Shown here: one piece after another, positions 1-64,000 of the stretch
Numbering within the stretch: the first letter of the stretch is position 1
Layout: each line of letters opens with the position of its first letter
DNA from: Fibrobacter succinogenes
GTDB taxonomy: Bacteria > Fibrobacterota > Fibrobacteria > Fibrobacterales > Fibrobacteraceae
DNA: 64,000 nucleotides
Assembly: GCA_902791475.1 (NCBI GenBank)
Contig: CADAWC010000016.1
Coordinates: 62,001-126,000, forward strand
Direction of reading: 5' to 3'
Position numbers and translations under genes: made by a program
Notes under the pieces: model-generated
Seen by the model: the letters and a program-made list of their open reading frames with translations, nothing else
Told to the model about the DNA's origin: nothing
The model's database searches: none

Positions 1-423
1 GTTCCGATGTTTGCTCTCTGCGCTGTGATTATCTTCTGGAGCAACTTGAACCCCGAAGGTTTCAATATCTTGTGGAACTACTTCAGTTGGAGCAACCAGC
101 TCATGGCCGTTTGCAGCCTCTGCGTGGCAACGGTTTACCTCCGCAGTAAAAAGAAGAACTTCTGGATTGCGCTTATCCCGTGCATGTTCATGACGTTCAT
201 TACGGCTGATTACATCCTCTGGGTGAGCCCGGAAAACCTCAAGGGCGCTCCGCTCGGCTTTGGTCTCGACTACAAGACCGCTCTTGTGATTGCACTCCAT
301 GATGCCGCTATCCTCGGATTCTTCCTCTGCGTTCGCGGCAAGGAGCTTACCAAGATGCCTGGTTTCGATGCCGATGTTTGGAGACCGGAACTGGACGAAG
401 GTAAAATTCCGAAGGCTCAATAA
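1..423 (+). CDS. Carbon starvation protein CstA family, C-terminal part (partial)
   Basis: The reading frame is open at the left edge and ends with TAA at 421-423, so only the last 140 residues are visible. Three hydrophobic segments can be seen, with the stretch FSWSNQLMAVCSLCVATVYL in the first third. CstA proteins have a similar aromatic-rich Y/F-W-x-N-Q segment near their C-terminus. CstA-type proteins are inner-membrane peptide or pyruvate transporters; which substrate applies here cannot be judged from this fragment. The tail after the last membrane segment is hydrophilic and short. No terminator hairpin with a T-run follows; the next structure is the palindrome at 474-505. Confidence 0.72.
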   Translation, partial: VPMFALCAVIIFWSNLNPEGFNILWNYFSWSNQLMAVCSLCVATVYLRSKKKNFWIALIPCMFMTFITADYILWVSPENLKGAPLGFGLDYKTALVIALHDAAILGFFLCVRGKELTKMPGFDADVWRPELDEGKIPKAQ

Positions 424-473
424 ACAAGCGTAACCAGCAAATTCAATCAATGCAAGAACAATCCACAACAAAT

Positions 474-505
474 AAAGGAGATGCCCGATTAAATCGGGCA
501 TGACA
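474..505. repeat. TGTCATGCCC-type palindrome (inverse orientation)
   Basis: This is a perfect hairpin, TGCCCGATT/AATCGGGCA, bounded by AAAGGAGA on the left and TGACA on the right. Read on the minus strand it has the same frame (TGTCATGCCC ... GGGCATCTCCTTT) as the elements at 57943 and 59505. The ATG at 500 of the following helicase gene lies in the right stem. The purine-rich AAAGGAG at 474-480 therefore belongs to the repeat and is too far from that ATG to be a normal ribosome binding site. Confidence 0.7.
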
Positions 506-2650
506 GTTGTTGTGGTCGTCAAAGGCAGCATAAAATCCATCACGTTCCATAGCCAGCAAAATGGCTTTACCGTGATGCGCCTGAACGATACCGAAAGCAA
601 GAAAGTCGTTGTCGTTACAGGGACATTCCCTGCACTACAACCCGGCGAAACGATTGCCGTAGAAGGCGACTGGGGCAGCCACCCGAAATACGGGAAGCAG
701 TTCCAGGCCACTTCTTTTGAATATTTCGCCACAGACGATAACGACATCCTAGCATACTTGGCGAGCGGGCAGTTCCCAGGCGTGGGGCAAAAGATTGCCG
801 AACACATTGTAGAAGCTTTGGGCGATGCAACCGCCGACATTCTCGACAATAATCCGGACAAGTTCCGCGAAGTAAAAATAAAAGGCTTCCCCGCCCGCAA
901 GGTGGAAGCTTTTTTGGCACGTTGGCAAGAAGCGCGTCACAGCCGCGAAACAATGCTGTTCTTGTACAAGCACGAAATTGTCGGCAGTGTGGCGAAGCGC
1001 CTTTGGAACAAGTTCGGGCAAGCAACGATTGAACGCATCACGCAGAACCCGTACATGCTCTGCGAAGAAGTCTGGGGAATCGGATTCTTGAAAGCTGACG
1101 AAATTGCGCAGAAAGTCGGATTCCCGAAAGACAGCCCCGAGCGTTTTCAGGCAGCGTTACTTTACACATTGCAAGAAGCGTCCGTCAGCGACGGGCACGT
1201 ATTTTTGCCCAAGAACGTATTGTTAGAACGCACGTTCCGCAATTTACGTTTGCAACCTGACGACGACGGTCCCATCAACACGCTCCTCGACGAATTCGAA
1301 AAAGCAAGCGAAATTGGTCGCATCAAACGCGAAGGCGACGACTGCTATTTTCCACCGCTTTACAACGCCGAACAGCGAATAGCAGACAACATCAAGCTCC
1401 GTTTGCGCTACAACGAACTGCCAATAGACAACTTTGAAAACAACCTTGCGCAGTGGGAACGCGAACACAAGTTCAGCTTTGACCCAATCCAGAAGCGTGC
1501 TATCCAGATGGCGCTATCGCGAAAGATATCCATCATCACAGGTGGACCAGGTACAGGCAAGACGACAATCCTCAAGGGAATCTTGTACCTTGCACGCCAA
1601 ATGGAAGAATGCGTGAGCCTCACCGCCCCGACGGGGCGCGCCGCCAAGCGCATGGGCGAATGCTGTGGCGAAAAAGCCCGCACCATCCACCGTCTGCTGG
1701 AAGTGGACCCGATTTCGGGTAAATTTCACCGCAATGGCGACAACAAGCTTCAATGCAAGTTGCTTATCGTCGATGAATTCAGTATGGTCGATACGTGGCT
1801 TGCCGCCTCGCTCCTCGAAGCGACGCCACTCAACGCCCGCATTGTACTCGTAGGCGATGCCGACCAGCTCCCCAGCGTGGGAGCAGGCAATGTGCTGAAC
1901 GACTTGTTGCGTTGCCCCAAGATTCCGAGCACCCGCCTTCAGCACATTTTCCGCCAGGCCGGCGGAAACGACATCGCCGACAAAGCATCTAAAATCAATC
2001 AGGGCATTAGCCCCTCGCCCATTGAAGGCACGAACTTTCACTTTTTGCCTTACGAGTCGGCCGATGAAGCTAAAGACATCATCGCCCGCCTCGTCACCCG
2101 CGGCATCAAAGAAAAAATCGACATTGACACGCAAGAGATGCAACTCCTCACGCCGATGCGCAAAGGACCTCTCGGCATTTACGAACTGAACAACTTCTTG
2201 CAAGACCTCCTGAACCCCGGCAAGGAACGCATCAAAATCGCGAGCGGCAACTGGAGTACTGGCGACCGCGTGATGCAAATTCGCAACAACTACGACAAGA
2301 ACGTGTTTAACGGAGACGTCGGCATCATCTACAAAATCGGGAAAGACACGAAAAAAATCACGGTCTTTTACGATGACAAGACTGTCGATTACGAGCCCGA
2401 TGAAGCCGATGAACTTATCCTTGCGTACGCCTGCACCATCCACAAGAGCCAGGGTAGCGAATACCCCGCCGTCATCGTCGTGCTAGATTCAAGCCACAGC
2501 ATCATGCTGCAAAGGAACCTCATCTACACCGCCATCACGCGTGCGAAAGGCCATGTGTGGATTTTGTCTGCACCGGGAGCGTTCTATCAAGCCGTGCGCA
2601 ACAACCGCAGCACAAGACGATATACAAGACTCACCGAGAAGTTGGGTTAG
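500..2650 (+). CDS. recD2: RecD2-like ATP-dependent DNA helicase (superfamily 1)
   Basis: This 716-residue protein has the layout of stand-alone RecD2 helicases: an N-terminal OB-like region (about 1-85), helix-hairpin-helix repeats including FPGVGQKIAE (about 92), then an SF1 motor. Motor motifs visible are Walker A GGPGTGKTT near residue 347, Walker B VDEFSMVD near 424, GDADQLPSVG near 451 and the late motif TIHKSQGSEYPAV near 648. RecD2 proteins are 5'-3' helicases acting in DNA repair without RecB or RecC; neither is present in this window. The annotated ATG sits inside a palindrome with no properly spaced Shine-Dalgarno site, so the true start may be the GTG at 515, which still keeps the conserved VKGSIKSITF start. 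The gene converges on the lipoprotein gene at 2734. Confidence 0.9.
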   Translation: MTVVVVVKGSIKSITFHSQQNGFTVMRLNDTESKKVVVVTGTFPALQPGETIAVEGDWGSHPKYGKQFQATSFEYFATDDNDILAYLASGQFPGVGQKIAEHIVEALGDATADILDNNPDKFREVKIKGFPARKVEAFLARWQEARHSRETMLFLYKHEIVGSVAKRLWNKFGQATIERITQNPYMLCEEVWGIGFLKADEIAQKVGFPKDSPERFQAALLYTLQEASVSDGHVFLPKNVLLERTFRNLRLQPDDDGPINTLLDEFEKASEIGRIKREGDDCYFPPLYNAEQRIADNIKLRLRYNELPIDNFENNLAQWEREHKFSFDPIQKRAIQMALSRKISIITGGPGTGKTTILKGILYLARQMEECVSLTAPTGRAAKRMGECCGEKARTIHRLLEVDPISGKFHRNGDNKLQCKLLIVDEFSMVDTWLAASLLEATPLNARIVLVGDADQLPSVGAGNVLNDLLRCPKIPSTRLQHIFRQAGGNDIADKASKINQGISPSPIEGTNFHFLPYESADEAKDIIARLVTRGIKEKIDIDTQEMQLLTPMRKGPLGIYELNNFLQDLLNPGKERIKIASGNWSTGDRVMQIRNNYDKNVFNGDVGIIYKIGKDTKKITVFYDDKTVDYEPDEADELILAYACTIHKSQGSEYPAVIVVLDSSHSIMLQRNLIYTAITRAKGHVWILSAPGAFYQAVRNNRSTRRYTRLTEKLG

Positions 2651-2704
2651 TTTCGAGATGCGCGGGCATTTCAGCACGAGCATTCGATGATTTTCATCAC
2701 TATT

Positions 2705-2725
2705 GACTAATAACTAATGACTAAC
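2705..2725. repeat. Short ACTAA-unit repeat in intergenic space
   Basis: GACTAATAACTAATGACTAAC is built from repeated ACTAAT/ACTAAC units in the gap between two convergent genes. The same kind of unit recurs at 57998-58027 and, as the complement, at 16862-16919. Function unknown. Confidence 0.5.
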
Positions 2726-2733
2726 GACCAAAT

Positions 2734-4446
2734 TTATTTCGGCCAGTAGTCTGTCGGCTTTTGATTCAAATAAATGAGCCTAGCCCATTCACCGCTTTGC
2801 GCTTTATTCATAAAGTAAAGTTCATCGAGCTTGCCCTTGAGAACGCGGTCAATCTTTCCACTTGACTGCTTGCGTGCGCCAATGACAAACGGCCCATCCG
2901 AGATTCGCTTATCACTAGTCTTGTTGATGCTAACCGAGACTTTTTCGAGCTTGCCATTCCTGTAAATCGCCGTCGAATCACCCGATTTTACCACAGTCAA
3001 GTGAACCCATTGCTTGTAATCTATTTCTGGAGCCGTTGCAATATTTGCTGTATACCAATGATCCGGATTCGTCTCGTCCATTTCCTTGAACATCCAGCTT
3101 GAGCTATCGCTATCGCGAGCCTGGTACTTGAAATGGTATTCCGATTCAGACTTGCCCCAGATGAAACGCGATGTCGATGTGTCTTCGACATTCACCCAGA
3201 ACGACGCCGTAAAACGAGAAGTATCCGTCAGTGCAAAGGCGCGGTCATCGGCCGTCCCCCCAACTTCAATAACAGAAGATTTCCCGTTAAAGACAAACGC
3301 GCCGCCAATAATTCCATCACCCGTAGTAACATCCGTTACACGTCCCTTGAACGAATTATCGCCCGCCGTAACGACGCTAGAATCCAGGAATTCCCGTTCA
3401 TCAAAATTCCAGGCCGCCACAAAGCCATCCGTGAAAGAGAACGGGTCTACGGAGTTCGCAGCACCTGAGCGCGCCCCATTCCAAGCGAAAACGAGCTTTT
3501 GCATTTCGCGTTGCGGATAAAGCGTCGACAAACGAACCCACAGTCCTGTCGGAACAGAATCCCTGTCATAAACGACCTTGAAAGTCGCCCAATCCGAAGC
3601 CGGTTCCAAATAAACTTTCATCGCAAAAATATTTTTGACAAGCGATTCATGGTCATCCGCATTCAGGTCGCTCAAACGAATATACAGCGGGAATCCCTCG
3701 ATAGTGTCATGCAGGTCAATACCCGAAGCAGCCGTGTTGAGCGGGATTTCCAAAATGTGGAGCGATTCATCGTAGAAAAATTCCTGAACGGCATCCGTAT
3801 TTTCAACAAGAACAGCCTTGATGCTATTGGCCCCCTCCGAAGTACTCACTTGTACCGAATCATAGTACGATGCCGGCACACCGGTAAAAGTCGCATACTT
3901 TCCCGCTTCATCCTCCGCAATCTTCGCAGTTGCCTTGTATGTCGAACCGACAATAGAAACACTCGCCAACGAGTCCTTGGAGTCTTGCAAATAAATCTTG
4001 ATATCGTGACTTTGATCCAATCCCAAACTGATAGTTTGCGCAGCATCCGTCGCAATTTTCAGGCCCGACTCACGAAGCGCAAAAGACCCGCCATCCGACA
4101 TTTCATAAAACGCTTCCAAGTTGTAAACGCCATCAGGCAAGTTATCAAATGCAAAATGCCCTGCCGAATCCGCAGTCGTCGCATAGTACGATGTGCTATC
4201 TTCTTTTGCAGGGTCGTAATCCATCGGCACGCAGTAAACTCGAGCAAACGCCGCAGTTTTCGCAACACCTTGCGAACCGTCCACAAACGCAAGCGTCCCC
4301 ATCAATTCCGGGGAACCGACTTCAGAGCTGTTCCCACCCGCCACCTTATTGTCGGAGCAAGATACGAGGAAAACCATTGCAAGCAACGCCTGCAACGCGA
4401 ACAATGCAGAAACCGCCGATTTAGCCAATCGAGTATTTCGTTTCAT
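2734..4446 (-). CDS. Lipoprotein with carboxypeptidase-regulatory-like, DUF2341-like and LamG-like domains
   Basis: The 570-residue protein begins with a lipoprotein signal peptide ending in FLVSC, with the lipidated cysteine at residue 30. Residues about 48-125 look like a carboxypeptidase-regulatory-like beta-sandwich (DSAGHFAFDNLPDGVYNLEA). A middle segment (about 255-335) has the LWVRL...KLVFAWNG pattern of DUF2341 domains. The last 220 residues form a LamG/concanavalin-like jelly roll (FTASFWVNVED; WVHLTVVKSGDSTAIYRNGK; GKLDELYFMNKA). LamG folds commonly bind sugars or matrix polymers, so a surface role is plausible, but no ligand can be assigned. It lies 7 bp behind the TIGR02147 gene at 4454-5341 on the same strand, so the two probably share one transcript. 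The same gene order recurs at 55585-57893. Confidence 0.85.
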   Translation of the reverse strand: MKRNTRLAKSAVSALFALQALLAMVFLVSCSDNKVAGGNSSEVGSPELMGTLAFVDGSQGVAKTAAFARVYCVPMDYDPAKEDSTSYYATTADSAGHFAFDNLPDGVYNLEAFYEMSDGGSFALRESGLKIATDAAQTISLGLDQSHDIKIYLQDSKDSLASVSIVGSTYKATAKIAEDEAGKYATFTGVPASYYDSVQVSTSEGANSIKAVLVENTDAVQEFFYDESLHILEIPLNTAASGIDLHDTIEGFPLYIRLSDLNADDHESLVKNIFAMKVYLEPASDWATFKVVYDRDSVPTGLWVRLSTLYPQREMQKLVFAWNGARSGAANSVDPFSFTDGFVAAWNFDEREFLDSSVVTAGDNSFKGRVTDVTTGDGIIGGAFVFNGKSSVIEVGGTADDRAFALTDTSRFTASFWVNVEDTSTSRFIWGKSESEYHFKYQARDSDSSSWMFKEMDETNPDHWYTANIATAPEIDYKQWVHLTVVKSGDSTAIYRNGKLEKVSVSINKTSDKRISDGPFVIGARKQSSGKIDRVLKGKLDELYFMNKAQSGEWARLIYLNQKPTDYWPK

Positions 4447-4453
4447 TGCATCC

Positions 4454-5341
4454 TCACTTGGACAACGGGAAAATCTGGATATTCATCTGGAAAACGCGGC
4501 CACCGTCCTCGTCCTCATTAGCAATCATAGAAATTTTTTTGCGGAACTCATTGATACACTTGACAATTTTCTTGTAAGATGCCTCCGAAATGCCAAGCGT
4601 CACACTGCTGAGGTTACGTTCGCTGCCAGGAATCGTCGAAATGGACTCCTTCGCCAAATCAATAAATTCCTTGTGGTAATTGATAAACGCCTGCTGGATG
4701 ACCTTGTCACCCGTGCTAATCGCCGGATTGTTCAAAACCCAGTTGCCCTTGGCGTCCTTCTTGATTAGCCCAACACGTTCCAGCAAATCCACCGCCTGCC
4801 GCGCCTGCTCTCCAGAAATCGGCGGCATCAAGCGCGCCCCGAGAGCATCGTAGTCACCATCAAAACCAATCATCCCGATAATCGAGCGGATCGCGGAATA
4901 GTACCAGTGCGAATAAACTTCATACTGGTATGCGCGGGTCAAAAGCATCTGCTGCGTGAAACGGTAAGTCGCCGTGATTTCTTCCATGCGCTTCTTGTAG
5001 TTTTCACGCTCATCACCGTTGGACGCCTGGCAGAACAGCACCATCGCCTCGAAATATGCAGCCTCGCTTTCATCGAATTGCAAGCCGGCGACAATCTTTG
5101 CAATACTTGCCGGAGTGAGGCTCTTTTCACCCTTCATCACACGCGAAATAAAATCCTTGGACGAAAATCCAAGCTTGTCCGAGAAACTCCGCAGCGAATA
5201 ACGACGGTTCAAGGCTTGCGCACACTCAAAATAATGCCGCAAATAAGCGCGGTAATCATCAAATTCAAAAACCGACATGCGCTTCGGAGGGATTGAACCG
5301 AGACGCTCTTCAGACTGCAATTTTTCTGCACTGGATTTCAT
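4454..5341 (-). CDS. TIGR02147/DUF4423-type putative transcriptional regulator
   Basis: A 295-residue protein of a family I know mainly as a Fibrobacter paralogous set. Residues about 22-90 contain a helix-turn-helix-like stretch (RSFSDKLGFSSKDFISRVMKG, then LTPASIAKIV), followed by the family core with YEVYSHWYYSAIRS and a second winged-helix-like segment (QARQAVDLLERVGLIKKD). The C-terminus has the family signature SSVTLGISEASYKKI...FRKKI. DNA binding is inferred from the HTH pattern. No Shine-Dalgarno site precedes the ATG; a TATATT box lies 8 nt upstream, so the message may be leaderless. A second start, MSVFEF, is 21 codons downstream. It is the probable first gene of a two-gene operon with the lipoprotein. 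Confidence 0.85.
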   Translation of the reverse strand: MKSSAEKLQSEERLGSIPPKRMSVFEFDDYRAYLRHYFECAQALNRRYSLRSFSDKLGFSSKDFISRVMKGEKSLTPASIAKIVAGLQFDESEAAYFEAMVLFCQASNGDERENYKKRMEEITATYRFTQQMLLTRAYQYEVYSHWYYSAIRSIIGMIGFDGDYDALGARLMPPISGEQARQAVDLLERVGLIKKDAKGNWVLNNPAISTGDKVIQQAFINYHKEFIDLAKESISTIPGSERNLSSVTLGISEASYKKIVKCINEFRKKISMIANEDEDGGRVFQMNIQIFPLSK

Positions 5342-5383
5342 ACTCTAAAAATATATTGTAAAGCCGATATTCGGTAAAAATGC
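5342..5383 (-). promoter_or_regulatory. Putative promoter of the TIGR02147-lipoprotein operon
   Basis: On the minus strand TATATT (5355-5350) is separated from the ATG at 5341 by 8 nt, with an overlapping TACAAT at 5360-5355. Slightly further upstream is the palindrome CCGAATATCGG (5364-5374), which could be an operator. No convincing -35 hexamer is visible, so activator dependence is possible. Confidence 0.4.
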
Positions 5384-5582
5384 CCTAAAAACAGCCTCAA
5401 AATCGTTGTCTACCGAGGACGCTTTGTTCCCACGACACCTGTTTTCCCTCGACATTTAGGGCACACACATCTATCTTTATAAAAAAAGGAATTTTGCTCT
5501 GGCATCGGATTGAGCTATAAAAGCCCCACACCAAAACAAGCTCTAGCGGTGCTACGAGAACAGGTCCATCTCTCAAACACGC

Positions 5583-5606
5583 AGGGAACGACTCAGGTCG
5601 TTCCCT
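5583..5606. terminator. Hairpin just downstream of the SGNH esterase gene
   Basis: GGGAACGAC and GTCGTTCCC form a perfect 9-bp stem with a short loop, 8 bp past the stop codon of the gene at 5615. The T-rich side (TTTTCAGTTTT) is on the plus strand, so as a minus-strand terminator it lacks a strong U-tract; it may instead protect the 3' end. Between here and 5384 I see no gene. Confidence 0.45.
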
Positions 5607-5614
5607 TTTCAGTT

Positions 5615-6661
5615 TTAGCGTTTGATGTAGACTTTCTGGTGCGAAGAGCCGCGAGCGTTCAGAGCACGCCCCTGAGCATCAAAGTGGTGCACCGATTTAG
5701 CCATGTTCGCAGCTCCCGCCGAATTTTTGCGAGCTACTCGAGCACCCGGCTTCAAGGCAGTCGTCTTTTCGACTTTCAAAGGCGCAGTCACAATCCGCGA
5801 AAGCGTCCTTTCGTCCACCTTCACAGAAACCTTGTACTCGCCATCACCCGAAATAGCAAGCGTTTCAAGCGTTTCGCCATCAAGCAGTTTCCCGTCTTTG
5901 TACCACTGGTAACCAAAACCCTTCGGAGCCTTGAGCATCGAGCCGTCTTGCGTTACACGCAACGTATCCATCTGCAAATGGGCATACACAATTTCTGCCA
6001 AGTGCTTTGCGCCCTCGACAGACGGATGTACCATATCTTCCAAATACCAGCTCGGATTTTCAAGGGCGCTAAAACGAGAATGCAAGTCAATCACGTTCAC
6101 ACCTTTTTCGAGCCCAGCCCGCAAAATTGCCGGATTCACACGATTCACGACCGCCGTATCAAGAATATTCCATTCTACGTTGTTCACATAAGGTGCCAAG
6201 CAAATAAAGACATGCGGTTTCGATTTCACCTGGAACGTGTCAATCAACGCCTCAAAATCCGCCGTAATCGCAGAGTCCACCGCAGCATCCTGCGCCGGAG
6301 TATTCCAAGTCGTGTACGATTTCGAATCGTTCGTACCCAACTCGATGATAACCGTATCCGCAGCAAATTCAATCGCCGGCGCAAAGCGGTAACCCTTCCA
6401 GTACGAAGCCTGATCATCCTTGCGAACAGTAAGCCCGCTCACGCCAAAATTCTCGACCGTATCGTTCGGTGCATTTTCGCGCAGCATTCCCTGCAAATGA
6501 TGCGGATAACTCGTCTGGTCCGGCCAGGACTCAATCCCGTAACCATACGTAATGCTATTGCCAACGCAAGCGACCTTACCCGCCGCAAACGCCGATGCCA
6601 CCATAGCTGACGACACAGCAGCCGCAGCCAAAACTATCTTCCCAAACATATTCATAACCAT
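5615..6661 (-). CDS. Secreted SGNH/GDSL-family esterase with Ig-like domain and sorting-type tail
   Basis: The protein starts with a cleavable signal peptide ending ASAFAA (about residue 27). SGNH blocks follow in order: block I CVGNSITYG with nucleophile Ser36, block II glycine in NFGVSG, block III GTND (Asn111) and block V DMVHP with Asp209 and His212. Residues about 240-290 look Ig-like (YQWYKDGKLLDG). The C-terminus, FDAQGRALNARGSS..VYIKR, resembles type IX-like sorting tails seen on exported Fibrobacter proteins; that is an inference. SGNH proteins of this form deacetylate polysaccharides or cleave lipids, and the substrate here is unknown. The first ATG is preferred because a TATATT box lies exactly 6 nt before it. 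The gene starts 39 bp beyond the small gene at 6701-6886. Confidence 0.85.
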   Translation of the reverse strand: MVMNMFGKIVLAAAAVSSAMVASAFAAGKVACVGNSITYGYGIESWPDQTSYPHHLQGMLRENAPNDTVENFGVSGLTVRKDDQASYWKGYRFAPAIEFAADTVIIELGTNDSKSYTTWNTPAQDAAVDSAITADFEALIDTFQVKSKPHVFICLAPYVNNVEWNILDTAVVNRVNPAILRAGLEKGVNVIDLHSRFSALENPSWYLEDMVHPSVEGAKHLAEIVYAHLQMDTLRVTQDGSMLKAPKGFGYQWYKDGKLLDGETLETLAISGDGEYKVSVKVDERTLSRIVTAPLKVEKTTALKPGARVARKNSAGAANMAKSVHHFDAQGRALNARGSSHQKVYIKR

Positions 6662-6673
6662 GTGATAAATATA
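6662..6673 (-). promoter_or_regulatory. TATATT box 6 nt before the SGNH start codon
   Basis: Minus-strand TATATT (6673-6668), six bases (TATCAC), then ATG at 6661. No Shine-Dalgarno sequence is present. This spacing is what a leaderless transcript would have. It is one of seven similar arrangements in the window. Confidence 0.45.
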
Positions 6674-6700
6674 ATCAAGAAAGAGGGATGACGAGATAAA

Positions 6701-6886
6701 TTACAACCGGAATTGGTCTATTTCTTCCTTTGTCAATTCGCACATCGGCTTTCCAACTCTTTCTGCATAACGAGACAACTCCAACAAGTTCACATGCATT
6801 GAAGGAGCATCTTTGTACGGATCAGGAGTGGCCCTATACGCCTCCATGGATTCCGCCAGAATGACAGGCCCTTTAGTTCCATTCAT
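6701..6886 (-). CDS. Small protein of unknown function, partner of the GNAT-like gene
   Basis: A 61-residue hydrophilic protein. Its second half, LLELSRYAERVGKPMCELTK, is predicted helical and reads like a compact helical peptide. It overlaps the 3' end of the upstream gene (6873-7430) by 14 bp, which implies translational coupling and a shared function. I do not recognise the family with certainty. The pairing of an about 185-residue GNAT-like protein with a 61-residue helical partner recalls toxin-antitoxin pairs, although here the small gene is second. Confidence 0.65.
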   Translation of the reverse strand: MNGTKGPVILAESMEAYRATPDPYKDAPSMHVNLLELSRYAERVGKPMCELTKEEIDQFRL

Positions 6887-7430
6887 AGGTGTAAGTCTCC
6901 AAAAGATGTTTAGCCGCGTTTTCGTTCACGAAAAATTGGTATTCGTGCAAAGCCCCTAAAAATATGGCTCCTAATACTTCAATATAGTGATTAAGTAGCT
7001 CTCTGTTAAGGGCAAAGCCGTGAATTGCGCCTTGATATCCCCACTGAATTGATTTATCAGCAGCAATAGCAAATAGATGTCCTCCTACCCCAATGTATTT
7101 TTGCGATCCACACAATCGCTTATTATTACGAGGAGCAGTACAAGCCCAATGGATAAATGCAGCCACGGAATTCTTGTCATTTTTTACTCCGATAAGACCC
7201 TGAATTTCGTTATTTTCCTTTAGCGCTAAAGCAAAGACCTCAATATTATCGGGAATTTCAATCCAATTGATTCCCCAACCGTTCTTTTCGTTGAATTTTT
7301 TCAGGAATGAACGACTTTCGATTTTAAATACAACCGTTTCCTTGATTTCGCCAGTTTCGGTATCCTTGAGACAAGGAACAATTTCATCAAGCCAAATGCC
7401 GACGCCACCATTCTTCACATCATTCTTCAT
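6873..7430 (-). CDS. GNAT-like acyltransferase-fold protein, function unknown
   Basis: I start the gene at the ATG at 7430 (MKNDVKNGG) because GGAGGAG lies just upstream at suitable spacing; a longer frame reaches 7493 but has no such site. The 185-residue product shows a GNAT-like order: IQGLIGVKND as a central strand, GVGGHLFAIAADKS at the acetyl-CoA pyrophosphate-loop position, then GAIHGFALNRELLNHYIEVLGA, resembling the family's late 'A.N..a...Y...G' segment. The assignment rests on pattern only. It overlaps the 61-residue gene downstream, and low local GC suggests accessory DNA. Confidence 0.6.
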   Translation of the reverse strand: MKNDVKNGGVGIWLDEIVPCLKDTETGEIKETVVFKIESRSFLKKFNEKNGWGINWIEIPDNIEVFALALKENNEIQGLIGVKNDKNSVAAFIHWACTAPRNNKRLCGSQKYIGVGGHLFAIAADKSIQWGYQGAIHGFALNRELLNHYIEVLGAIFLGALHEYQFFVNENAAKHLLETYTYEWN

Positions 7431-7439
7431 TTTTAACTC

Positions 7440-7472
7440 CTCCCCGCAGACATGCTGAAAACAGCGGGGCTT
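7440..7472 (-). promoter_or_regulatory. 5' leader hairpin abutting the ribosome binding site
   Basis: On the minus strand CCCCGC ... GCGGGG pair around a loop of about 16 nt, and the right arm runs directly into the GGAGGAG ribosome binding site of the gene starting at 7430. This could attenuate translation or be the remnant of a terminator. Confidence 0.35.
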
Positions 7473-7493
7473 TTGTTGTTTATAGAGCAACAC

Positions 7494-7702
7494 ATTTGCT
7501 CATCCGTACACTAAATATAGACTATCGGAAAACTATCGTCAAGAGGGTTGTACATTTTTGCCGAGCAATTTTACATTCGCACCATATCGAAAAACTCCAC
7601 CAGCATGGTAGAGAATTTGCAATCGAAAATTTCGACCGCAAAACCAAAGACAAAGCCAAAAAAGCGAAGACCCACCGTGGTACGCATAGAAATCATTTCT
7701 TT
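7494..7702. other. Low-GC stretch without a convincing gene
   Basis: Open frames exist on both strands (for example 7496-7819 plus and 7539-7724 minus), but their products are rich in F, K and H without recognisable motifs, and none has a ribosome binding site. I see no supportable feature. Confidence 0.4.
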
Positions 7703-7927
7703 TTACAGAAAAAAATTCGCCCAATAAGGATTTTCTTTGTCAAACAAGGCTTTTTCTTCGTTGGTGAAGTTCTGGGGATAATCGCCAAAAAGAAACAGAA
7801 TTTTTTTCTTGTCGAATGATACAGCAAAGAAACCTCGGTAATCGACATAATCGACCCACCAGATTTTATCATCCTCATGTTCCTTGTAAAATTCAATCCT
7901 TCTTGTTTCATTCTCAACCGTAATCAT
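7703..7927 (-). CDS. Small hypothetical protein (74 residues)
   Basis: A hydrophilic protein with alternating aromatic and acidic residues (DKIWWVDYVDYRGFFAVSFD, then FGDYPQNFTNEEKALFD) that reads like a folded beta-rich immunity-type or regulatory protein. GAGGTGATG lies 10-18 nt before the ATG, a little far for a ribosome binding site. I do not recognise a family. It is probably cotranscribed with the small membrane-protein genes at 7985-8581. Confidence 0.5.
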   Translation of the reverse strand: MITVENETRRIEFYKEHEDDKIWWVDYVDYRGFFAVSFDKKKILFLFGDYPQNFTNEEKALFDKENPYWANFFL

Positions 7928-7984
7928 AATTAAACTTCATCACCTCACAAAAAAACACAAGAATTACCAAATCAACCTTTTAGA

Positions 7985-8263
7985 CTATGCATCAGATGAT
8001 TTTGACGAATGCGAAAAAAGAATTCCGCGGCGGTCAGAAACAAGTATCACACCAATGATGTAAAACGCCAAAGCGATGATATGAAGAAAAATTCCAATAT
8101 CGTATAAAACATAATCTCCATCAACTTTCAATAGTGCAGCAAAATGCCACGCGATTGCATAAAAACCCCAATATGAGCAAAAAAACACCCATTCTGCAAA
8201 TAATATTTCTTTTGAAAAAAAATTTCTTTTTTGTTTTTCCATATCAGCATCTACTCCGTTCAT
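7985..8263 (-). CDS. Small membrane protein of unknown function
   Basis: The 92-residue product has two clear membrane segments (about 24-44 and 54-75) and short charged ends. A TATAGT box lies exactly 6 nt before the ATG at 8263 (TATAGT, CGTATC, ATG), which favours this start over MEKQ seven codons later, although that one has GGAG upstream. I do not recognise the family. Confidence 0.55.
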   Translation of the reverse strand: MNGVDADMEKQKRNFFSKEILFAEWVFFCSYWGFYAIAWHFAALLKVDGDYVLYDIGIFLHIIALAFYIIGVILVSDRRGILFSHSSKSSDA

Positions 8264-8287
8264 GATACGACTATACAGAACATATAT

Positions 8288-8581
8288 CTAGTGAAAATTT
8301 ATGTTCAGAAAAGGAATTATGTTTCGATAAAACAGTTCTCCAGAATATTCAGCAGGAAATTCAAGCGCAGAATGGATAAATCCTAGTAAAATAACAAAGT
8401 CTAGCACCATTGATATTACCATATATGCAATAGAGCCATCATTTCGGCGTATTTCATAACGGCACAATAACAATCCCATATATAAAGAGAATCCACCAAC
8501 AGCAATTGGTAACAAGAAGGAAATCCATAACGACAAACCTAATGTAGCTGTCATAAATATAATGAAAATAATTGCTTCCAT
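8288..8581 (-). CDS. Small three-helix membrane protein of unknown function
   Basis: The 97-residue protein has about three hydrophobic helices (2-20, 22-41, 52-71). TATATT lies 6 nt before the ATG at 8581 and no Shine-Dalgarno site is present. With the gene at 7985 it forms a short run of low-GC membrane proteins. No family recognised. Confidence 0.55.
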   Translation of the reverse strand: MEAIIFIIFMTATLGLSLWISFLLPIAVGGFSLYMGLLLCRYEIRRNDGSIAYMVISMVLDFVILLGFIHSALEFPAEYSGELFYRNIIPFLNINFH

Positions 8582-8654
8582 ATTTTCAATATAGATCTTT
8601 CAAATGTCAAAATTTAACATCAGAAGCAGAAAACTAAAAATTTTTCCCTAACAC

Positions 8655-8682
8655 AAAAAGGACGAGTTCAACTCGTCCTTTT
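8655..8682. terminator. Bidirectional hairpin terminator
   Basis: AAAAAGGACGAGTT/AACTCGTCCTTTT is a near-perfect stem with A-rich and T-rich flanks, so it can act in both directions. It separates nrdG (to the right, minus strand) from the accessory patch. Confidence 0.75.
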
Positions 8683-8700
8683 GACTTAACCCCTAAAAAT

Positions 8701-8784
8701 GGCGATGCCGTCCCCATTCGCGGATCATGACCACATAAGAACTAAAGTTCTAAGTGGTCAAAGAGAACGGAGTCCGGCATGACA
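8701..8784. repeat. 84-bp structured repeat B, copy 1
   Basis: An outer pairing ATGCCG/CGGCAT encloses a central hairpin (GACCAC ... GTGGTC, extended by AAGAAC/GTTCT) and two unpaired arms, TCCCCATTCGCGGATCAT and AAAGAGAACGGAGTC. The arms are nearly identical in the copy at 40789-40871, while the hairpin differs in sequence but still pairs. Both copies lie at the 3' end of minus-strand operons. Confidence 0.7.
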
Positions 8785-8818
8785 TTTTCAAAGTAAAAAG
8801 GCTTCAACCACTTAACCC

Positions 8819-9379
8819 TTACGTATTGTATTCCCTGTCGGGGTGTTCCGCCATCTCGTCCAGTTGAATCTGGTGAATCACCACATGGCCTTCGACAAGG
8901 CTTTTTTGCACATCGATAATGCGCTGGTTCCAGGAACCTCTGAACTTGATATCCAGCGATTTTTTCGCCATGACGAACGGACCGTCGATGAGAATGTCCG
9001 CAAACGTGAGCAGTTCAAAGAGCTCCGGCTTTTCGGGCGTAAGCTTCATCAGCTGTTCGTACGTGTATCCCGTGAAAATCACGAGATTGAGACCGCGTTC
9101 CTTGATTTCGCGGGCAAGCGGAATAAGAGCCGCCGCCTGGTCCATCGGATCGCCTCCGCTAAACGTCACGCCATCGAGCAGCGGATTTTCCTTGATCATC
9201 GTGATAATCGCTTCGCGCTCGATAAAGTGTCCGCCCTCAAAATCATGAGTCTGCGGATTCTGGCAACCCGGGCAGTTGTGGTGACAGCCCTGGGTAAACA
9301 CAGTCAGGCGGATTCCGGGACCGTCGACAAACGATTCCGGCTCAATTCCAGCGATTTTTAAAGGAGGATAATCGGACAT
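8819..9379 (-). CDS. nrdG: Anaerobic ribonucleotide reductase activase (radical SAM)
   Basis: The 186-residue protein has the NrdG arrangement. An early FVDGPGIRLTVFTQGC leads into the radical-SAM cluster motif Cys32-x3-Cys36-x2-Cys39 (CHHNCPGC), followed by GVTFSGGDPM, the SAM-binding GGE-like motif. It uses reduced [4Fe-4S] and S-adenosylmethionine to place the glycyl radical on NrdD. No Shine-Dalgarno site is visible before the ATG at 9379. The upstream neighbour on the strand is the tiny glycyl-radical gene at 9530-9676, then nrdD. Confidence 0.93.
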   Translation of the reverse strand: MSDYPPLKIAGIEPESFVDGPGIRLTVFTQGCHHNCPGCQNPQTHDFEGGHFIEREAIITMIKENPLLDGVTFSGGDPMDQAAALIPLAREIKERGLNLVIFTGYTYEQLMKLTPEKPELFELLTFADILIDGPFVMAKKSLDIKFRGSWNQRIIDVQKSLVEGHVVIHQIQLDEMAEHPDREYNT

Positions 9380-9405
9380 GGTGAGGAAGCTCGCAAGCTC
9401 GCTTT

Positions 9406-9523
9406 AAGGTTGTTGGGTTTTAGGTTGTAGGTCTTAGGATCACTATCACGCGTTTCTCGCGTCCATTACAGGGCGGCTATGCCGCGATTTTTCCTAATAC
9501 CTAACTCCTATTACCTATAACCT
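9406..9523. repeat. TAGG-armed palindromic element A, copy 1
   Basis: A long imperfect palindrome. The left arm, of TAGG units (GGTTTTAGGTTGTAGG), pairs with the right arm CCTAATACCTA...CCTATAACCT across about 32 positions. Between the arms are two small hairpins, ACGCG/CGCGT and GCGGC/GCCGC. It lies between the 48-residue nrdD tail gene and nrdG. Confidence 0.75.
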
Positions 9524-9529
9524 CTTTTA

Positions 9530-9676
9530 TTACACACCGTGCTTCACGCGATCGTTGACTTCAGCGCGCTTAGCGTTGTTGAAGCGGTCGACTGTACCGA
9601 CGAGGTAACCCGTAATGCGGCGGATGCGTTCGAATCCGACACCTTCACCATACTGAGAGAGTTCTTTTTCTGACAT
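9530..9676 (-). CDS. Stand-alone glycyl-radical C-terminal domain of class III ribonucleotide reductase
   Basis: A 48-residue protein beginning MSEKELSQYG and preceded by AAGGAG at good spacing. Its core, RIRRITGYLVGTVDRFN, matches the C-terminus of NrdD proteins, where the glycine of R-x-x-GY (here Gly23) carries the radical; the closing RAEVNDRVKH also fits the NrdD tail. The large NrdD encoded upstream at 9820 stops after its zinc-binding cysteines and lacks this segment. The simplest reading is that the two polypeptides together form the enzyme, with the radical supplied in trans. Elements A1 and A2 sit on either side of this gene. Confidence 0.88.
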   Translation of the reverse strand: MSEKELSQYGEGVGFERIRRITGYLVGTVDRFNNAKRAEVNDRVKHGV

Positions 9677-9697
9677 TTTTTGCACTCCTTGTTTTTT

Positions 9698-9815
9698 AGG
9701 CTCTTAGGTTTTAGGTTGTAGGCCTTAGGATAAGTATCACGCGTTTCACGCGTCCATTATATGGCGGCTCTGCCGCGATTTTTTCCTAATACCTAACTCC
9801 TATTACCTATAACCT
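9698..9815. repeat. TAGG-armed palindromic element A, copy 2
   Basis: Same design as the element at 9406-9523: a left arm with CTTAGGTTTTAGGTTGTAGG, inner hairpins ACGCG/CGCGT and GCGGC/GCCGC, and a right arm nearly identical to copy 1. It fills the gap between the stop of nrdD and the 48-residue glycyl-radical gene. Confidence 0.75.
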
Positions 9816-9819
9816 CTAC

Positions 9820-12150
9820 TTATCTAATCCCTCTGAATGCGGGCATTCCGGGGAATTTCTTTCTAAGTTCTTCGATCTTTTCGCACGAAATCGCATGGCC
9901 TTCGCTACGTCCGCAGCGCGGGCACACATCGCCAATCACGCCCACGAATCCGCAAACCGGGTCGCGGTCCACCGGATGGTTGATGCTTCCGTAACCAATA
10001 CCCACCTTTGCCATGTGCTTCACAATCTTTTCAAAAGCGTCCAGGTTCTGCGTCGGGTCGCCGTCAAGTTCGACATAGCTGATGTGACCTGCGTTCGTGA
10101 GCGCGTGGTACGGGGCTTCGAGCGAGAGCTTCTTGAAAGCAGAAATCTTGTAGTAGACCGGCACGTGGAAAGAGTTCGTGTAGTAATCGCGGTCGGTAAC
10201 GCCCGGGATAATGCCAAACTTCTTCTTGTCCATGCGCACAAAGCGGCCCGAGAGGCCTTCAGCAGGCGTTGCAAGCAAGCTGAAATTGAGGCCGAGGCGT
10301 TCGGATTCCTTGTCGCAGAATTCGCGCATGTGGCCGATGATCTTGAGGCCGAGTTCCTGAGAGGCTTCGGATTCGCCGTGGTGCTTGCCCGTAAGCATCA
10401 CCAAGGTTTCGGCAAGACCGATAAAGCCGATGGAAAGCGTACCATGCTTGATGACTTCGCCCACCGTGTCTTCCCAGCCGAGCTTGTCGGAATCAATCCA
10501 CACGCCCTGTCCCATGAGGAACGGGAAGTTTTTCACCTTGCGGCGGCTCTGCACGGCAAAGCGTTCCATGAGCTGGTCGCTCACGAGCTGAAGCATGCGA
10601 TCGAGTTCCTTGAAGAACAGGTCCACGGACTTCATCTTGATGGCAATACGCGGGAGGTTAATCGAGGTAAAGCTCAAGTTGCCACGGCCGTAAGAGATTT
10701 CGCGGCTCGGGTCGTAATGGTTGCCAATCACGCGGGTACGGCAGCCCATGTACGAAATTTCGGTTTCCGGATGACCCGGCTTGTAGTACTGCAGGTTGTA
10801 CGGAGCGTCCTGGAAGCTAAAGTTCGGGAACAGGCGCTTGGCACTCACGCGGCAAGCGAGCTTGAACAAGTCGTAGTTCGGTTCGCCCGGATTGAGGTTG
10901 ATGCCGTCCTTGACGCGGAAAATCTGGATCGGGAAGATAGCCGTTTCACCACCGCCGAGGCCTTCTTCGGTCGTGAGGAGCAAGTTCTTCATGACCATGC
11001 GGGCTTCCGGTTCCGTGCACATACCATAGTTGATGCTAGAGAACGGAGTCTGGGCACCAGCGCGGCTGTGCATGGAGTTCAAGTTGTGGACAAAAGCTTC
11101 CATGGCCTGGAACGTAGCCTTGTCCGTTTCTTCGTAAGCCATCTTTTCGGCAAACTTCTGGGCGCTCTTCACCGTTTCGGCGTCATAAGTCTTGGAAAGT
11201 TCGTGGACTTCGGTCGTCTGGAACTTTTCGTTCGGCACGAGCGTTGCGACCATGCCCATTTCAGCCATTTCGCCGTGGAGCTTTTTCACCACCGGCAGGA
11301 CTTCTTCTTCGGTTTTGCCCGTCAAGAGCATGAGAGCCTTGACCATGTTCGAAAGGTAAGCCTTGCGGTACGTGATGCGCACGCCGTTTGCCATGGCGTA
11401 ATCGAAGTTCGGCACAGACTGTCCACCGTGCTGATCGTTCTGGTTACTCTGAATGGCGATAGCAGCCAAGGCGGCGTAGCTGCGGATATCCTTCGGTTCG
11501 CGCAAGTGGCCATGACCTGTGTTGAAGCCGTTCTTGAACAACTTAATGAGGTCAATCTGGCAGCAAGTCATCGTCAAAGAATAGAAGTCAAGGTCATGGA
11601 TGTGAATGTCGCCATCCATGTGGGCGCGGCTGTGTTCCGGCTTGAGCATCATCATCGTGTAGAAATGCTTAGCGGATTCGCTCCCGTACTTGAGCATAGT
11701 ACCCATAGCGGTGTCGCCGTCGATATTGGCGTTTTCGCGTTTGAGGTCGGATTCCTTCGCGGAGCTGAACGTAATGTCATGAAGCGTCTGCATGAGGCGA
11801 GTGTTGACTTCACGGACGCGGGTACGTTCGGCGCGGTACAAGATATAGCTCTTCGCGGTATCGGCGTAACCACCTTCAGTCAAAGCCTTTTCAACAGCAT
11901 CCTGGATTTCTTCGATGTCCGGCTTGGTCTTGTTTTCGGCTTCCAAGTGGCCTACAGCTTCGGCGGCAACCTTGAGAGCGACGTTTGTCAAAAGGTCATC
12001 GTTTCCAAGCAAATTCATCTGAGCTTGGGCAGCCTTGATCTGTTCATCCAATTCGCCAGAGGCTCTAAAAGCCTTGATTACGGCGTCTGCAATCTTCTCG
12101 ATGTTGAACGGCATCTCGCGGCCGTCGCGCTTTTTGACAGTAAAAATCAT
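9820..12150 (-). CDS. nrdD: Anaerobic (class III) ribonucleoside-triphosphate reductase, large part
   Basis: The 776-residue protein starts with an ATP-cone (about 1-95; KKRDGREMPFNIEKIADAV), followed by the NrdD barrel (HIHDLDFY, QSNQNDQHGGQS, FSSINYGM). The C-terminal zinc site is Cys733, Cys743, Cys746 and Cys756 (C-x9-C-x2-C-x9-C). It ends at PAFRGIR, before the glycyl-radical loop that normally follows in the same chain; that loop is encoded separately at 9530-9676. The enzyme makes deoxynucleotides without oxygen, in keeping with an anaerobe. A NrdR-box-like site lies upstream at 12205. The start has AAGG about 11 nt before the ATG. Confidence 0.95.
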   Translation of the reverse strand: MIFTVKKRDGREMPFNIEKIADAVIKAFRASGELDEQIKAAQAQMNLLGNDDLLTNVALKVAAEAVGHLEAENKTKPDIEEIQDAVEKALTEGGYADTAKSYILYRAERTRVREVNTRLMQTLHDITFSSAKESDLKRENANIDGDTAMGTMLKYGSESAKHFYTMMMLKPEHSRAHMDGDIHIHDLDFYSLTMTCCQIDLIKLFKNGFNTGHGHLREPKDIRSYAALAAIAIQSNQNDQHGGQSVPNFDYAMANGVRITYRKAYLSNMVKALMLLTGKTEEEVLPVVKKLHGEMAEMGMVATLVPNEKFQTTEVHELSKTYDAETVKSAQKFAEKMAYEETDKATFQAMEAFVHNLNSMHSRAGAQTPFSSINYGMCTEPEARMVMKNLLLTTEEGLGGGETAIFPIQIFRVKDGINLNPGEPNYDLFKLACRVSAKRLFPNFSFQDAPYNLQYYKPGHPETEISYMGCRTRVIGNHYDPSREISYGRGNLSFTSINLPRIAIKMKSVDLFFKELDRMLQLVSDQLMERFAVQSRRKVKNFPFLMGQGVWIDSDKLGWEDTVGEVIKHGTLSIGFIGLAETLVMLTGKHHGESEASQELGLKIIGHMREFCDKESERLGLNFSLLATPAEGLSGRFVRMDKKKFGIIPGVTDRDYYTNSFHVPVYYKISAFKKLSLEAPYHALTNAGHISYVELDGDPTQNLDAFEKIVKHMAKVGIGYGSINHPVDRDPVCGFVGVIGDVCPRCGRSEGHAISCEKIEELRKKFPGMPAFRGIR

Positions 12151-12204
12151 CTAAAAAAAACCTTCAATTCCCGTTTCCTCAAATATAGTCAAATTTCTCC
12201 GATT

Positions 12205-12253
12205 TTACTATATCTTGTGTTCGAAGTCGAACCACACCCACAAGATGTAGGTC
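12205..12253. promoter_or_regulatory. Candidate pair of NrdR boxes upstream of nrdD
   Basis: TTACTATATCTTGTGT at 12205-12220 agrees at 13 of 16 positions with the NrdR box as I know it (ACACTATATATTGTGT). A weaker inverted half, CCACAAGATGTAGGTC, lies at 12238-12253, with centres 33 bp apart, close to the usual three helical turns. The two share an 8-bp inverted match (ATCTTGTG/CACAAGAT). NrdR represses ribonucleotide reductase genes. Confidence 0.45.
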
Positions 12254-12300
12254 GACATCACTACAAGTATAATAAATCTTAGTCCAATTTGGAAGATTTT

Positions 12301-12331
12301 TTGCACGTAAGATGTAATTTTTTTGTAATAT
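12301..12331 (+). promoter_or_regulatory. Possible promoter of the flavodoxin-fold gene
   Basis: TTGCAC at 12301-12306 and TAATAT at 12326-12331 are separated by 19 bp, a little long. The gene at 12360 follows after an A-rich leader without a clear Shine-Dalgarno site. Confidence 0.35.
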
Positions 12332-12359
12332 ATCCTCAACTTATCAACAAGAAAAAACA

Positions 12360-12887
12360 ATGAACAATCAAATCACAATTCTTCTATCGCATCCGAACAT
12401 TTCTAACTCCATGTTCAACAAACACTTAGTGGATATCAACAGAAAAAATCCCAATTTTGTGTTTCACCACCTTGACAAAAACCGGGTTAATGGCTACTTC
12501 GACCTGGAGGCCGAAAAAAAATTGTTGAGGGAGTCCAAGGCGATTGTTTGGCAGTTCCCTATATATTGGTATAACTCCCCCGCCAGTTTACGCGACTGGC
12601 AAGACCAGGTCATGAGCCCGATTGTCTACAGCGCCGACAACTTCTTGAAGGGCATGCCCGTGCGCGTTGTATTTACTGCTGGCGCCGCCGCCGAGCACTA
12701 CACCCACGAAGGCCTCAACCGCTACACCGCCAAAGAAATGCTCATCCCGTTCGAAATGACCGCAAATGCAGCCGGCATGAAGTGGTTTAAACCGCTCGGA
12801 TTCTACGGGTGCAGCCCGGATATGACAAAAGCCGCCCTTGAAAGAGCGGCCCAGGAGTATGAAGAAAAATTGCTTGAACTACTTTAG
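12360..12887 (+). CDS. NAD(P)H-dependent oxidoreductase, flavodoxin-2 fold
   Basis: The 175-residue protein matches the KefF/MdaB/NQO-like family: an N-terminal strand plus phosphate loop (LLSHPNISNSMFNK), the flavin-binding segment WQFPIYWYNSPASLRDWQDQV, shortened at its end here, and a glycine/alanine-rich turn FTAGAAAEHYTHEG. Such enzymes use FMN or FAD to reduce quinones or electrophiles, or regulate K+ efflux; no Kef gene is nearby. The gene is divergent from nrdD and its last 9 bp overlap the end of the convergent SIMPL gene. Confidence 0.82.
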   Translation: MNNQITILLSHPNISNSMFNKHLVDINRKNPNFVFHHLDKNRVNGYFDLEAEKKLLRESKAIVWQFPIYWYNSPASLRDWQDQVMSPIVYSADNFLKGMPVRVVFTAGAAAEHYTHEGLNRYTAKEMLIPFEMTANAAGMKWFKPLGFYGCSPDMTKAALERAAQEYEEKLLELL

Positions 12888-13664
12888 TTCATAAACGACG
12901 CGGACAGAAGCGCTCACCTCGACGGAATCGGCAATCGCCGTTTCGTCGGGAGCGGCGGCGCCATCCATCATAGCGTTTGCCGCAAGCATAACACCCTTGG
13001 CTCGATAGACGCGATTGTACTGGTTGTAGATGATTCCGCCACCTTCGCCGTTGATTTGGAGTACGCGACCGAGCTTTGCACCTACACCTTCGGCATAATC
13101 GTTAGCCTTGGCGGTTGCCTTTTTGCCCGCCGCCTTGATAACCTTCGACTGCACAGTGTCCACATCCTTGAGCTGGGCGGACGTGCGCTGGATTTCGACA
13201 TCCGGCTCCGAAGAAAGCGCCTGCACGAGAGCGGCAGCATCAATCTTACGATTTACCGTAATCACAAAGCTCTGCGTAGCCACGTAACCGACGAGTTCGC
13301 GCTTGCTATTGCGATAAGACCATTCCTTGTGCATTTCGACGCTATTCTGTTCCACGTTGGACTGCGGAATCTCAAGCGATTTCACGTTTTCGAAAATCAC
13401 GGAACGGCGTTCTGCCAAGCGCTTGGAAACAGCTTCCTTGTCCTTGCCGCGGATTTCGAGGCTAAAACCCATCTCGAACTTGTCAGCGGCAAACTTCTTG
13501 GTTTCCGATGCCGAAACTTCGATTTTCGGGACTTCAAACACCGTTGTGCCATTAGATGCAGCTACAGGAACTGCAGCTGGTTCCGCCTTCACGACGCGAA
13601 TGAGAACGCACACGCACACAATAAGCGCGATGAGATAGATGATATTGAGCAATTTTGAGATCAT
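12879..13664 (-). CDS. Membrane-anchored SIMPL (DUF541) domain protein
   Basis: The 261-residue protein has one N-terminal membrane anchor (about 5-23) and then a single SIMPL domain (about 48-260). Typical elements are IEVSASETKKFAADKFEMGF at the start, LVGYVATQSFVITV in the middle and a helix with KKATAKANDYAEGVGAKLGRV. The ribosome binding site is AGAGGG before ATG. SIMPL proteins occur in bacterial envelopes and their chemistry is not established. The next gene upstream, at 13773, holds two such domains, pointing to a local duplication. Confidence 0.85.
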   Translation of the reverse strand: MISKLLNIIYLIALIVCVCVLIRVVKAEPAAVPVAASNGTTVFEVPKIEVSASETKKFAADKFEMGFSLEIRGKDKEAVSKRLAERRSVIFENVKSLEIPQSNVEQNSVEMHKEWSYRNSKRELVGYVATQSFVITVNRKIDAAALVQALSSEPDVEIQRTSAQLKDVDTVQSKVIKAAGKKATAKANDYAEGVGAKLGRVLQINGEGGGIIYNQYNRVYRAKGVMLAANAMMDGAAAPDETAIADSVEVSASVRVVYELK

Positions 13665-13698
13665 CGTTAAGCCCTCTTTTAGACAGTTTATTTTTTTC

Positions 13699-13726
13699 TG
13701 TCACCCCGGCCACAGTGCCGGGGTCA
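13699..13726. repeat. TGTCACCCCGGC-type hairpin
   Basis: CCCCGGC and GCCGGGG pair around CACAGT, bounded by TGTCA and TCA. A near copy lies at 35347-35374. It sits between the two SIMPL genes and may end transcription of the upstream one, though no T-run follows on the minus strand. Confidence 0.6.
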
Positions 13727-13772
13727 ACTTTTATGAGATTTAAAATAGTCATTTTCCCGCCACAGGACAACT

Positions 13773-15212
13773 TTACTTCAGTTCAACGACATAATTAATC
13801 TTGGCACTGACTTCGACGGAATCGGCGATTGCCCCATTCGCACCAACACCACCGCCACCCAAAAGCATGGACAAGCCGTCAGCATGATCTTCAAAATAGA
13901 CTTCATCATCATCATAGTTTCTCACACCATTAGTCCTAAGCCAAGGCTGAGACATATGCTTAGCAATTCCGTCATTGGCAAACATCACTCGCCCGACCTT
14001 CATGCCCAGGCCCTCAGCAAAAACACGAGCCTTCGCCATCGCATTTTTACCCGTTAGAATTTGCATTTCAGATGTCAACGAATCTGCATTTTTGAGAGTC
14101 GGCTTCACCCCTGTAATTTCAACATCACTTTCCAAAGCCAAAGCGTCAACCAACATACTTGCAGTTTTCATTGATTTGACATAAACAGAAAAATGTTTTG
14201 TCGCCGTATAACCGTGGAATTCGCCTAAAGTGCGTTTTCTCGAATACGATCTATTTTTATTAATATCTATATCAAAATCCTTCACATCGGTACGTGGAAT
14301 TTCAAGAGAATCTAAATGAGCAAGAATCGCGGCACCACGAGATTCCACCAACTTGTACAAACTTTCTTTATCTTTACCAACCATCTGAATTTTAAAGCTC
14401 GCCTTAAATTCATCAGCGCCATATTTACGACTTTCTAAATTACGCACAGAAAGCAGAGAAGGCTTGCTCGCAGATGCAACACCTTCAGAAAGCAATTCCA
14501 TTTCCAGATTCATGCTGGCGATAACCTGCACAGAATCCCCCGTTGCATAATTGTTTTGATCGACATCGCCTTCAACCAATACAATTTTTCCAAGTTTGGC
14601 ACCAGTTCCTCGTGCATAATTTTCAGCCTTCGCAAAAGCCTTTTTGCACATTTCCTTAACGACATCCGCTTGCCATGCAGTCACGTTCTTTGAACGAGCC
14701 AAGGATTTCGTCACTTCAATATCAGAATCCGTCGAAAGAGCTTGAGTCAAAGACTTCTGCAACGATTTCGATTCCACGTGAACTTCGAATTTCTGTGTCG
14801 AACGGAATCCCAAAAATTTTCTTTTTCCCTCATCATAAGACCATTCTTTTTCAATTTTTATACTATTCTGATCCACATTCGATTCTGGAATATTGAACGA
14901 ATTCAGGACTTTAAAGAGGGACGCACGTTTTTCGTTCATTTTACGATACAGAACTTTTTTGTCGGTTCCAAGCATTGTAAGATTAACCGTCATGACATAT
15001 TCATCTGCCACAAAACGTTTCTTTTCGCGAGTAAAGACGGCAACGGTCGGCACGGGGGCTTCATTCGCAGCTACAGCTTGTGTCGAGGCCGTTTGATCCG
15101 TCGTTGTCGCGATTCCCTTATTCGCCAGGTCATCACGCCCGAGCTTCATCGAAAGAATCAGGCACACGAATGCAAGCACAATGATGACGATGTACGAAAT
15201 CTTGTTCTGCAT
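13773..15212 (-). CDS. Tandem double-SIMPL (DUF541) envelope protein
   Basis: The 479-residue protein has an N-terminal membrane anchor (about 5-23) and two consecutive SIMPL domains, about 58-240 and 255-478. Each repeats the same landmarks: RFVADEYVMTVNLTMLG versus KYGADEFKASFKIQMVG, then FLGFRSTQKFEVHV versus FHGYTATKHFSVYV, then KAFAKAENYARGTGAKLGKI versus MAKARVFAEGLGMKVGRV. A strong AAGGAG precedes the ATG. SIMPL proteins are normally single-domain, so this is an internal duplication or fusion. The second domain carries a glycine- and acid-rich insertion near the end (YDDDEVYFEDHADG). Confidence 0.85.
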   Translation of the reverse strand: MQNKISYIVIIVLAFVCLILSMKLGRDDLANKGIATTTDQTASTQAVAANEAPVPTVAVFTREKKRFVADEYVMTVNLTMLGTDKKVLYRKMNEKRASLFKVLNSFNIPESNVDQNSIKIEKEWSYDEGKRKFLGFRSTQKFEVHVESKSLQKSLTQALSTDSDIEVTKSLARSKNVTAWQADVVKEMCKKAFAKAENYARGTGAKLGKIVLVEGDVDQNNYATGDSVQVIASMNLEMELLSEGVASASKPSLLSVRNLESRKYGADEFKASFKIQMVGKDKESLYKLVESRGAAILAHLDSLEIPRTDVKDFDIDINKNRSYSRKRTLGEFHGYTATKHFSVYVKSMKTASMLVDALALESDVEITGVKPTLKNADSLTSEMQILTGKNAMAKARVFAEGLGMKVGRVMFANDGIAKHMSQPWLRTNGVRNYDDDEVYFEDHADGLSMLLGGGGVGANGAIADSVEVSAKINYVVELK

Positions 15213-15244
15213 ATATTTCTCCTTTTTTTAAACATCCACAAAAA

Positions 15245-15267
15245 CCGCAGGCGAATCATCCCTGCGG
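15245..15267 (-). terminator. Intrinsic terminator after the sodium:solute symporter
   Basis: CCGCAGG/CCTGCGG is a perfect 7-bp stem with a 9-nt loop; on the minus strand it is followed by TTTTTG. It lies between the symporter stop (15362) and the double-SIMPL start. Confidence 0.65.
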
Positions 15268-15361
15268 AATTCATTCAACGATAAACTACTTAATTTCTTA
15301 GCGGCTATTCAGAAAAAAAATATTTACTACGATCGTTCTAATTCACCGCAAAATTCTATCA

Positions 15362-16861
15362 TCATACGCGTTTCGCACAAACAACATTCGCCACAAAATT
15401 CACGACAAGCGCTACGACGATAGTGGTAGTCATGCTGATGAAGGGCAACCACGGCCAGCTAAAGATGCCGCCGAAGACAGCTTTCACGCCAAACGCAGGG
15501 ATTCCCTGGAACAAGACGAGGCTAGCCATACCGCAAAGCACTGCGACAATCACAACCCAGGCGCGTAACGCCTTTTCAGCAGTTCCAAAGACCTTATCCG
15601 CAAAGAATGCCAAGAGGAACATGCCGAGAAGCGGACCCGTGAAAAGACCTGTAAAGAAGATCGCATTTTTGAGGAGGCTCCCCTGCTGCGTTGCCGCAAA
15701 GAGAGCAAAGAACACGCCGAGCACGCCCCAGACAACCGTCCAGATTTTGGCACGCTTGAGCCCGCCCATCCCCGTCGATTCGCCCCAACCGAGGAAATCG
15801 CGTTCGGACGTATTGCTAAGCGAATTGATGGCGCCCGAAAGACTGCTCATCGCCGCCGCACAAATGGCAGCGACAATCAAGCCCGTCACGCCAGACGGCA
15901 GCGCATTCACGATAAAGTACGGGAACACGTCATTTTGCCCGAGACCTTCCGGGAGTGTTGCGACTTGAGCTTTCTTGTAAAAGACGTAAAGAGCAGCCCC
16001 CACCCAGTAAAAGAGAATCGAAACGGCGCAACCGAGCACCATCGAAAGCACGCTTGAACGGTTCGCCGCCTTCACATCCTTGCAGCTGAGGTAGCGCTGA
16101 ACAAACTGTTGATCGCAACCACGAATGGCAATTTCAAGAATGGCATACGCAAAACCCGCCGAAATAAGCGTGCGCGCATTCGAGACATCCATCGAAGCGT
16201 TCCACCAGCGCGTCTTGCCCGCTTCACTGGCGAGTGTTGCCATTTCACCAAAGCCGCCCACCTGACTTGCGATAATCAAGAGCACAAGCACGCCACCGCC
16301 AAAGAACACGCAGAACTGCATCACGTCAGTCCAGATGACCGCCTTGATGCCACCAAACCACGTGTAGAAAATGGCAATCGCCGCCGAGACGATAATCGCG
16401 AGTTTCAAGTCAATGTGCAAAATCTGCGCAAGCACAAGCGAGGGCGCGTAAAGCAAAATGCCCGTGCGGAGGAGCAGATGCAAGCAGTAGAAGACTGCAG
16501 CCAAACGGCGCACCGAGCGGCTCCCGAAGCGCACTTCGAAAAGTTCATAAGCGCTCGAAATGCCCGACGTGCGGAAACGCGGGATAAACACAAAGCCCAC
16601 GACCACAATGCTGAGCAAGGCGCCAATCTGGAACATCAAAAAAGTCATGTCGTCGCCATAGACATCGGCAGGTGCGCCAAGAAACGTCGTTGCGCTAACG
16701 GAAGTCGCAATAAGGCTAATGCCCACGGCCACCCACGGCATCGAGCCACCGCCGAACATGTATTCCTTGAGGTTCTTGTTGCCACGAGAAACCCAGAGCC
16801 CAATCGCTAAGGACAAGAGCAAGTAAGCAAATAAGACAAGCCAATCGAGTGCAGTGAACAT
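15362..16861 (-). CDS. Sodium:solute symporter family transporter
   Basis: A 499-residue protein with about 13 hydrophobic segments. SSS-family landmarks are present: LAIGLWVSRGNKNLKEYMFGGGSMPW after helix 1, SLIATSVSATTFLGAPADVYG in helix 2, FYTWFGGIKAVIWTDVMQF in helix 5, and AAAMSSLSGAINSLSN in the sodium-site helix. It imports a small solute with Na+; sugars, nucleosides or carboxylates are all possible. No Shine-Dalgarno site is visible; the start abuts the repeat at 16862. Confidence 0.9.
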   Translation of the reverse strand: MFTALDWLVLFAYLLLSLAIGLWVSRGNKNLKEYMFGGGSMPWVAVGISLIATSVSATTFLGAPADVYGDDMTFLMFQIGALLSIVVVGFVFIPRFRTSGISSAYELFEVRFGSRSVRRLAAVFYCLHLLLRTGILLYAPSLVLAQILHIDLKLAIIVSAAIAIFYTWFGGIKAVIWTDVMQFCVFFGGGVLVLLIIASQVGGFGEMATLASEAGKTRWWNASMDVSNARTLISAGFAYAILEIAIRGCDQQFVQRYLSCKDVKAANRSSVLSMVLGCAVSILFYWVGAALYVFYKKAQVATLPEGLGQNDVFPYFIVNALPSGVTGLIVAAICAAAMSSLSGAINSLSNTSERDFLGWGESTGMGGLKRAKIWTVVWGVLGVFFALFAATQQGSLLKNAIFFTGLFTGPLLGMFLLAFFADKVFGTAEKALRAWVVIVAVLCGMASLVLFQGIPAFGVKAVFGGIFSWPWLPFISMTTTIVVALVVNFVANVVCAKRV

Positions 16862-17030
16862 AGGTTAGTAGGAAGTTAGAAGTAGGAAGTGGTTAGTGGC
16901 TGGTGGTTAGTGGTTAGGGAGACGCTGTTTAAAAAATCTAGTTGGCAGAACTTAGCCCGCTTCGCTCTTAGAACTTAGTGTTTTCTTTTTAGAGAGAAGG
17001 AAGTGTTCTAAGTTCTAAGCTCTAAACAGC
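16862..17030. repeat. TTAGT-unit tract followed by a 107-bp hairpin
   Basis: 16862-16919 is a run of GTTAGT/GGTTAGTGG-like units. It is followed by a long palindrome: outer arms GCTGTTTA (16924-16931) and TAAACAGC (17023-17030), inner arms CTTAGAACTTAG (16967-16978) and CTAAGTTCTAAG (17008-17019). The right outer arm covers the last codons and stop of the GGDEF gene. It may terminate that gene or be a variant of element A. Confidence 0.65.
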
Positions 17031-18839
17031 TCCCACCGCTTCAGTTTCAACGGTTTCAAAACGCACGACCTGGTTGCGGCCGCCATCCTTTGCCTTGTAG
17101 AGAGCCTGGTCGGCATTGTTCACAGCCTTCTTCATGTCCGAGAATTCCGGTTCCACAAGGAAGGCGCCAATGCTGACCGTCACACGCAGCGGGTCCGTCA
17201 AGTGCACGTTGAATTCGAGCTTGCCCACCGCCTTGCGGATGCGTTCAGCAGTTTCAATCATGCCATCAGGCGTTGTATCGATAAGCGCCACCACAAATTC
17301 TTCACCGCCGTAACGAGCGACAACGTCAATTTCCTTGCGGATTTCGCCACTAATCGCCGTTGCAATTCCCTTAATCACTTCGTCACCGACCGGGTGACCA
17401 TACGTATCGTTCACGCTCTTGAAGTGGTCGATATCCATCATCAAGACGCCAATATTGTATTTCTTGCGGTCAGCGCGAATCTTTTCTGTGCGGAGCGTTT
17501 CTTGCAGAGAGCGGTGGTTCATGAGCCCCGTGAGGCCGTCGCGCGTAGCAAGGTCCTTGTCCTTTTCGACCTGACGAGCTCGAGCGTAAGCAAAGCCTGC
17601 GACTCCAGCAAAAGCCTTGAGGAGTTTCTTTTCGTGATCCTGATAGCGGTTCGTGTAGCGGCTTTCAAGGCAAATAGCAAGTTCAGCCGTTTTCGCCTCG
17701 GGTTCCGAAGCGACTGGCATTACAAACAACTGACGCAATTCCATATTGCGCTTTTCAGAATCATTCAAACGAGGCACGTAATCGGTATATCCCGACGTAA
17801 ACGAACGGAACACCGGACGATTCCTCATAAGAGCAAGAACAAAGATGCCCTTGTCAGACAACGTAAATTTCTTATTGGCAAACTGTTCAGAGTCCATCCC
17901 CACGCAGTAGACCACATGACCGACACCGTCATTTTGCCTGTCCATAGCGAGAATCGTCAAACGGTCAAACGGGATGTTTTCCTTGACGTATTCGAACATT
18001 TGCTTGTAAATGTCCTTGACCGTCATTGTCTGGAAGAACTTGCGCTGGTAGCGGTAAAGCGTACTGAACTGTTGCTGTTCGATGTAGTTCTGAGCCGAGA
18101 CAAAACTCTTGAAGCTTACCATGTACATCGCATGAGCAATAAACGTAAGGGCCTGGGCTTCAGCAGCCGTAAACGCATTCGGATGCAAAGAGTCCACAAG
18201 AATGACTCCCAAGCGGCGTTCTTCACGATCCAGGAGAGGCACACCGACCAAGGAGCGGATCATACGATTTTCAATGTAGTACGTAAGACGCTTGCCCACA
18301 AGCAAGTCGCCTTCCAAAATGCGAGAAACCTCAGGACGCAAGAGTTGGCTCAAAATACCCATGTTCTCGGTAATCTTGGCGCCCGTATCGATGCAGTTCG
18401 GGATATCGCTCTGGAACGTTCTCAAACGGAATTCGTTAGCACTGCCACCATTCGTAAAAATCGTAATCGTGTTTGCCTGCGGCATCAGCACCTTGAGGCA
18501 ACGCAAAATATCGCCAAACGCCTTGTCGACATCCGAATTTGCTCGGGACCAAATCTGGTTCACGCGGAGCGAAGAATTCGGTTCGTTGGTATCCATCTTG
18601 ACATCGTTCGTAAATTCGTTACGGATGTCCGGAGACACAACCGGAGTAAGAGCCGTCGAACGTTTGCTACTCTTGATTACAGGAATAACAGTTGTGCCGT
18701 TCGGGAGACTCGGACGGTTCATGATGGCAAGTGAAAATGCAACAACAGCAAAGGGGATAAGGAAAAGAAACATGCCCCCCTGAAAAGCAAGACCTAATAA
18801 CGCACCAGCGACAACAAACAATATCTCAGATACGGACAT
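17022..18839 (-). CDS. GAF-GGDEF diguanylate cyclase, membrane-anchored
   Basis: The 605-residue protein has an N-terminal double hydrophobic segment (about 5-38), two GAF-like regions (about 85-235 and 255-410) and a C-terminal GGDEF domain (about 430-595). The catalytic signature is intact as YGGEEF, preceded by DGLTGLMNHRSL and DHFKSVNDTYGH, so cyclic-di-GMP synthesis is expected. The inhibitory-site RxxD five residues before the motif reads KEID, so product inhibition may be weakened. The ribosome binding site GAGGG is 5 nt before ATG. Its stop codon lies inside the palindrome at 16924-17030. Confidence 0.9.
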   Translation of the reverse strand: MSVSEILFVVAGALLGLAFQGGMFLFLIPFAVVAFSLAIMNRPSLPNGTTVIPVIKSSKRSTALTPVVSPDIRNEFTNDVKMDTNEPNSSLRVNQIWSRANSDVDKAFGDILRCLKVLMPQANTITIFTNGGSANEFRLRTFQSDIPNCIDTGAKITENMGILSQLLRPEVSRILEGDLLVGKRLTYYIENRMIRSLVGVPLLDREERRLGVILVDSLHPNAFTAAEAQALTFIAHAMYMVSFKSFVSAQNYIEQQQFSTLYRYQRKFFQTMTVKDIYKQMFEYVKENIPFDRLTILAMDRQNDGVGHVVYCVGMDSEQFANKKFTLSDKGIFVLALMRNRPVFRSFTSGYTDYVPRLNDSEKRNMELRQLFVMPVASEPEAKTAELAICLESRYTNRYQDHEKKLLKAFAGVAGFAYARARQVEKDKDLATRDGLTGLMNHRSLQETLRTEKIRADRKKYNIGVLMMDIDHFKSVNDTYGHPVGDEVIKGIATAISGEIRKEIDVVARYGGEEFVVALIDTTPDGMIETAERIRKAVGKLEFNVHLTDPLRVTVSIGAFLVEPEFSDMKKAVNNADQALYKAKDGGRNQVVRFETVETEAVGAV

Positions 18840-18847
18840 ACAACCCT

Positions 18848-19948
18848 CTACAAGCGGAATGATCTATATAACATGACAAACGCGAGACCGGCATAAATGA
18901 AGTGACTGTTCCACGCCGCCCAGAATGGCGACAGAGCCCCGTTTTCACCCATTTTAAGTCCAATCCTCTCTAGAATATAATAGCTAAAAACGAGCAACAG
19001 GCCAACACCAAATTTCTGGGACAGGCCTCCAGAACGGCTATACCGGTGGCAAAGAGCCGCCCCGATCAAAAGGACAATCAAGTTCATCCAGTGTGCGGAA
19101 TATTTAAACTGGAGAGCGGTCTCCATCGCACGGGTGTCTTCACCCGAACGGCGCAGCACGTTGATACGCTCCTTGACCATTTTAGAATCCATTTCGTCGG
19201 CAAGCTGCCTTTCGTTAATCAAGTCGTTCGGATGCGTGTTCACCAAACCCTTCATACTCTTTTGACGAACCGGGAACACATCGACGGAACCATCCTTTTT
19301 AAAGATACGATGGAATCCACTTTCGAATCGCCAGTATCCCGCTCCAGTCACAGAGTCCTTTTGAATCCAGCGGATAGCACGAACATCGTAACGTTCGACC
19401 AGACGCCCTCGATCGCGTACAAGAAGAACAACGTCTCGCCCGACTTTATTCTTGCCGGAATAATGCTTGAAGAACCAGCTATTCTTTTCGCTATCGATAA
19501 ACGTAAAGTCCTGCTTTTCCTTGATGCGCGGGTTCTTACGCTTTTGCGCGTTGGTTTCCATGATTTCAAAGCGCTTGTGGTTTGCATCCGGCAGCCAATG
19601 TTCGCTCATTTCGTACGAGCCTATCGACATGAGAACGCCCAAGAAGAATATCGGCAAAAGCGTCTTGAACGGACTCTGCCCGGAGCTCTGCATAGCGCTC
19701 ATTTCCAGGTGTCGCGCCATATTGCCCACCGAAGCCAAGACCGCAATAAACAAGGCCACCGGGGTTATCAAGTACAAAATATACGGAAGGTAACTCAAGT
19801 AGTAATCACCCACCGCCTTCATTTCACGGGCAGACCAGGTCTTGATGTTACCGACAAAGTCAATCACAACAAAGATGAGGACCGCACCGCAGACCACGAT
19901 GAGGAACATTTTCAAAAAGTTCCAGATAAGGTATCTAGAGAATTTCAT
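18848..19948 (-). CDS. lptG: LPS export permease, LptG-type (YjgP/YjgQ family)
   Basis: The 366-residue protein has the family layout of three N-terminal membrane helices, a periplasmic beta-jellyroll (about 130-260) and three C-terminal helices. Near the N-terminus are RYLIWNFLKMFLIVV and, after helix 2, SVGNMARHLEMSAMQSSGQSP, the coupling-helix region conserved in LptF/G. With LptF it forms the inner-membrane part of the LptB2FG exporter that extracts lipopolysaccharide. Its ATG overlaps the stop of the preceding lptF by 1 bp (TCA/CAT), indicating coupled translation. LptB is not in this window. Confidence 0.88.
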   Translation of the reverse strand: MKFSRYLIWNFLKMFLIVVCGAVLIFVVIDFVGNIKTWSAREMKAVGDYYLSYLPYILYLITPVALFIAVLASVGNMARHLEMSAMQSSGQSPFKTLLPIFFLGVLMSIGSYEMSEHWLPDANHKRFEIMETNAQKRKNPRIKEKQDFTFIDSEKNSWFFKHYSGKNKVGRDVVLLVRDRGRLVERYDVRAIRWIQKDSVTGAGYWRFESGFHRIFKKDGSVDVFPVRQKSMKGLVNTHPNDLINERQLADEMDSKMVKERINVLRRSGEDTRAMETALQFKYSAHWMNLIVLLIGAALCHRYSRSGGLSQKFGVGLLLVFSYYILERIGLKMGENGALSPFWAAWNSHFIYAGLAFVMLYRSFRL

Positions 19949-21351
19949 CAGACATGCCTCACGACTTTAAGGAAGAATCGACCAATAGCCTTAAAGATTA
20001 CAGAAGGCTTTAATCTAGATTCGCCCGAGAAGCGGTCGCGAATCATCGCACGCGTAAGGAGAATGCCGAATACGCCGATGATGACGTTCGAGATCCACAT
20101 GGCAAGTTCTGGAGAAACCACGAGTCGGTCTGCGAGGTTTTCACCACCGATGAGGCAAATCCAGTAGATGACAAAGAACGCCAAGCTGTAGAGAATGCCC
20201 GTGCCAATGCCGCCCTTGCGAGCCATGATTCCAAGCGGAGCGCCAATCAGCACAAACACGAAACAGGCAAATGCGGTACTGAACTTTTTGTGGATTTCAA
20301 CCAAATACTGTGCCGCGCGTTTGAGTTCACCTTCCATGCGGCCCCAGGCTCGTTCAGTCGCACGGAGCGACGCCGTTTCCTGCACACGAACTTTACGGAG
20401 GCTCTGCACAATCTGCATCGAATCGCCCAGCGGAAGTCCCTTGACATCTGCCGCGAGAACGCTATCGCCATCGACATAATCGCGGATGCGAAGGAGCGTC
20501 GGCAAACGGCGGGTCTTAGCCTGCACGGCCGCCGAATCGTAGTTCTTACGGGCATCCGTCACCACCTCCCACATCATCTCGACCGGCATTTCGCGGTCAC
20601 TGCGGTAACTCCTGCTACGGCGTTCCAAGCGGTCATCCACGTTCTGCATGGCCAAATCCTGCGAGAAGAAACGGATTCGGAAGTAATTGTCGTCATCATC
20701 GGGATCGGTAAGATGCGTCTCGCCGCTGCGAAGGCGAAGCATCAGTGTCGCCCCGTTATCCACATAGTCCATCGTAGCGCTATCGGCATAGACTATACGC
20801 GGTGCGCCCTTCTTTTCCATTTCGAAAATCTGGATTCCGTACAACGTCCCCGATACAGGGTCAATGCGGTTCACCCAAAGCTGCACTCCCGGGAACTGCG
20901 TAATAAGGCGCCCAGCATCAATAAACACGTGCGGTTTTTTGCGCGAAACGGCGTTCATGAGTTCAACAGACCTGTGGTTAGCCTCCGGAAGCACCCAGTT
21001 ATTGAACACGACCATCAAGACCGAGAGAAGAAGCGCCACAAGCAGTACCGGGCGCATGAGCGACAATGGCGAAATGCCAGCCGCCTTGACCGCCGTAATT
21101 TCCTGGTCGCCCGACATACGGCCAAATGTCATGAGGCTTGCGACAAGCACCGCCATCGGGATCGACAGCGAAAGCATCCAAGCCAAGTTCAACACAAAAA
21201 TTTCAAGAACTATAGATGTAGGTAAGCCCTTGGACAACACATTGTCCAAGATTTTGACCAAAAAGTCAACTACAAACAAAAAAGTAATGCCAAAGAGCGA
21301 CGCCAAAAAAGGGGCAATCAGCTCTTTCAAGACATAGCGGACTAAAATCAT
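19948..21351 (-). CDS. lptF: LPS export permease, LptF-type (YjgP/YjgQ family)
   Basis: A 467-residue member of the same family as its downstream partner, with helices near residues 12-35, 52-75 and 100-120 and a late membrane block (about 340-440). The family motif after helix 2 reads FGRMSGDQEITAVKAAGISP. Its periplasmic part is about 100 residues longer than in LptG, which partly explains the greater length. It is first of the lptFG pair; bamD diverges at 21416. Confidence 0.88.
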   Translation of the reverse strand: MILVRYVLKELIAPFLASLFGITFLFVVDFLVKILDNVLSKGLPTSIVLEIFVLNLAWMLSLSIPMAVLVASLMTFGRMSGDQEITAVKAAGISPLSLMRPVLLVALLLSVLMVVFNNWVLPEANHRSVELMNAVSRKKPHVFIDAGRLITQFPGVQLWVNRIDPVSGTLYGIQIFEMEKKGAPRIVYADSATMDYVDNGATLMLRLRSGETHLTDPDDDDNYFRIRFFSQDLAMQNVDDRLERRSRSYRSDREMPVEMMWEVVTDARKNYDSAAVQAKTRRLPTLLRIRDYVDGDSVLAADVKGLPLGDSMQIVQSLRKVRVQETASLRATERAWGRMEGELKRAAQYLVEIHKKFSTAFACFVFVLIGAPLGIMARKGGIGTGILYSLAFFVIYWICLIGGENLADRLVVSPELAMWISNVIIGVFGILLTRAMIRDRFSGESRLKPSVIFKAIGRFFLKVVRHV

Positions 21352-21415
21352 TTTTCTCTAGAGTCGTTTTTTTCTACTTTACAGCGTGAAAGTTAGAATT
21401 AACCAAAGAAAAAAA

Positions 21416-22267
21416 ATGAAAAAAGTTTTCAAGTGTACCCTGTTCGTTCCTCTTTTCTTTTATATGGCAACTGTGATGGGTTGTTCTTCGACCTCGAGCA
21501 ACAAAATGACCCATACAGAATGGTGCAAAGCACGCTACGAAGCCGCAGAGGGACTCTACAAGAACAAAAAATACGGCAGAACCGTCGAAAAACTGGAAGA
21601 AATCCTTTCTACCTGTGCAGGGTCGGGTTACATGGAACAAGCCCAGTTCTTGCTCGCCGAGAGCCACTTCAACCTGGAGCAGTGGATTGAAGCCCGTGGC
21701 GAATACGGAAGCTTTATCGTGAATTTCCCGGGTTCCCCGTTTGCAGAAACCGCAGAATTCCGCAAGGCAGTCTCTTCGTTCAACATGGATTACAAGATTG
21801 ACCGCGACGAATCCAACACGACAACCGCCATGAAGGATTTTGAACGCTACCTCGCGAACCACCCGGACACGCCGCTCCGCGATTCCGTCAACTATTACTA
21901 TAACCTCCTCGTAGACCGTGTAGCCGAAAAGGAATTCCAGACGGGCCGCCTCTACTTGCGCATGGAAAAGCCGCAGGCCGCCGTTATCTATTTCAAGGAA
22001 TTCTTGGAAACGTACCCCAAGGCAAAGCGCCGCCAGGAAGTTCTCTTCCTCATCGCCGATGCTTACACGGACCTCGACCAGTTTGAACCGGCAAGGCAGT
22101 ACCTCGCCATCGCCCAAAACGAAGCCAGCGAAGACCAGGACATTCAAAAGCGCATAAAAAAGGCCGAAGCCAAAATCGCAAGTGCCGAAGAATCCTACGA
22201 AAAGCGCCTGAAGAAAGAATCTGAAAAGAAGCGCCTCCAGAAAGAAGAAAAGAAACTGGCTGAATAA
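21416..22267 (+). CDS. bamD: Outer-membrane assembly lipoprotein BamD-like
   Basis: Taken from the ATG at 21416 (MKKVFKC), because that gives a proper lipoprotein signal with the box ATVMGC and lipidated Cys23; a longer frame begins at 21386. The remaining 260 residues are TPR repeats in the BamD arrangement: AAEGLYKNKKYGRTVEKLE, then AQFLLAESHFNLEQWIEARG, FIVNFPGSPFAETAEFRKA and YLANHPDTPLRDSV. BamD scaffolds the BAM complex that inserts beta-barrel proteins. The C-terminus is a lysine/glutamate coiled coil. The beta-barrel gene follows after 9 bp. Confidence 0.85.
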   Translation: MKKVFKCTLFVPLFFYMATVMGCSSTSSNKMTHTEWCKARYEAAEGLYKNKKYGRTVEKLEEILSTCAGSGYMEQAQFLLAESHFNLEQWIEARGEYGSFIVNFPGSPFAETAEFRKAVSSFNMDYKIDRDESNTTTAMKDFERYLANHPDTPLRDSVNYYYNLLVDRVAEKEFQTGRLYLRMEKPQAAVIYFKEFLETYPKAKRRQEVLFLIADAYTDLDQFEPARQYLAIAQNEASEDQDIQKRIKKAEAKIASAEESYEKRLKKESEKKRLQKEEKKLAE

Positions 22268-22276
22268 GGCAACAGG

Positions 22277-23410
22277 ATGAAATTGAAATCCGGAAAGATA
22301 TTTTCACTTTTGGCATCATTGCTGTTCTCTGCAAGTGCCTTTGCAGCAAGTGAAGAAAAACTGGATCACGACAATTCCATCCTTTCCGTATTTGTACAGC
22401 CGTCGATTTCGTTCATCAGCTTTGAAGAACGAAAATACTTCCAGGAAGCCATCGATTCCATTTATTACGGATTTAGGGCCGAAGCCGTTACCAGCGCCGA
22501 AACGCTGAACGTCGCCAAGCAGGACTTCCAAAAGGTGAACTTTTGCTTCCCGATTACGGCAGGCATCCAGTGGCAATTCAAGGAAGACCAATTTTTAAGT
22601 GCAGGCATCGGCTTTATCTACGACAAAGAATCCGTCGTCTTGACCGACCGCAGGAGCGGCACCCACAGTTACGAATACACGCTACAGGGCATTCCGCTGT
22701 TCCTCGAATACCGCTTGGCACTCCCCAAGAACTTCATCACACTCAGCACGGGCGGACTCTTTAGCATAGCCGTCCGTTGGTACTGGGTGCTGCCGGGTAC
22801 AGAAATCTACACGACCTGGGGCTATCTCGGTGCAGAAACTCCGCTCCTCGGAGCAGGCTTTGGCGTAAGCCTCGGCTACCTTTTTGCAAGCTGGAAAAAC
22901 TTTAAACTCTATGGCGATATTGGGTTCAATTCCATTTCGGTGAAGTCAAACAAGATGTTCTCGGCAATTGTCCCGAACGGTCCGGAAGAAAAAGCTAAGT
23001 GGAACTTGGGTGGGATTCAGTTGCAAATCAGAGGTTCTTTTGGATTCTGGAACAAGCCGGAGCCAAAGAACGATGATGATGACGACGATGACGACGGAGA
23101 CAAGAAGCCCAAAGTCAAATTTATCGACGACACGAAAAAAGATTCTGTGAAAGTAGATTCTGTGAATGTCGCCGCACAGGAAAGCGCAAAGATTGATACA
23201 AGCGCAGTCCGTGACACGTCCGCAGTTCAAGATTCATCCGCTGTGCAAGATTCTTCATCAGCTGCACTAGATTCCGCAAAAATCGACACAAGCGTTGTGC
23301 AGGATTCTGTTGGAACTGCGCCGGGAAATACGCCGAAAAATACGCCCGCACCTCAAGACGCGCCTAAAAAGAACGTGGATCCTGCAAACGTAAAATCAAA
23401 AGGTGACTGA
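22277..23410 (+). CDS. Outer-membrane beta-barrel protein with acidic low-complexity tail
   Basis: The 377-residue protein begins with a signal peptide (about 1-24, ending SAFAA). Residues 35-270 alternate hydrophobic and polar positions with many aromatic residues, as in small porin-like barrels (LSAGIGFIYDKES, ITLSTGGLFSIAVRW, FKLYGDIGFNSIS). From about 275 on there is an eight-aspartate run and repeats of DSS/DTSAVQDS ending in a proline/lysine tail, probably extending into the periplasm. No ligand can be assigned. It sits between bamD and the PHP-type gene and overlaps the latter by 1 bp. Confidence 0.65.
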   Translation: MKLKSGKIFSLLASLLFSASAFAASEEKLDHDNSILSVFVQPSISFISFEERKYFQEAIDSIYYGFRAEAVTSAETLNVAKQDFQKVNFCFPITAGIQWQFKEDQFLSAGIGFIYDKESVVLTDRRSGTHSYEYTLQGIPLFLEYRLALPKNFITLSTGGLFSIAVRWYWVLPGTEIYTTWGYLGAETPLLGAGFGVSLGYLFASWKNFKLYGDIGFNSISVKSNKMFSAIVPNGPEEKAKWNLGGIQLQIRGSFGFWNKPEPKNDDDDDDDDGDKKPKVKFIDDTKKDSVKVDSVNVAAQESAKIDTSAVRDTSAVQDSSAVQDSSSAALDSAKIDTSVVQDSVGTAPGNTPKNTPAPQDAPKKNVDPANVKSKGD

Positions 23411-25035
23411 TGAGTTTTTGGCCGGGGGAAAAATTGCGTTATGCAGAAACGCATTTTAAGTTCAAGCTACCCTGGTCGCTCCTTTACAAGCCGTGGCCCG
23501 AAATTATTTTCGATGCGCCATTCCAGTTTGTGCCAGGCATCGAGCCTTACCTCTGGATTGTCGTGCGCGATGCCGACCGTTTCCCGACAACGATTAAAAA
23601 TGCTGAAATCGTTTTGAAGCGGGACGCACAGTCGCGAGAAGCGCAGACACAAGATGCTCAGTTTCAAGATGCGCCGCAACCGGACATTGTCATCCGCAAA
23701 GACTTGAATATCGACGTCCGCGAGCAGATAAAATTCATTCCGCTTGTGCTTGGGAAAATTCCGGCAGGTGCATATGAAGCGCACAGCAAGCTGACCGTAG
23801 AACGCAACGGCAAGACACAGACTTTTGAGCGCTGGAACCTGCCGAGACTTAAACCCGTCCCGCTCCGTTTCAAGATCTTGAACGAGATGCCGCCTATCGC
23901 CCCCGGCTACGCCGCGGGCGAAATGCACTGCCACACGCACTACTCCGCAGACCATGTGGAATACGGCGCCACGCCCGAAGTGTTGCAGCTTGCCGCCAAG
24001 GCTGTCGGGCTCGACTTTGTGAACTGCACCGACCACGCTTACGACTTCGCCTTCACGCAAGAAGATTACACCAAAGAAGCGGACTCGCCAGTGCCTAGAT
24101 TCCAGAAATTGCGCGAAGAAATCGCATCGCTCCCCGCCAAGGATGATAAAGGCAACAATATGCCCCTCATGCTCGCGGGCGAAGAAGTATCTGTCGGGAA
24201 CAGCAAAGGCGAGAATGTACACATGACTGTCCTCGCCCCCGAAGGTTACCTCCCGGGGCTCGGCGACTGCGGCCGCTATTGGCTCGAAAACAGACCAACA
24301 CGCAGCATCAAGCAAATCCTGAACATGACTGAGGCGCACTGCTTCGCAGCGCACCCGTTCCAGCAAATGGGAATGTTGGAAAAGTTCGTGTTCCGTCGCG
24401 GTTACTGGAAGCCCGAAGATTTGCAACTGAAAAACAAGCATTCGATTCGCGGGCTGCAATTCTGGAACGGAAGTCGCGATGAAGGCTTCAAGCTCGGCCG
24501 AGAATTTTGGATAAATGAGTTAGGCAAAGGCAATTATTTGCTCCCCATCGGCGGGAACGACGCCCACGGTGACTTGAACAGCATGACCGCAGTCGACTTG
24601 CCGCTCATCTCGCTCAAGTACACCCGCGCCCATACCTTCGGGAATGTAAGAACGGTGATTAAACTAGATGAGAGTGGAGCAAAACAAAAGCCCCCGCTCT
24701 CCCTCGCCGCCATTAACGCAGCCTTCGCAGCAGACAACTGCTACATCACGGACGGTCCAGCCCTCTGGTGGGAACGCGACCATAACGGCATCACGTTCCA
24801 CGCCCGCAGCAACAAAGAGACCGGCGGAGGTTTCCGTTACGTCCGCATTTACGGGCGCCGCATACAGTCAAACGGCAAGCTCGCCCCCGAAGAAGAAGTC
24901 ATGATCGGAAGCCAAGTCGCCACCCCCGACCACGCCGACATTTCGGTTGCCACGCTTGGTTTCGCCTACGTTCGCGCCGAATGTGAAACCGCAACCGGCA
25001 AGTTTGCGCTCACGTCGGCAGCACAGTTGCGCTGA
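23410..25035 (+). CDS. PHP-type metallohydrolase (CehA/McbA-like)
   Basis: The 541-residue protein has an N-terminal beta-rich part and a central PHP domain starting near residue 172: GEMHCHTHYSADH with the HxH metal ligands, then NCTDHAYD, GEEVSVGNSKGENVH, CFAAHPFQQ and GGNDAHGD, together supplying the expected histidine/aspartate cluster. PHP proteins of the CehA/McbA group hydrolyse ester or phosphoester bonds; the substrate is unknown. No signal peptide is seen. ATG overlaps the upstream stop (TGATG), so it is coupled to the barrel gene. Confidence 0.78.
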   Translation: MSFWPGEKLRYAETHFKFKLPWSLLYKPWPEIIFDAPFQFVPGIEPYLWIVVRDADRFPTTIKNAEIVLKRDAQSREAQTQDAQFQDAPQPDIVIRKDLNIDVREQIKFIPLVLGKIPAGAYEAHSKLTVERNGKTQTFERWNLPRLKPVPLRFKILNEMPPIAPGYAAGEMHCHTHYSADHVEYGATPEVLQLAAKAVGLDFVNCTDHAYDFAFTQEDYTKEADSPVPRFQKLREEIASLPAKDDKGNNMPLMLAGEEVSVGNSKGENVHMTVLAPEGYLPGLGDCGRYWLENRPTRSIKQILNMTEAHCFAAHPFQQMGMLEKFVFRRGYWKPEDLQLKNKHSIRGLQFWNGSRDEGFKLGREFWINELGKGNYLLPIGGNDAHGDLNSMTAVDLPLISLKYTRAHTFGNVRTVIKLDESGAKQKPPLSLAAINAAFAADNCYITDGPALWWERDHNGITFHARSNKETGGGFRYVRIYGRRIQSNGKLAPEEEVMIGSQVATPDHADISVATLGFAYVRAECETATGKFALTSAAQLR

Positions 25036-25038
25036 CAG

Positions 25039-25077
25039 CGTTTCAAAAAAACGTCTTAAATATTTGCTTTTGAAACG
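25039..25077. promoter_or_regulatory. Inverted repeat upstream of the sigma-54 promoter
   Basis: CGTTTCAAAA (25039-25048) and TTTTGAAACG (25068-25077) are perfect 10-bp inverted arms with a 19-bp spacer. They lie just after the stop of the PHP-type gene and about 85-125 bp before the sigma-54 element, the usual distance for an enhancer-binding protein. They could alternatively end the upstream transcript, though no T-run follows. Confidence 0.45.
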
Positions 25078-25162
25078 TTTGCATGTTATTTTTTGAATAA
25101 GCGGGGAAACGATTTGAGCTATTTCTTGTTCTTTGGGAATGTTTGAAGCCAATTTCCCTTTT

Positions 25163-25178
25163 TGGCACGGAGTTTGCA
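25163..25178 (+). promoter_or_regulatory. Consensus sigma-54 promoter
   Basis: TGGCACG-GAGT-TTGCA matches the RpoN consensus TGGCACG-N4-TTGCA at every fixed position, with GG and GC exactly 12 bp apart. It precedes the rhomboid gene, predicting a start near 25188 and a leader of about 27 nt containing the ribosome binding site. Confidence 0.8.
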
Positions 25179-25214
25179 TTTAAGGAAAAGTCCCAAAAAA
25201 TCAGGAAGGTCGCC

Positions 25215-26234
25215 ATGCCACACTTTATATCGCCCATGATTCGCCGTAGGCCATCCGCCGAAGAATTGCATGCAGCTTCCGCAAATCAAGAGTCCGCGCC
25301 CTCCCCGATTGAACAAAACATCGATTTTTCGCAGATTGCGCAGTCCTCGACTGAACAAAATGAACAGCCCCAAATCCCGCCCGATGTCCGCGTGAGCGAG
25401 GGCGGTTTTAGGCAAATCCGTGACGAGAGTCTCGTGCTTTTATCGCAAGGCATTACGCACCGCATCGAGCGCTCCGAAGAGGGCCCGTTCCAGATTTTTG
25501 TGGAACCCGAAAAACGCCGCATGGCGCAAATTCAAATTCGCCTTTATCACCGCGAGAATCCGCCACGCGACGAGAACCCGCCGCTTCCGCTAAAGTTCTC
25601 GCTACAACCACTCTGGGTGCTAGCCATTCCTATTGCCTGCACTCTATTAGATTTTTCTGACATTTCCATCCAAATGCACAACGCAGGAATTGCGGATGCA
25701 TCAAAAATTTTGCGCGGAGAATGGTGGCGCACGATTACAGCAATGACGCTCCACGCCGACAGCCGCCATCTCGCATCAAACCTCATCTCGGGATTCTTGG
25801 CGCTGAGCCTTTTGCACTACCGCATCCCGCTTGCAAAGCTCGTGCCGTTCCTAGCGGTCGCAAGTGCTGTTGCCAACTTCTTCGTTGCGCTTACAGTGCA
25901 GACAAGCTTCCGTTCGCTCGGCTTTTCCGGCTTCGTTTTTGCAACCATCGGTTGCCTCGCCGTCATCGAGTTCCGTCTCATGCCGCGCGAAACGCACGGC
26001 ATGCTCCGTCGCTTTGCGCCGCTCTGCGGCGCGGCCTCGCTCGCCGTGTTCCTCGGTCTCGGCGAAAACGCCGACATTCTCGGGCACTTGTACGGATTCA
26101 TCGCGGGGCTCCTTTGCGGATTTATCCCCACAAAAAAAGCGCTCCGCTGGGGAACGCCATCAGCCGCAACCGACATCCTTGGAGTCCTCGCCTACTGCGC
26201 TTTGTTTGCCGTAGGCTGGACTTTAGCCATTTAG
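25215..26234 (+). CDS. Rhomboid-family intramembrane serine protease with long N-terminal domain
   Basis: I start at the ATG at 25215 because AGGAAGG lies 6-12 nt upstream; a longer frame from 25143 would run through the promoter. The 339-residue protein has about 125 hydrophilic residues and then six to seven membrane helices. Rhomboid marks are WRTITAMTLHADSRHLASN in the loop after helix 1 (HxxxxHLxxN), the nucleophile motif GFSG and the second catalytic histidine in ILGHLYGFIAG. Rhomboids cleave membrane proteins within the bilayer. The gene stands alone behind the sigma-54 promoter, so its expression is probably conditional. Confidence 0.85.
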   Translation: MPHFISPMIRRRPSAEELHAASANQESAPSPIEQNIDFSQIAQSSTEQNEQPQIPPDVRVSEGGFRQIRDESLVLLSQGITHRIERSEEGPFQIFVEPEKRRMAQIQIRLYHRENPPRDENPPLPLKFSLQPLWVLAIPIACTLLDFSDISIQMHNAGIADASKILRGEWWRTITAMTLHADSRHLASNLISGFLALSLLHYRIPLAKLVPFLAVASAVANFFVALTVQTSFRSLGFSGFVFATIGCLAVIEFRLMPRETHGMLRRFAPLCGAASLAVFLGLGENADILGHLYGFIAGLLCGFIPTKKALRWGTPSAATDILGVLAYCALFAVGWTLAI

Positions 26235-26258
26235 CAAGTCTCGCAAAGCCACTAAACA

Positions 26259-26549
26259 CTACAGCGTCGGACCTTCTTTCGCATTTTTTTCGTTTAGCTT
26301 TTTCAGTTCGATAAAGAACTTTTCGACAACCAGCTTCTGGATCCGCCTCTGTTCGTCTTCACTAAAATTATGGTTACGCGCCCTGAACTCGACTGCAAGT
26401 TCATCGCACTTAGCCTTGTCATATTCGTGCGTTTCGCACTTGATACCGCTATTAACCACATCGTTCACAAACTTTTCCGGGGAATCACCACATGCAGTGA
26501 AAGACAATGACAAAAAAGCCATTGCTAAAGCCCATAAAAATATTTTCAT
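26259..26549 (-). CDS. Small lipoprotein of unknown function
   Basis: The start at 26549 (MKIFLWALAM) is chosen for GGAGGG 7-12 nt upstream. A lipobox, LSFTAC, follows at about residue 21. The mature 75 residues are charged and helical (FSEDEQRRIQKLVVEKFFIEL), with a cysteine pair further up (KCETHEYDKAKC). The family is not recognised. It converges on the rhomboid gene. Confidence 0.65.
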   Translation of the reverse strand: MKIFLWALAMAFLSLSFTACGDSPEKFVNDVVNSGIKCETHEYDKAKCDELAVEFRARNHNFSEDEQRRIQKLVVEKFFIELKKLNEKNAKEGPTL

Positions 26550-26644
26550 GGCGCACCCTCCCATTTTAGGTTGTGTATAATATCAATATACTCTTTAAAA
26601 ACGCGCCCGGTTGTAAATTGATTTTTATGCTAAATATCCAATTA

Positions 26645-26682
26645 AAAAAAAGCCCGTCCCCCTAGTGCGGAGACGAGCCTTA
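26645..26682 (-). terminator. Intrinsic terminator of the TPR gene
   Basis: On the minus strand AAGGCTCGTCTCC pairs with GGGGACGGGCTT and is followed by a run of eight T residues, 21 bp past the stop at 26703. Confidence 0.75.
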
Positions 26683-26702
26683 AATTCTGGAATAATGAGC
26701 GA

Positions 26703-27389
26703 TTAGAGAGCAGCGAGGAACTTACGAGCCTTGTCTGCGAATGCGCGATTGTCACCATAGATATGGAGCAAGCGTTCTGCCGTAGCCTTAGCCTTGTCGC
26801 TTGCACCGAGCTGCTGGTACACGAGCGTGAGCTTCCACATAGCGTCAGCAACCATCGGGACCTCGTCAGCCGGTTCGTCCTTCTGATAGCGGTCTTCCTT
26901 GTCGCCAGTGCGCTTGCCGAATTCAGCAATGTACTTTTCGAGGAAGTTTGCAGCGGCAGAGAAGTCGCCCTTTTCCATCTTCACCGCGGCAAGACCGTGC
27001 ATGGCAGCCGAACGGACGAGAGCCACAGAACCAGCGTTATCAAGAGTCGTCTGGAAGAGGAGTGCAGCACCATCAAAGTCCTTCTTTTCGAACTTGATGT
27101 TACCGGCAAAGAGAGCAGCTTTTGCAAGAGCAAGGCCTTCGAGCTTGCCAGAAGCAATCTTGCTTTCGAATTCTACGAGAGCGCTATCCTTTTCGTTCGC
27201 ATAGAGGTAAGTAAGACCCATGCCAATGAGTTCGCTCTGTTCGGCAGCGGCAACCTTGCGAGCTTCCTTATACTGGACAATGCCAGCAATAATTGCGAAG
27301 AGGATGACAAACGCCACAGCAATCTTTGTACCGTGCTGGACAAAGAAGGCTTTAAGTTCAGAATTATTGTTATTAGATTCGTTAGCCAT
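26703..27389 (-). CDS. TPR-containing membrane-anchored protein (YfgM-like)
   Basis: The 228-residue protein has one N-terminal membrane helix (about 16-36, KIAVAFVILFAIIAGIVQY) and then TPR-type helical pairs (ALAKAALFAGNIKFEKKDFDGA; SAAMHGLAAVKMEKGDFSAA; ADAMWKLTLVYQQLGASDKA). This matches ancillary SecYEG factors such as YfgM, which sit in the inner membrane with the TPR part in the periplasm. That function is inferred from architecture. It is transcribed away from tRNA-Thr. Confidence 0.75.
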   Translation of the reverse strand: MANESNNNNSELKAFFVQHGTKIAVAFVILFAIIAGIVQYKEARKVAAAEQSELIGMGLTYLYANEKDSALVEFESKIASGKLEGLALAKAALFAGNIKFEKKDFDGAALLFQTTLDNAGSVALVRSAAMHGLAAVKMEKGDFSAAANFLEKYIAEFGKRTGDKEDRYQKDEPADEVPMVADAMWKLTLVYQQLGASDKAKATAERLLHIYGDNRAFADKARKFLAAL

Positions 27390-27461
27390 AGTTAAGCTTC
27401 CATGTTAAAAATTTTCTCGTAGACCAATCATAGAAAAAAAAATAAAGGTTGTCAGTAAATC

Positions 27462-27492
27462 TTGACAAGAAATAATCGTTTTACTATATTTG
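27462..27492 (+). promoter_or_regulatory. Promoter of tRNA-Thr
   Basis: TTGACA at 27462-27467 and TATATT at 27485-27490 are separated by exactly 17 bp. The -10 region continues as TATATTTG, which also fits the Bacteroidetes-type TAnnTTTG box. The tRNA begins 10 bp later. Confidence 0.75.
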
Positions 27493-27501
27493 TCCCCGTT
27501 C

Positions 27502-27574
27502 GCCGCTCTAGCTCAGCTGGTAGAGCAGCTGATTCGTAATCAGCAGGTCGGCAGTTCAAATCTGCTGGGCGGCT
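27502..27574 (+). tRNA. tRNA-Thr (anticodon CGT)
   Basis: A complete cloverleaf: acceptor GCCGCTC/GGGCGGC (one G-T pair), D-arm with AGCTCAGCTGGTAGAGC, anticodon arm GCTGA-TTCGTAA-TCAGC with CGT at 27535-27537, and T-arm with GTTCAAATC. The discriminator base is T and CCA is not encoded. CGT reads ACG threonine codons. Confidence 0.93.
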
Positions 27575-27580
27575 CGAAAG

Positions 27581-27610
27581 ACTCCTCGGACACAAGTCCG
27601 GGGAGTTTTT
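27581..27610 (+). terminator. Terminator of tRNA-Thr
   Basis: ACTCCTCGGAC pairs with GTCCGGGGAGT around ACAA, followed by TTTTTC, 6 bp past the tRNA. Confidence 0.85.
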
Positions 27611-27614
27611 CTTT

Positions 27615-27725
27615 AGGGTATCAGGTTACAGGTTTTTAGGTTTTAGGAAAAAGTATCACGAGCTACGCTCGTCCTTTTAAAAGCAGCGAAGCCACGATTA
27701 TTTACCTACCCCCTAAAACCTAAAA
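27615..27725. repeat. TAGG-armed palindromic element A, copy 3
   Basis: Left arm with CAGGTTTTTAGG units and right arm CCTACCCCCTAAAACCTAAAA pair imperfectly. The inner hairpins are ACGAGC/GCTCGT and GCAGCGAAGCCAC. The layout is the same as in copies 1 and 2 although the hairpin sequences differ. It follows the tRNA-Thr terminator. Confidence 0.7.
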
Positions 27726-27790
27726 GTAAGATTTTCAGCAAAAACGTACGACTTGCGAAACCCGCCCTAAATAACTAAATTTGGCACTCT

Positions 27791-29566
27791 ATGAATCCGA
27801 ATGGCGCAATTATTGTACAAAGTAACCTCGAAATCATGGTCGAGGTCGATAATCCAAACTACATTACAGCACGTGATGCAATCGCTCCTTTTACAGAGCT
27901 TGTCAAAAGCCCGGAGCACCTGCACACTTACAAGATTTCTCATTTGAGCTTGTGGAACGCAGCCGCAACAGGCCTGCGTGCTCCCGAAGTTCTCGAAAGA
28001 CTCGAAAGCCAGAGCCGCTACCCCATTCCGCCGACGGTCGTCACGGAAATCGAAGACTACATGGCTCGTTACGGCTTGCTTCGTCTCAAAAAAGAAGACG
28101 GACGCTTGACGATGGAATCTGATGATAAATTAATGTTCCTCGAAATTTGCAAGTTGAAGGACGTGGAACCGTTCATCATCGAATACATCGACGATACGCA
28201 CGTTGTTGTTGACCCCGAACGCCGCGGCCACCTAAAGATGGTCCTCACCAACGCAGGTTTCCCGGTCGAAGACTTGGCCGGTTACACTGTTGGCGACCCG
28301 CTCCCCATCAAACTCCGCGAAACAACCGTTTCCGGAAAGCCGTTTAACCTCCGCGATTACCAGAAGGATGCCGCACAGGTATTCTACGCCAGCGGTAGCG
28401 AAAAGGGCGGTTCCGGCGTGATTGTTCTCCCCTGCGGTTCCGGTAAGACCGTGATTGGCCTTGCCACCATGGCTTTGATACAAACTAAGACATTAATTTT
28501 AACACCGAACATCTCGTCATCCCGCCAGTGGATCCGCGAAATCTGCGACAAGACGAACCTTACACTCGACCAGGTCAAGGAATACTCCGGCGAAGTCAAA
28601 GAAATTGGTCCGGTGACAGTAGCCACTTACCAGATATTGACGCAGCGCAAGCGCGCCAAGAAGGGCGACGAAAACAAGGAAGGCAAGGAACCGGAAATGA
28701 CCGAAGAAGAAGTCAAGAAGGAACTTGCAAACTTTCCGCTTTTCAGCCAGGAAAAGTGGGGCCTCATGATTTATGACGAAGTCCACTTGCTCCCGGCTCC
28801 GGTGTTCCGCCTGAGTACCGAAATGCAGGCCACCCGCCGCTTGGGCCTTACGGCAACGCTCGTCCGTGAAGACCACAAGGAAACCGAAGTGTTCAGCTTG
28901 ATTGGACCGAAAAAGTTCGACATCCCGTGGCGCATCTTGGAAGCCCAAGGCTGGATTGCCACCGCCGACTGTAACGAAATCCGCATCCCGATGGATCCGG
29001 AACTCAAGATGAAGTATGCTCTCGCTCCGGTGCGCGACAAAATTACGCTCGCAAGCACGAACCCCGAAAAGACGGACATCGTCGAACGCTTGCTCAAGTA
29101 TTTCAGCAAGCCGGATGACCGCGTGCTTATCATCGGCCAGTACATCGACCAGCTCGAAGCGCTCTCCGAAGACCTCCAGATTCCGCTGATCACCGGCAAG
29201 ACGCCGAACAAGGAACGCGAAAAGCTCTATGGAGCCTTCCGTTCGGGCACGCAGAAGAACCTCATGGTCTCGAAGGTCGGTAACTTCGCTATCGACTTGC
29301 CGGACGCCAACGTGCTTATCCAGATTTCGGGTACGTTCGGAAGCCGCCAGGAAGAAGCCCAGCGCCTCGGCCGCGTGTTGCGCCCCAAGAGCGACGGCGG
29401 CGCCGCCCACTTCTACAGCATCGTGACGCAGGATTCCAAGGAACAGGAATTCGCCATGAACCGCCAGCTGTTCCTCACGGAACAGGGCTATGCCTATAAA
29501 ATCATCAAGCGTGGCGACTGGGATATTCTCATGAGGTCGCCCGAGGAACTCGCCGCAAGAGCGTAG
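27791..29566 (+). CDS. Bacterial XPB/Rad25-type DNA helicase
   Basis: A 591-residue SF2 helicase. Residues about 1-180 form the XPB-type N-terminal region (NPNGAIIVQSNLEIMVEV; LWNAAATGL). The motor has Q-motif-like FNLRDYQKDAA, Walker A CGSGKT near residue 213, DEVH near 326, GLTATLVREDHKE near 350 and motif VI QEEAQRLGRVLRPK near 520. This DEVH plus RxxR-type set is what bacterial XPB homologues show; these are 3'-5' helicases studied in actinobacteria and thought to aid DNA repair. Frameshift or truncation is not evident. No Shine-Dalgarno site is seen before ATG. Confidence 0.9.
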   Translation: MNPNGAIIVQSNLEIMVEVDNPNYITARDAIAPFTELVKSPEHLHTYKISHLSLWNAAATGLRAPEVLERLESQSRYPIPPTVVTEIEDYMARYGLLRLKKEDGRLTMESDDKLMFLEICKLKDVEPFIIEYIDDTHVVVDPERRGHLKMVLTNAGFPVEDLAGYTVGDPLPIKLRETTVSGKPFNLRDYQKDAAQVFYASGSEKGGSGVIVLPCGSGKTVIGLATMALIQTKTLILTPNISSSRQWIREICDKTNLTLDQVKEYSGEVKEIGPVTVATYQILTQRKRAKKGDENKEGKEPEMTEEEVKKELANFPLFSQEKWGLMIYDEVHLLPAPVFRLSTEMQATRRLGLTATLVREDHKETEVFSLIGPKKFDIPWRILEAQGWIATADCNEIRIPMDPELKMKYALAPVRDKITLASTNPEKTDIVERLLKYFSKPDDRVLIIGQYIDQLEALSEDLQIPLITGKTPNKEREKLYGAFRSGTQKNLMVSKVGNFAIDLPDANVLIQISGTFGSRQEEAQRLGRVLRPKSDGGAAHFYSIVTQDSKEQEFAMNRQLFLTEQGYAYKIIKRGDWDILMRSPEELAARA

Positions 29567-29585
29567 TCTTGTTTGAAGCTTCGGC

Positions 29586-29620
29586 GTCATTCTTCGTGGC
29601 GAAAGCCACGAAGAATCCAG
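29586..29620. repeat. GTCATTCT...AGAATCCAG-type REP, variant
   Basis: GTCATTCTTCGTGGC, a GAAA loop and GCCACGAAGAATCCAG form a 13-bp stem. The ends GTCATTC and GAATCCAG are those of a widely seen REP type, and related copies lie at 37338-37374 and 55236-55260. Confidence 0.65.
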
Positions 29621-29631
29621 TTAAGTCTAGC

Positions 29632-29666
29632 AAACGCAAAAAGCTCCGCCATCGCGGAGCTTTTTT
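29632..29666. terminator. Duplicated terminator, left copy
   Basis: AAAAAGCTCCGC/GCGGAGCTTTTTT hairpin with a CAT loop, A- and T-flanked, so it can act in both directions for the convergent XPB and DUF4143 genes. The 35-bp stretch from AAACGC to the T-run is identical to 31102-31136. Confidence 0.8.
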
Positions 29667-29675
29667 TCATTCTCT

Positions 29676-30968
29676 CTACACTTTCAGTGAATTTGGATCC
29701 ATCAAGAAGTCCAGCACGTTCATAATCAATATCCCGTTGTCATCATGGTAGGTAGGCACTAGATCCCTGGTCACGACAATTTTCTTGAACGAGTCGTGGA
29801 CAGTCCTGAACGGGCGAATTTCCTGCTTGCGCTTTTCTTCACTTGGCATAGAAAAGGCAGATTGTATATAGTATCTTTCGTGGCCCATATTACATACAAA
29901 ATCTATTTCCAAATTCTTTCGTTTTACTGAACCGGTTTCATCTTTTTGAGCAAGCTCTACCACACCCACATCTACGCAAAATCCGCGGTACAACAATTCG
30001 TTATACAAAACATTTTCCATAAGGTGCGTTTCTTCGAACTGCCTAAAGTTTATCCTGGAATTGCGCAGCCCCAGATCCGCGAAGTAGAATTTTTTCGGGG
30101 CGCCTATATAGCGCTTCCCCTTGATTTCGTAACGGGATACGGAATTAATCAAAAAGGCATCTTCCAGACATTCGATGTATTTCGATACAGTATTCCGCGT
30201 GATGTTCGATTTTTTTTCGCTGTGAAAAGTCTTTGCGATTTTCTCGGCACTAGACAGAGACCCAACCGACGACGACAACACGTCAATCAATTCGCCCAAA
30301 TCGCTTTCATTCTTAATTTTATTACGCTTCACGATATCGCGAATATAGACCTCGCTAAAGAGATTTGCGAGAATGCGTCTCTTTTTTTCGATATCCCGCT
30401 CCATCACCACAAGGGGAAGCCCCCCGTAAAGCATGTACTCGGTAAAACCCTTGTACTTGTCGCCCTCAAAGCGAGTCATAAATTCGCTAAACGAAAGTGG
30501 CAAAAGGTGAATCTGGTCACTGCGTCCGGCAAACTCCGTAATGATATCCTTTGACAAAAACTTCGCATTGCTTCCGGTGACAAACACCTCCATCTGCTGA
30601 TTTCTCAAATACGAATTGAGGACAGACTCGAACGCATCCAGCTCCTGTATTTCGTCCAGCAACAAAAAATATCTCTCCCCATCCTTTACCAGGGACTTCA
30701 GATAATCCATAAATTTGAGCGGATCAACTTTGCGCTTTTTCCGTTGCAGTTCGACAGGATTTTCACCCATTCGCTCCAAATCTTCGGCGGAATCAAAGGC
30801 AAACCTGACGATATGCGATTCATCGGTGACGTTGTATTTCAGGTAGTCGTAAAAAATCGTGTTCAGCAGAAAAGACTTGCCGGACCGGCGCACACCGGTA
30901 ACCACCTTGACAAGCCCGTTCCCAATAGAACCGACCAATTTTTGCAAGTACGCATCCCTTTTATACAT
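29676..30968 (-). CDS. AAA ATPase with DUF4143 C-terminal domain
   Basis: The 430-residue protein has an AAA_14-type ATPase (about 1-200) with Walker A GVRRSGKS near residue 26 and Walker B FLLLDEIQEL near 98, then a helical linker and a DUF4143 region with the usual FYFADLGLRNSR and EIDFVCN signatures; the latter resembles a PD-(D/E)XK strand pattern. These proteins are common in anaerobes and their function is unresolved. AAGGA lies 9 nt before ATG. The gene is flanked by identical terminators and preceded by two 34-bp direct repeats, as a self-contained cassette might be. Confidence 0.85.
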   Translation of the reverse strand: MYKRDAYLQKLVGSIGNGLVKVVTGVRRSGKSFLLNTIFYDYLKYNVTDESHIVRFAFDSAEDLERMGENPVELQRKKRKVDPLKFMDYLKSLVKDGERYFLLLDEIQELDAFESVLNSYLRNQQMEVFVTGSNAKFLSKDIITEFAGRSDQIHLLPLSFSEFMTRFEGDKYKGFTEYMLYGGLPLVVMERDIEKKRRILANLFSEVYIRDIVKRNKIKNESDLGELIDVLSSSVGSLSSAEKIAKTFHSEKKSNITRNTVSKYIECLEDAFLINSVSRYEIKGKRYIGAPKKFYFADLGLRNSRINFRQFEETHLMENVLYNELLYRGFCVDVGVVELAQKDETGSVKRKNLEIDFVCNMGHERYYIQSAFSMPSEEKRKQEIRPFRTVHDSFKKIVVTRDLVPTYHDDNGILIMNVLDFLMDPNSLKV

Positions 30969-30983
30969 TTCAAGTCCTTTTTA

Positions 30984-31090
30984 GAAACGTTTTTTGCATA
31001 TTTATACAATTTTCGTTCCTAAAATACATAAAAACACCCCAAAAATCAACATTCTGGAAACGAATTTTGCATATTTACACATTTTTCGTT
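30984..31090. repeat. Pair of 34-bp direct repeats upstream of the DUF4143 gene
   Basis: Copies at 30984-31017 and 31057-31090 agree at 30 of 34 positions. Both start GAAACG, contain TTTTGCATATTTA and end TTTTCGTT. Starts are 73 bp apart (about seven helical turns). They lie in the promoter region of the minus-strand gene starting at 30968 and may be operators. Confidence 0.65.
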
Positions 31091-31101
31091 TGCAGAACTA
31101 A

Positions 31102-31136
31102 AAACGCAAAAAGCTCCGCCATCGCGGAGCTTTTTT
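31102..31136. terminator. Duplicated terminator, right copy
   Basis: Same 35 bases as 29632-29666, in the same orientation: an 8-9-bp GC stem with A and T flanks. It lies upstream of the DUF4143 promoter and downstream of the gene fragment at 31187. Confidence 0.8.
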
Positions 31137-31186
31137 GTTTTGTTCCAAGCATTCCCCGTCAAGCGGGGAGTGCGAGGATAGCGAGG

Positions 31187-31438
31187 TTACTTCTTGTAGT
31201 AAGCACCTCGGGCATTCGACGAGCCATGGACCGGGCGACCCTTGAGGTCAAAGGTACGATCTGCGCCCACTTTTATGACCCTGGCCGCACGCGTGTTCAT
31301 GTGCCCGATAGCGGTGGTTTTCTCGATTTTAACTTCGACCTTTTTCGCTTCGAACGCATTCCAGTTGTCGCTTCCTTCGACCTTGTAATAGACGGTATAA
31401 TAAAAATATTGAAAGAGCCGCATTCCCTGCGGCTCCAT
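31187..31438 (-). pseudogene. Remnant of an exported protein C-terminus
   Basis: The frame has no believable start: its first codons coincide with the terminator of the Na/Pi gene. From about residue 10 on it reads like the end of a secreted protein, TVYYKVEGSDNWNAF, then VEVKIEKTTA, and closes with FDLKGRPVHGSSNARGAYYKK. That is the same tail type as in the SGNH esterase (VEKTTA ... FDAQGRALNARGSS...YIKR). I read it as the 3' stump of a deleted gene whose upstream part has been lost. Confidence 0.6.
31411..31435 (-). terminator. Terminator of the PhoBR-Na/Pi operon
   Basis: Minus strand GAGCCGCA/TGCGGCTC, a perfect 8-bp stem followed by TTTCAATATTTTT, 9 bp after the stop at 31444. Confidence 0.8.
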
Positions 31439-31443
31439 TCCAA

Positions 31444-33153
31444 TTACTTTCCGAGCAATCTGTGATTCACGTGCGCTTCGACGACGTTCACCACGTAGTC
31501 CCCCAGCTTTTCGCAGTCGTTCACCACATCCATGTAATGCACGCCAATCTGGTAGCTGTAGCGCTGCGCATTGATGTCTTCGATATTCAAGTCCTTGAGC
31601 ATCTTGCGGTAATCGTTGATTTCAAATTCAAGCGTCATCGTATTCGAAGCCTTCGTATGCGGCTTGTCCTCGATAACATCCACCATCTGCACTAGCGCCT
31701 GGTCGCAAAGTTTCATCATGTTTTCTATGCGGCTGTACTGTTCCTCGGTAAAATCTTCCTCAAGATGGAACTTGCGGTTGATGGCGCGAGCCATGTTGTA
31801 GCAAGCATCGCCGATACTTTCGATTTCAGAAATTTCCTTCTGCATGCACTGCAACATCGTCTTACTTTCGATACTCAAGCGACCGCCGCTGACCTTGTTC
31901 AAGTATTCACCAATTTCAATTTCAAATCTGTCGCTGATACCTTCGTACTTTTCGATGCGGGCGAACAGCTTTACAAAGTCCTCTTCATTTTTCATCTTGA
32001 GGAGGTCCGGCAAGAAGCGGAACATCTTGAGAGTGCGTTCTGCAAAGACGTTGATTTCCTTGCGAGCTTCAAAGAGCGAAAGTTCGGCCGTACTCATGAG
32101 GCCGCCGCTGATAAACTGGATGCGGAAATCTTCGCCGTCGTCTTTTTCCTTGATAATCTTGCAGATAAGCGTTTCCATCGGCTTGATGAACCAGATGAGG
32201 AGCAGCACGTTGCAAAGGTTGAACGCCGTATGGAATCCAGAAAGTGCGTATGTCACGCGAATACTTGCATGAGCAATTTCTTCTTGCGTCTGCGGCACAA
32301 ATGTCGGGTCAAATCCAACAAAATGGCAAACCATGTTCACGAACGGGTGGAACAAAATCAGCACCCACACCACGCCGAACACGTTAAAAAGCATGTGCGC
32401 CAAAGCCGCACGCCTAGCCTGCGTACTTGCCGAAAGAGCCGCCAAGTTCGAAGTGACCGTCGTACCGATGTTTTCGCCCATCACAAGCGCAATGCCCTGG
32501 TAAATCGGGAGCACGCCGCTAGAGCAGAGGATAAGCGTAATGGCCATGATGGCCGCCGAAGACTGCACGCACATCGTAAGGATGCCGCCCAAGAGCAAGA
32601 ACAAAAGCGTGCTCCAGATGCCGTAGCCACCCGTCGAGGCAAAGAAATCAATAATCGTCTGGTTGTGCGAAAGGTCCATCGCCACAGCGTTTTCACGGAG
32701 CGTCGTGAGCCCGAGGAACATAAACGAGAAGCCGAACACGAATTCGCCAAAGCTCTTGACACTGTTCTTGCGGACGTAAGTAAGCACAATGCCAAGCGCA
32801 AAGAACGGCCACACCACGTTACTCATGTTGAACTGGAATCCGAAGATGGACATGAGCCAAGCCGTTGCCGTCGTACCGATGTTAGCACCCATAATCACAG
32901 GAATGGCCTGCCTAAGAGTAAGCAAGCCAGCGTTCACAAAACTAACAGTCATGACGGTAGTCGCAGTCGAAGACTGCACAGCAGCAGTAACGGCAGTACC
33001 TGTAATAAGTCCGCCAAGCCTATGCTTGGTCATAGTACCAAGAACCGTACGGAGGTGTCCACCGGTGAGTTTCTGCAAGCCTTCACTCATCGTCTTCATG
33101 CCAAACATAAGGAGTGCAAGGCAACCAATCATTTTCAAAATAGCAAGTATCAT
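31444..33153 (-). CDS. Na/Pi cotransporter family protein with PhoU-like domain (copy 1)
   Basis: The 569-residue protein has two inverted Na/Pi cotransporter repeats with the paired QSS motifs VQSSTATTVMTV (near 60) and VQSSAAIMAITL (near 190), about eight membrane helices, then a PhoU-like helical domain (about 345-560; FEIEIGEYLNKV, ESIGDACYNMARAINRKF). It likely imports or balances phosphate with sodium. Its ATG overlaps the histidine kinase stop by 4 bp (ATGA), tying it to phosphate-type signalling. A close paralogue lies at 35386. Confidence 0.9.
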   Translation of the reverse strand: MILAILKMIGCLALLMFGMKTMSEGLQKLTGGHLRTVLGTMTKHRLGGLITGTAVTAAVQSSTATTVMTVSFVNAGLLTLRQAIPVIMGANIGTTATAWLMSIFGFQFNMSNVVWPFFALGIVLTYVRKNSVKSFGEFVFGFSFMFLGLTTLRENAVAMDLSHNQTIIDFFASTGGYGIWSTLLFLLLGGILTMCVQSSAAIMAITLILCSSGVLPIYQGIALVMGENIGTTVTSNLAALSASTQARRAALAHMLFNVFGVVWVLILFHPFVNMVCHFVGFDPTFVPQTQEEIAHASIRVTYALSGFHTAFNLCNVLLLIWFIKPMETLICKIIKEKDDGEDFRIQFISGGLMSTAELSLFEARKEINVFAERTLKMFRFLPDLLKMKNEEDFVKLFARIEKYEGISDRFEIEIGEYLNKVSGGRLSIESKTMLQCMQKEISEIESIGDACYNMARAINRKFHLEEDFTEEQYSRIENMMKLCDQALVQMVDVIEDKPHTKASNTMTLEFEINDYRKMLKDLNIEDINAQRYSYQIGVHYMDVVNDCEKLGDYVVNVVEAHVNHRLLGK

Positions 33154-34517
33154 AATTTAAATCCGATTCTTATTTCTGTACCAAAACCGACTGTTGATTT
33201 CAAACGAATTGTAGCGTGGTGGACTTCTGCGATGTGCTTAACAATGGAAAGTCCGAGGCCCGTTCCGCCGGTTTCTTTAGAACGGCTTTTATCCACGCGG
33301 TAGAATCGTTCAAAAATGCGGGATTGACTATCTTCAGGGATTCCAATTCCCGTATCCTTCACGACTATTGCATTTTCTTCAACAAGCACGATAACTTTCC
33401 CGCCCTGTTCTGTATAGCGGATGGCGTTATCGACTAAGTTGAAAACCATCTCATAGAGCAATTTCGAATTACCTAAAATTTCGGCATTGCGCACGCCATC
33501 TAGCGAAAGCTGTATCGACTTCTTGTTCGCATTCAGCATAAGTCCGTCAATGCAGCCATGCGCCAGATTCCAAAGATTTATTTTTTCGCTGAGGTCATAC
33601 GGTTCGGCCTCGCGATTATTCAACTTCGAAAGTGTAATGATATCGTTTGCAATAGACTGCAAGCGGCGCGCTTCCTTGTGGATTTTGCCCGCAAAAACCT
33701 TGACATCTTCAGGTTTTGCCATGCCGCTTTCAATCAGTTCCGCATAGCCCGAAATCGAAGTCAACGGAGTCTTCAGTTCATGCGACGCATTCGCCGTAAA
33801 TTCATCTTTCAAATGCGAGATTTTTTGTTTTTCATTCGAGAGCTGTTCAATCGTCAAACGCAATTCAAGATCCTGCTTGCGAATCGTATTGACGAGCGGT
33901 TCAATTTCCTTGTACGCATTTTCGATATTCATCCATTCGGGAGTTCCGAGCTGGTCCACAAGCTTTTTCAGCGGGCTAATAAACGCACGGCTAAGCCCAA
34001 TCGCAATCAAGATTGCAGCGGCGACAATGGCCGCAAACAACGCAATCAGATACGGCATCGTCTTTGAATACGCCTGTTGCAAATTCGCTTGGCGCATTCC
34101 GAGGCGCAAAACATTGCCATCCTTCAAACGCTTGGCAAAATAGAACGCCTTCGCCTGCAATGTAGAAGAATATCGCAAATCTTCGCCGAAACCTTTTTCC
34201 ATCGCATCGGAAACTTCTTCGCGATTGTAATGGTTTTCCATTTCGGCCGCTTTTGCATCGCTATCGTAAATGATTTTACCGGTCGAATCAATCAGCGTGA
34301 TTCGCAAATCCTCGCCTGCAAATCGCGCCAGTTTCTGCGGCATATTTTCAAGCGATTCAACCTCGTAAGCAGTTTCAATCAAGCGCAGATTTTCGCGCAA
34401 GTTGACCTTGAGCTGTTCCGCCATTTCATCTTCGAAGACACGCACCGTAAAAAATACAGCCAAAAGAGCCGCAATAACGCCCATGTAAATCAAGCTGTAT
34501 CGGATGCGGTCTTTCAT
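33150..34517 (-). CDS. Sensor histidine kinase, PhoR-like
   Basis: A 455-residue kinase with membrane helices at about 8-26 and 157-178, and an extracytoplasmic sensor between them (LRITLIDSTGKIIYDSDA). Then follow the HisKA box NASHELKTPLTS with the phospho-histidine, N-box NLVDNAIRYT, G1 DTGIGIPE, F-box FERFYRVD and G2 GGTGLGLSIVKHI. Context (a PhoB-like partner upstream with a 4-bp overlap, a Na/Pi transporter downstream) points to phosphate sensing, but this is inferred. No Pst transport genes are in the window. Confidence 0.9.
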   Translation of the reverse strand: MKDRIRYSLIYMGVIAALLAVFFTVRVFEDEMAEQLKVNLRENLRLIETAYEVESLENMPQKLARFAGEDLRITLIDSTGKIIYDSDAKAAEMENHYNREEVSDAMEKGFGEDLRYSSTLQAKAFYFAKRLKDGNVLRLGMRQANLQQAYSKTMPYLIALFAAIVAAAILIAIGLSRAFISPLKKLVDQLGTPEWMNIENAYKEIEPLVNTIRKQDLELRLTIEQLSNEKQKISHLKDEFTANASHELKTPLTSISGYAELIESGMAKPEDVKVFAGKIHKEARRLQSIANDIITLSKLNNREAEPYDLSEKINLWNLAHGCIDGLMLNANKKSIQLSLDGVRNAEILGNSKLLYEMVFNLVDNAIRYTEQGGKVIVLVEENAIVVKDTGIGIPEDSQSRIFERFYRVDKSRSKETGGTGLGLSIVKHIAEVHHATIRLKSTVGFGTEIRIGFKL

Positions 34518-35191
34518 TGAGCCTTATACCCGACGTTTCGTATGGTTTGAATGATAGACCCTTGCTCGCCCAGCTTTTGGCGGAGAGTCTTGATGTGCAT
34601 ATCGACCGTTCGCGTGTCCATCTTGAAATCGATGCCCCAGATTTTTTCCAGAATCTGTTGCCTTGAAAAGGCAAGTCCCGGGTGCGACAGCAAAAGTTTT
34701 AAAAGTTCGTATTCCTTGTACGTCAATTCTACATTGTCGCCGCCCGCCATCACAGTGCGTTTCGCCTCATCCAGCGTCACATCACCAAGCGAAATGACTT
34801 TCGGTTCTTCGCTTTCGGGATTCATGTTGCCCGAACGACGGAGCAGCGCCTTCACGCGAGAAACAAATTCCAAAATGCCAAAAGGTTTTGCAATGTAGTC
34901 ATCAGCGCCCAAATCAAGCCCTTTGACCTTGTCCAGCTCGGAACCTTTGGCGGTCAGCATGATAACCGGGACATTTTTCGTATTTTCCTGGGTGCGGAGA
35001 CGCTTCAAAATGCTGAGGCCATCTTCACCAGGGAGCATAATGTCCAGAATGAACATGTCCGGCACGCAGACCTTGACCCCTTCATCCAGCGCTTTGGCAC
35101 AGTCAAACGTATTGACTTCAAAGCCACAGCTTCTGAGTGCATAGGCTTCCATTTCGCGGATTTCAAGATCGTCTTCTACAATGTATATCAT
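34514..35191 (-). CDS. OmpR/PhoB-family response regulator
   Basis: The 225-residue protein has an N-terminal receiver with the acidic pair VEDD, phospho-acceptor Asp50 (FILDIMLPGEDG), Thr/Ala in MLTAK and the conserved lysine, then a C-terminal winged helix (about 128-225) with the recognition region DTRTVDMHIKTLRQKLGE. It heads the regulator-kinase-transporter operon. TATATT lies exactly 6 nt before ATG and no Shine-Dalgarno site is seen, so this message may be leaderless. Confidence 0.92.
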   Translation of the reverse strand: MIYIVEDDLEIREMEAYALRSCGFEVNTFDCAKALDEGVKVCVPDMFILDIMLPGEDGLSILKRLRTQENTKNVPVIMLTAKGSELDKVKGLDLGADDYIAKPFGILEFVSRVKALLRRSGNMNPESEEPKVISLGDVTLDEAKRTVMAGGDNVELTYKEYELLKLLLSHPGLAFSRQQILEKIWGIDFKMDTRTVDMHIKTLRQKLGEQGSIIQTIRNVGYKAQ

Positions 35192-35203
35192 GGTTAAAAT
35201 ATA
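35192..35203 (-). promoter_or_regulatory. TATATT box 6 nt before the PhoB-like start
   Basis: Minus strand TATATT (35203-35198), TTAACC, ATG at 35191. The spacing fits a leaderless transcript. TTGATA lies further upstream but only 13 bp away, not a normal -35. Confidence 0.45.
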
Positions 35204-35346
35204 CGATTTTAACGAATATCAAGATAAAAAGTCCTTTGGACTTATGCAATGCATAAAACAAAGACTTCGCAAATGTTTTATTTACACTTTACATGGATTT
35301 TACAAAAGAGCCCTCCCTGAAACCTCAGAGAGGGTAAACTTACTAT

Positions 35347-35374
35347 TGTCACCCCGGCCACCGTGCCGGAGTCA
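35347..35374. repeat. TGTCACCCCGGC-type hairpin, copy 2
   Basis: Near copy of 13699-13726, with CCACCGT in the loop and one stem mismatch (GCCGGAG). It lies 12 bp past the stop of the second Na/Pi gene. Confidence 0.6.
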
Positions 35375-35385
35375 CCATTTCGCGC

Positions 35386-37092
35386 TTAAACAGACAGTCT
35401 TCTGTTGGCGTGGGCTTCAACCACGTTCACGATGTAGTCGCCAAGCTTTTCGCAGTCGTTCACAACATCCATGTAGTGAACACCCATCTGGTAGCTGTAC
35501 TTCTGCGATTCGATATCCGCCACGTTCTTTTCCTTGAGGATTTTGCGGTAATCGTTGATTTCGTTTTCAAAGTTCAGCGTGCGGTTCACATCGACCTGCG
35601 GCACGTCATTCAAGACACCGATCATGTGCGTCATGGCGTTATCGCAAAGCTGCATGATATGCTTGATATGTTCCGACTGTTCCTGAGTGAAATCTTCCTT
35701 GGTCCTGAACTTGCGATTGATAGCGCGTGCCATGTTGTAGCAGGCATCGCCCATGCTTTCGATTTCAGAAATTTCCTTGAGCATGCACTGCAAAGCAGTC
35801 TTACTTTCCGGGCTCAAGCGACCTTCACCGACCTTGTTCAGGTAATCGCCAATTTCAATTTCCATATTGTCGCTGATGCCTTCGTACTTTTCAATGCGGG
35901 CAAAGAGCTTCACAAAATCGTTCTCGTTCTTCATCGCCAAAAGGTCCGGGATAAAGTGGAACATCTTCTGCGTACGGACAGCAAAAAGGCTGATTTCCTT
36001 GCGGGCTTCGAGGAGCGAAAGTTCCGGCGTACCCATCAAGCCAGAGCTGATGAAATGCAAGCGGGAATCTTCTTCTTCTTCGGAATTCTTGGGCTTGATA
36101 ATGCGGCAAACAAACTTTTCGATGTACTTGATGAACCAAATCTGGAGGAATGTGTTGGACACGTTGAATGCAGAATGGAACGTTGCAAGCACCACGGAAA
36201 TCTTAGCAAGGTTAGCGGCATAGCCTTCATCGCCCGGACGGACGCCAAGGTCAAAACCGACCACATGGCAAACAGCGCCGAGGAACCACTTGAGCACAAT
36301 CACCACCCAGATCACGCCGATAACGTTAATCGTGAAGTGAGCGAGAGCGGCGCGGCGAGCCTGCGTATTGGCAGAGAGCGCCACAATGTTTGCCGTAATC
36401 GTCGTACCGATGTTTTCGCCAAGCACAAGCATAATGCCCTGGTCAATATGCAAAACGCCGGTCGAGCAGAGTATCATCGTGATAGCCATGATGGCAGCCG
36501 AAGACTGCACGCAGAGAGTAAGCACCGTACCCATCACAAGGAAGAACAGCGAATTGAAGAAGTTCGGGTCGCTAAAGTGAGCGAAGAAAGCACTGATCGA
36601 AGCACTTGCTGACGGGTCGTTCACCACGGCAAAGCCCGTTTCCTTGAGCGTCGTAAGGCCCAAGAAGAGGAAGCCCACACCGAACAAGAAATCACCCACG
36701 ACACGTTTCTTGTTCATGTAAACAAGGATAATGCCGATGAAAAACGCCGGATACACAAAGTTTGCGATGTTGAACGAGAACCCAAGGCTCATGATCCATG
36801 CGGTAACCGTCGTACCGATGTGAGCGCCGAGGATAATCGAAATTGCCTGCATGAGAGTCAAAAGCCCAGCATTAACAAAAGAGACCGTCATCAACGTGGT
36901 GGCGGTCGAACTCTGTACAGAGGCTGTAACAAACATACCGGTGAGCATACCCGTAAAACGGTTCGTGGTCATCGTGCCGAGAACATGTCTCAGCTGCGGA
37001 CCCGCCATTTTCTGCAAGGCTTCACTCATCGACTTCATGCCGAACATGAGGAGCGCCAAGCAACCCAACATTTTAAGAGCCATCCAGGCCAT
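35386..37092 (-). CDS. Na/Pi cotransporter family protein with PhoU-like domain (copy 2)
   Basis: A 568-residue paralogue of the protein at 31444, with the same two QSS motifs (VQSSTATTLMTV and VQSSAAIMAITM), the GENIGTT signature and a C-terminal PhoU-like domain (ESMGDACYNMARAINRKF). AGGA precedes the ATG at somewhat long spacing (about 12 nt). It is separated from the regulator gene by 194 bp holding a hairpin and the regulator promoter, so it is probably a separate unit on the same strand. The two transporters flank the PhoB/PhoR-like pair, suggesting a tandem duplication around the sensor. Confidence 0.9.
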   Translation of the reverse strand: MAWMALKMLGCLALLMFGMKSMSEALQKMAGPQLRHVLGTMTTNRFTGMLTGMFVTASVQSSTATTLMTVSFVNAGLLTLMQAISIILGAHIGTTVTAWIMSLGFSFNIANFVYPAFFIGIILVYMNKKRVVGDFLFGVGFLFLGLTTLKETGFAVVNDPSASASISAFFAHFSDPNFFNSLFFLVMGTVLTLCVQSSAAIMAITMILCSTGVLHIDQGIMLVLGENIGTTITANIVALSANTQARRAALAHFTINVIGVIWVVIVLKWFLGAVCHVVGFDLGVRPGDEGYAANLAKISVVLATFHSAFNVSNTFLQIWFIKYIEKFVCRIIKPKNSEEEEDSRLHFISSGLMGTPELSLLEARKEISLFAVRTQKMFHFIPDLLAMKNENDFVKLFARIEKYEGISDNMEIEIGDYLNKVGEGRLSPESKTALQCMLKEISEIESMGDACYNMARAINRKFRTKEDFTQEQSEHIKHIMQLCDNAMTHMIGVLNDVPQVDVNRTLNFENEINDYRKILKEKNVADIESQKYSYQMGVHYMDVVNDCEKLGDYIVNVVEAHANRRLSV

Positions 37093-37385
37093 ATGGTGTT
37101 TTTCCTATTTTGCGCCACTACCGGATCATCGTCGCTGCCTTTCAGCTAGTTCGGGCTTATGGCGGTAAGTTGTTTTTGTAAAACCGATGTAAACTATTCA
37201 AAGTCGATGTAAAATATAGAAAAAAACTAGGTAAAATCAGCCCCTAAAAACAAGAGTACCCCGGTCGCGTTGAACCGGGAACAACATAGATAACCGAGCC
37301 AAAGAGTAGGGGCTTCGCCCCATCCAGTCTAATTTAACTGGATTCTTCACTTCGCTCCGCTCGTTCAGAATGACGTTTGAAGCAA
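37093..37385. other. Intergenic region with hairpin and REP
   Basis: It contains no gene that I can support. CCCGGT...ACCGGG at 37260-37279 is a hairpin that may terminate ispF. CTGGATTCTTCACTTCGCTC...TCAGAATGAC at 37338-37374 is a REP of the same type as 29586. Confidence 0.6.
37338..37374. repeat. CTGGATTCTTC...GAATGAC REP element
   Basis: An imperfect palindrome with ends CTGGATTC and GAATGAC and a core of GCTCCGCTCG. The reverse form corresponds to the elements at 29586 and 55236. It lies 12 bp after the ispF stop. Confidence 0.75.
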
Positions 37386-37871
37386 TTAAATAGAGCGCAC
37401 CATCGCAACGGCTTGGCTGGCGATACCCTCGCCGCGACCCGTAAAGCCGAGTTTTTCCGTTGTCGTGCCCTTGATGCCAATCTGCTTCACATCAAGACCG
37501 AGCACACGGGCGATATTTGCCTTCATCTGTTCTTTGTGCGGGTTTACCTTCGGGCGTTCGCACATCACAATGCTATCGATGTTGATGATTTCGTAGCCCG
37601 CCTTCTTGACTTCTTCGCCAACCTTGCGCAAAAGTTCCAAGCTATCAGCACCCTTGAATGCCGGATCCGTATCCGGGAAGTACGTACCAATGTCGCCGAG
37701 ACCAGCAGCCCCAAGCAAAGCATCGCTAATCGCATGCAAAAGCACGTCTGCATCGCTGTGGCCGAGCAAGCCCTTTTCGTACGGGATGTCCACGCCGCCG
37801 ATAATGCACTTGCGACCTTCCACCAGCTTGTGAACATCAAAACCAATACCTGAACGATAAATTTTGTCCAT
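37386..37871 (-). CDS. ispF: 2-C-methyl-D-erythritol 2,4-cyclodiphosphate synthase
   Basis: The 161-residue protein is full-length for IspF. It starts with the metal-binding GIGFDVHKL (Asp and His), then [28 protein letters not shown] and the trimer-lining FPDTDP, ending with the [18 protein letters not shown] segment. It makes the cyclic diphosphate intermediate of the non-mevalonate isoprenoid pathway in the cytoplasm. AAGGA lies 8 nt before ATG. It diverges from the exported protein gene at 37921. Confidence 0.96.
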
Positions 37872-37920
37872 AATAATTCCTTTTTTTACGAAAATTTAGA
37901 TAAAAAGTTATTTTTGTTGT

Positions 37921-38898
37921 ATGAAGAACTTTAAGATTACCATTTTTCTTTTACTTGCACTCGTTGTTTCCCTGCAGGCAGCATTCGTTGCCGTTCTCGA
38001 AACTGGCGCCGACCCTACTGTAAAAGACATGGTCCCTCTCACCGACCGCCAATACCTCACCAATGTTTTACGTGAGCAAGCCGTCAAAGAACTCCCGGCA
38101 TCTCAAAACTATACCATCATGACCCGCGAAAACATCATCGCCATGCTTCCGCCAGGCAAATCGATCGAAGATTGTGAAGGGAGCTGCCTTGCCGAAACCG
38201 GGAAAAACATTGCTGCCGACTACATCTGTCAGGCACGCATCAGCAGCTTCAACGGCACGCTGACTCTTTCTGCAGAACTCTATGAAACCGCCGGGAACAA
38301 GCTCATTGCCAGTTTCAACGGACTCGGTTCCAATATATCCCAATTGCTCACACTCGTCATAAAGAAGTCCCCTGAATTCTTCCGCAGTGTCAAAAACGAT
38401 ATTGCTATCAAGTCCCCGACCCAAGCATCAACAACTCAAACGGTCACTGCTCAGAACGTCCCTGCAAATCAAAACTACTTTGCACAAGCCTCACAAGGTG
38501 ATGGCGAATACCTGCCACCATCCACAAAGACAAAAGTAAACTGGCCGAGAGCAAGGTTGTTTTTACACGCAGGCCTTTACGATGCCGGTATTGGTATAAA
38601 GCTCCGCTTCAGCAATGAAAACGGAATTTACATGGCAATGGATGCTAGATGGGTTTCCTTCGGAAGTAATCAATTTTTGTACATTCCAGCTCTATTTTAT
38701 TTAGGCGGAAACGTTGTGCATTTTGTATCAGGTCCAACGCTAATGAAAAGCTCTACTAATGGAGAAGACGGTCTTCTGATGGCTCTAGGCATCAACTGGG
38801 ACATCGGTAGACATTTTGGCATCGACGCTTTGGCATTCCTCCCGACAAAATCGTATATAGGTGGTTCCCTAGGTCTCGATTTCCGCTTTGTATTCTAG
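37921..38898 (+). CDS. Exported protein with CsgG/TolB-N-like first domain and barrel-like second half
   Basis: The 325-residue protein has a signal peptide (about 1-20). Residues 21-160 resemble the fold seen in CsgG/TolB N-terminal-like proteins: AVLETGADPTVKDMVPLTDRQ, NYTIMTRENIIAMLP, ADYICQARISSFNGTLTLSAEL. Two cysteines (DCEGSC) could pair. After a glutamine/threonine-rich linker the last 125 residues alternate like a small outer-membrane barrel and end in phenylalanine (LDFRFVF). I do not recognise a named function. No clear Shine-Dalgarno site. Confidence 0.6.
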   Translation: MKNFKITIFLLLALVVSLQAAFVAVLETGADPTVKDMVPLTDRQYLTNVLREQAVKELPASQNYTIMTRENIIAMLPPGKSIEDCEGSCLAETGKNIAADYICQARISSFNGTLTLSAELYETAGNKLIASFNGLGSNISQLLTLVIKKSPEFFRSVKNDIAIKSPTQASTTQTVTAQNVPANQNYFAQASQGDGEYLPPSTKTKVNWPRARLFLHAGLYDAGIGIKLRFSNENGIYMAMDARWVSFGSNQFLYIPALFYLGGNVVHFVSGPTLMKSSTNGEDGLLMALGINWDIGRHFGIDALAFLPTKSYIGGSLGLDFRFVF

Positions 38899-38900
38899 AT

Positions 38901-39476
38901 TTAGACCAAAGAATTAATTTTTCTAACGATTTCAAAAGCAGTAAAACCGATCATAAAATTGCAAACCCACACTAAAATGCGGATATATAAATCGCGTCTT
39001 TTTTTCGCAAATAGAATGACTATAGTTGACCAAAGAGCAATAGATAGTAATGCCGCTCCAAAAAAGCCAAGCATTGGATTGGACGGGAATGCTGTTTGAA
39101 AAAATTTTGCAAGCCAAAAATTCAAAAAGACAACATTAGGCAAAACAATAAGGACATACACCAAAATTTTCGGAATTTCCTTAAGCACTAATGTCAATGA
39201 AATTCTTTTTTTCGGCATTACTTCCATTGACTTTTCTTTAAAATCTTCTGTAAGGACTATTGACGATTTCTCATTCAAAGCATTTTTTAATTCATGAAAA
39301 GCCGTTACCGAAGTTTCTTTTAGTTCCTCCAAATTATCATGTAAAGTAAACTGTTCCGCTTTTTCTTCAGCCCTCAAACGTTCCATAACAGCAGCATGAT
39401 CTGGGTTCGGAGCATCGCACCAAAGGCAACGAGGCATATCATCTTCGTACTTTTCACCACATTTCGGACAAATCAT
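38901..39476 (-). CDS. Zinc-ribbon membrane protein
   Basis: A 191-residue protein starting with a double CxxC zinc ribbon (Cys3, Cys6, Cys17, Cys20), then a charged helical stretch and three membrane segments (about 102-124, 130-152, 160-185). GAGGA lies 7-8 nt before ATG. It converges on the exported protein gene with a 2-bp gap. Probably cotranscribed after the AAA ATPase at 39512. Function unknown. Confidence 0.7.
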   Translation of the reverse strand: MICPKCGEKYEDDMPRCLWCDAPNPDHAAVMERLRAEEKAEQFTLHDNLEELKETSVTAFHELKNALNEKSSIVLTEDFKEKSMEVMPKKRISLTLVLKEIPKILVYVLIVLPNVVFLNFWLAKFFQTAFPSNPMLGFFGAALLSIALWSTIVILFAKKRRDLYIRILVWVCNFMIGFTAFEIVRKINSLV

Positions 39477-39511
39477 TTTAGTTCCTCTTCAAGAACAAAA
39501 TACAAAAAAAA

Positions 39512-40636
39512 TTACAAGCAGAATCTCTTAAACCACATTTGGAATACAGGATCACTGATGAACAAACCCGATTCCCGCATTTCTATCAAATCGCGATCAA
39601 TGAGAATATTCTTTACTTTAGTAATATTTGATTTTGTTCCCAAGCGAAATTCTTCCATAACATTCTTTGATGTAAATTCCCCATGGATTCCACTTGCTAG
39701 AGCTCGAAGCATATTCATCTGATAGCTCGTCAATCCCTCCGTCTGTTGCATAAACAAAGCTGCATTTTGAGAAACAAGTTCCGTAACAGCGTTATCCACA
39801 ATTTTGGAAGTTACTTCTTTTTCTGTTTTTAACATCACAAGCCACGCCAGTTGCTGTACATAAGAGGAATATCCATCCACTTCATTACATATACGGGCTG
39901 CTAATTCTTCATTAATAACAAGCCCTTGCTGTTTAAACTTTTTACATATAAACGGCACCCATTTCTTTACTGGAATTACACCAAGATAGATAGCATCGCC
40001 AAACTGGAAAAAAGGCATGCTTTTATTCTGAAAGATGTTGGTCATTAAATGTTTTTTGCTACCAAACAAACAGTAAGAAACATTTTGCTGCAACTGCCAC
40101 ACACTGCGAAGTCTTTTTTGGACTGTCACGGACTCAGGAAACTCACCTATTTGTTGGAATTCATCTATACAAACAACAATATGCTTTTCTTGTTTTTGAG
40201 CAATAATTTCAGCCAATTGCAAAATCTGTTCGGGAGCATATTCTTTTGGCGTAATCCCTAACGAAACTGAGTAATCTGTTGTAGGGTCAGGGCTAAGCGT
40301 AATTCTTGGCGATACACGTCCAAGAAAAGTCTTGATATTTTGCAAGAACAAATCCAATTTAGATGAAGTCTGCTGAAGTACTGCTGCAGCAAGTTTATTA
40401 TAGAAGTCGTATTCGCTGCGGCAATCAAAAATATCAAGATAGACTACAGAGACCTTTTTCTTATTGACCAAATTTTTGACATGACGAACCAAGGACGTCT
40501 TGCCAATCCGTCGGTTCGAAATAAGCAAGGTATTAACGCCATGCTCAAAATTAGCCTTAAGCCTTTTTGTTTCCTCTTCACGATCCGTAAAGTTTTCTCC
40601 CTCTACGGAGGCTCCATATATAAAAGCATCTGCCAT
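39512..40636 (-). CDS. AAA ATPase of the archaeal-ATPase (PF01637-like) group
   Basis: The 374-residue protein has Walker A ISNRRIGKTSL near residue 42 and Walker B VVCIDEFQQIG near 155, then QLQQNVSYCLFGSKKHLM (sensor region). A winged-helix-like C-terminal part (MNMLRALASGIHGEFTSKNV) could bind DNA. These ATPases are widespread in anaerobes and their substrate is unknown. AGAGG lies 7 nt before ATG with a TATATT box further up. Three 12-bp palindromes lie upstream at 40679-40729. Confidence 0.82.
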   Translation of the reverse strand: MADAFIYGASVEGENFTDREEETKRLKANFEHGVNTLLISNRRIGKTSLVRHVKNLVNKKKVSVVYLDIFDCRSEYDFYNKLAAAVLQQTSSKLDLFLQNIKTFLGRVSPRITLSPDPTTDYSVSLGITPKEYAPEQILQLAEIIAQKQEKHIVVCIDEFQQIGEFPESVTVQKRLRSVWQLQQNVSYCLFGSKKHLMTNIFQNKSMPFFQFGDAIYLGVIPVKKWVPFICKKFKQQGLVINEELAARICNEVDGYSSYVQQLAWLVMLKTEKEVTSKIVDNAVTELVSQNAALFMQQTEGLTSYQMNMLRALASGIHGEFTSKNVMEEFRLGTKSNITKVKNILIDRDLIEMRESGLFISDPVFQMWFKRFCL

Positions 40637-40678
40637 AGTAAACCTCTAGCTATAATATATATAATTTTTTTAAAAGTT

Positions 40679-40729
40679 CACCACTTAGTGTACCAAATAG
40701 TTCACCATTCGGTGGTCCACCAATCGGTG
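40679..40729. promoter_or_regulatory. Array of three CACCAnTnRGTG palindromes
   Basis: CACCACTTAGTG (40679-40690), CACCATTCGGTG (40703-40714) and CACCAATCGGTG (40718-40729); GTGTACCAAATA also occurs twice. They lie 43-93 bp upstream of the ATPase start at 40636, an operator-like position. Confidence 0.6.
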
Positions 40730-40743
40730 TACCAAATAAAGTC

Positions 40744-40780
40744 ACAAAAAAAACATCCCGACTTTTTCAGCCGGGACGTT
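40744..40780 (-). terminator. Terminator downstream of the nuo operon
   Basis: Minus strand ACGTCCCGGCT pairs with AGTCGGGATGT, followed by TTTTTTTTG. It lies past repeat B2 and would end transcripts leaving nuoN. Confidence 0.75.
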
Positions 40781-40788
40781 TTTCAAAA

Positions 40789-40871
40789 GGCGATCCCGTC
40801 CCCATTCGCGGATCATGACTACTAAGCAGCAAAGCTGCAAGTAGTCAAAGAGAACAGAGTCCGGGATGACA
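40789..40871. repeat. 84-bp structured repeat B, copy 2
   Basis: Shares both arms with 8701-8784 (GTCCCCATTCGCGGATCATGAC, with one-base differences in AAAGAGAACAGAGTC). The central hairpin GACTAC...GTAGTC has a different sequence but keeps the pairing, and the outer stem changes jointly from ATGCCG/CGGCAT to ATCCCG/CGGGAT. Confidence 0.7.
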
Positions 40872-40890
40872 TTGTAAGGCGGGACTTTTT

Positions 40891-40923
40891 CTAATCCCTA
40901 AAACCTAATACCTACAACCTACC
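40891..40923. repeat. Right-arm-only relic of element A
   Basis: CTAATCCCTAAAACCTAATACC resembles the right arms of the A elements, but no left arm is present upstream, where repeat B2 lies instead. It abuts the nuoN stop. Confidence 0.5.
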
Positions 40924-42408
40924 TTATCCGATCAATGCAAGTGCCGGGCGAGCGCTAATCACGAGGAGTGCGATAGCGGACACGGCAACAGCAAAGCGGA
41001 GCAAGTAAACGTATGCGTAGTTAGCCTTGCAGCAGATATGGTCGCCACCGCAGCACTTGTCGTCCTTTGCCGGGGCAAAGAGCACGTAGGCGATGCGGAG
41101 GTAGTAAACTGCAGCCACCAAGGAGAGGCCAAAGCCAACAGCGGCAAGCCAGCCGAGGTCAGCATTGAAGGCTTCGGTGAACAGCGTGAACTTGGCGAGG
41201 AAACCTGCAACCGGCGGGAGGCCAGCGAGAGAAGCAAGGCACACGGCAACGCCAAGAGCCACAAACGGACGGCGGCGACCAGCACCCTGGAGGTCTTCGA
41301 GATTTTCCTTGCAATCATCCTTGCCCGACATGTAGGCAATACCCGTCAAGGCACCCGCAGAGGCAATCGCGTATGTGATGAGGAAGTAGAACATCGGGCC
41401 CATCTGGATTTCACCCTTGCCGAGGTAATTCGGGAGCAAGAGGCCAATCACGATAAAGCCTGCGTTCATCACGGCGGAGAAAGCCAAGATGCGACGCACA
41501 GACTTCTGAGCAAGGCCGCTAAATGCACCAATCACCATGGAAAGGAGTGCCACAACCACAATCACGTAGAAAAGCGGCTTGGACGGATTTGCGATAGTCA
41601 CCTTTTCGGCGAGGTTCCACACCGCTTCGGCACCGGAGCGCGTCACGAGAACGCTTACCCAGACCGTACCGAGAGCGGCAAGAGCACCAACCTTCACGAC
41701 AGCGGCCATAAAGCCCGTCACAGCGACAGAGGCGCCCGTATAGACGTCAGCCACCCAGAAGTGGAGCGGAGCTGCACCAGCCTTGAAGAGGAGGCCAGCA
41801 ATCACAAAGAGCATACCCACGCTGTAGATTGCCATACGGCCTTCGAGCACGTGACCGCAGAAATGCGTCGAACCCGTGGCACCATAAATCAGCGAAACAC
41901 CGTAGAGGAAGATAGCACTGAAAACAGCACCCGAGACAAAGTACTTGAAAACGCCTTCGTTTGCGTTCACATCTTTACGGCGAATGCCCACAAGAGCGTA
42001 AATCGGGAAGCTCGTGAGTTCCATTGCAATGAACAAGGCCACAAAGTCGATAGCCTGGGTCATGAGCATAGCACCGCTAGTGGCAAGCATCATGAGGCCA
42101 TAAGCTTCACCGCCCTTGAACTGTTCTCGGCCAAGAGTCCACTGGAGGCCCGAAATACCGAGGAAACCGCAAAGGAGGATTGCAGCGCAAAGCACGCGGC
42201 GAACCGGGTCCATCGCGTAAAGGTTCAAGAGAGCTTCGGTCTTTGCGTAGTACAAAGCGACTACGCTAAGAGCAATGAAGAAAGCTGCCACCCAAGGAAG
42301 AACCTTGTGCTTGTTTTCGTCGCGCAAGAACGGTTCAGCAGCGAGAGCCACCATGCCGCCCAAGACCACGAAGATCACCGGCAAGAGATAAACAAGATTA
42401 CTTAGCAT
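40924..42408 (-). CDS. nuoN: NADH-quinone oxidoreductase subunit N
   Basis: A 494-residue membrane subunit with about 14 helices and the antiporter-like core (LFKAGAAPLHFWVADVYTGA with the conserved Lys/Trp; GLAQKSVRRILAFSAVMNAGF with the broken-helix lysine). The C-terminal region has a cysteine/histidine cluster (DKCCGGDHICC), which is unusual for this subunit. It pumps protons in the membrane arm of complex I. Last gene of the operon; its start overlaps nuoM by 11 bp. Confidence 0.93.
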   Translation of the reverse strand: MLSNLVYLLPVIFVVLGGMVALAAEPFLRDENKHKVLPWVAAFFIALSVVALYYAKTEALLNLYAMDPVRRVLCAAILLCGFLGISGLQWTLGREQFKGGEAYGLMMLATSGAMLMTQAIDFVALFIAMELTSFPIYALVGIRRKDVNANEGVFKYFVSGAVFSAIFLYGVSLIYGATGSTHFCGHVLEGRMAIYSVGMLFVIAGLLFKAGAAPLHFWVADVYTGASVAVTGFMAAVVKVGALAALGTVWVSVLVTRSGAEAVWNLAEKVTIANPSKPLFYVIVVVALLSMVIGAFSGLAQKSVRRILAFSAVMNAGFIVIGLLLPNYLGKGEIQMGPMFYFLITYAIASAGALTGIAYMSGKDDCKENLEDLQGAGRRRPFVALGVAVCLASLAGLPPVAGFLAKFTLFTEAFNADLGWLAAVGFGLSLVAAVYYLRIAYVLFAPAKDDKCCGGDHICCKANYAYVYLLRFAVAVSAIALLVISARPALALIG

Positions 42409-44038
42409 CGGAAGCCTCCTTCACAGATTTTTCAGATTTTGCATCAGCGGAAGCGTCGCCCTTCATCTGAGCGATGATCGAAGCGCGTTCGTCATCCTTG
42501 AAGCCGGCAGCGGCAAGCGTCGAATCCAGCTGGTGGATTTCTTCGGCAGTCATCGGAGCTTCACCGTTGTTGAGAGCAGCACTGTTCAGCACCTGAGCTG
42601 CAGCCGGATCTTCGGTCACTTCAGTTTCGTTGAGGGAGTCCGTCACGTATGCCGGGTGGAAACCGAACACGAGGAGGAGCAAGAGCATCACAGCGATGCT
42701 AACGCCTTCGAGCGGCATCGTGCGACGGCCTTCTTCGTATTCACAGGCCTGCTTACCGAAAATAACCTTCTGGATGAAGCGGAGCATGTATGCAGCGGAG
42801 AGGATCAAGGTAAATCCTGCCACGAGAGCCGGGAGCGGGCCCATGTCCCACAAAGCAAGGAGCACAGAGAATTCACCGACAAAGCCTGCCGTACCAGGAA
42901 CTGCGAGAGCCATCACGCCGGCAAAGCCAAAGAGCGTCGAGAACACCGGATTCTTGGAAGAAAGACCGCCAAGCTTATCGAGTTCGCGCGTACCCGCCAT
43001 GCGTTCTGCAATACCCATGAGGTAGAACTGAGCGCCAGCCGAAATGCCGTGAGCGACGAGCAACACGAGCACAGCCGGAAGCATTGCTTCGGAGAGGCTG
43101 AACACGCCAGCCACAGCGAGGCCCAAATGCCCCATGGAGCTGAATGCGAGGAGCTTCTTGCCATCCGTTGCGCGGAGAGCCATGAGAGCGCCGTAAACAG
43201 CCGTGAAGAGGCCAAGCCACATCATGCAAGAGACTGCGTTCATCGAAAGCGGGAAAATCGGGAGAATCCAGACAATAAAGCCAAACACGCCAGCCTTACT
43301 CATTGCACCCGTGAGGATTGCAGAAAGCGGAGCCGGAGCTTCGGCGTAAGTGATTGCCTGCCAGCCGTGGAACGGGAAAATCGGAGTCTTCACGAGGAAA
43401 GCGAGCATAAAGCACACGAGAAGCACGTTCTGCGTTGCTTCCGGGAGGCCCTGAACGGCAACAGCAATGGAGATGAGCGTCGAGTTATCGGCAATCGTAA
43501 GGATATACCAGAGAGCGACCATCATCGGAGCAGAACCGACCAATGTGTAAATCGCAAACGTCATCGCGGCCTTCATTCTGTCCTTGCCACCGAAACCAGC
43601 AATGAGAACCGCAGCCGGGATCACCATGGCTTCGAAGAAGAAGAAGAAGAGCACAGCATCAGCCGCAAGGAAGGTGCCGTTCATGGCACCCATCAAGGAG
43701 AAGATGCCGATAGCGAAGTTGCGATAGCTTCTGCAAGTAATTGCACGTGCAGAAATCAAAGCCACGAGAGAAAGCCCGCTGGAGAGGAACACCATCCAGG
43801 AGGCAAGTCCGTGACTTGTAAGGTAGTAGTAGACAGGTCCCTTGCAACCAGGAATCTGGAACCATTCAATAGCTTCCGTCGAAACGCTACCGCCTGCGAT
43901 CAAAGCGACAGACATGGCGGTAAAGCCAATGCCCATCAGAATAGCAAGGCGGGAAGAAGACTTGGAGTCTTCCTTGGACGTCATCACCATGAGGATGGCG
44001 GCAACGAACGGGGCGAGGACAAGGAGATGTAACAGCAT
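42398..44038 (-). CDS. nuoM: NADH-quinone oxidoreductase subunit M
   Basis: The 546-residue antiporter-like subunit has about 14 helices, with the conserved Glu segment FFFFFEAMVIPAAVLI, the lysine helix FLVKTPIFPFHGWQ and KKLLAFSSMGHLGLAVAG. A hydrophilic C-terminal extension (about 470-546) rich in Asp, Ala and Lys goes beyond typical NuoM. It overlaps nuoL by 1 bp. Confidence 0.93.
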   Translation of the reverse strand: MLLHLLVLAPFVAAILMVMTSKEDSKSSSRLAILMGIGFTAMSVALIAGGSVSTEAIEWFQIPGCKGPVYYYLTSHGLASWMVFLSSGLSLVALISARAITCRSYRNFAIGIFSLMGAMNGTFLAADAVLFFFFFEAMVIPAAVLIAGFGGKDRMKAAMTFAIYTLVGSAPMMVALWYILTIADNSTLISIAVAVQGLPEATQNVLLVCFMLAFLVKTPIFPFHGWQAITYAEAPAPLSAILTGAMSKAGVFGFIVWILPIFPLSMNAVSCMMWLGLFTAVYGALMALRATDGKKLLAFSSMGHLGLAVAGVFSLSEAMLPAVLVLLVAHGISAGAQFYLMGIAERMAGTRELDKLGGLSSKNPVFSTLFGFAGVMALAVPGTAGFVGEFSVLLALWDMGPLPALVAGFTLILSAAYMLRFIQKVIFGKQACEYEEGRRTMPLEGVSIAVMLLLLLVFGFHPAYVTDSLNETEVTEDPAAAQVLNSAALNNGEAPMTAEEIHQLDSTLAAAGFKDDERASIIAQMKGDASADAKSEKSVKEASDAK

Positions 44039-45981
44039 TAGAGAGTACCTCCAGTCAAAATAACAATAGCCAACAACGCCACCAGCCCAAGAATGCTAAG
44101 GGCAATCTGGAGGCGAACCTTGCGCACCTGGAACGAGGCGGCGCCGTCACCGAGAATCGTTGCGATTGCACCAATCGTCCACTGGGCAGCCGCGAGAATC
44201 TTGTCGACAACGACATCGCAGATCCATGCAAGCACGTTAACCGGGATGATGCCCACGTACTTGTGGATGGAATCGAATAGGAACGTCCACGTAGCCTTGC
44301 CACCTTCAGGAGCGGAGCTACCCTTAGCAGCCGGGATACGGGCATTGGCGTAAATCTTGTAAGCGATGAACATACCGAGAAGCGCTGCCACCGTACCGAG
44401 AGCGGCAAAGACCACCGGGTTCACGTGAGCGACCACAGCCGGAGTGTTGTAAGCCTGAGCAGCGCCAACGACCGGAGCGAGCGTTTCAGCAAAGAACTTG
44501 ATGCCGATGGAATCAGCCCAGAGGTAACCGGCAAACACAGCACCGAAGGCGAGAATCACCATCGGGATGAGCATGACAGCCGGAGCTTCGTGGATGTGTT
44601 CTTCACTTTCCTTGGAACCGCGGTAGCTACCGAAGAACGTAAGGATAATGAGGCGACCCATGTAGACAGCGGTAATCACAGCCGTAATGAGGCCCACGAC
44701 GTAAACAGCCTGGCCCATCGTGCCACTCATGAAAATCTTTTCGAGAATCAGGTCCTTGGACCAGAAACCGGAGAAGCCCGGGAAGCCGACAATCGCGAGG
44801 AACGCAAAGATCATCACGCAGGCAGTCACCGGAGTCTTCTTCAAAAGGCCACCCATCTTGCGCATGTCCTGTTCGCCCGAGAGAGCGTGAATCACGGCAC
44901 CAGCGCCAAGGAAGAGAGCCGCCTTGAAGAAGGCGTGCGTAAACACGTGGAAGATAGAAGCGTCAAAGGCGCAAACACCAGAAGCCATGAACATGTAACC
45001 GAGCTGGCTAATGGTAGAATAAGCAAGAACCTTCTTGATGTCGTTCTGGAAAAGACCTGCAACAGCAGCCCAGAAAGCAGTGAGCATACCGATCACCACG
45101 ATGATATCGAGCACCACCGGGAGGAGGGCAAACATGCTACCGAGACGGGCGAGCAAATAGACGCCAGAAGTCACCATCGTTGCGGCATGGATTAAGGCAG
45201 AAACCGGAGTCGGACCCGCCATAGCATCCGGGAGCCAGGTGAGGAGCGGAATCTGAGCGGACTTACCCGTGCAACCGATGAAGAAGAGGATGCCAGCCAC
45301 GGAGAGAACCGGGATGACCAATTCAACGTGGTTACCGCTGATGACCATGCTGATGAAGTTCGAAAGCACATCGTAGTTGAGAATTGCAGAGCCACCGATC
45401 GTCACGAGGCAGAGCATACCGAGCAAGAAGCCGATATCGCCCACGCGGTTCACGATGAAAGCCTTGTTAGCGGCATGGCAGTTCTTGATATCCTTGTTCC
45501 AGAAACCGATGAGGAGGTAGGAGCAGAGGCCCACGCCTTCCCAACCGAGGAACGTGAGGAGCAAGTTGTCCGAGAGCACGAGCACGATCATGCTGAACAA
45601 GAAGAGGTTGATGTAGGCGAAGTAACGGGCAAAGCCGCGGTCGCCGTGCATGTAACCAATCGAGTAGAGAGCGATGAGAGAGCCGATGCCCGTCACGAAC
45701 AGGAGCATGATGCGGGAAAGACCATCAAACAGGAATCCGATATCCACGCGGAACATCGGGATGTCGATCCAGTTGCAGAGCGTTTCACGGATGCCGCCTT
45801 CCGGCATGTTGAGCGAAAGGAGAGCAACACCAGCAAAGGAGAGTGCCGGGAAGAGGACTGCGAGCGTTCCAACGAAACCTTCAGCAGGTCCCTTCTTGCT
45901 GCCCGAAGAAATGATGGCGATAGCACCGAGGATAATGCATCCCAACAACGGGAAGAGAGGTATCAAACCAAGAGAAATCAT
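44038..45981 (-). CDS. nuoL: NADH-quinone oxidoreductase subunit L
   Basis: A 647-residue proton-pumping subunit with the NuoL hallmarks FDGLSRIMLLFVTGIGSLIALYS, GWEGVGLCSYLLIGFW, KSAQIPLLTWLPDAMAGPTPVSALIHAATMV and the C-terminal long amphipathic helix followed by a last membrane segment. It sits distally in the membrane arm. nuoK lies 6 bp upstream. Confidence 0.95.
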   Translation of the reverse strand: MISLGLIPLFPLLGCIILGAIAIISSGSKKGPAEGFVGTLAVLFPALSFAGVALLSLNMPEGGIRETLCNWIDIPMFRVDIGFLFDGLSRIMLLFVTGIGSLIALYSIGYMHGDRGFARYFAYINLFLFSMIVLVLSDNLLLTFLGWEGVGLCSYLLIGFWNKDIKNCHAANKAFIVNRVGDIGFLLGMLCLVTIGGSAILNYDVLSNFISMVISGNHVELVIPVLSVAGILFFIGCTGKSAQIPLLTWLPDAMAGPTPVSALIHAATMVTSGVYLLARLGSMFALLPVVLDIIVVIGMLTAFWAAVAGLFQNDIKKVLAYSTISQLGYMFMASGVCAFDASIFHVFTHAFFKAALFLGAGAVIHALSGEQDMRKMGGLLKKTPVTACVMIFAFLAIVGFPGFSGFWSKDLILEKIFMSGTMGQAVYVVGLITAVITAVYMGRLIILTFFGSYRGSKESEEHIHEAPAVMLIPMVILAFGAVFAGYLWADSIGIKFFAETLAPVVGAAQAYNTPAVVAHVNPVVFAALGTVAALLGMFIAYKIYANARIPAAKGSSAPEGGKATWTFLFDSIHKYVGIIPVNVLAWICDVVVDKILAAAQWTIGAIATILGDGAASFQVRKVRLQIALSILGLVALLAIVILTGGTL

Positions 45982-45987
45982 TGCTTA

Positions 45988-46302
45988 TTACCCCTTCATG
46001 TTAGAATACGTGTCGGCGTCAACGCTTTCACGGTTGCGGAAAATGAGAATGACCATGGCAAGGCCGACGCAAGCTTCAGCTGCAGCGACTGCGATGGAGA
46101 ACAGCGGAACCACCTGGCCCACAATGCTTGCCTCCGCAGGGAGCGTCTTTGCAAAGCCCACGAAGGAGAGGTTCACGGCGTTCAGGGCAAGTTCAACGCC
46201 CATCAGCACAAAGAACACATTGCGGCGAGAGACCGCGACCATGAGGCCGATGGCGAAAATGACCAGGGCCAAGATCTGAACATATATAGCTTGGAGTTCC
46301 AT
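45988..46302 (-). CDS. nuoK: NADH-quinone oxidoreductase subunit K
   Basis: The 104-residue, three-helix subunit has the two conserved membrane glutamates (MGVELALNAVNLSFV and AAAEACVGLAMVI), which are part of the proton path. It overlaps nuoJ by 1 bp, as is usual in nuo operons. Confidence 0.95.
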   Translation of the reverse strand: MELQAIYVQILALVIFAIGLMVAVSRRNVFFVLMGVELALNAVNLSFVGFAKTLPAEASIVGQVVPLFSIAVAAAEACVGLAMVILIFRNRESVDADTYSNMKG

Positions 46303-46844
46303 TAGTGTTTATCCTCCGTTTTTTCGGATTCCACAGAACCAAGGCGCTTCTTGGCGAGAAGCACTGCGGCACCCATGGCAGAAAGCAGAAGCACACCGAG
46401 GACTTCGAAAAGCACGAAGTAACCAGGGCCGCTCTGAGCTACATCAAAAAGAGTCTTGGAAGTGATTGCCACAGAACCGCGAATCGTCGCTGCATCAAAG
46501 GCAATCGGCGAGCGGACAAGGGCAAAGCCCACGAGACCGGCAAGCACGATGACGGCAGGAATCACAAAGAGCGAAACCTTGTCAAACATCGGCGTGTGGG
46601 AGTCACGGGCGCCATTCAAGACCATGATCACGAACGTGAGGAGCATCATGATTGCACCTGCGTAGACCATGATTTGCACGACGCCGAGGAACGGGCTTCC
46701 GAGAAGGCCGTAGATACCGGCAAGAGACACCATCGAGGCGACCAGCGAAAGGGCGCCATAAAGCGGGTGTCTAGAGAGGAGCACGCAAACGGCACTGCCG
46801 ACTGCGATTACTGCGAGGACAATGAAATAAATCAATGCAAGCAT
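46302..46844 (-). CDS. nuoJ: NADH-quinone oxidoreductase subunit J
   Basis: A 180-residue subunit with five helices and the typical HPLYGALSLVASMVSLAGIYGLLGSPFLGVVQIMVYAGAI region, where helix 3 carries the pi-bulge used in coupling. Length is close to the norm. It is coupled to nuoI by a 1-bp overlap. Confidence 0.94.
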   Translation of the reverse strand: MLALIYFIVLAVIAVGSAVCVLLSRHPLYGALSLVASMVSLAGIYGLLGSPFLGVVQIMVYAGAIMMLLTFVIMVLNGARDSHTPMFDKVSLFVIPAVIVLAGLVGFALVRSPIAFDAATIRGSVAITSKTLFDVAQSGPGYFVLFEVLGVLLLSAMGAAVLLAKKRLGSVESEKTEDKH

Positions 46845-47410
46845 TATTTGACCTCCATGCCCCAGACCTTGCGGGCCTCGGCATTCTTTGTACCGCCCGG
46901 AGCCATCTGGCTCTGTTCGTCATTCGGGTAATCCTTCGGATCCCAGTTGGTGAGATCGTAAAGGTGTGCCACAAAGTCTTCGCGGGAACGGTGTTCGAAA
47001 ATGATTTGCTTCGTATCCATGCGGAGGGCATCGACCGGGCAAGCTTCTGCGCAAAGGCCGCAGAACACGCAAGTCAGGTGGTCGATGTCAAAGCGCATCA
47101 CGCGCTTTTCGATACGCGGGTCATCGCTCTGCGTTGCTTCAATGAAGATGCAGTGGGCAGGGCAAGCCGCAGCGCACATGCCACAAGCGACACAGCGAGG
47201 CGTACCATCCGGGCGAAGCATCAAGCGGTGCTTGGCACGGTAGGTGTTGCGAATTTCGGGCTGACCTTCCGGATAAGAAATCGTCGGAAGCGTTTCATAA
47301 CGGAACAAGCCGCGAGCCGCATGCTTAAGGGTTGTCCACAGACCGCGAATCGCCTCGAATATGTAAAGGCGTTCAATGACGGTCATCGGTTTTTGCTTAA
47401 TAACGCGCAT
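46844..47410 (-). CDS. nuoI: NADH-quinone oxidoreductase subunit I (2x[4Fe-4S])
   Basis: The 188-residue subunit has two complete ferredoxin motifs, CVACGMCAAACP and CVFCGLCAEACP, for clusters N6a and N6b, which pass electrons towards NuoB. The N-terminal amphipathic helix docks to the membrane arm. It shares its boundary base with nuoH. Confidence 0.95.
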   Translation of the reverse strand: MRVIKQKPMTVIERLYIFEAIRGLWTTLKHAARGLFRYETLPTISYPEGQPEIRNTYRAKHRLMLRPDGTPRCVACGMCAAACPAHCIFIEATQSDDPRIEKRVMRFDIDHLTCVFCGLCAEACPVDALRMDTKQIIFEHRSREDFVAHLYDLTNWDPKDYPNDEQSQMAPGGTKNAEARKVWGMEVK

Positions 47411-48765
47411 TAGTTACCCCCTAAGAGTTTTGCAATGACCGCAGTCACCACGAGGTTGATGAGGGCGATATTCAAGATAATCTTCCAGCCGAGGTGCATC
47501 ACGTGGTCATAGCGGAATCGCGGGAGCGTCCAGCGGACCCAAATCCAGACCCAGCAGAAGATGAGGCTCTTTGCCACAAGAACGAGCAAGTGGATGAGTG
47601 CCGTACCGACTGCGGTTGCAAAGCTACCGACAGCGAGGCCGTTCACCACGAAGTTTTCAGGATTGTAGAAGAACCAGGCGCAAACACCGAGAGCAATAAA
47701 TGCGGCGGCAGCGACCCAAGCCACAATCTTGTAAAGCTTGTATTCCTTGAGAATTTCAAAGCGATTTGTAAGATTCGTTGCCTTGAGCTTGCGGGAATAG
47801 CGGTAGATCATGTGGAGGAAAGCGAGAGCGATGAAAGCGAGCACGCCACAGAGAATGGCAAGGGAGCCACCCATGTGTTCCTGCATCGTTTCGGTCGTCA
47901 CGAACGGAACTGCATAACCGCCAAGGAACAGCGTCGCAATGAGGAAGCTGTTGATGCAGATGTGCGAGTATTCGCCCATGTAGAAGAGACCGAACTGCAT
48001 AGCGCCATATTCCGTATGGTAACCGGCAACGAGTTCAGGTTCACCTTCAGCGACGTCGAACGGAGCACGGCCCGTTTCAGCAATGCTTGCAATGAGGAAG
48101 CAGAAGAATGCGACCGGCTGGGCGACGATGCCCCACACGTGATTTTCCTGCCACTGCACAATGTCCGTGAGGTTGAAAGAACCGGCGAGGAGCAAAATGC
48201 CCATGAGCGAAAGTCCGAGGCAGACTTCGTAGCTGATGGTCATGGAGCTCGTACGGAGAGCGCCCAAGAAGCTGTACTTGGACTTGGAAGCCCAACCAGC
48301 AAGCATGGCACCATAAGCCGAGATGGAAGAGAAACCGAAGAGCAAGAGCACGCCCACATCGGAATCGATGATGGAACCTGCAATGCGAACCGTTTCGCCA
48401 CCCCAGTCAAAGATCATCGGTCCAAACCACGGGATCACGCACGGAGAGAGGAACACGATAGCGAACGGGATTGCCGGAGCTACATAGTAAAGGAGCTTGT
48501 TCACGCCAGCCGGTGCAAACATTTCCTTGAAGAAGAGCTTCGTACCGTCGCACATGTTCTGCACGTAACCGAGCAAGCGGATCTTGCCGAAGTACGGGAT
48601 CTTGATGTAGGAGCGGTTCGGGCCCTGACGGTCTTGCATAAAGCCCGCGCCACGACGTTCCATCGGGATTAAAAGGAGGATGTAAAGGACAGGTACGAAG
48701 CAGAAAGCGAACTTCGCAATCGTAATTGCCCATTCAATCCAGGTTTTGGATTCAATAATATCCAT
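47410..48765 (-). CDS. nuoH: NADH-quinone oxidoreductase subunit H
   Basis: A 451-residue subunit, longer than the usual 320-350. The quinone-tunnel signature PMERRGAGFMQDRQGPNR is intact, as is ETGRAPFDVAEGEPELVAGYHTEYG. The extra length lies in the C-terminal half, with added helices around TNRFEILKEYKLYKIVAWV and a following FYNPENFVVNG loop. The boundaries overlap nuoI and nuoG by 1 bp. Confidence 0.94.
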   Translation of the reverse strand: MDIIESKTWIEWAITIAKFAFCFVPVLYILLLIPMERRGAGFMQDRQGPNRSYIKIPYFGKIRLLGYVQNMCDGTKLFFKEMFAPAGVNKLLYYVAPAIPFAIVFLSPCVIPWFGPMIFDWGGETVRIAGSIIDSDVGVLLLFGFSSISAYGAMLAGWASKSKYSFLGALRTSSMTISYEVCLGLSLMGILLLAGSFNLTDIVQWQENHVWGIVAQPVAFFCFLIASIAETGRAPFDVAEGEPELVAGYHTEYGAMQFGLFYMGEYSHICINSFLIATLFLGGYAVPFVTTETMQEHMGGSLAILCGVLAFIALAFLHMIYRYSRKLKATNLTNRFEILKEYKLYKIVAWVAAAAFIALGVCAWFFYNPENFVVNGLAVGSFATAVGTALIHLLVLVAKSLIFCWVWIWVRWTLPRFRYDHVMHLGWKIILNIALINLVVTAVIAKLLGGN

Positions 48766-50354
48766 TATGCGTTACCTCCCAGGAGCTTTCCTGTGCTCTT
48801 GATGGCATCATAGGTAATGTCGGCGAAAGCCGGCACGTATTCACGAGCCTTCATGAAAGCTTCGCAAGCCGAATTGAACTTGTTGCCAGCCAAAGTGGAA
48901 ATCACTTCGTAAGCCGGGGCAAGCTTTTCGTCCGGGCAAGTCGGAGCAGCAGAGAGCTTCTGCAAGATGTTGAGGCTGTTGACCATCGTACCCTGGACTT
49001 CGCTCCAGTGGCGGATACCGAAAGCGACCTTCGCCTTCTTGGCGGTAGCGTCATCGAAAGCGGAAAGGGCAATGCGGTTCGAAATCTTGTCGAGAGCCTT
49101 AGCTGCAGCAGCGTCTTCGCCGTAGAGGTCAGCGTTCACCGTGATGAGGTTGCTGAATTCGCCTGCGCGCTTGAGGAGTTCTGCAACGTCTGCAAAGCCC
49201 ATGAGCTGCATGCCTGCGCGGTTTGCCACCGGATCACCGCTCTTTGCGATACCGTCCGGAGCACCCACCTTGAGAAGGGAACCACCGAAGAGTTCAGCGC
49301 GGTCACCGAGAGCGTCCTTGAGCATCTTGAGAGCAGCGAGGTCTTCGTTCGTGCAAGCGCCACCTGCAACGAGAGCGACCTTGCCACCGCTAATCTGGAT
49401 AGCGGAAGCGTCAATTGCGGGCAAGCGGTTCTTGTCGAACTGCTGGAACGCAAGACGGCTCGTGTTAGAAAGCCAGCTGCGGTTCACTTCCGGGTTGCAA
49501 CGCGGCATCACGCGATAGATGCGGCCATCGGCGTGGTCAAGCCAGATGTTTGCACCGAGGGAGTCGTCCATCGAAATCGTCGGCGTATGGGCAAGGAGCC
49601 AAACGCGCTTCTGGAAGCGGAAGTACTTTGCCGTCATGGCGCCCGTCGGGCATACGTCCGTGACACAGAGGTCGTATTCGTGGTCGAGCTTTTCGCCCGG
49701 GAAGGTAGTAATGTAAGTATGGTCGGCACGGCCAGCAAGCTGGAGCTGTTCGTCCTTCGCGATGCTACGCATAAAGCGTACGCAACGGTCGCACTGCACG
49801 CAACGTTCTTCGTCGAGCAAAATGCGCGGACCGATATCAACATGCTTACCGCCACGGAGCTGCCCCTTTGCATCAATGAACTGATGTTCCGGATTGCCGT
49901 GGTAATTCTTGCCGTATTCCGGACGGAGGCGGCCTTCGTTCTGGCCTGCTTCCATGTAGTTTTCCTGCAAGGTGCATTCACCGGCCTTGTCGCAAATCGG
50001 GCAATCAAGCGGGTGGTTCACCAGCATGAATTCCTGTGTGGCCTTGCGGGCGTTCTTCACGCGAGCGCTGGAGGCCGGGGTATAAATCTTCATCCCCGGA
50101 GTCACAGGAGTATAGCACGAAATCACGAGCATACGACCACGCGGGCCTTCCTGCTCTACCAGGCACTGACGGCAGTTACCCGACACCGGCAAATACGGAT
50201 GATAACATACGTGAGGAGTTTCAATCCCGACAGCCTTCAAGGCTTCGAGGAGGTTGGTATCGCCAGGAACCATCACGGCACGATCATCCACGAAGATTTC
50301 CACCTTCGGGCTGTTCTCAGTCGGGAGTTTCGGCATGTTATAGTAGTTACTCAT
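48765..50354 (-). CDS. nuoG: NADH-quinone oxidoreductase subunit G, short form
   Basis: I start at the ATG at 50354 (MSNYYNMPKL), 4 bp after the nuoF stop; a frame to 50480 would overlap nuoF. The 529-residue product has the N-terminal [2Fe-2S] set (CYHPYLPVSGNCRQC), the HxxxC cluster ligand set HPLDCPICDKAGEC and the [4Fe-4S] CVQCDRC. The molybdopterin-like domain that follows is cut to about 300 residues (NuoG of E. coli has about 900), and the additional N7 cysteines found in some species are absent. Confidence 0.92.
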   Translation of the reverse strand: MSNYYNMPKLPTENSPKVEIFVDDRAVMVPGDTNLLEALKAVGIETPHVCYHPYLPVSGNCRQCLVEQEGPRGRMLVISCYTPVTPGMKIYTPASSARVKNARKATQEFMLVNHPLDCPICDKAGECTLQENYMEAGQNEGRLRPEYGKNYHGNPEHQFIDAKGQLRGGKHVDIGPRILLDEERCVQCDRCVRFMRSIAKDEQLQLAGRADHTYITTFPGEKLDHEYDLCVTDVCPTGAMTAKYFRFQKRVWLLAHTPTISMDDSLGANIWLDHADGRIYRVMPRCNPEVNRSWLSNTSRLAFQQFDKNRLPAIDASAIQISGGKVALVAGGACTNEDLAALKMLKDALGDRAELFGGSLLKVGAPDGIAKSGDPVANRAGMQLMGFADVAELLKRAGEFSNLITVNADLYGEDAAAAKALDKISNRIALSAFDDATAKKAKVAFGIRHWSEVQGTMVNSLNILQKLSAAPTCPDEKLAPAYEVISTLAGNKFNSACEAFMKAREYVPAFADITYDAIKSTGKLLGGNA

Positions 50355-50358
50355 ATTA

Positions 50359-51666
50359 TTACCAGAAAATTCCAGGACGATAGTTTTCCTGAATACGCGG
50401 TTTTGCGTGTTCGGGGTTCTTAGCGATATATTCGTCAAAGTCCGCACGGAACTTTGCAGTGTAGCTCGAAACCGGGCCACCCAAAGAAATGGAGAGCGGG
50501 CAAATCGTCACGCCACCAAATCCGCTAGAAAGGCTCTGCATCAATTCCACATCGCCATCGTGACCGTTGCCGGCCACCATCTGGTTCAAGATGCGATGCA
50601 AGAGGCCTGTACCTTCACGGCACGGCGTGCACTGGCCGCAAGATTCATGGCTGTAGAAGTTGCCGAGGCAATTCAAGAGGTCTGCCATGTTGTGCGTATC
50701 GTTGATGATAATCATGGCGCCAGAACCGAACATCGTCTTCATGGAGGCGAGGCATTCGTAGTCCATCGTGGCGACTGCAGCTTCTTCAGCCGTCAAGGGA
50801 GCGCAAGAGGAACCGCCCGGGAGCACAGCCTTGAGCTTGCCACCCACAACGCCACCGGCGTAATCGTTAATCATCGTCATCATCGGAGTGCCGAGAGGTG
50901 CTTCGTACACGCCCGGATTCTTCACGTCACCGGAAATGCAGAACACCTTCGTACCACCGGCGCGCGGCGTACCCATCTTGGCGTATTCGCTCGGATCGTG
51001 GCTCAAAATCCACGGAAGCGACATGATGGTTTCGACGTTATTCACGCAGGTCGGGGACTTCCAGGCACCGCAAACAGCCGGGAACGGCGGCTTAAGGCGC
51101 GGCTGGCCCTTCTGGCCTTCAAGAGAGTTAATAAGAGCAGTTTCTTCACCGCAAATGTAGGCGCCAGCACCGCGATGCACAAAGATATCAAAGCTAAACT
51201 TCGTGCCGCAAATGTTTTCACCGAGGTAGCCTGCAGCGTAAGCCTGGTTCAAAGCCTTGTTCAAGGCTTCGATGCACGGGAGGAATTCGCCACGGCAGTA
51301 GATGTAGGCCGCGCGAGAACCGAGTGCCCAAGCGGCAATGATAAGGCCTTCAATCAAGCGGTGCGGATCTTCGAGCATGAGGAAATGGTCCTTAAAGGTA
51401 CCGCCTTCGCCTTCGTCAGCGTTTACGACAATGTAAACCGGCTTGCCCGTACCACGCGGCACAAAGCTCCACTTCATGCCAGTCGGGAAGCCTGCACCAC
51501 CGCGTCCGCGGAGGTTAGAACGTTGCACGTAATCGATGAGCTCAAACTGGCTCATGTTGAACAAGCGTTCAGAAATGTTGGAGTAGCCACCCAGCTTCTT
51601 ATAGACTTCGATGTCCTGGGCGCCCTTGCCAAAGTTCTGCGTACAAACTTTTACACATTCAGCCAT
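50359..51666 (-). CDS. nuoF: NADH-quinone oxidoreductase subunit F
   Basis: The 435-residue flavoprotein subunit contains the NADH/FMN site (RGRGGAGFPTGMKW; YIVVNADEGEGGTFKDH), GEETALINSLEG and the N3 cluster motif ESCGQCTPCREG with a later cysteine (TICPLS). It oxidises NADH and hands electrons to NuoG and NuoE. nuoE lies 2 bp upstream. Confidence 0.96.
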   Translation of the reverse strand: MAECVKVCTQNFGKGAQDIEVYKKLGGYSNISERLFNMSQFELIDYVQRSNLRGRGGAGFPTGMKWSFVPRGTGKPVYIVVNADEGEGGTFKDHFLMLEDPHRLIEGLIIAAWALGSRAAYIYCRGEFLPCIEALNKALNQAYAAGYLGENICGTKFSFDIFVHRGAGAYICGEETALINSLEGQKGQPRLKPPFPAVCGAWKSPTCVNNVETIMSLPWILSHDPSEYAKMGTPRAGGTKVFCISGDVKNPGVYEAPLGTPMMTMINDYAGGVVGGKLKAVLPGGSSCAPLTAEEAAVATMDYECLASMKTMFGSGAMIIINDTHNMADLLNCLGNFYSHESCGQCTPCREGTGLLHRILNQMVAGNGHDGDVELMQSLSSGFGGVTICPLSISLGGPVSSYTAKFRADFDEYIAKNPEHAKPRIQENYRPGIFW

Positions 51667-51668
51667 AA

Positions 51669-52730
51669 TTAAACCGCCTTTTGTTCCGGTGCGGGCTTCT
51701 GCTTAGTCACAGCAACAGCCGAGGGTTTAGCAACACGTTCACCGGAGGTCGCAATCATACGGTATTCGTCGCCAACCTTTCCGTTCGGGTCCACAAAAGC
51801 CTTGTCCTTCACGCCCGGCTCGCCCACAGCGACCCAGTCATCGCCATTCTTCTTTTCGACGACAATCTTCGTGAATTCCGGAGCGCCCTTCCAAGTGAGG
51901 GTGGCGCCCGTTTCGTCAGCTTCGGACTTGACATTCAAAACCGGAGAAGGCGGAGCATAGTCAGCTACCTGCGGCTTTGCAATAGCACCCGGAGCGCCCG
52001 GATGACCGCAGTGGCCCTTCACCGTACCGCCGAGCACATCGTGCTTCGGGATGTTGTTTTCATGAGCATAGCACCACTTGAGGATGCGGTCGATGCTGTC
52101 GGTAGTAAGCTTTGTACCCGGCTTCATCGTGAGCACGTCGCCATCAGCGTCTGTAGCGAAGTCGTCGTTCACGAGCATCATCGGGCCGTTGCCGCAAGAA
52201 CCGAGGCATTCCACCTGGAGGATCGTAAAGAGACCATCCGGAGTCGTTTCGCCCGTCTTGATGTTCAAAGCGTGTTCCACATAAGCGATTAAACTCGGAG
52301 CGCCCTTGATGGTGCAGCTGATGTTACGGCAGAACTGCAACAGGAACTTGCCCTTCGGAGCGTGGTTGTACATCGTGTAGAACGTAGCAACGCCAAGAGC
52401 ATGAGCCGGAGCGCAACCGCAGACGTTAGCAGCCCAGCGGATACCTTCACGCGGCACCCAGCCAAACACGCCCTGCACAAGCCAAAGCACTTCGAGAAGT
52501 GCGGCCTGACCGACCGGATAGCGGCTGAGCAAATCAGCGCAGCGTTCCTTGATTTCAGGCGTATTGAGCTTGGCGAGCACTTCAGCCGTAGGCGGCTGCG
52601 GCACAGGCTTGTTCACATAGCCAAACTTCTGGCCCGGATCCGGCAAAGCATCAATCGGCTGCGCCGGACGGTCGAACTTCAAATGATTGTTCGAGACAAA
52701 TTGGACAGCGCCAGTAATATGTTCTCTCAT
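51669..52730 (-). CDS. nuoE: NADH-quinone oxidoreductase subunit E with FN3-like C-terminal extension
   Basis: A 353-residue protein, well above the usual 160-240 for NuoE. Residues about 55-215 are the thioredoxin-like [2Fe-2S] domain with ligands Cys134, Cys139, Cys175 and Cys179 (CRNISC and CLGSCG). After a linker, residues about 261-341 read like a fibronectin type III sandwich: PPSPVLNVKS at strand A, ATLTWKGAPEFTKIVVEKK at strands B-C, DEYRMIATSG at strand F. An FN3 fold on a cytoplasmic complex I subunit is unexpected. ATG overlaps nuoD by 4 bp. Confidence 0.93.
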   Translation of the reverse strand: MREHITGAVQFVSNNHLKFDRPAQPIDALPDPGQKFGYVNKPVPQPPTAEVLAKLNTPEIKERCADLLSRYPVGQAALLEVLWLVQGVFGWVPREGIRWAANVCGCAPAHALGVATFYTMYNHAPKGKFLLQFCRNISCTIKGAPSLIAYVEHALNIKTGETTPDGLFTILQVECLGSCGNGPMMLVNDDFATDADGDVLTMKPGTKLTTDSIDRILKWCYAHENNIPKHDVLGGTVKGHCGHPGAPGAIAKPQVADYAPPSPVLNVKSEADETGATLTWKGAPEFTKIVVEKKNGDDWVAVGEPGVKDKAFVDPNGKVGDEYRMIATSGERVAKPSAVAVTKQKPAPEQKAV

Positions 52731-53920
52731 CGGTCAAGTTCTCCAGCAATAATGTTGAGACCCGAAAGCACGGCCATGGAGTCAGCCAAGAGACCGCCTT
52801 CGACGAGTTCATGGAATGCAGCAAACTGCGTGAGGCAAGGCGGACGCACCTTGATACGGTACGGATGGCCAGAGCCGTCAGAAATAATCGTGAAGCCAAG
52901 TTCACCGTTAGCGCATTCGGAACCGCAGTAGTATTCGCCTTCCGGAACGCGGATGCCTTCGTAAACGCTCTTGAAACGACCGATAAGGCCTTCCATATCC
53001 TGGTAAGCAAGCTTGTGCGATGGCACGCGGATACGCGGATCGACGATATCGACCGGACCCGGAGCAAGGCGCTTCAAAGCCTGGCGCACAATCTTCACGG
53101 ATTCTTCAATTTCAGCCAAACGAACCTGCAGACGGTCGTTGCAGTCGCCCTGAGTACCGACCACGACTTCCCAGTCGTAGGTTTCATAATCGTAGTACGG
53201 TTCGTCCTTGCGGAGGTCAGAAGCAACACCGGATGCACGGAGGCAGGGGCCCGTCCAGCCATAGCTGATAGCCTTTTCAGCAGAAATCTTGCCGATGCCC
53301 ACCGTACGGTCAAGGAAGATGCGGTTTCTGTCCAAGCAGGCGTGCAAGTCCTTCAATGCCTTTTCGGTAGAATTGAGGGCTGCGAGAACGTCCTGTTCAA
53401 AACCTTCGTAGCTATCGCGGTAGAGACCGCCAATGCGTGCAAAGCTGTTCGTAAGGCGTGCACCCGTGAGCTTTTCCCAGATGCACATGATTTCTTCACG
53501 CGGGTTGAAGGCGTACATGAACGGAGTCGTACCGCCCAAGTCCTGGAACGCAGCCGCAACGCACACAAAGTGGTCGTTGATACGGCTAAGTTCGTTCACA
53601 ATCACGCGGAGCACCTTGCAACGTTCCGGGATTTCAACACCGAACATATTTTCGACAGCACGGCAGAACGCAATGTTGTTCATGATAGCAGAGCAGTAGT
53701 TCAAGCGGTCCGTGTACGGAACGACTTGCTGCCAAGTACCGCGTTCCACCATCTTTTCGAACCCGCGGTGCAGGTAGCCGATTTCTTCGACGGATGCCAC
53801 GATGGTTTCGCCATCCAAAGCGGTCAAGAAGCGCAAGCAACCGTGAGTCGCCGGGTGGCTAGGCCCAACGTTCAAGGGCATCAAATTCAGCTTTTCGCCA
53901 TTCGGATCTAATACGATCAT
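52727..53920 (-). CDS. nuoD: NADH-quinone oxidoreductase subunit D
   Basis: The 397-residue, 49-kDa-type subunit has the NiFe-hydrogenase-like fold with GPSHPATHGCLRF, EEIGYLHRGFEKM and a late PPCLTQFAAFHELVEGGLLADSMAVLSG. It lines the quinone site together with NuoB. nuoC lies upstream with a 4-bp overlap; C and D are separate here, not fused. Confidence 0.96.
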   Translation of the reverse strand: MIVLDPNGEKLNLMPLNVGPSHPATHGCLRFLTALDGETIVASVEEIGYLHRGFEKMVERGTWQQVVPYTDRLNYCSAIMNNIAFCRAVENMFGVEIPERCKVLRVIVNELSRINDHFVCVAAAFQDLGGTTPFMYAFNPREEIMCIWEKLTGARLTNSFARIGGLYRDSYEGFEQDVLAALNSTEKALKDLHACLDRNRIFLDRTVGIGKISAEKAISYGWTGPCLRASGVASDLRKDEPYYDYETYDWEVVVGTQGDCNDRLQVRLAEIEESVKIVRQALKRLAPGPVDIVDPRIRVPSHKLAYQDMEGLIGRFKSVYEGIRVPEGEYYCGSECANGELGFTIISDGSGHPYRIKVRPPCLTQFAAFHELVEGGLLADSMAVLSGLNIIAGELDR

Positions 53921-54519
53921 TCCTTGATACTCCCTTCCAAAAATTCATTGTCGTTCGTTTCCACTTCCTTAGAGCGCTGGATGACCTTGTAGCCAAGTTC
54001 TTCGAGGCGCTTTTCGAGTTCCGGAAGCAGGTAGTCGTTTGTCGAAAGCCACTGGCGCTTCTGGGCAGGGTAATCCTTGCGGAGCGGATGGCCAACAAAT
54101 TCAACGTGGTTCAACAGGCGGCGGAGGTCCGGATGACCTTCAAAAATCACACCGAACTGGTCATAGACTTCGCGTTCGTACCAGTTCGCATTGGCATAGA
54201 GGTCGCTAATCGTCGGGACCTTGAGGTTTTCTTCGGACACCAGCACCTTAAGACGGATGCGGGCACCCGGATTCTTCATGCTCTTGAAAGCATAAGAGAC
54301 CGCAAAGCGAGGGCCTTCGTGATTCGGGTAAGTCAAGTAGTCGATACCGGCAATGTCCACAAGCATATCGAACTTGATGCCGGATTCTTCCTTGAGGAAC
54401 TGGACTGCGTTATGCAGATAGGGAGCAGCAACGACAGCCGTGATGCCCCACTTGTCGAGCGGTTCGCGCTTGACGTCAAACTTTCCTTCAAGGGCGGCGA
54501 AGATTTCTTCAACAGTCAT
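53917..54519 (-). CDS. nuoC: NADH-quinone oxidoreductase subunit C
   Basis: The 200-residue, 30-kDa-type subunit has the family motif WYEREVYDQFGVIFEGHPDLRRLL and HPLRKDYP. The C-terminal 35 residues are charged and extend past the usual end. nuoB lies 4 bp upstream. Confidence 0.94.
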   Translation of the reverse strand: MTVEEIFAALEGKFDVKREPLDKWGITAVVAAPYLHNAVQFLKEESGIKFDMLVDIAGIDYLTYPNHEGPRFAVSYAFKSMKNPGARIRLKVLVSEENLKVPTISDLYANANWYEREVYDQFGVIFEGHPDLRRLLNHVEFVGHPLRKDYPAQKRQWLSTNDYLLPELEKRLEELGYKVIQRSKEVETNDNEFLEGSIKE

Positions 54520-54523
54520 TCTT

Positions 54524-55159
54524 CTACTCCTTCCAGAACTGGGCTTTCTTTACAAGATTTTCTTGTTTTTCTTTCATGAAGTCCTTGATGTCCACGACCT
54601 TTTCGTGAATAGCAGTCTTGGCTTCGCACTTCGCTTCGGCAGTCTTCACCTTGATCATTTCAAGCTGTTCCTTGACGCTTTCGGCACGCTGCTTCATGTA
54701 GGATTCGTCTTTAATTTTCTTCTGCAAGTCAAACATGGCATCGAAGAAGGCTTCCGGACGGGATGGGCAACCACCAATATAGACGTCCACCGGGATAATG
54801 TGGTCAATACCGGGAACCGTGCAATAGCAGTCATAGAAACCGCCAGAGCAAGCGCAAGCGCCCATGGCAATCACCCAACGGGGTTCAGCCATCTGTTCGT
54901 AGATGCGCTTCAAGATCGGAGCCTGTTTGTAAGTGATCGTACCGGAAACAAGCAGTACATCGGACTGACGCGGCGTAAAACGCACGTATTCAGAACCGAT
55001 ACGTGAAAGGTCGTAACGACCCACTTCCGTACTCATGAATTCGATTGCACAACAAGCCGTACCGTAAGGGAACGGCCACAAGGAATTGGAGCGCCCCCAA
55101 TTGACCAAAAAGTCAAGCGAGGACGTAATGATATTCGGCTTTTCTGCCTCATTACCCAT
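54524..55159 (-). CDS. nuoB: NADH-quinone oxidoreductase subunit B
   Basis: A 211-residue subunit carrying cluster N2, with ligands in GTACCAIEF, GACACSGG and GGCPSRPEA. A coiled-coil extension (about 165-211, rich in Lys and Glu) goes beyond typical NuoB. It is the first gene of this nuo cluster; no nuoA lies upstream although that is its usual place. AGG lies 8 nt before ATG. Confidence 0.96.
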   Translation of the reverse strand: MGNEAEKPNIITSSLDFLVNWGRSNSLWPFPYGTACCAIEFMSTEVGRYDLSRIGSEYVRFTPRQSDVLLVSGTITYKQAPILKRIYEQMAEPRWVIAMGACACSGGFYDCYCTVPGIDHIIPVDVYIGGCPSRPEAFFDAMFDLQKKIKDESYMKQRAESVKEQLEMIKVKTAEAKCEAKTAIHEKVVDIKDFMKEKQENLVKKAQFWKE

Positions 55160-55201
55160 AGGAGTTACCTCATAAAATTCGCGCCTAAAGATAGAAAATT
55201 A

Positions 55202-55230
55202 GACGAGAGACGAGAGACGAGAGACGAGAG
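55202..55230. repeat. GACGAGA tandem repeat
   Basis: Four consecutive copies of GACGAGA lie 43-71 bp upstream of nuoB, where a -35 element would be expected. Copy number could vary by slippage. Related GACGAGAGACGAAAG units occur at 57899. Confidence 0.7.
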
Positions 55231-55235
55231 GGGAC

Positions 55236-55260
55236 GTCATTCTGAGCGGAGCGATATATG
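55236..55260. repeat. GTCATTCTGAGCG REP half
   Basis: GTCATTCTGAGCGGAGCG is the left half of the REP type seen at 37338 and 29586; the right half (GAATCCAG) is missing. Confidence 0.6.
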
Positions 55261-55393
55261 AAACTTGGCTCTTTAGGGCCTTAGTTGAATTATACTCAAA
55301 GAGCATAACTCTACTAGGCCACTAAAGTGGCGAGTATCGTTTAGGTTCGCAGGAGCAGGATCCAGTAAAGTGTGGAGTGTGAGGTGAGTAGTT

Positions 55394-55479
55394 GGGGGAA
55401 GCGTCCCCCTCGCAAAAGCCTCGTCTTTTGCTACCCCTTCGAGCGGGCTTCAGACGCCAGCCCGCAACGCCCGGCTTTT
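55394..55479. repeat. GC-rich structured repeat D, copy 1
   Basis: GGGGGAAGCGTCCCCC, then GCAAAAGCC...CTTTTGC, then GCTACCCCTTCGAGCGGGC and GCCCGCAACGCCCGGC form several short stems. The core recurs at 61032-61072, and GGGGGAAGCCTCCCC at 60870. Confidence 0.65.
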
Positions 55480-55523
55480 CCGTAATAAAAAAGTAAGAAA
55501 CCGTCAAGCGGGCATATATCACA

Positions 55524-55566
55524 TTTTGAGTGTATTCTCAAAAAATGTTCTCACCTTAGTTCTCAC
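55524..55566 (+). promoter_or_regulatory. Iteron-like TTCTCA sites before the second TIGR02147 gene
   Basis: TTCTCA occurs at 55535, 55548 and 55560 (steps of 13 and 12 bp); the last two read TTCTCAC. TTTTGAG/CTCAAAA (55524-55543) is an inverted pair over the first. This region occupies the expected -35 area, so it could bind the encoded regulator. Confidence 0.5.
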
Positions 55567-55572
55567 AAATAT

Positions 55573-55584
55573 TATATTAAGCAC
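55573..55584 (+). promoter_or_regulatory. TATATT box 6 nt before a GTG start
   Basis: TATATT (55573-55578), AAGCAC, then GTG at 55585. There is no Shine-Dalgarno site. Compatible with leaderless expression. Confidence 0.45.
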
Positions 55585-56424
55585 GTGGAAAACTATATCG
55601 ACATTTACCAATTTACGCACTTCCGCAAGTACTTGGAAGAATACCAGGCGGCCAGAGTCCAGTCCGACCCGGAATTCACCCGTACCGGAATCTGCAATAT
55701 GCTCGGCCTCCCCAAGACGCGCAGCTACTTTGCCGATGTTCTCAGAGGGAAAAAGGTCAGCCCCCGCATGACAGCCAAGTTTATCGAAGTCCTCGGCCTC
55801 AACAAGAAGGCCGCCAAGTACTTCGAGACCATGGTGAAGCTCGACCAGGCAAAAACCGAAACCGCCCGTAGCGCCGCCATGGAAGAACTCCTGCACCTGC
55901 ACCCGAATCCGCAGCATATCCTCGATTCGAACACCTACGAATACTATAACCATTGGTACCATAGCGCAATGTTTGCTATTCTTGATGCTATGGACGTTAC
56001 AGATGACTTGACACCGGTGCAAAAGAGAATCTTCCCGAAAATTCCACTCGGAAAGATTAAGGACTCGTTGTCTCTTTTAGAAAAGCTGGGCCTCGCCCGC
56101 AAGAACGAATCTGGTTTCTGGAAGCCGACCAAGGAATCCATCTCCAGCGGTCCGTACAACAATGCGGAACTCATCAAGCAGTACCAGCTGCAATGTTTTG
56201 AACTTTCGAAGCAGGCGCTCATCACGCGCCCCAAGATGCCGACTGTCATGAGCACGCTCACGTTCAGCATCTCGAACAACGCCTACAAGAAACTTGAATC
56301 CGAACTCCAGGAATTCAAGGCGAAGGCAAGACGCATCATCAGCGAAGATAACGAAAAGGCAAACGGCGTTTACCAGATGAACCTGCACTTGTTCTCTAAC
56401 CTCGATCCGGAGGTTAAGGCATGA
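55585..56424 (+). CDS. TIGR02147/DUF4423-type putative regulator (second copy)
   Basis: A 279-residue paralogue of the protein at 4454-5341, with GTG start. The N-terminal HTH-like part is FTRTGICNMLGLPKTRSYFADVLRG and then SPRMTAKFIEVLGL. The shared core includes YEYYNHWYHSAMFAI, and the C-terminal signature is MSTLTFSISNNAYKKL...QEFKAKARRI. DNA binding is inferred. The downstream lipoprotein begins inside the last codons of this gene (ATGA), so the two are translationally coupled. Together with 2734-5341 this shows a repeated regulator-lipoprotein module. Confidence 0.87.
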   Translation: MENYIDIYQFTHFRKYLEEYQAARVQSDPEFTRTGICNMLGLPKTRSYFADVLRGKKVSPRMTAKFIEVLGLNKKAAKYFETMVKLDQAKTETARSAAMEELLHLHPNPQHILDSNTYEYYNHWYHSAMFAILDAMDVTDDLTPVQKRIFPKIPLGKIKDSLSLLEKLGLARKNESGFWKPTKESISSGPYNNAELIKQYQLQCFELSKQALITRPKMPTVMSTLTFSISNNAYKKLESELQEFKAKARRIISEDNEKANGVYQMNLHLFSNLDPEVKA

Positions 56425-57893
56425 TGAACTTTAAGATTTTAAATACAGCAGGGATTTTTGCCCTCGCATCGATTTTCTCCGCCTGTACCGACGAGAACCA
56501 TGCCGGCGTGCTCACGGAAACTGAATCCGGCACGACCATCGCAAGCATCGTCATCGACGGAAGTGGATCCCCGGTCGTAAGCGCAAGAGTAAGCCTACTT
56601 TCGGCAAACCACGTCGCCACGCGCATGGCCCCCATCAAGACCGCCACGACGGACGAAAACGGCAAGTACACCATTGACAGCGTCGCTGCTGGCGAATACG
56701 CTTTGCAGATTAGTAATACGGAACACACACAGTCCGCCTACCAGACGCTCACAGTCAAAGACTCCAAGACCGACCTGCAGACGCTCAACGTCCCCGAAGC
56801 AAAGCTCGAAGAGAATGCAAGCCTTGAACTTGACCTCAGCACATACGATCTCGACAAGGGCGACACGCTCTGCATCACAGGTACGCTCAACTGCACCGCA
56901 GTCAGCGAAAGCGACCTCAAGTCGGGAACCGTCAAGCTCGATGAAATTCCGCCTGCAGAATTCACGAACATCATCCTCATCCGAGGCGCCGGTCGCGACA
57001 CCTCGACGCGCAACGTCAAGTGGGACTTTGTCCCTGGCGAAAAGCTCGAAGTCTCTTCAGAATTCGTAACGGTCACCGTTCCGGAAGAAGCCTTGAGCGC
57101 CGCAAAGAAGCTGAACGGCAAGAAGACTCTTGAATCCATGATTGTTCCGGTAACGATCCCCACGAAGGTCAAGAACCCGGTTCTCATTGACAACAACGGA
57201 GACTCGCTCGCAGTCTTTAAAGCCGAAAACGATGCGGACTCGTCGCTTTACTTCACGGCAATTCCAAGCATTGACGCAGGTACATACAAATTCACAGTCA
57301 CATCAAGCGAATCCGTTTACAAGACTTCGGAAATTTCCAGAGTGTTTGCCGAATCCAAATCAGGTTTGTCCGTCACCGAAGGTGATTTCATGAATACATT
57401 CATCACGGATACGACAAGCAATAGCCTCGGCATTAGCTTCTGGATTGAAGAAGACGGCAGCAAAATCGCAGAAGGCGACTCTTTGATTATTGATTCAAAA
57501 GAAAACGATGTCACATACCGTCTGAGGGTAGGTGAAAAGCCTGAGCAGCTCTGCACCAACTTCTACAGGAGAGTCTCAAAAGACTCGACGTATACGGATT
57601 CGTTCCCTGAACTCGGAAACTCTTACTGCCACAATGTCTTGGACGGGGAACGCCATCACTACGCCTTGTACATCAAGGCAAACCATGTCGTTATCGCCAT
57701 TGACGGAAAGACCGTCGAAGACACCAAGATGAAAAACGCCTTCATCATATTCCCGGGCTTCGTCACAGGAAACCACAAGCTCAAGAACCTGACCGTCTTC
57801 TCGCTCAAGCAATCCGCAATCGCCCAAAGCAACGACAGCGGCTGGGAACGCCTGCAAGCCTGGCTCTCCGCCTACTACATGATGCAGAAGTAA
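56421..57893 (+). CDS. Lipoprotein with carboxypeptidase-regulatory-like and LamG-like domains
   Basis: The 490-residue protein has a lipoprotein signal with box SIFSAC and lipidated Cys22. Residues about 40-110 form a carboxypeptidase-regulatory-like sandwich (VSARVSLLSANHVA; TDENGKYTIDSVAAGEYALQ). The middle is beta-rich without a clear family. Residues about 320-475 resemble a reduced LamG jelly roll (LGISFWIEEDGS; HHYALYIKANHVVIAIDGK). GGAGG lies 9 nt before ATG, inside the regulator gene. The architecture parallels the 2734-4446 lipoprotein, though sequence similarity is low apart from the layout. Confidence 0.82.
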   Translation: MMNFKILNTAGIFALASIFSACTDENHAGVLTETESGTTIASIVIDGSGSPVVSARVSLLSANHVATRMAPIKTATTDENGKYTIDSVAAGEYALQISNTEHTQSAYQTLTVKDSKTDLQTLNVPEAKLEENASLELDLSTYDLDKGDTLCITGTLNCTAVSESDLKSGTVKLDEIPPAEFTNIILIRGAGRDTSTRNVKWDFVPGEKLEVSSEFVTVTVPEEALSAAKKLNGKKTLESMIVPVTIPTKVKNPVLIDNNGDSLAVFKAENDADSSLYFTAIPSIDAGTYKFTVTSSESVYKTSEISRVFAESKSGLSVTEGDFMNTFITDTTSNSLGISFWIEEDGSKIAEGDSLIIDSKENDVTYRLRVGEKPEQLCTNFYRRVSKDSTYTDSFPELGNSYCHNVLDGERHHYALYIKANHVVIAIDGKTVEDTKMKNAFIIFPGFVTGNHKLKNLTVFSLKQSAIAQSNDSGWERLQAWLSAYYMMQK

Positions 57894-57896
57894 AAA

Positions 57897-57979
57897 CAGA
57901 CGAGAGACGAAAGAACGCCACGATGTGGCTACAGACGAAAGATGTCATGCCCCGCTCCGACGGGGCATCTCCTTTTTTT
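57897..57979. repeat. GACGAAAG-flanked hairpin and TGTCATGCCC terminator-like element
   Basis: CAGACGAGAGACGAAAG and CAGACGAAAG flank the small hairpin GCCACGATGTGGC. Directly after it comes TGTCATGCCCCGCTCCGACGGGGCATCTCC with a T7 run (57943-57979), a good intrinsic terminator for the lipoprotein operon and a member of the P family. Confidence 0.7.
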
Positions 57980-57997
57980 GCGAAATACGATTTTTTC

Positions 57998-58027
57998 TAG
58001 TAACTAGTAACTAATAACTAATAACTA
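57998..58027. repeat. CTAGTAACTAGTAACTAATAAC repeat
   Basis: Tandem AGTAACT/ACTAATA units, similar to 2705-2725, just before the TATATT box of the ferredoxin gene. Confidence 0.5.
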
Positions 58028-58033
58028 TTTTTA

Positions 58034-58046
58034 TATATTCCCACTT
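58034..58046 (+). promoter_or_regulatory. TATATT box 7 nt before the ferredoxin start
   Basis: TATATT (58034-58039), CCCACTT, ATG at 58047. There is no Shine-Dalgarno site; probably leaderless. Confidence 0.45.
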
Positions 58047-58241
58047 ATGAAAGTTCTCGTTCACAACAGAGGTGTTTGCCTGGAATGCGCCGGTTGCGTC
58101 GGCGTGTGTCCCAAGATGGCGCTAGACATGTACGGTCTAGATTTGCAAATCGATCAGGAAAAGTGCATCAAGTGCGGTCTCTGCACAAGAGCATGCCCCG
58201 CTGGCGCCCTCAAAATCCAGGAGTTGAACGATGTTCTGTAA
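58047..58241 (+). CDS. 2x[4Fe-4S] ferredoxin-like protein
   Basis: The 64-residue protein has two full cluster motifs, CLECAGCVGVCP and CIKCGLCTRACP, as in clostridial-type ferredoxins. It overlaps the next gene by 11 bp and contains that gene's AGGAG ribosome binding site, so the two are coupled. The natural reading is that it delivers electrons to the flavoprotein reductase encoded next. Confidence 0.88.
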   Translation: MKVLVHNRGVCLECAGCVGVCPKMALDMYGLDLQIDQEKCIKCGLCTRACPAGALKIQELNDVL

Positions 58242-59418
58242 TAACGAATATGATGTCGTCGTCATTGGCGCAGGTCCCGGCGGAAGTGTTGCCGCCAGAA
58301 ATCTTTCCCGTGCAGGCCACAAGGTTCTCCTTCTCGAAAAGCGCGAGAAGATTGGCTACCCTGTACGCTGCGGTGAAGCTAGCACCAAGCTTTCGGACTT
58401 GCAGACTTACGGCCCGATTGACGAAGATTGCATTGAAACGATTATCAACGGACTTTATATTTACGGTCCGAACGGCGTGAACATCGACCTCGCGCAGAAA
58501 GGCACGGGCATCATGCTCAACCGCGAAAAGTTCGACCCGTGGCTCGCCCACCTCGCCGCAAACGACGGCGTAGAAGTCGTCACTCGCGCCCGTGCAGAAT
58601 TTGTCGGAGATGTCGAAAGTGGAACCCGTCTCGTGCGCGTAAAGCTCGGCGAAGGCGCCGGCGAAACAACCGAAGAAGTCCGTGCCAAGATGGTCATTGC
58701 CGCAGACGGTGTCGAGAGCCGCATCGGGCGCCAAGTCGGTCTCGACTGCCTCCAGAAACCTGCATTTACCTGCACCGGTGTCGATATCCAGGTGCAAGGC
58801 ATCCTCACCAAGCCGGACTACCTCACGTTCTGGCAAGGTCACGACTTTATCAATGACGGTTACATCTGGAGTTTCCCGAAAGTCAAATCTAACGTCACAA
58901 ACTTCGGCGCTGGATTCCTGATTTCGAACAATCACGGTTCAAACGTCTTGGACATCACAATGAAATGGCTCTACAAGCTCTTCCCGGGAGCGCAAATCAA
59001 TTATGTTGTCGGAGGTGTCATTCCAGTCTCGAGCGTTCTGAAAGATTACACACTGGACCGTTTTGCCCTCGTTGGCGACGCGGCACACCACACAAACCCG
59101 CTTACAGGTGGCGGCATCGCGGCCGCCATGCGCGCCGGACGGTTCTGCGCCCAGACCGTTCACGAGGGCTTCGAATGCGGCAACTTAAGCAAGGAATTCC
59201 TCAAGACGTACGAAAAGCGCTGCTACGATTACTTTGGTCGCATGCACGACTTTGAATACAAGTTCCGCAGATTCCTCTTGAACGTGAACAAGGATGAACA
59301 GACAGAACTCTACAAGGTTCTTCAGAACTTCGCGAAGCACGGCTGCAAAAAGCGCGCCTTCTTGCAAACGCCTGTTTCCTCTGCGAAAATGCTCTACAAG
59401 TTCCTCACGTTCAAGTAG
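58231..59418 (+). CDS. Geranylgeranyl-reductase-family FAD-dependent oxidoreductase
   Basis: The 395-residue protein starts with the dinucleotide-binding GAGPGGSVAARNLSRAG and LLLEKREKIGYPVRCGE, the GGR-family signature with cysteine. It then has VGDAAHHTNPLTGGGIAAAMRAG as the second FAD motif. Members saturate isoprenoid chains of archaeal lipids, chlorophyll or menaquinone. In a bacterium with a coupled ferredoxin, reduction of a quinone or polyprenyl side chain is the most likely role, but this is inferred. Confidence 0.82.
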   Translation: MFCNNEYDVVVIGAGPGGSVAARNLSRAGHKVLLLEKREKIGYPVRCGEASTKLSDLQTYGPIDEDCIETIINGLYIYGPNGVNIDLAQKGTGIMLNREKFDPWLAHLAANDGVEVVTRARAEFVGDVESGTRLVRVKLGEGAGETTEEVRAKMVIAADGVESRIGRQVGLDCLQKPAFTCTGVDIQVQGILTKPDYLTFWQGHDFINDGYIWSFPKVKSNVTNFGAGFLISNNHGSNVLDITMKWLYKLFPGAQINYVVGGVIPVSSVLKDYTLDRFALVGDAAHHTNPLTGGGIAAAMRAGRFCAQTVHEGFECGNLSKEFLKTYEKRCYDYFGRMHDFEYKFRRFLLNVNKDEQTELYKVLQNFAKHGCKKRAFLQTPVSSAKMLYKFLTFK

Positions 59419-59504
59419 CCCGCGCGTTTCCGCACATTCCGCGCACTTGCTACGCGCACTCATACATTCCGCGCGACCGCGCACTTGTAACGCATCAGCG
59501 CACT
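59419..59504. repeat. GCGCACTTG imperfect repeats
   Basis: Four imperfect copies of CGCGCACTT and two of ACATTCCGCGC lie between the reductase stop and the P-type element. No coding or RNA feature is recognised. Confidence 0.5.
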
Positions 59505-59539
59505 TGTCATGCCCCGCACTGACGGGGCATCTCCTTTTT
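59505..59539 (+). terminator. TGTCATGCCC-type terminator hairpin
   Basis: TGCCCCG CACTGA CGGGGCA stem followed by TCTCCTTTTTC; it matches 57943-57979 at nearly all positions and probably ends the ferredoxin-reductase transcript. Confidence 0.7.
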
Positions 59540-59583
59540 CAAACAAAAAAAATCCCGCAGCACACGCCACGGGAAAAAGATTG

Positions 59584-59706
59584 CAGGTTTCAGGTTGTAG
59601 GTTATAGGTTTTAGGAATAAAGAATCATTCGCTTTGCGAATCTATACAGGGTGGCGAAGCCACGATTATTCACCTAAACCCTACCCCCTATTACCTAATA
59701 CCTACT
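59584..59706. repeat. TAGG-armed palindromic element A, copy 4
   Basis: Left arm AGGTTGTAGGTTATAGG..., right arm CCTATTACCTAATACCTAC; inner hairpins ATTCGC/GCGAAT and GTGGC/GCCAC. Its right end overlaps the stop codon of ilvE. Confidence 0.75.
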
Positions 59707-60739
59707 ACAGATCCACCACTTCAGTCCAGCCGAACGGGTCTTCCGCTTCGCCGAACTGGATAGCGGTGTACTTGGTGAAGAGTTCCGTGCAGACCGGGCC
59801 CGGATTCTTGCCGTCACCGTAGGTGAATTCCCTGCCGGCAACCGGATCCACGATCTTCTTGATCGGGGTAATCACGGCGGCGGTACCGCATTCGGCGGTT
59901 TCAGAGAATTCAGCGAGTTCTTCGAACGGAACCTGGCGGCGTTCCACGGTGTAACCGAGGTATTCAGCCAACTGCTGCAGGCTCTTGTTGGTGATAGACG
60001 GCAGAATAGATTCGGACTTCGGGGTCACGTAGGTCTTGCCCTTGATACCGAAGAAGTTTGCCGGACCGCATTCGTCGATATACTTCTTTTCCTTTGCATC
60101 GAGGTAAATCGTGCTGGAGAAGCCAAGCTTCTTTGCTTCAGCAAGGGACTGGAGGCTTGCAGCGTAGTTACCGCCGACCTTCACCGTACCCGTACCCTGC
60201 GGAGCGGCGCGGTCGTAGTTGCGGCTGATCATCATGTCCACCGGCTTGAACCCATCCTTGAAGTACGGACCCACCGGAGTCACAAACATCATGAGCAAAT
60301 ATTCATCAGCCGGCTTCACACCCACTTCCGGGCTCATACCAATCAGGAGCGGACGGATGTAGAGCGTTGCGCCATAACCATAAGGCGGAACAAAGCGCTT
60401 GTTCAATTTCACCACAGTGTGGACCATTTCGCGGAAAAGTTCAACCGGCGGAACAGCCATCAAAATACGGTTGGCCGTATTCTGCATACGCTTAGCGTTT
60501 TCTTCGACGCGGAAAATACGGACCTTGCCATCCTTGCCCGTGTAAGCCTTGAGGCCTTCAAAACCTTCCTGGCCGTAATGCAAGCAAGTAGCGGCCATGT
60601 GGATGCTAATGTCCTTAGAAGAAGATACTTCAATCTTGCCCCATTCACCATTGCGGTAGTAGCAGCGGACATTGTAATCGGTATCGTAATAACCGAAGGG
60701 GAGCGTCTTCCAATCGACAGTATTCAAATCAACTTGCAT
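59705..60739 (-). CDS. ilvE: Branched-chain amino acid aminotransferase
   Basis: I use the ATG at 60739 (MQVDLNTVDW), preceded by AAGG at about 9 nt; a longer frame to 60838 adds an unlikely leader. The 344-residue product fits class IV PLP aminotransferases of the longer IlvE type: PLP lysine in TVKVGGNYAASL, then YIDECGPANFFGIKG and a TAAVITPIKKI-like turn (CGTAAVITPI). It moves the amino group between branched-chain amino acids and 2-oxoglutarate. No other ilv genes are nearby. Confidence 0.93.
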   Translation of the reverse strand: MQVDLNTVDWKTLPFGYYDTDYNVRCYYRNGEWGKIEVSSSKDISIHMAATCLHYGQEGFEGLKAYTGKDGKVRIFRVEENAKRMQNTANRILMAVPPVELFREMVHTVVKLNKRFVPPYGYGATLYIRPLLIGMSPEVGVKPADEYLLMMFVTPVGPYFKDGFKPVDMMISRNYDRAAPQGTGTVKVGGNYAASLQSLAEAKKLGFSSTIYLDAKEKKYIDECGPANFFGIKGKTYVTPKSESILPSITNKSLQQLAEYLGYTVERRQVPFEELAEFSETAECGTAAVITPIKKIVDPVAGREFTYGDGKNPGPVCTELFTKYTAIQFGEAEDPFGWTEVVDL

Positions 60740-60869
60740 AGTATTAAACCTTTTTTGCAAATGTGCATATTTAAAGGTATCATTCGGTACCGCTTGAAAA
60801 ATACAATTATAAACGCCCTTTTGGCATCCCTTGTACAAAAAAAAGTGAAAAAATGACCGCTATTACAAA

Positions 60870-61077
60870 GGGGGGAAGCCTCCCCACCACCTAAAGGTGG
60901 CCATGTACACTAAGGCCTAAAGGCCAAGTGTCCAAAGGTCGCTTCAGCCTTGGCTCTAAACATGTCATGCCCGCCACCGAGCGGGCACCTCCCTCTAAAA
61001 TAGCACAAACGCATCACTCGCCAAGTCTTACGCTACCCCTTCGAGCGGGTGACACCCCCGCAACGCCCGGCTTCAAG
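60870..61077. repeat. Composite repeat region with D-type and P-type elements
   Basis: GGGGGAAGCCTCCCC (60870-60884), CACCTAAAGGTG, GGCCTAAAGGCC, a P-type hairpin GCCCGC...GCGGGC (60963-60997) and the D-type core GCTACCCCTTCGAGCGGG ... CCCGCAACGCCCGGC (61032-61072) follow one another. Compared with copy 1 at 55394 the D element looks split by about 145 bp that include the P-type hairpin. Confidence 0.6.
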
Positions 61078-61185
61078 CTCCCGCTCCAAAGCATCAAACA
61101 AATCTTGCTGACGAATCACTTTTCCCTTTGCAATATCCGCTTCACTCTGAGCCAAAAGCGTTAAAAGCAATAAAGCATTTTGCAT
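61033..61185 (-). pseudogene. Antitoxin-like fragment
   Basis: A 50-residue frame. Residues 1-41 read LLLLTLLAQSEADIAKGKVI, then RQQDLFDALERELEAGR, resembling the C-terminal helix of RelB/Phd-type antitoxins (S-E-x-D-I-x-x-G-K-V-I). The last nine residues derive from the D-type repeat, and the expected N-terminal DNA-binding part is missing. GAGG lies only 4 nt before ATG. No toxin gene is adjacent. I take it as a relic or a very short adaptor. Confidence 0.45.
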
Positions 61186-61270
61186 ACAACCTCATCAAAC
61201 AATATCAATTACAAAAATAGTCTCCTGCAAAACCAAATGCAAGAGACCTCTCCACCTTGCTAACCATAGG

Positions 61271-61309
61271 TTGCAAAATCGCCATTTTTGCAAACGGTTG
61301 TTTGCAAAA
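61271..61309. promoter_or_regulatory. TTGCAAAA sites upstream of the Rpn-type gene
   Basis: TTGCAAAA at 61271-61278 and its inverse TTTTGCAA at 61286-61293 form a palindrome; a third TTGCAAAA lies at 61302. They lie 75-113 bp before the ATG at 61384. Confidence 0.4.
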
Positions 61310-61383
61310 TTTACATAAAAAGCCCTTTCTACAATTTGATTGTGTATATTACGGCTCCCGAAAACTATTGAAGGAGCAAATAA

Positions 61384-62215
61384 ATGAACATAAAATCTTT
61401 TGACGATCTTGATATCACTGACCCGATTATGTTCGGACTCGTTTTTAGCAACAAACATATAGCAAAACCATTCATCGAGCATTTGTTAGACATCAAAATT
61501 GACCATCTAGAAACACCAGTTTCAGAAGCAGTCCTGAGCTACGATGCAGAGCACAAAGGTGTCCGCTTGATTTGGAAATGCAGTAGCGTGCAAAACGAGA
61601 GTCGCGGGCGACTGCTTGCAGGCGCACATGACCGAGTGAAGCCGCTGACGCCGTAGGCGTCAAATGGTCGATACCAAAGAACTCCCCCAACGCGCGAGAT
61701 ACTATCAAAGCGTTGGCGACGGAGTGGCTTTATCTAAAGGAGGGTATTACACAGACTTAAAAGAACAATACATTATTTTCCTATGTCCTATGGACATCTT
61801 CAAGCGCGGACTCCCCGTTTATCATTTCGAGAATAGGGCTCGCGAGGATTCAAGCATCACTTTAAACGACCACACCTTCAAAAATTTTTATAATTTTAAC
61901 AAGTACGAGGATTTCACAAACCCAGTTGTCAAAGCGTACATGAAATACTTTGCAACTAGAAATGCAGATTCTCGCGAAACAGAAACAATCAACGACCAAG
62001 TGTCCTTTTACAAAGCCGACACTCTCATAAGGAACAAGTATATGACTTACGAATTTGACCTTCATGAAAGCAAGGAAGAGGGCAGAGCAGAAGCTAAGGC
62101 TGAAGCTTTAGCGGAGAAAAAGGTCATGGCAAAGGGGCTTCGTGAAGATGGTGTTCCTGTAGAAATCATATCTAAGCGAACCGGTTTTACCATCGAAGAA
62201 ATCCAGGCCTTGTAA
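61384..62215 (+). pseudogene. Disrupted Rpn/PD-(D/E)XK nuclease family transposase-like gene
   Basis: The first part (61384-61571) encodes FDDLDITDPIMFGLVFSN and ends YDAEHKGVRL, the normal start of this family. The second part (from 61664 in another frame) resumes at MVDTKELPQRARYYQS and continues normally to EGRAEAKAEALAEKK and the C-terminal helix. About 90 bp between them encode nothing family-like, lead to a stop at 61654-61656 and contain two small hairpins (AGTCGCGGGCGACT; TGACGCCGTAGGCGTCA). The missing piece is the segment with the catalytic D-ExK residues. AGGAG lies 8 nt before ATG. Confidence 0.8.
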
Positions 62216-62347
62216 TCTGAGTCAAAAACATCCGTTTTTCGTCCCAAGATTCCCTCATTTCAACATTTCCTTAGCCACATCCGGCCTAGAAATGATATAT
62301 TATCTAAGTCGAATTACGCTTTGGCGTAACAGGAAGGGGAACCCGAA

Positions 62348-64000
62348 ATGAAAAACAGGATTTTTGCATTTAACGATACGGCAACATTTGAAAAAGAACT
62401 TGTCGATTTTAGCAATTGGTGCAAAGAAAACGGTTCGCCAACGGTATGCTTCCAGATTCATTCCGAAGAACTGGATCCAGAAAAGCTAAAACCCGTTTGG
62501 GCAACCCTGGAGCACGTCTTCCCCAACACGCCGTGGTTCGGAAACTCCACTAGCGGAAACATCGTCAACTGCGAAAAAGCAAGCGAAATTTCTGTATCCG
62601 CCATCATTTTCGAAAAGCCGACGACAAAGATCCAGATTTTACAGTACGACTTTTCCAACAAGTCCATCAGCGACATCGCCCACGAAATCGTGGAAGAAGC
62701 CAAGCAGAACCCCTGGGTAAAAGCGGTTGAAATCTACCACTGCATTTCGCCGTTTTCGACAACGAATCTTTGCGAAGGGCTCGACGCCTTGGCCCCGAAC
62801 ATCCAGATTTTTGGCGGCATCGTCTGCTCCCCCGACATCACGAGCCCGAATTCCTGCGTATTTTCATCCGTGGGCGGTCACTCCACATCAGGCATTTTAG
62901 TTGTATTCTACGGCGGTCCGGAATTTTATGTAGAATCCCGTAAGATTAGCGGATGGAAGCCCATCGGCCGTAACTTCCACGTCACTCGTTCCAAAGGCAA
63001 CGTCCTTTACGAATTGAGCAGCCTCCCCGCTTACGAAGTGTACAACAAGTACCTGAACATCAAAAACGACAACAACTTTTTCTACAACGCCCTTGAGTTT
63101 CCGATGCTCTACGAGCACAACGGAATTTCCATCGTGCGTGCCGCAGGTGCCAGCAATCCGGACGGGTCGCTCACCATGTCTTCGGATATTGACGAGGGTT
63201 CAATCGTCCGCCTCTCGTATGGCGAGCCGCAACTGATTCTCGAAAAAATCAAAACCGAAAGCGAAAGCGCCGAACTGTTCGCCCCCGAAGTCATGCACAT
63301 ATTCTCCTGTGCGGCTCGAAAGGCATTTTGGTCCAAGCACGAACCGACATACGAAATTACAGCGTTCAAGGGGCTCGCCTCCAGCACAGGATTTTTCTCG
63401 CACGGTGAATTCTTGCGCGAAAAGGGATTTTTAAACCAACATAACATCACGCTCGTCATTGCATCAATGCGCGAAGGCGCCATTACAAAACGGGGACACG
63501 CCAAAGGCGTCATAATTCCGGATGAAAAATCTACCCGTTTGCCACTCGCCGCCCGCATGGCCACATTCATTCGCGAAACGTCGTTTGAACTGGAACAGAT
63601 CAACAGCAGGTTGCGTGTCATGAACGAGCACCTGCAAGATGTCGCAACGACGGACAGCCTGACAGGACTCGAAAACAGGCTCGCATTCGATGCACTTCTA
63701 GAAACCATCAATCAAGAAGATTCCAAGGAAGATTCCTGGACCATGTTCCTGATGGACGTGAACGGCCTCAAATACGCAAACGACACCTTCGGCCACCAGG
63801 CCGGTGACGAATTGATCAAGGCCGCCGCCAAAGCCATCAAAAACACCTACGGCACCAGCGGGAACTGCTTTAGAATCGGCGGCGATGAATTTGCCGTCAT
63901 CACGCATGTTCCGATAGATTCTCACTATCCGCTGTATTCCATACTGCAAAAGAACATCAACGAATACAATAAAAAGGCGCTTTACCATCTGTCGATAGCT
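62348..64000 (+). CDS. FIST-domain sensor with C-terminal GGDEF domain (partial)
   Basis: Starts with ATG after AGGAAGGGG and runs off the right edge after 551 codons. Residues about 30-370 fit the FIST sensor domains (FGNSTSGNIVNCEKASEIS; IQIFGGIVCSPDITSP; SIVRLSYGEPQLIL). A coiled linker leads into a GGDEF domain: TTDSLTGLENRLAFD, DVNGLKYANDTFGHQAGDELI and the active-site RIGGDEFAV near residue 511. No RxxD inhibitory site is present. FIST domains are thought to bind small ligands such as amino acids; this would be a ligand-controlled diguanylate cyclase. No membrane segment is seen. Confidence 0.88.
   Translation, partial: MKNRIFAFNDTATFEKELVDFSNWCKENGSPTVCFQIHSEELDPEKLKPVWATLEHVFPNTPWFGNSTSGNIVNCEKASEISVSAIIFEKPTTKIQILQYDFSNKSISDIAHEIVEEAKQNPWVKAVEIYHCISPFSTTNLCEGLDALAPNIQIFGGIVCSPDITSPNSCVFSSVGGHSTSGILVVFYGGPEFYVESRKISGWKPIGRNFHVTRSKGNVLYELSSLPAYEVYNKYLNIKNDNNFFYNALEFPMLYEHNGISIVRAAGASNPDGSLTMSSDIDEGSIVRLSYGEPQLILEKIKTESESAELFAPEVMHIFSCAARKAFWSKHEPTYEITAFKGLASSTGFFSHGEFLREKGFLNQHNITLVIASMREGAITKRGHAKGVIIPDEKSTRLPLAARMATFIRETSFELEQINSRLRVMNEHLQDVATTDSLTGLENRLAFDALLETINQEDSKEDSWTMFLMDVNGLKYANDTFGHQAGDELIKAAAKAIKNTYGTSGNCFRIGGDEFAVITHVPIDSHYPLYSILQKNINEYNKKALYHLSIA

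Follow-up and report, generated by a model that had tools for sequence, protein, structure and literature searches.

In this study, a regulator-lipoprotein gene pair in Fibrobacter succinogenes was found to be one copy of a two-gene module that occurs throughout the phylum Fibrobacterota. The pair lies in a stretch of 64,000 nucleotides, called the window here (G000:C16:62001-126000), of a home genome of 3.86 Mb in 97 contigs. The most likely reading, with a probability of about 0.6, is that these modules encode individually autoregulated envelope or glycan-binding lipoproteins that carry a class-specific tag.

Two copies of the module were present in the window (Table 1). Regulator 1 matched the NCBIfam model TIGR02147 with 374 bits (E 3.9e-112; cut-off 50) and Pfam DUF4423 with 112.6 bits (cut-off 30). 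The first-pass annotation had placed this regulator and, after 7 bp, its lipoprotein at 2734-5341, and its coordinates, strand and gene order were right. It had also assigned three domains to the lipoprotein. The LamG domain was confirmed (Laminin_G_3, 65 bits; cut-off 27.6), whereas the carboxypeptidase-regulatory-like domain scored 18.5 bits, under the Pfam cut-off of 32.3, and DUF2341 was absent at E<0.1 in the Pfam search. DUF2341 was present in a sister lipoprotein elsewhere in the home genome. The model of lipoprotein 1 was almost all beta and of modest quality (pLDDT 63.5), and its C-terminal part resembled domain 4 of the GH43 arabinanase AbnA (5hon; target TM 0.72, Foldseek). Kinship with toxins was not deduced from the Foldseek matches to clostridial neurotoxin binding domains, which reflected the widespread lectin-like jelly-roll fold. 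A recurrence of the same order had been claimed for 55585-57893. The gene order was correct there, and regulator 2 also matched DUF4423 (92.4 bits; cut-off 30). Lipoprotein 2 contained a CarboxypepD_reg domain (46 bits, Pfam) but gave no Pfam match to LamG.

Table 1. Features of the two regulator-lipoprotein modules in the window
Feature	Position	Strand	Basis
Regulator 1, TIGR02147/DUF4423, 295 aa	4454..5341	-	ORF; NCBIfam and Pfam profiles
Predicted XRE-like helix-turn-helix, regulator 1 residues 47-90	5072..5203	-	Weak HTH_3, profile, AF2/Foldseek
DUF4423 region with predicted winged-helix-like part, regulator 1 residues 138-293	4463..4930	-	Pfam; weak profile/Foldseek
Lipoprotein 1, 570 aa, start 7 bp past regulator 1 stop	2734..4446	-	ORF, lipobox
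Signal peptide and lipobox (LVS-C30), lipoprotein 1	4357..4446	-	Sequence, rule-based scan
Class tag C30-SDNKVAGGNSSEVGSPELMG, lipoprotein 1	4297..4359	-	Conservation, profile, model
LamG/concanavalin-like domain, lipoprotein 1 residues 405-552	2791..3234	-	Pfam Laminin_G_3, model match
Conserved upstream block CCTCGGTAGACAACGATTTTGAGGCTGTTTTT, candidate operator of module 1	5387..5418	-	Conservation in promoters of orthologues from related species
Candidate promoter of module 1: -35 TTTACC (5373-5378), -10 TATATT (5350-5355)	5350..5378	-	Promoter scan, conservation, sequence
Regulator 2, TIGR02147, 279 aa, GTG start	55585..56424	+	284 bits, cut-off 50
Lipoprotein 2, 490 aa, start overlapping regulator 2 stop (ATGA)	56421..57893	+	ORF, lipobox, CarboxypepD_reg
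Class tag CTDENHAGVLTETESGTTIA, lipoprotein 2	56484..56543	+	Tag profile E 1e-6; member of training set
Promoter region of module 2	55524..55575	+	Repeat search, promoter scan, sequence
Inverted repeat TTTTGAG/CTCAAAA, module 2	55524-55543	+	Repeats this short can be chance
Direct repeats GTTCTCAC, module 2	55547-55566	+	Repeats this short can be chance
-10-like TATTAT, module 2	55570-55575	+	Promoter scan, sequence

The home genome contained 35 TIGR02147/DUF4423 genes, all over the curated cut-off. A lipoprotein gene directly followed 34 of them, two damaged copies included: the partner at C74:5047 had a recognisable start but was frameshifted, and that at C1:3446 was a truncated stump. In 32 of the 35 loci, a lipoprotein with an intact lipobox started between -14 and +29 bp from the regulator stop. 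The orphan regulator C27:7001 had no gene after it on its own strand. It was divergent from an operon in which a secreted protein of 791 aa is encoded together with a class lipoprotein, a relative of lipoprotein 1. Its counterpart in genome G004 (C6:162779-163594, minus strand) was directly divergent from a lipoprotein homologue at C6:163778 on the plus strand. The label pectate lyase was rejected for the 791-aa protein, for which Pfam showed only a Big_7 Ig domain.

The frequency of adjacency had been set beforehand as the refuting test of the pairing, and the pairing clearly withstood this test. Base rates for the pairing and for the upstream element described below were taken from 446 kb of home DNA. 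When one strict rule was applied to all genes, a lipoprotein start came next in 30/35 TIGR02147 genes and in 14/284 others (Fisher p about 2e-26), and this background is overstated because at least three of the 14 were module lipoproteins themselves. In other Fibrobacterota, at least 109 of 118 loci passed an automatic pairing test. The gap in the paired loci outside the home genome was exactly -4 in 43% and between -14 and +20 in 93%. Several of the loci that failed the automatic test resemble lipoproteins by eye.

The TIGR02147 family was found in 41/41 Fibrobacterota genomes searched, with 2 to at least 46 copies. A collection scan with alignment A5 matched only Fibrobacterota-type records, and the named relatives included Raymondbacteria, Chitinispirillaceae and Chitinivibrionales. 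No member was found on plasmids with a Raymondbacteria member as query, or in phages with a window member as query. The family had been proposed to be lineage-specific; this does not strictly hold, since a DUF4423 protein, Bd3700, has been reported in Bdellovibrio (PMC12546842).

The predicted fold of the regulator was consistent with DNA binding. Regulator 1 matched Pfam HTH_3 with 13.6 bits, under the cut-off of 23. The N-terminus of the TIGR02147 family profile gave weak matches to the HTH chains 3kxa, 3vk0 and C.BclI (2b5a), and the DUF4423 part gave weak matches to winged-helix chains of the PhiH1 repressor and FadR. The AlphaFold model had a mean pLDDT of 85, with the HTH part above 92. 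In domain-level Foldseek searches, the N-terminal helical HTH matched C.BclI and NHTF with probabilities of 0.97-0.99, and the rest weakly matched the MarR family and T4 MotA; the whole regulator returned nothing at E<0.001 (best E 0.07). Profile, model and domain-level Foldseek agreed in predicting an XRE-like HTH. The fold suggests that the regulator is composed of two DNA-binding-like domains, the XRE-like HTH and a winged-helix-like domain.

Many module upstream regions carried a good sigma-70-like promoter in the promoter scan, and the -10 box was 6-9 bp from the start codon in a number of modules. In module 1, the candidate -10 ended 8 bp ahead of the ATG, and the promoter was conserved in related species. 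The region 5342-5383 had been put forward as the site for regulator binding, but it is mainly core promoter; the conserved block lies upstream of it (Table 1) and was mostly kept even in the most distant orthologue. The sequence AATTTTGTATCATT lay directly ahead of the -35 box in several modules.

A 14-bp element PWM was built from 14 module sites and scanned over the 446 kb. All of the top 6 matches were upstream of TIGR02147 genes. Among the top 9 this held for 8, which had the same orientation as the gene, and the exception, L048:7676 (20.3 bits), was on the opposite strand. In the C28:27821 promoter this match forms the second arm of an inverted repeat, AATTTTGTATCATT-N12-AATGATACAAAATA, and therefore also lies in a module promoter. 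The tenth match (L042, 17.7 bits) was not near a regulator, and 26 of 215 matches of at least 9 bits were regulator-adjacent. Because the top sites were mostly the training set, the weight is carried by independent tests. In the whole home genome, exact TTTTGTATCAT occurred at 11 sites, 8 of them in module promoters, compared with 1 for the reversed control; of the other three sites, one was inside a gene and two were near unrelated genes.

The element also tracked the recognition helix of the regulator. It was upstream of the own -35 box in 16/24 regulators with an LK[LMV]VC helix (scored core [LIM][KQ][LMV]VC; element score of at least 12) versus 1/39 others, with a p of 3e-8 that is optimistic because the helix class was defined after the sequences had been seen. 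In G004, which was outside the PWM training, the element was found in 8/12 modules of this class versus 0/16 others. In the home genome, with the own site left out, the counts were 8/12 versus 1/23. Modules with an LKY[VA][SC] helix had the element in 1/10. The shared element exceeded the threshold in roughly one home module in four; modules 1 and 2 of the window fall into other helix classes and have weaker candidate sites of their own. Such tracking of the recognition helix is what would be expected if a regulator binds its own promoter, and autoregulation appears well supported for the LK[LMV]VC clade. The proposal that each regulator controls its own lipoprotein thus gained computational support for the main clade, where element and helix go together, and for the orphan, whose divergent layout was kept in G004. 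The element does not distinguish a repressor from an activator: it was upstream of the -35 box in most modules and formed an inverted repeat across it in one.

The partner lipoproteins had a signal peptide with a lipobox cysteine (rule-based scan and sequence), and shared a tag after the lipidated cysteine. The motif was VAGxxxExxNxIA in Fibrobacter and xAG[GT]xx[ED]xxN phylum-wide. In the home genome, a tag profile gave 30 matches, 27 of them at E<0.01. These 27 were without exception TIGR02147-linked: 26 were direct partners, and C9:49512 was the next gene in the same operon. The three weaker matches were the lipoprotein of the orphan (C27:10616), a direct partner (C28:27670), and C11:84072, which was unlinked and at chance level (E 0.59). 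The phylum-wide profile gave 23 matches in G032 and 8 in G040, all directly downstream of TIGR02147 genes. Seven of these matches were outside the training alignment, and eight were outside the training sets over the three genomes. The tag was thus exclusive to TIGR02147-linked lipoproteins in three genomes at profile sensitivity; because linked lipoproteins served as training data, a diverged tag on some other protein could have gone unnoticed. Among 20 relatives of lipoprotein 1, extending down to 23% overall identity, 12/21 tag positions were invariant versus 44/549 elsewhere. The tag was unstructured in the lipoprotein 1 model (pLDDT 24-37). In 17 members fitting the pattern, codon usage at the conserved tag positions was normal and matched that elsewhere in the protein. 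This agreement of synonymous codons with body usage disfavoured an origin of the tag at the DNA or RNA level. Normal codon usage and the lack of a predicted fold indicated that the constraint is on the protein, probably as a recognition motif.

The tag could be purely a sorting or surface-presentation signal for a dedicated envelope machine, with the regulators being ordinary one-component repressors or activators unrelated to it. This is a special case of the favoured reading that makes a prediction of its own; in its strict form it is possible, though clearly less probable than the favoured reading. The lipoprotein export signal (LES) of Bacteroidetes has an acidic consensus directly after the cysteine. 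By eye, many home members had acidic residues behind the cysteine (CSDD), whereas G032 members such as CLFGPVAG did not. In the LES (PMC5080379), a short run of residues close behind the lipidated cysteine is conserved, and the tag, too, sits soon after this cysteine, where known sorting and surface-export signals are located. Compared with the LES as described there, the conserved part of the tag (AG[GT]xx[ED]xxN) lies further along and was found only on TIGR02147-linked proteins. A sorting role by itself leaves the absence of the tag from other lipoproteins in the three genomes unexplained.

That exclusivity, not to be expected of a general sorting signal, would be explained more directly if autoregulation were coupled to export. 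The cytoplasmic regulator would read the tag of the unexported prolipoprotein, and precursor build-up would alter transcription of the operon. The usual translational coupling of regulator and lipoprotein and the nature of the tag, a protein-level motif in a disordered segment, also fit this idea. However, an exported tag would be in the cytoplasm only briefly, and a class-specific envelope partner accounts for the same data, so export coupling is considered unlikely. To our knowledge, autoregulation through sensing of an unexported prolipoprotein is not known for lipoproteins. If true, it would tie transcription of an envelope-protein repertoire to export flux.

Outside the tag, the lipoproteins were highly diverse. 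Across 32 aligned partners, mean column identity was 10% and the only invariant column was the lipidated cysteine. Pfam body types were LamG, CBM4_9 (CBM4/9), pectate lyase, FISUMP and carboxypeptidase-regulatory-like, and many bodies had no Pfam match. LamG bodies were found in lipoprotein 1, C22 and the partner of the orphan, with C70 under the cut-off; three partners had a FISUMP body. Where recognisable, the bodies are predicted to be glycan-binding or pectin-active. Genes flanking the modules included those for CBM6, GDSL esterase, GH5, GH43, GH127 and pectic acid lyase (Pec_lyase) proteins, a link to glycans that is suggestive only. Regulator and body similarity were correlated across modules (Mantel r 0.38, p 0.0002), and body similarity could be as low as 0.1 between modules whose regulators were 78% identical. 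The results suggested that modules duplicate as units and that bodies diverge fast.

This fast divergence, together with an element and an almost identical recognition helix that about 12 home modules have in common, would also suit regulators that switch among mutually exclusive lipoproteins through a common operator. The outcome would be envelope variation, not substrate-specific control. This element does not extend to the other helix classes, and such switching is rated slightly less likely than export coupling. A further alternative makes the lipoprotein a sensor: on binding a glycan outside, it would pass a signal via other envelope proteins to its own cytoplasmic regulator. The pairing of each regulator with one body, variable and in part lectin-like, agrees with this idea, but by inspection no membrane-spanning relay gene was a regular third member of the module, and this is the least likely of the functional alternatives. 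An accidental pairing, given that lipoprotein genes are common in Fibrobacterota genomes and regulators are many, is refuted by 30/35 against a background of 14/284 and by conservation of the pairing across the phylum.

The favoured reading, that of individually autoregulated, tagged envelope lipoproteins, starts from what was observed here: the pairing, the upstream element, the tag and its exclusivity at profile sensitivity. The module would be a self-contained operon, usually translationally coupled. Its first gene would encode a one-component DNA-binding regulator, which may bind just upstream of or across its own -35 box and set the expression of both genes. Close paralogs with one common element may cross-regulate. 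Autorepression, presumably relieved by a cytoplasmic signal, is favoured because the promoters are often good sigma-70 matches. The second gene would encode an envelope lipoprotein, possibly surface-exposed, with signal peptide, lipobox, short unstructured tag and variable body. In the simplest view, the tag would be a recognition signal of this class only, for sorting or presentation. Module duplication, with bodies diversifying faster than regulator and tag, could then equip every genome with a set of envelope proteins that are switched individually.

The regulators belong to a known family, and all 35 were clear members of TIGR02147 (Fsuc_second)/DUF4423; the family model is silent on a lipoprotein partner, a tag or a binding site. 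In the literature searched, the scope of which excluded most subscription journals, no account of pairing, tag or element was found, and no paper mentioned TIGR02147. In type, the module is a regulator with a dedicated partner, comparable to the XRE-DUF397 pairs of Streptomyces. In those pairs (PMC10364602, PMC6262351), many paralogous XRE-type regulators are each followed by their own partner gene. The Streptomyces partner is a small DUF397 protein, whereas the Fibrobacter partner is a large exported lipoprotein with a tag; DUF397 was not among the Pfam matches of the 32 partners at E<0.001. The Sus-like glycan-acquisition systems of Bacteroidetes are similar in having glycan-binding envelope lipoproteins and locus-by-locus control. 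Unlike them, the module has no transporter, anti-sigma factor or hybrid kinase as a regular part (by inspection). The FISUMP (TIGR02145) proteins of Fibrobacter share their body with the three partners mentioned above, but in the module this body type is just one among several.

In the genome paper of F. succinogenes S85, the transcriptional regulation of cellulase genes was left as an unanswered question, with few regulators nearby (PMC3079729). In S85 proteomics, 40 of 49 quantified putative lipoproteins were lowered on cellulose, some of them with carboxypeptidase-regulatory-like domains (PMC6851124). The tag provides a simple rule by which all lipoproteins of the class can be picked out in a Fibrobacterota genome, irrespective of body domain. 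It also raises the question of what reads an exported motif that was found only beside one cytoplasmic regulator family. About 35 regulators per genome now have a defined neighbour, and the main clade also has a defined element and helix class. Therefore, DNA binding, targets and the response to substrates are directly testable.

The GDSL esterase encoded beside the first module of the window is a distant relative of the acetylxylan esterase AxeA1. The two secreted proteins flanking the orphan regulator tentatively resemble, by appearance, right-handed beta-helix polysaccharide lyases. Some modules carry additional lipoprotein genes downstream (L052:9467-11009; L056:34-4116); one of these lipoproteins has the class tag, and two have serine-rich linkers in its place.

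Features near the regulator-lipoprotein modules
Feature	Location	Strand	Remark
GDSL esterase	window 5615-6661	-	directly upstream of module 1
Inverted repeat	window 5583-5606		between GDSL esterase and module 1
Third module	G000:C16:131365-132174 (L040)		subclade of window module 2; ~5 kb past the window's right end
Regulator, then lipoprotein stump (MNYSKFSGLVACKMAMLLAFI)	L036:3422-4390 (G000:C1)		
Orphan regulator and flanking genes	L050:5160-12229		class lipoprotein on divergent strand

The promoters of LKYVS-class modules (L036, L037) shared an upstream stretch resembling ATTGTAAAAACTATTGAC, distinct from the LKLVC-class element, and this stretch is perhaps their own candidate operator. 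One module in G032, a genome of another family, had an LKLVC-class-like recognition helix (SSPNFLQMVIQGK) with the element GATTTTGTATAATT upstream (L164).

Contig C74 of the home genome (L037, G000:C74:1-16000) contained three modules in tandem array, and the stump on contig C1 matched the beginning of a C74 lipoprotein. An assembly error may be an alternative source of the array. Since one lipoprotein of the array is frameshifted and another is split, the three tandem modules suggest that duplication and decay are still in progress.
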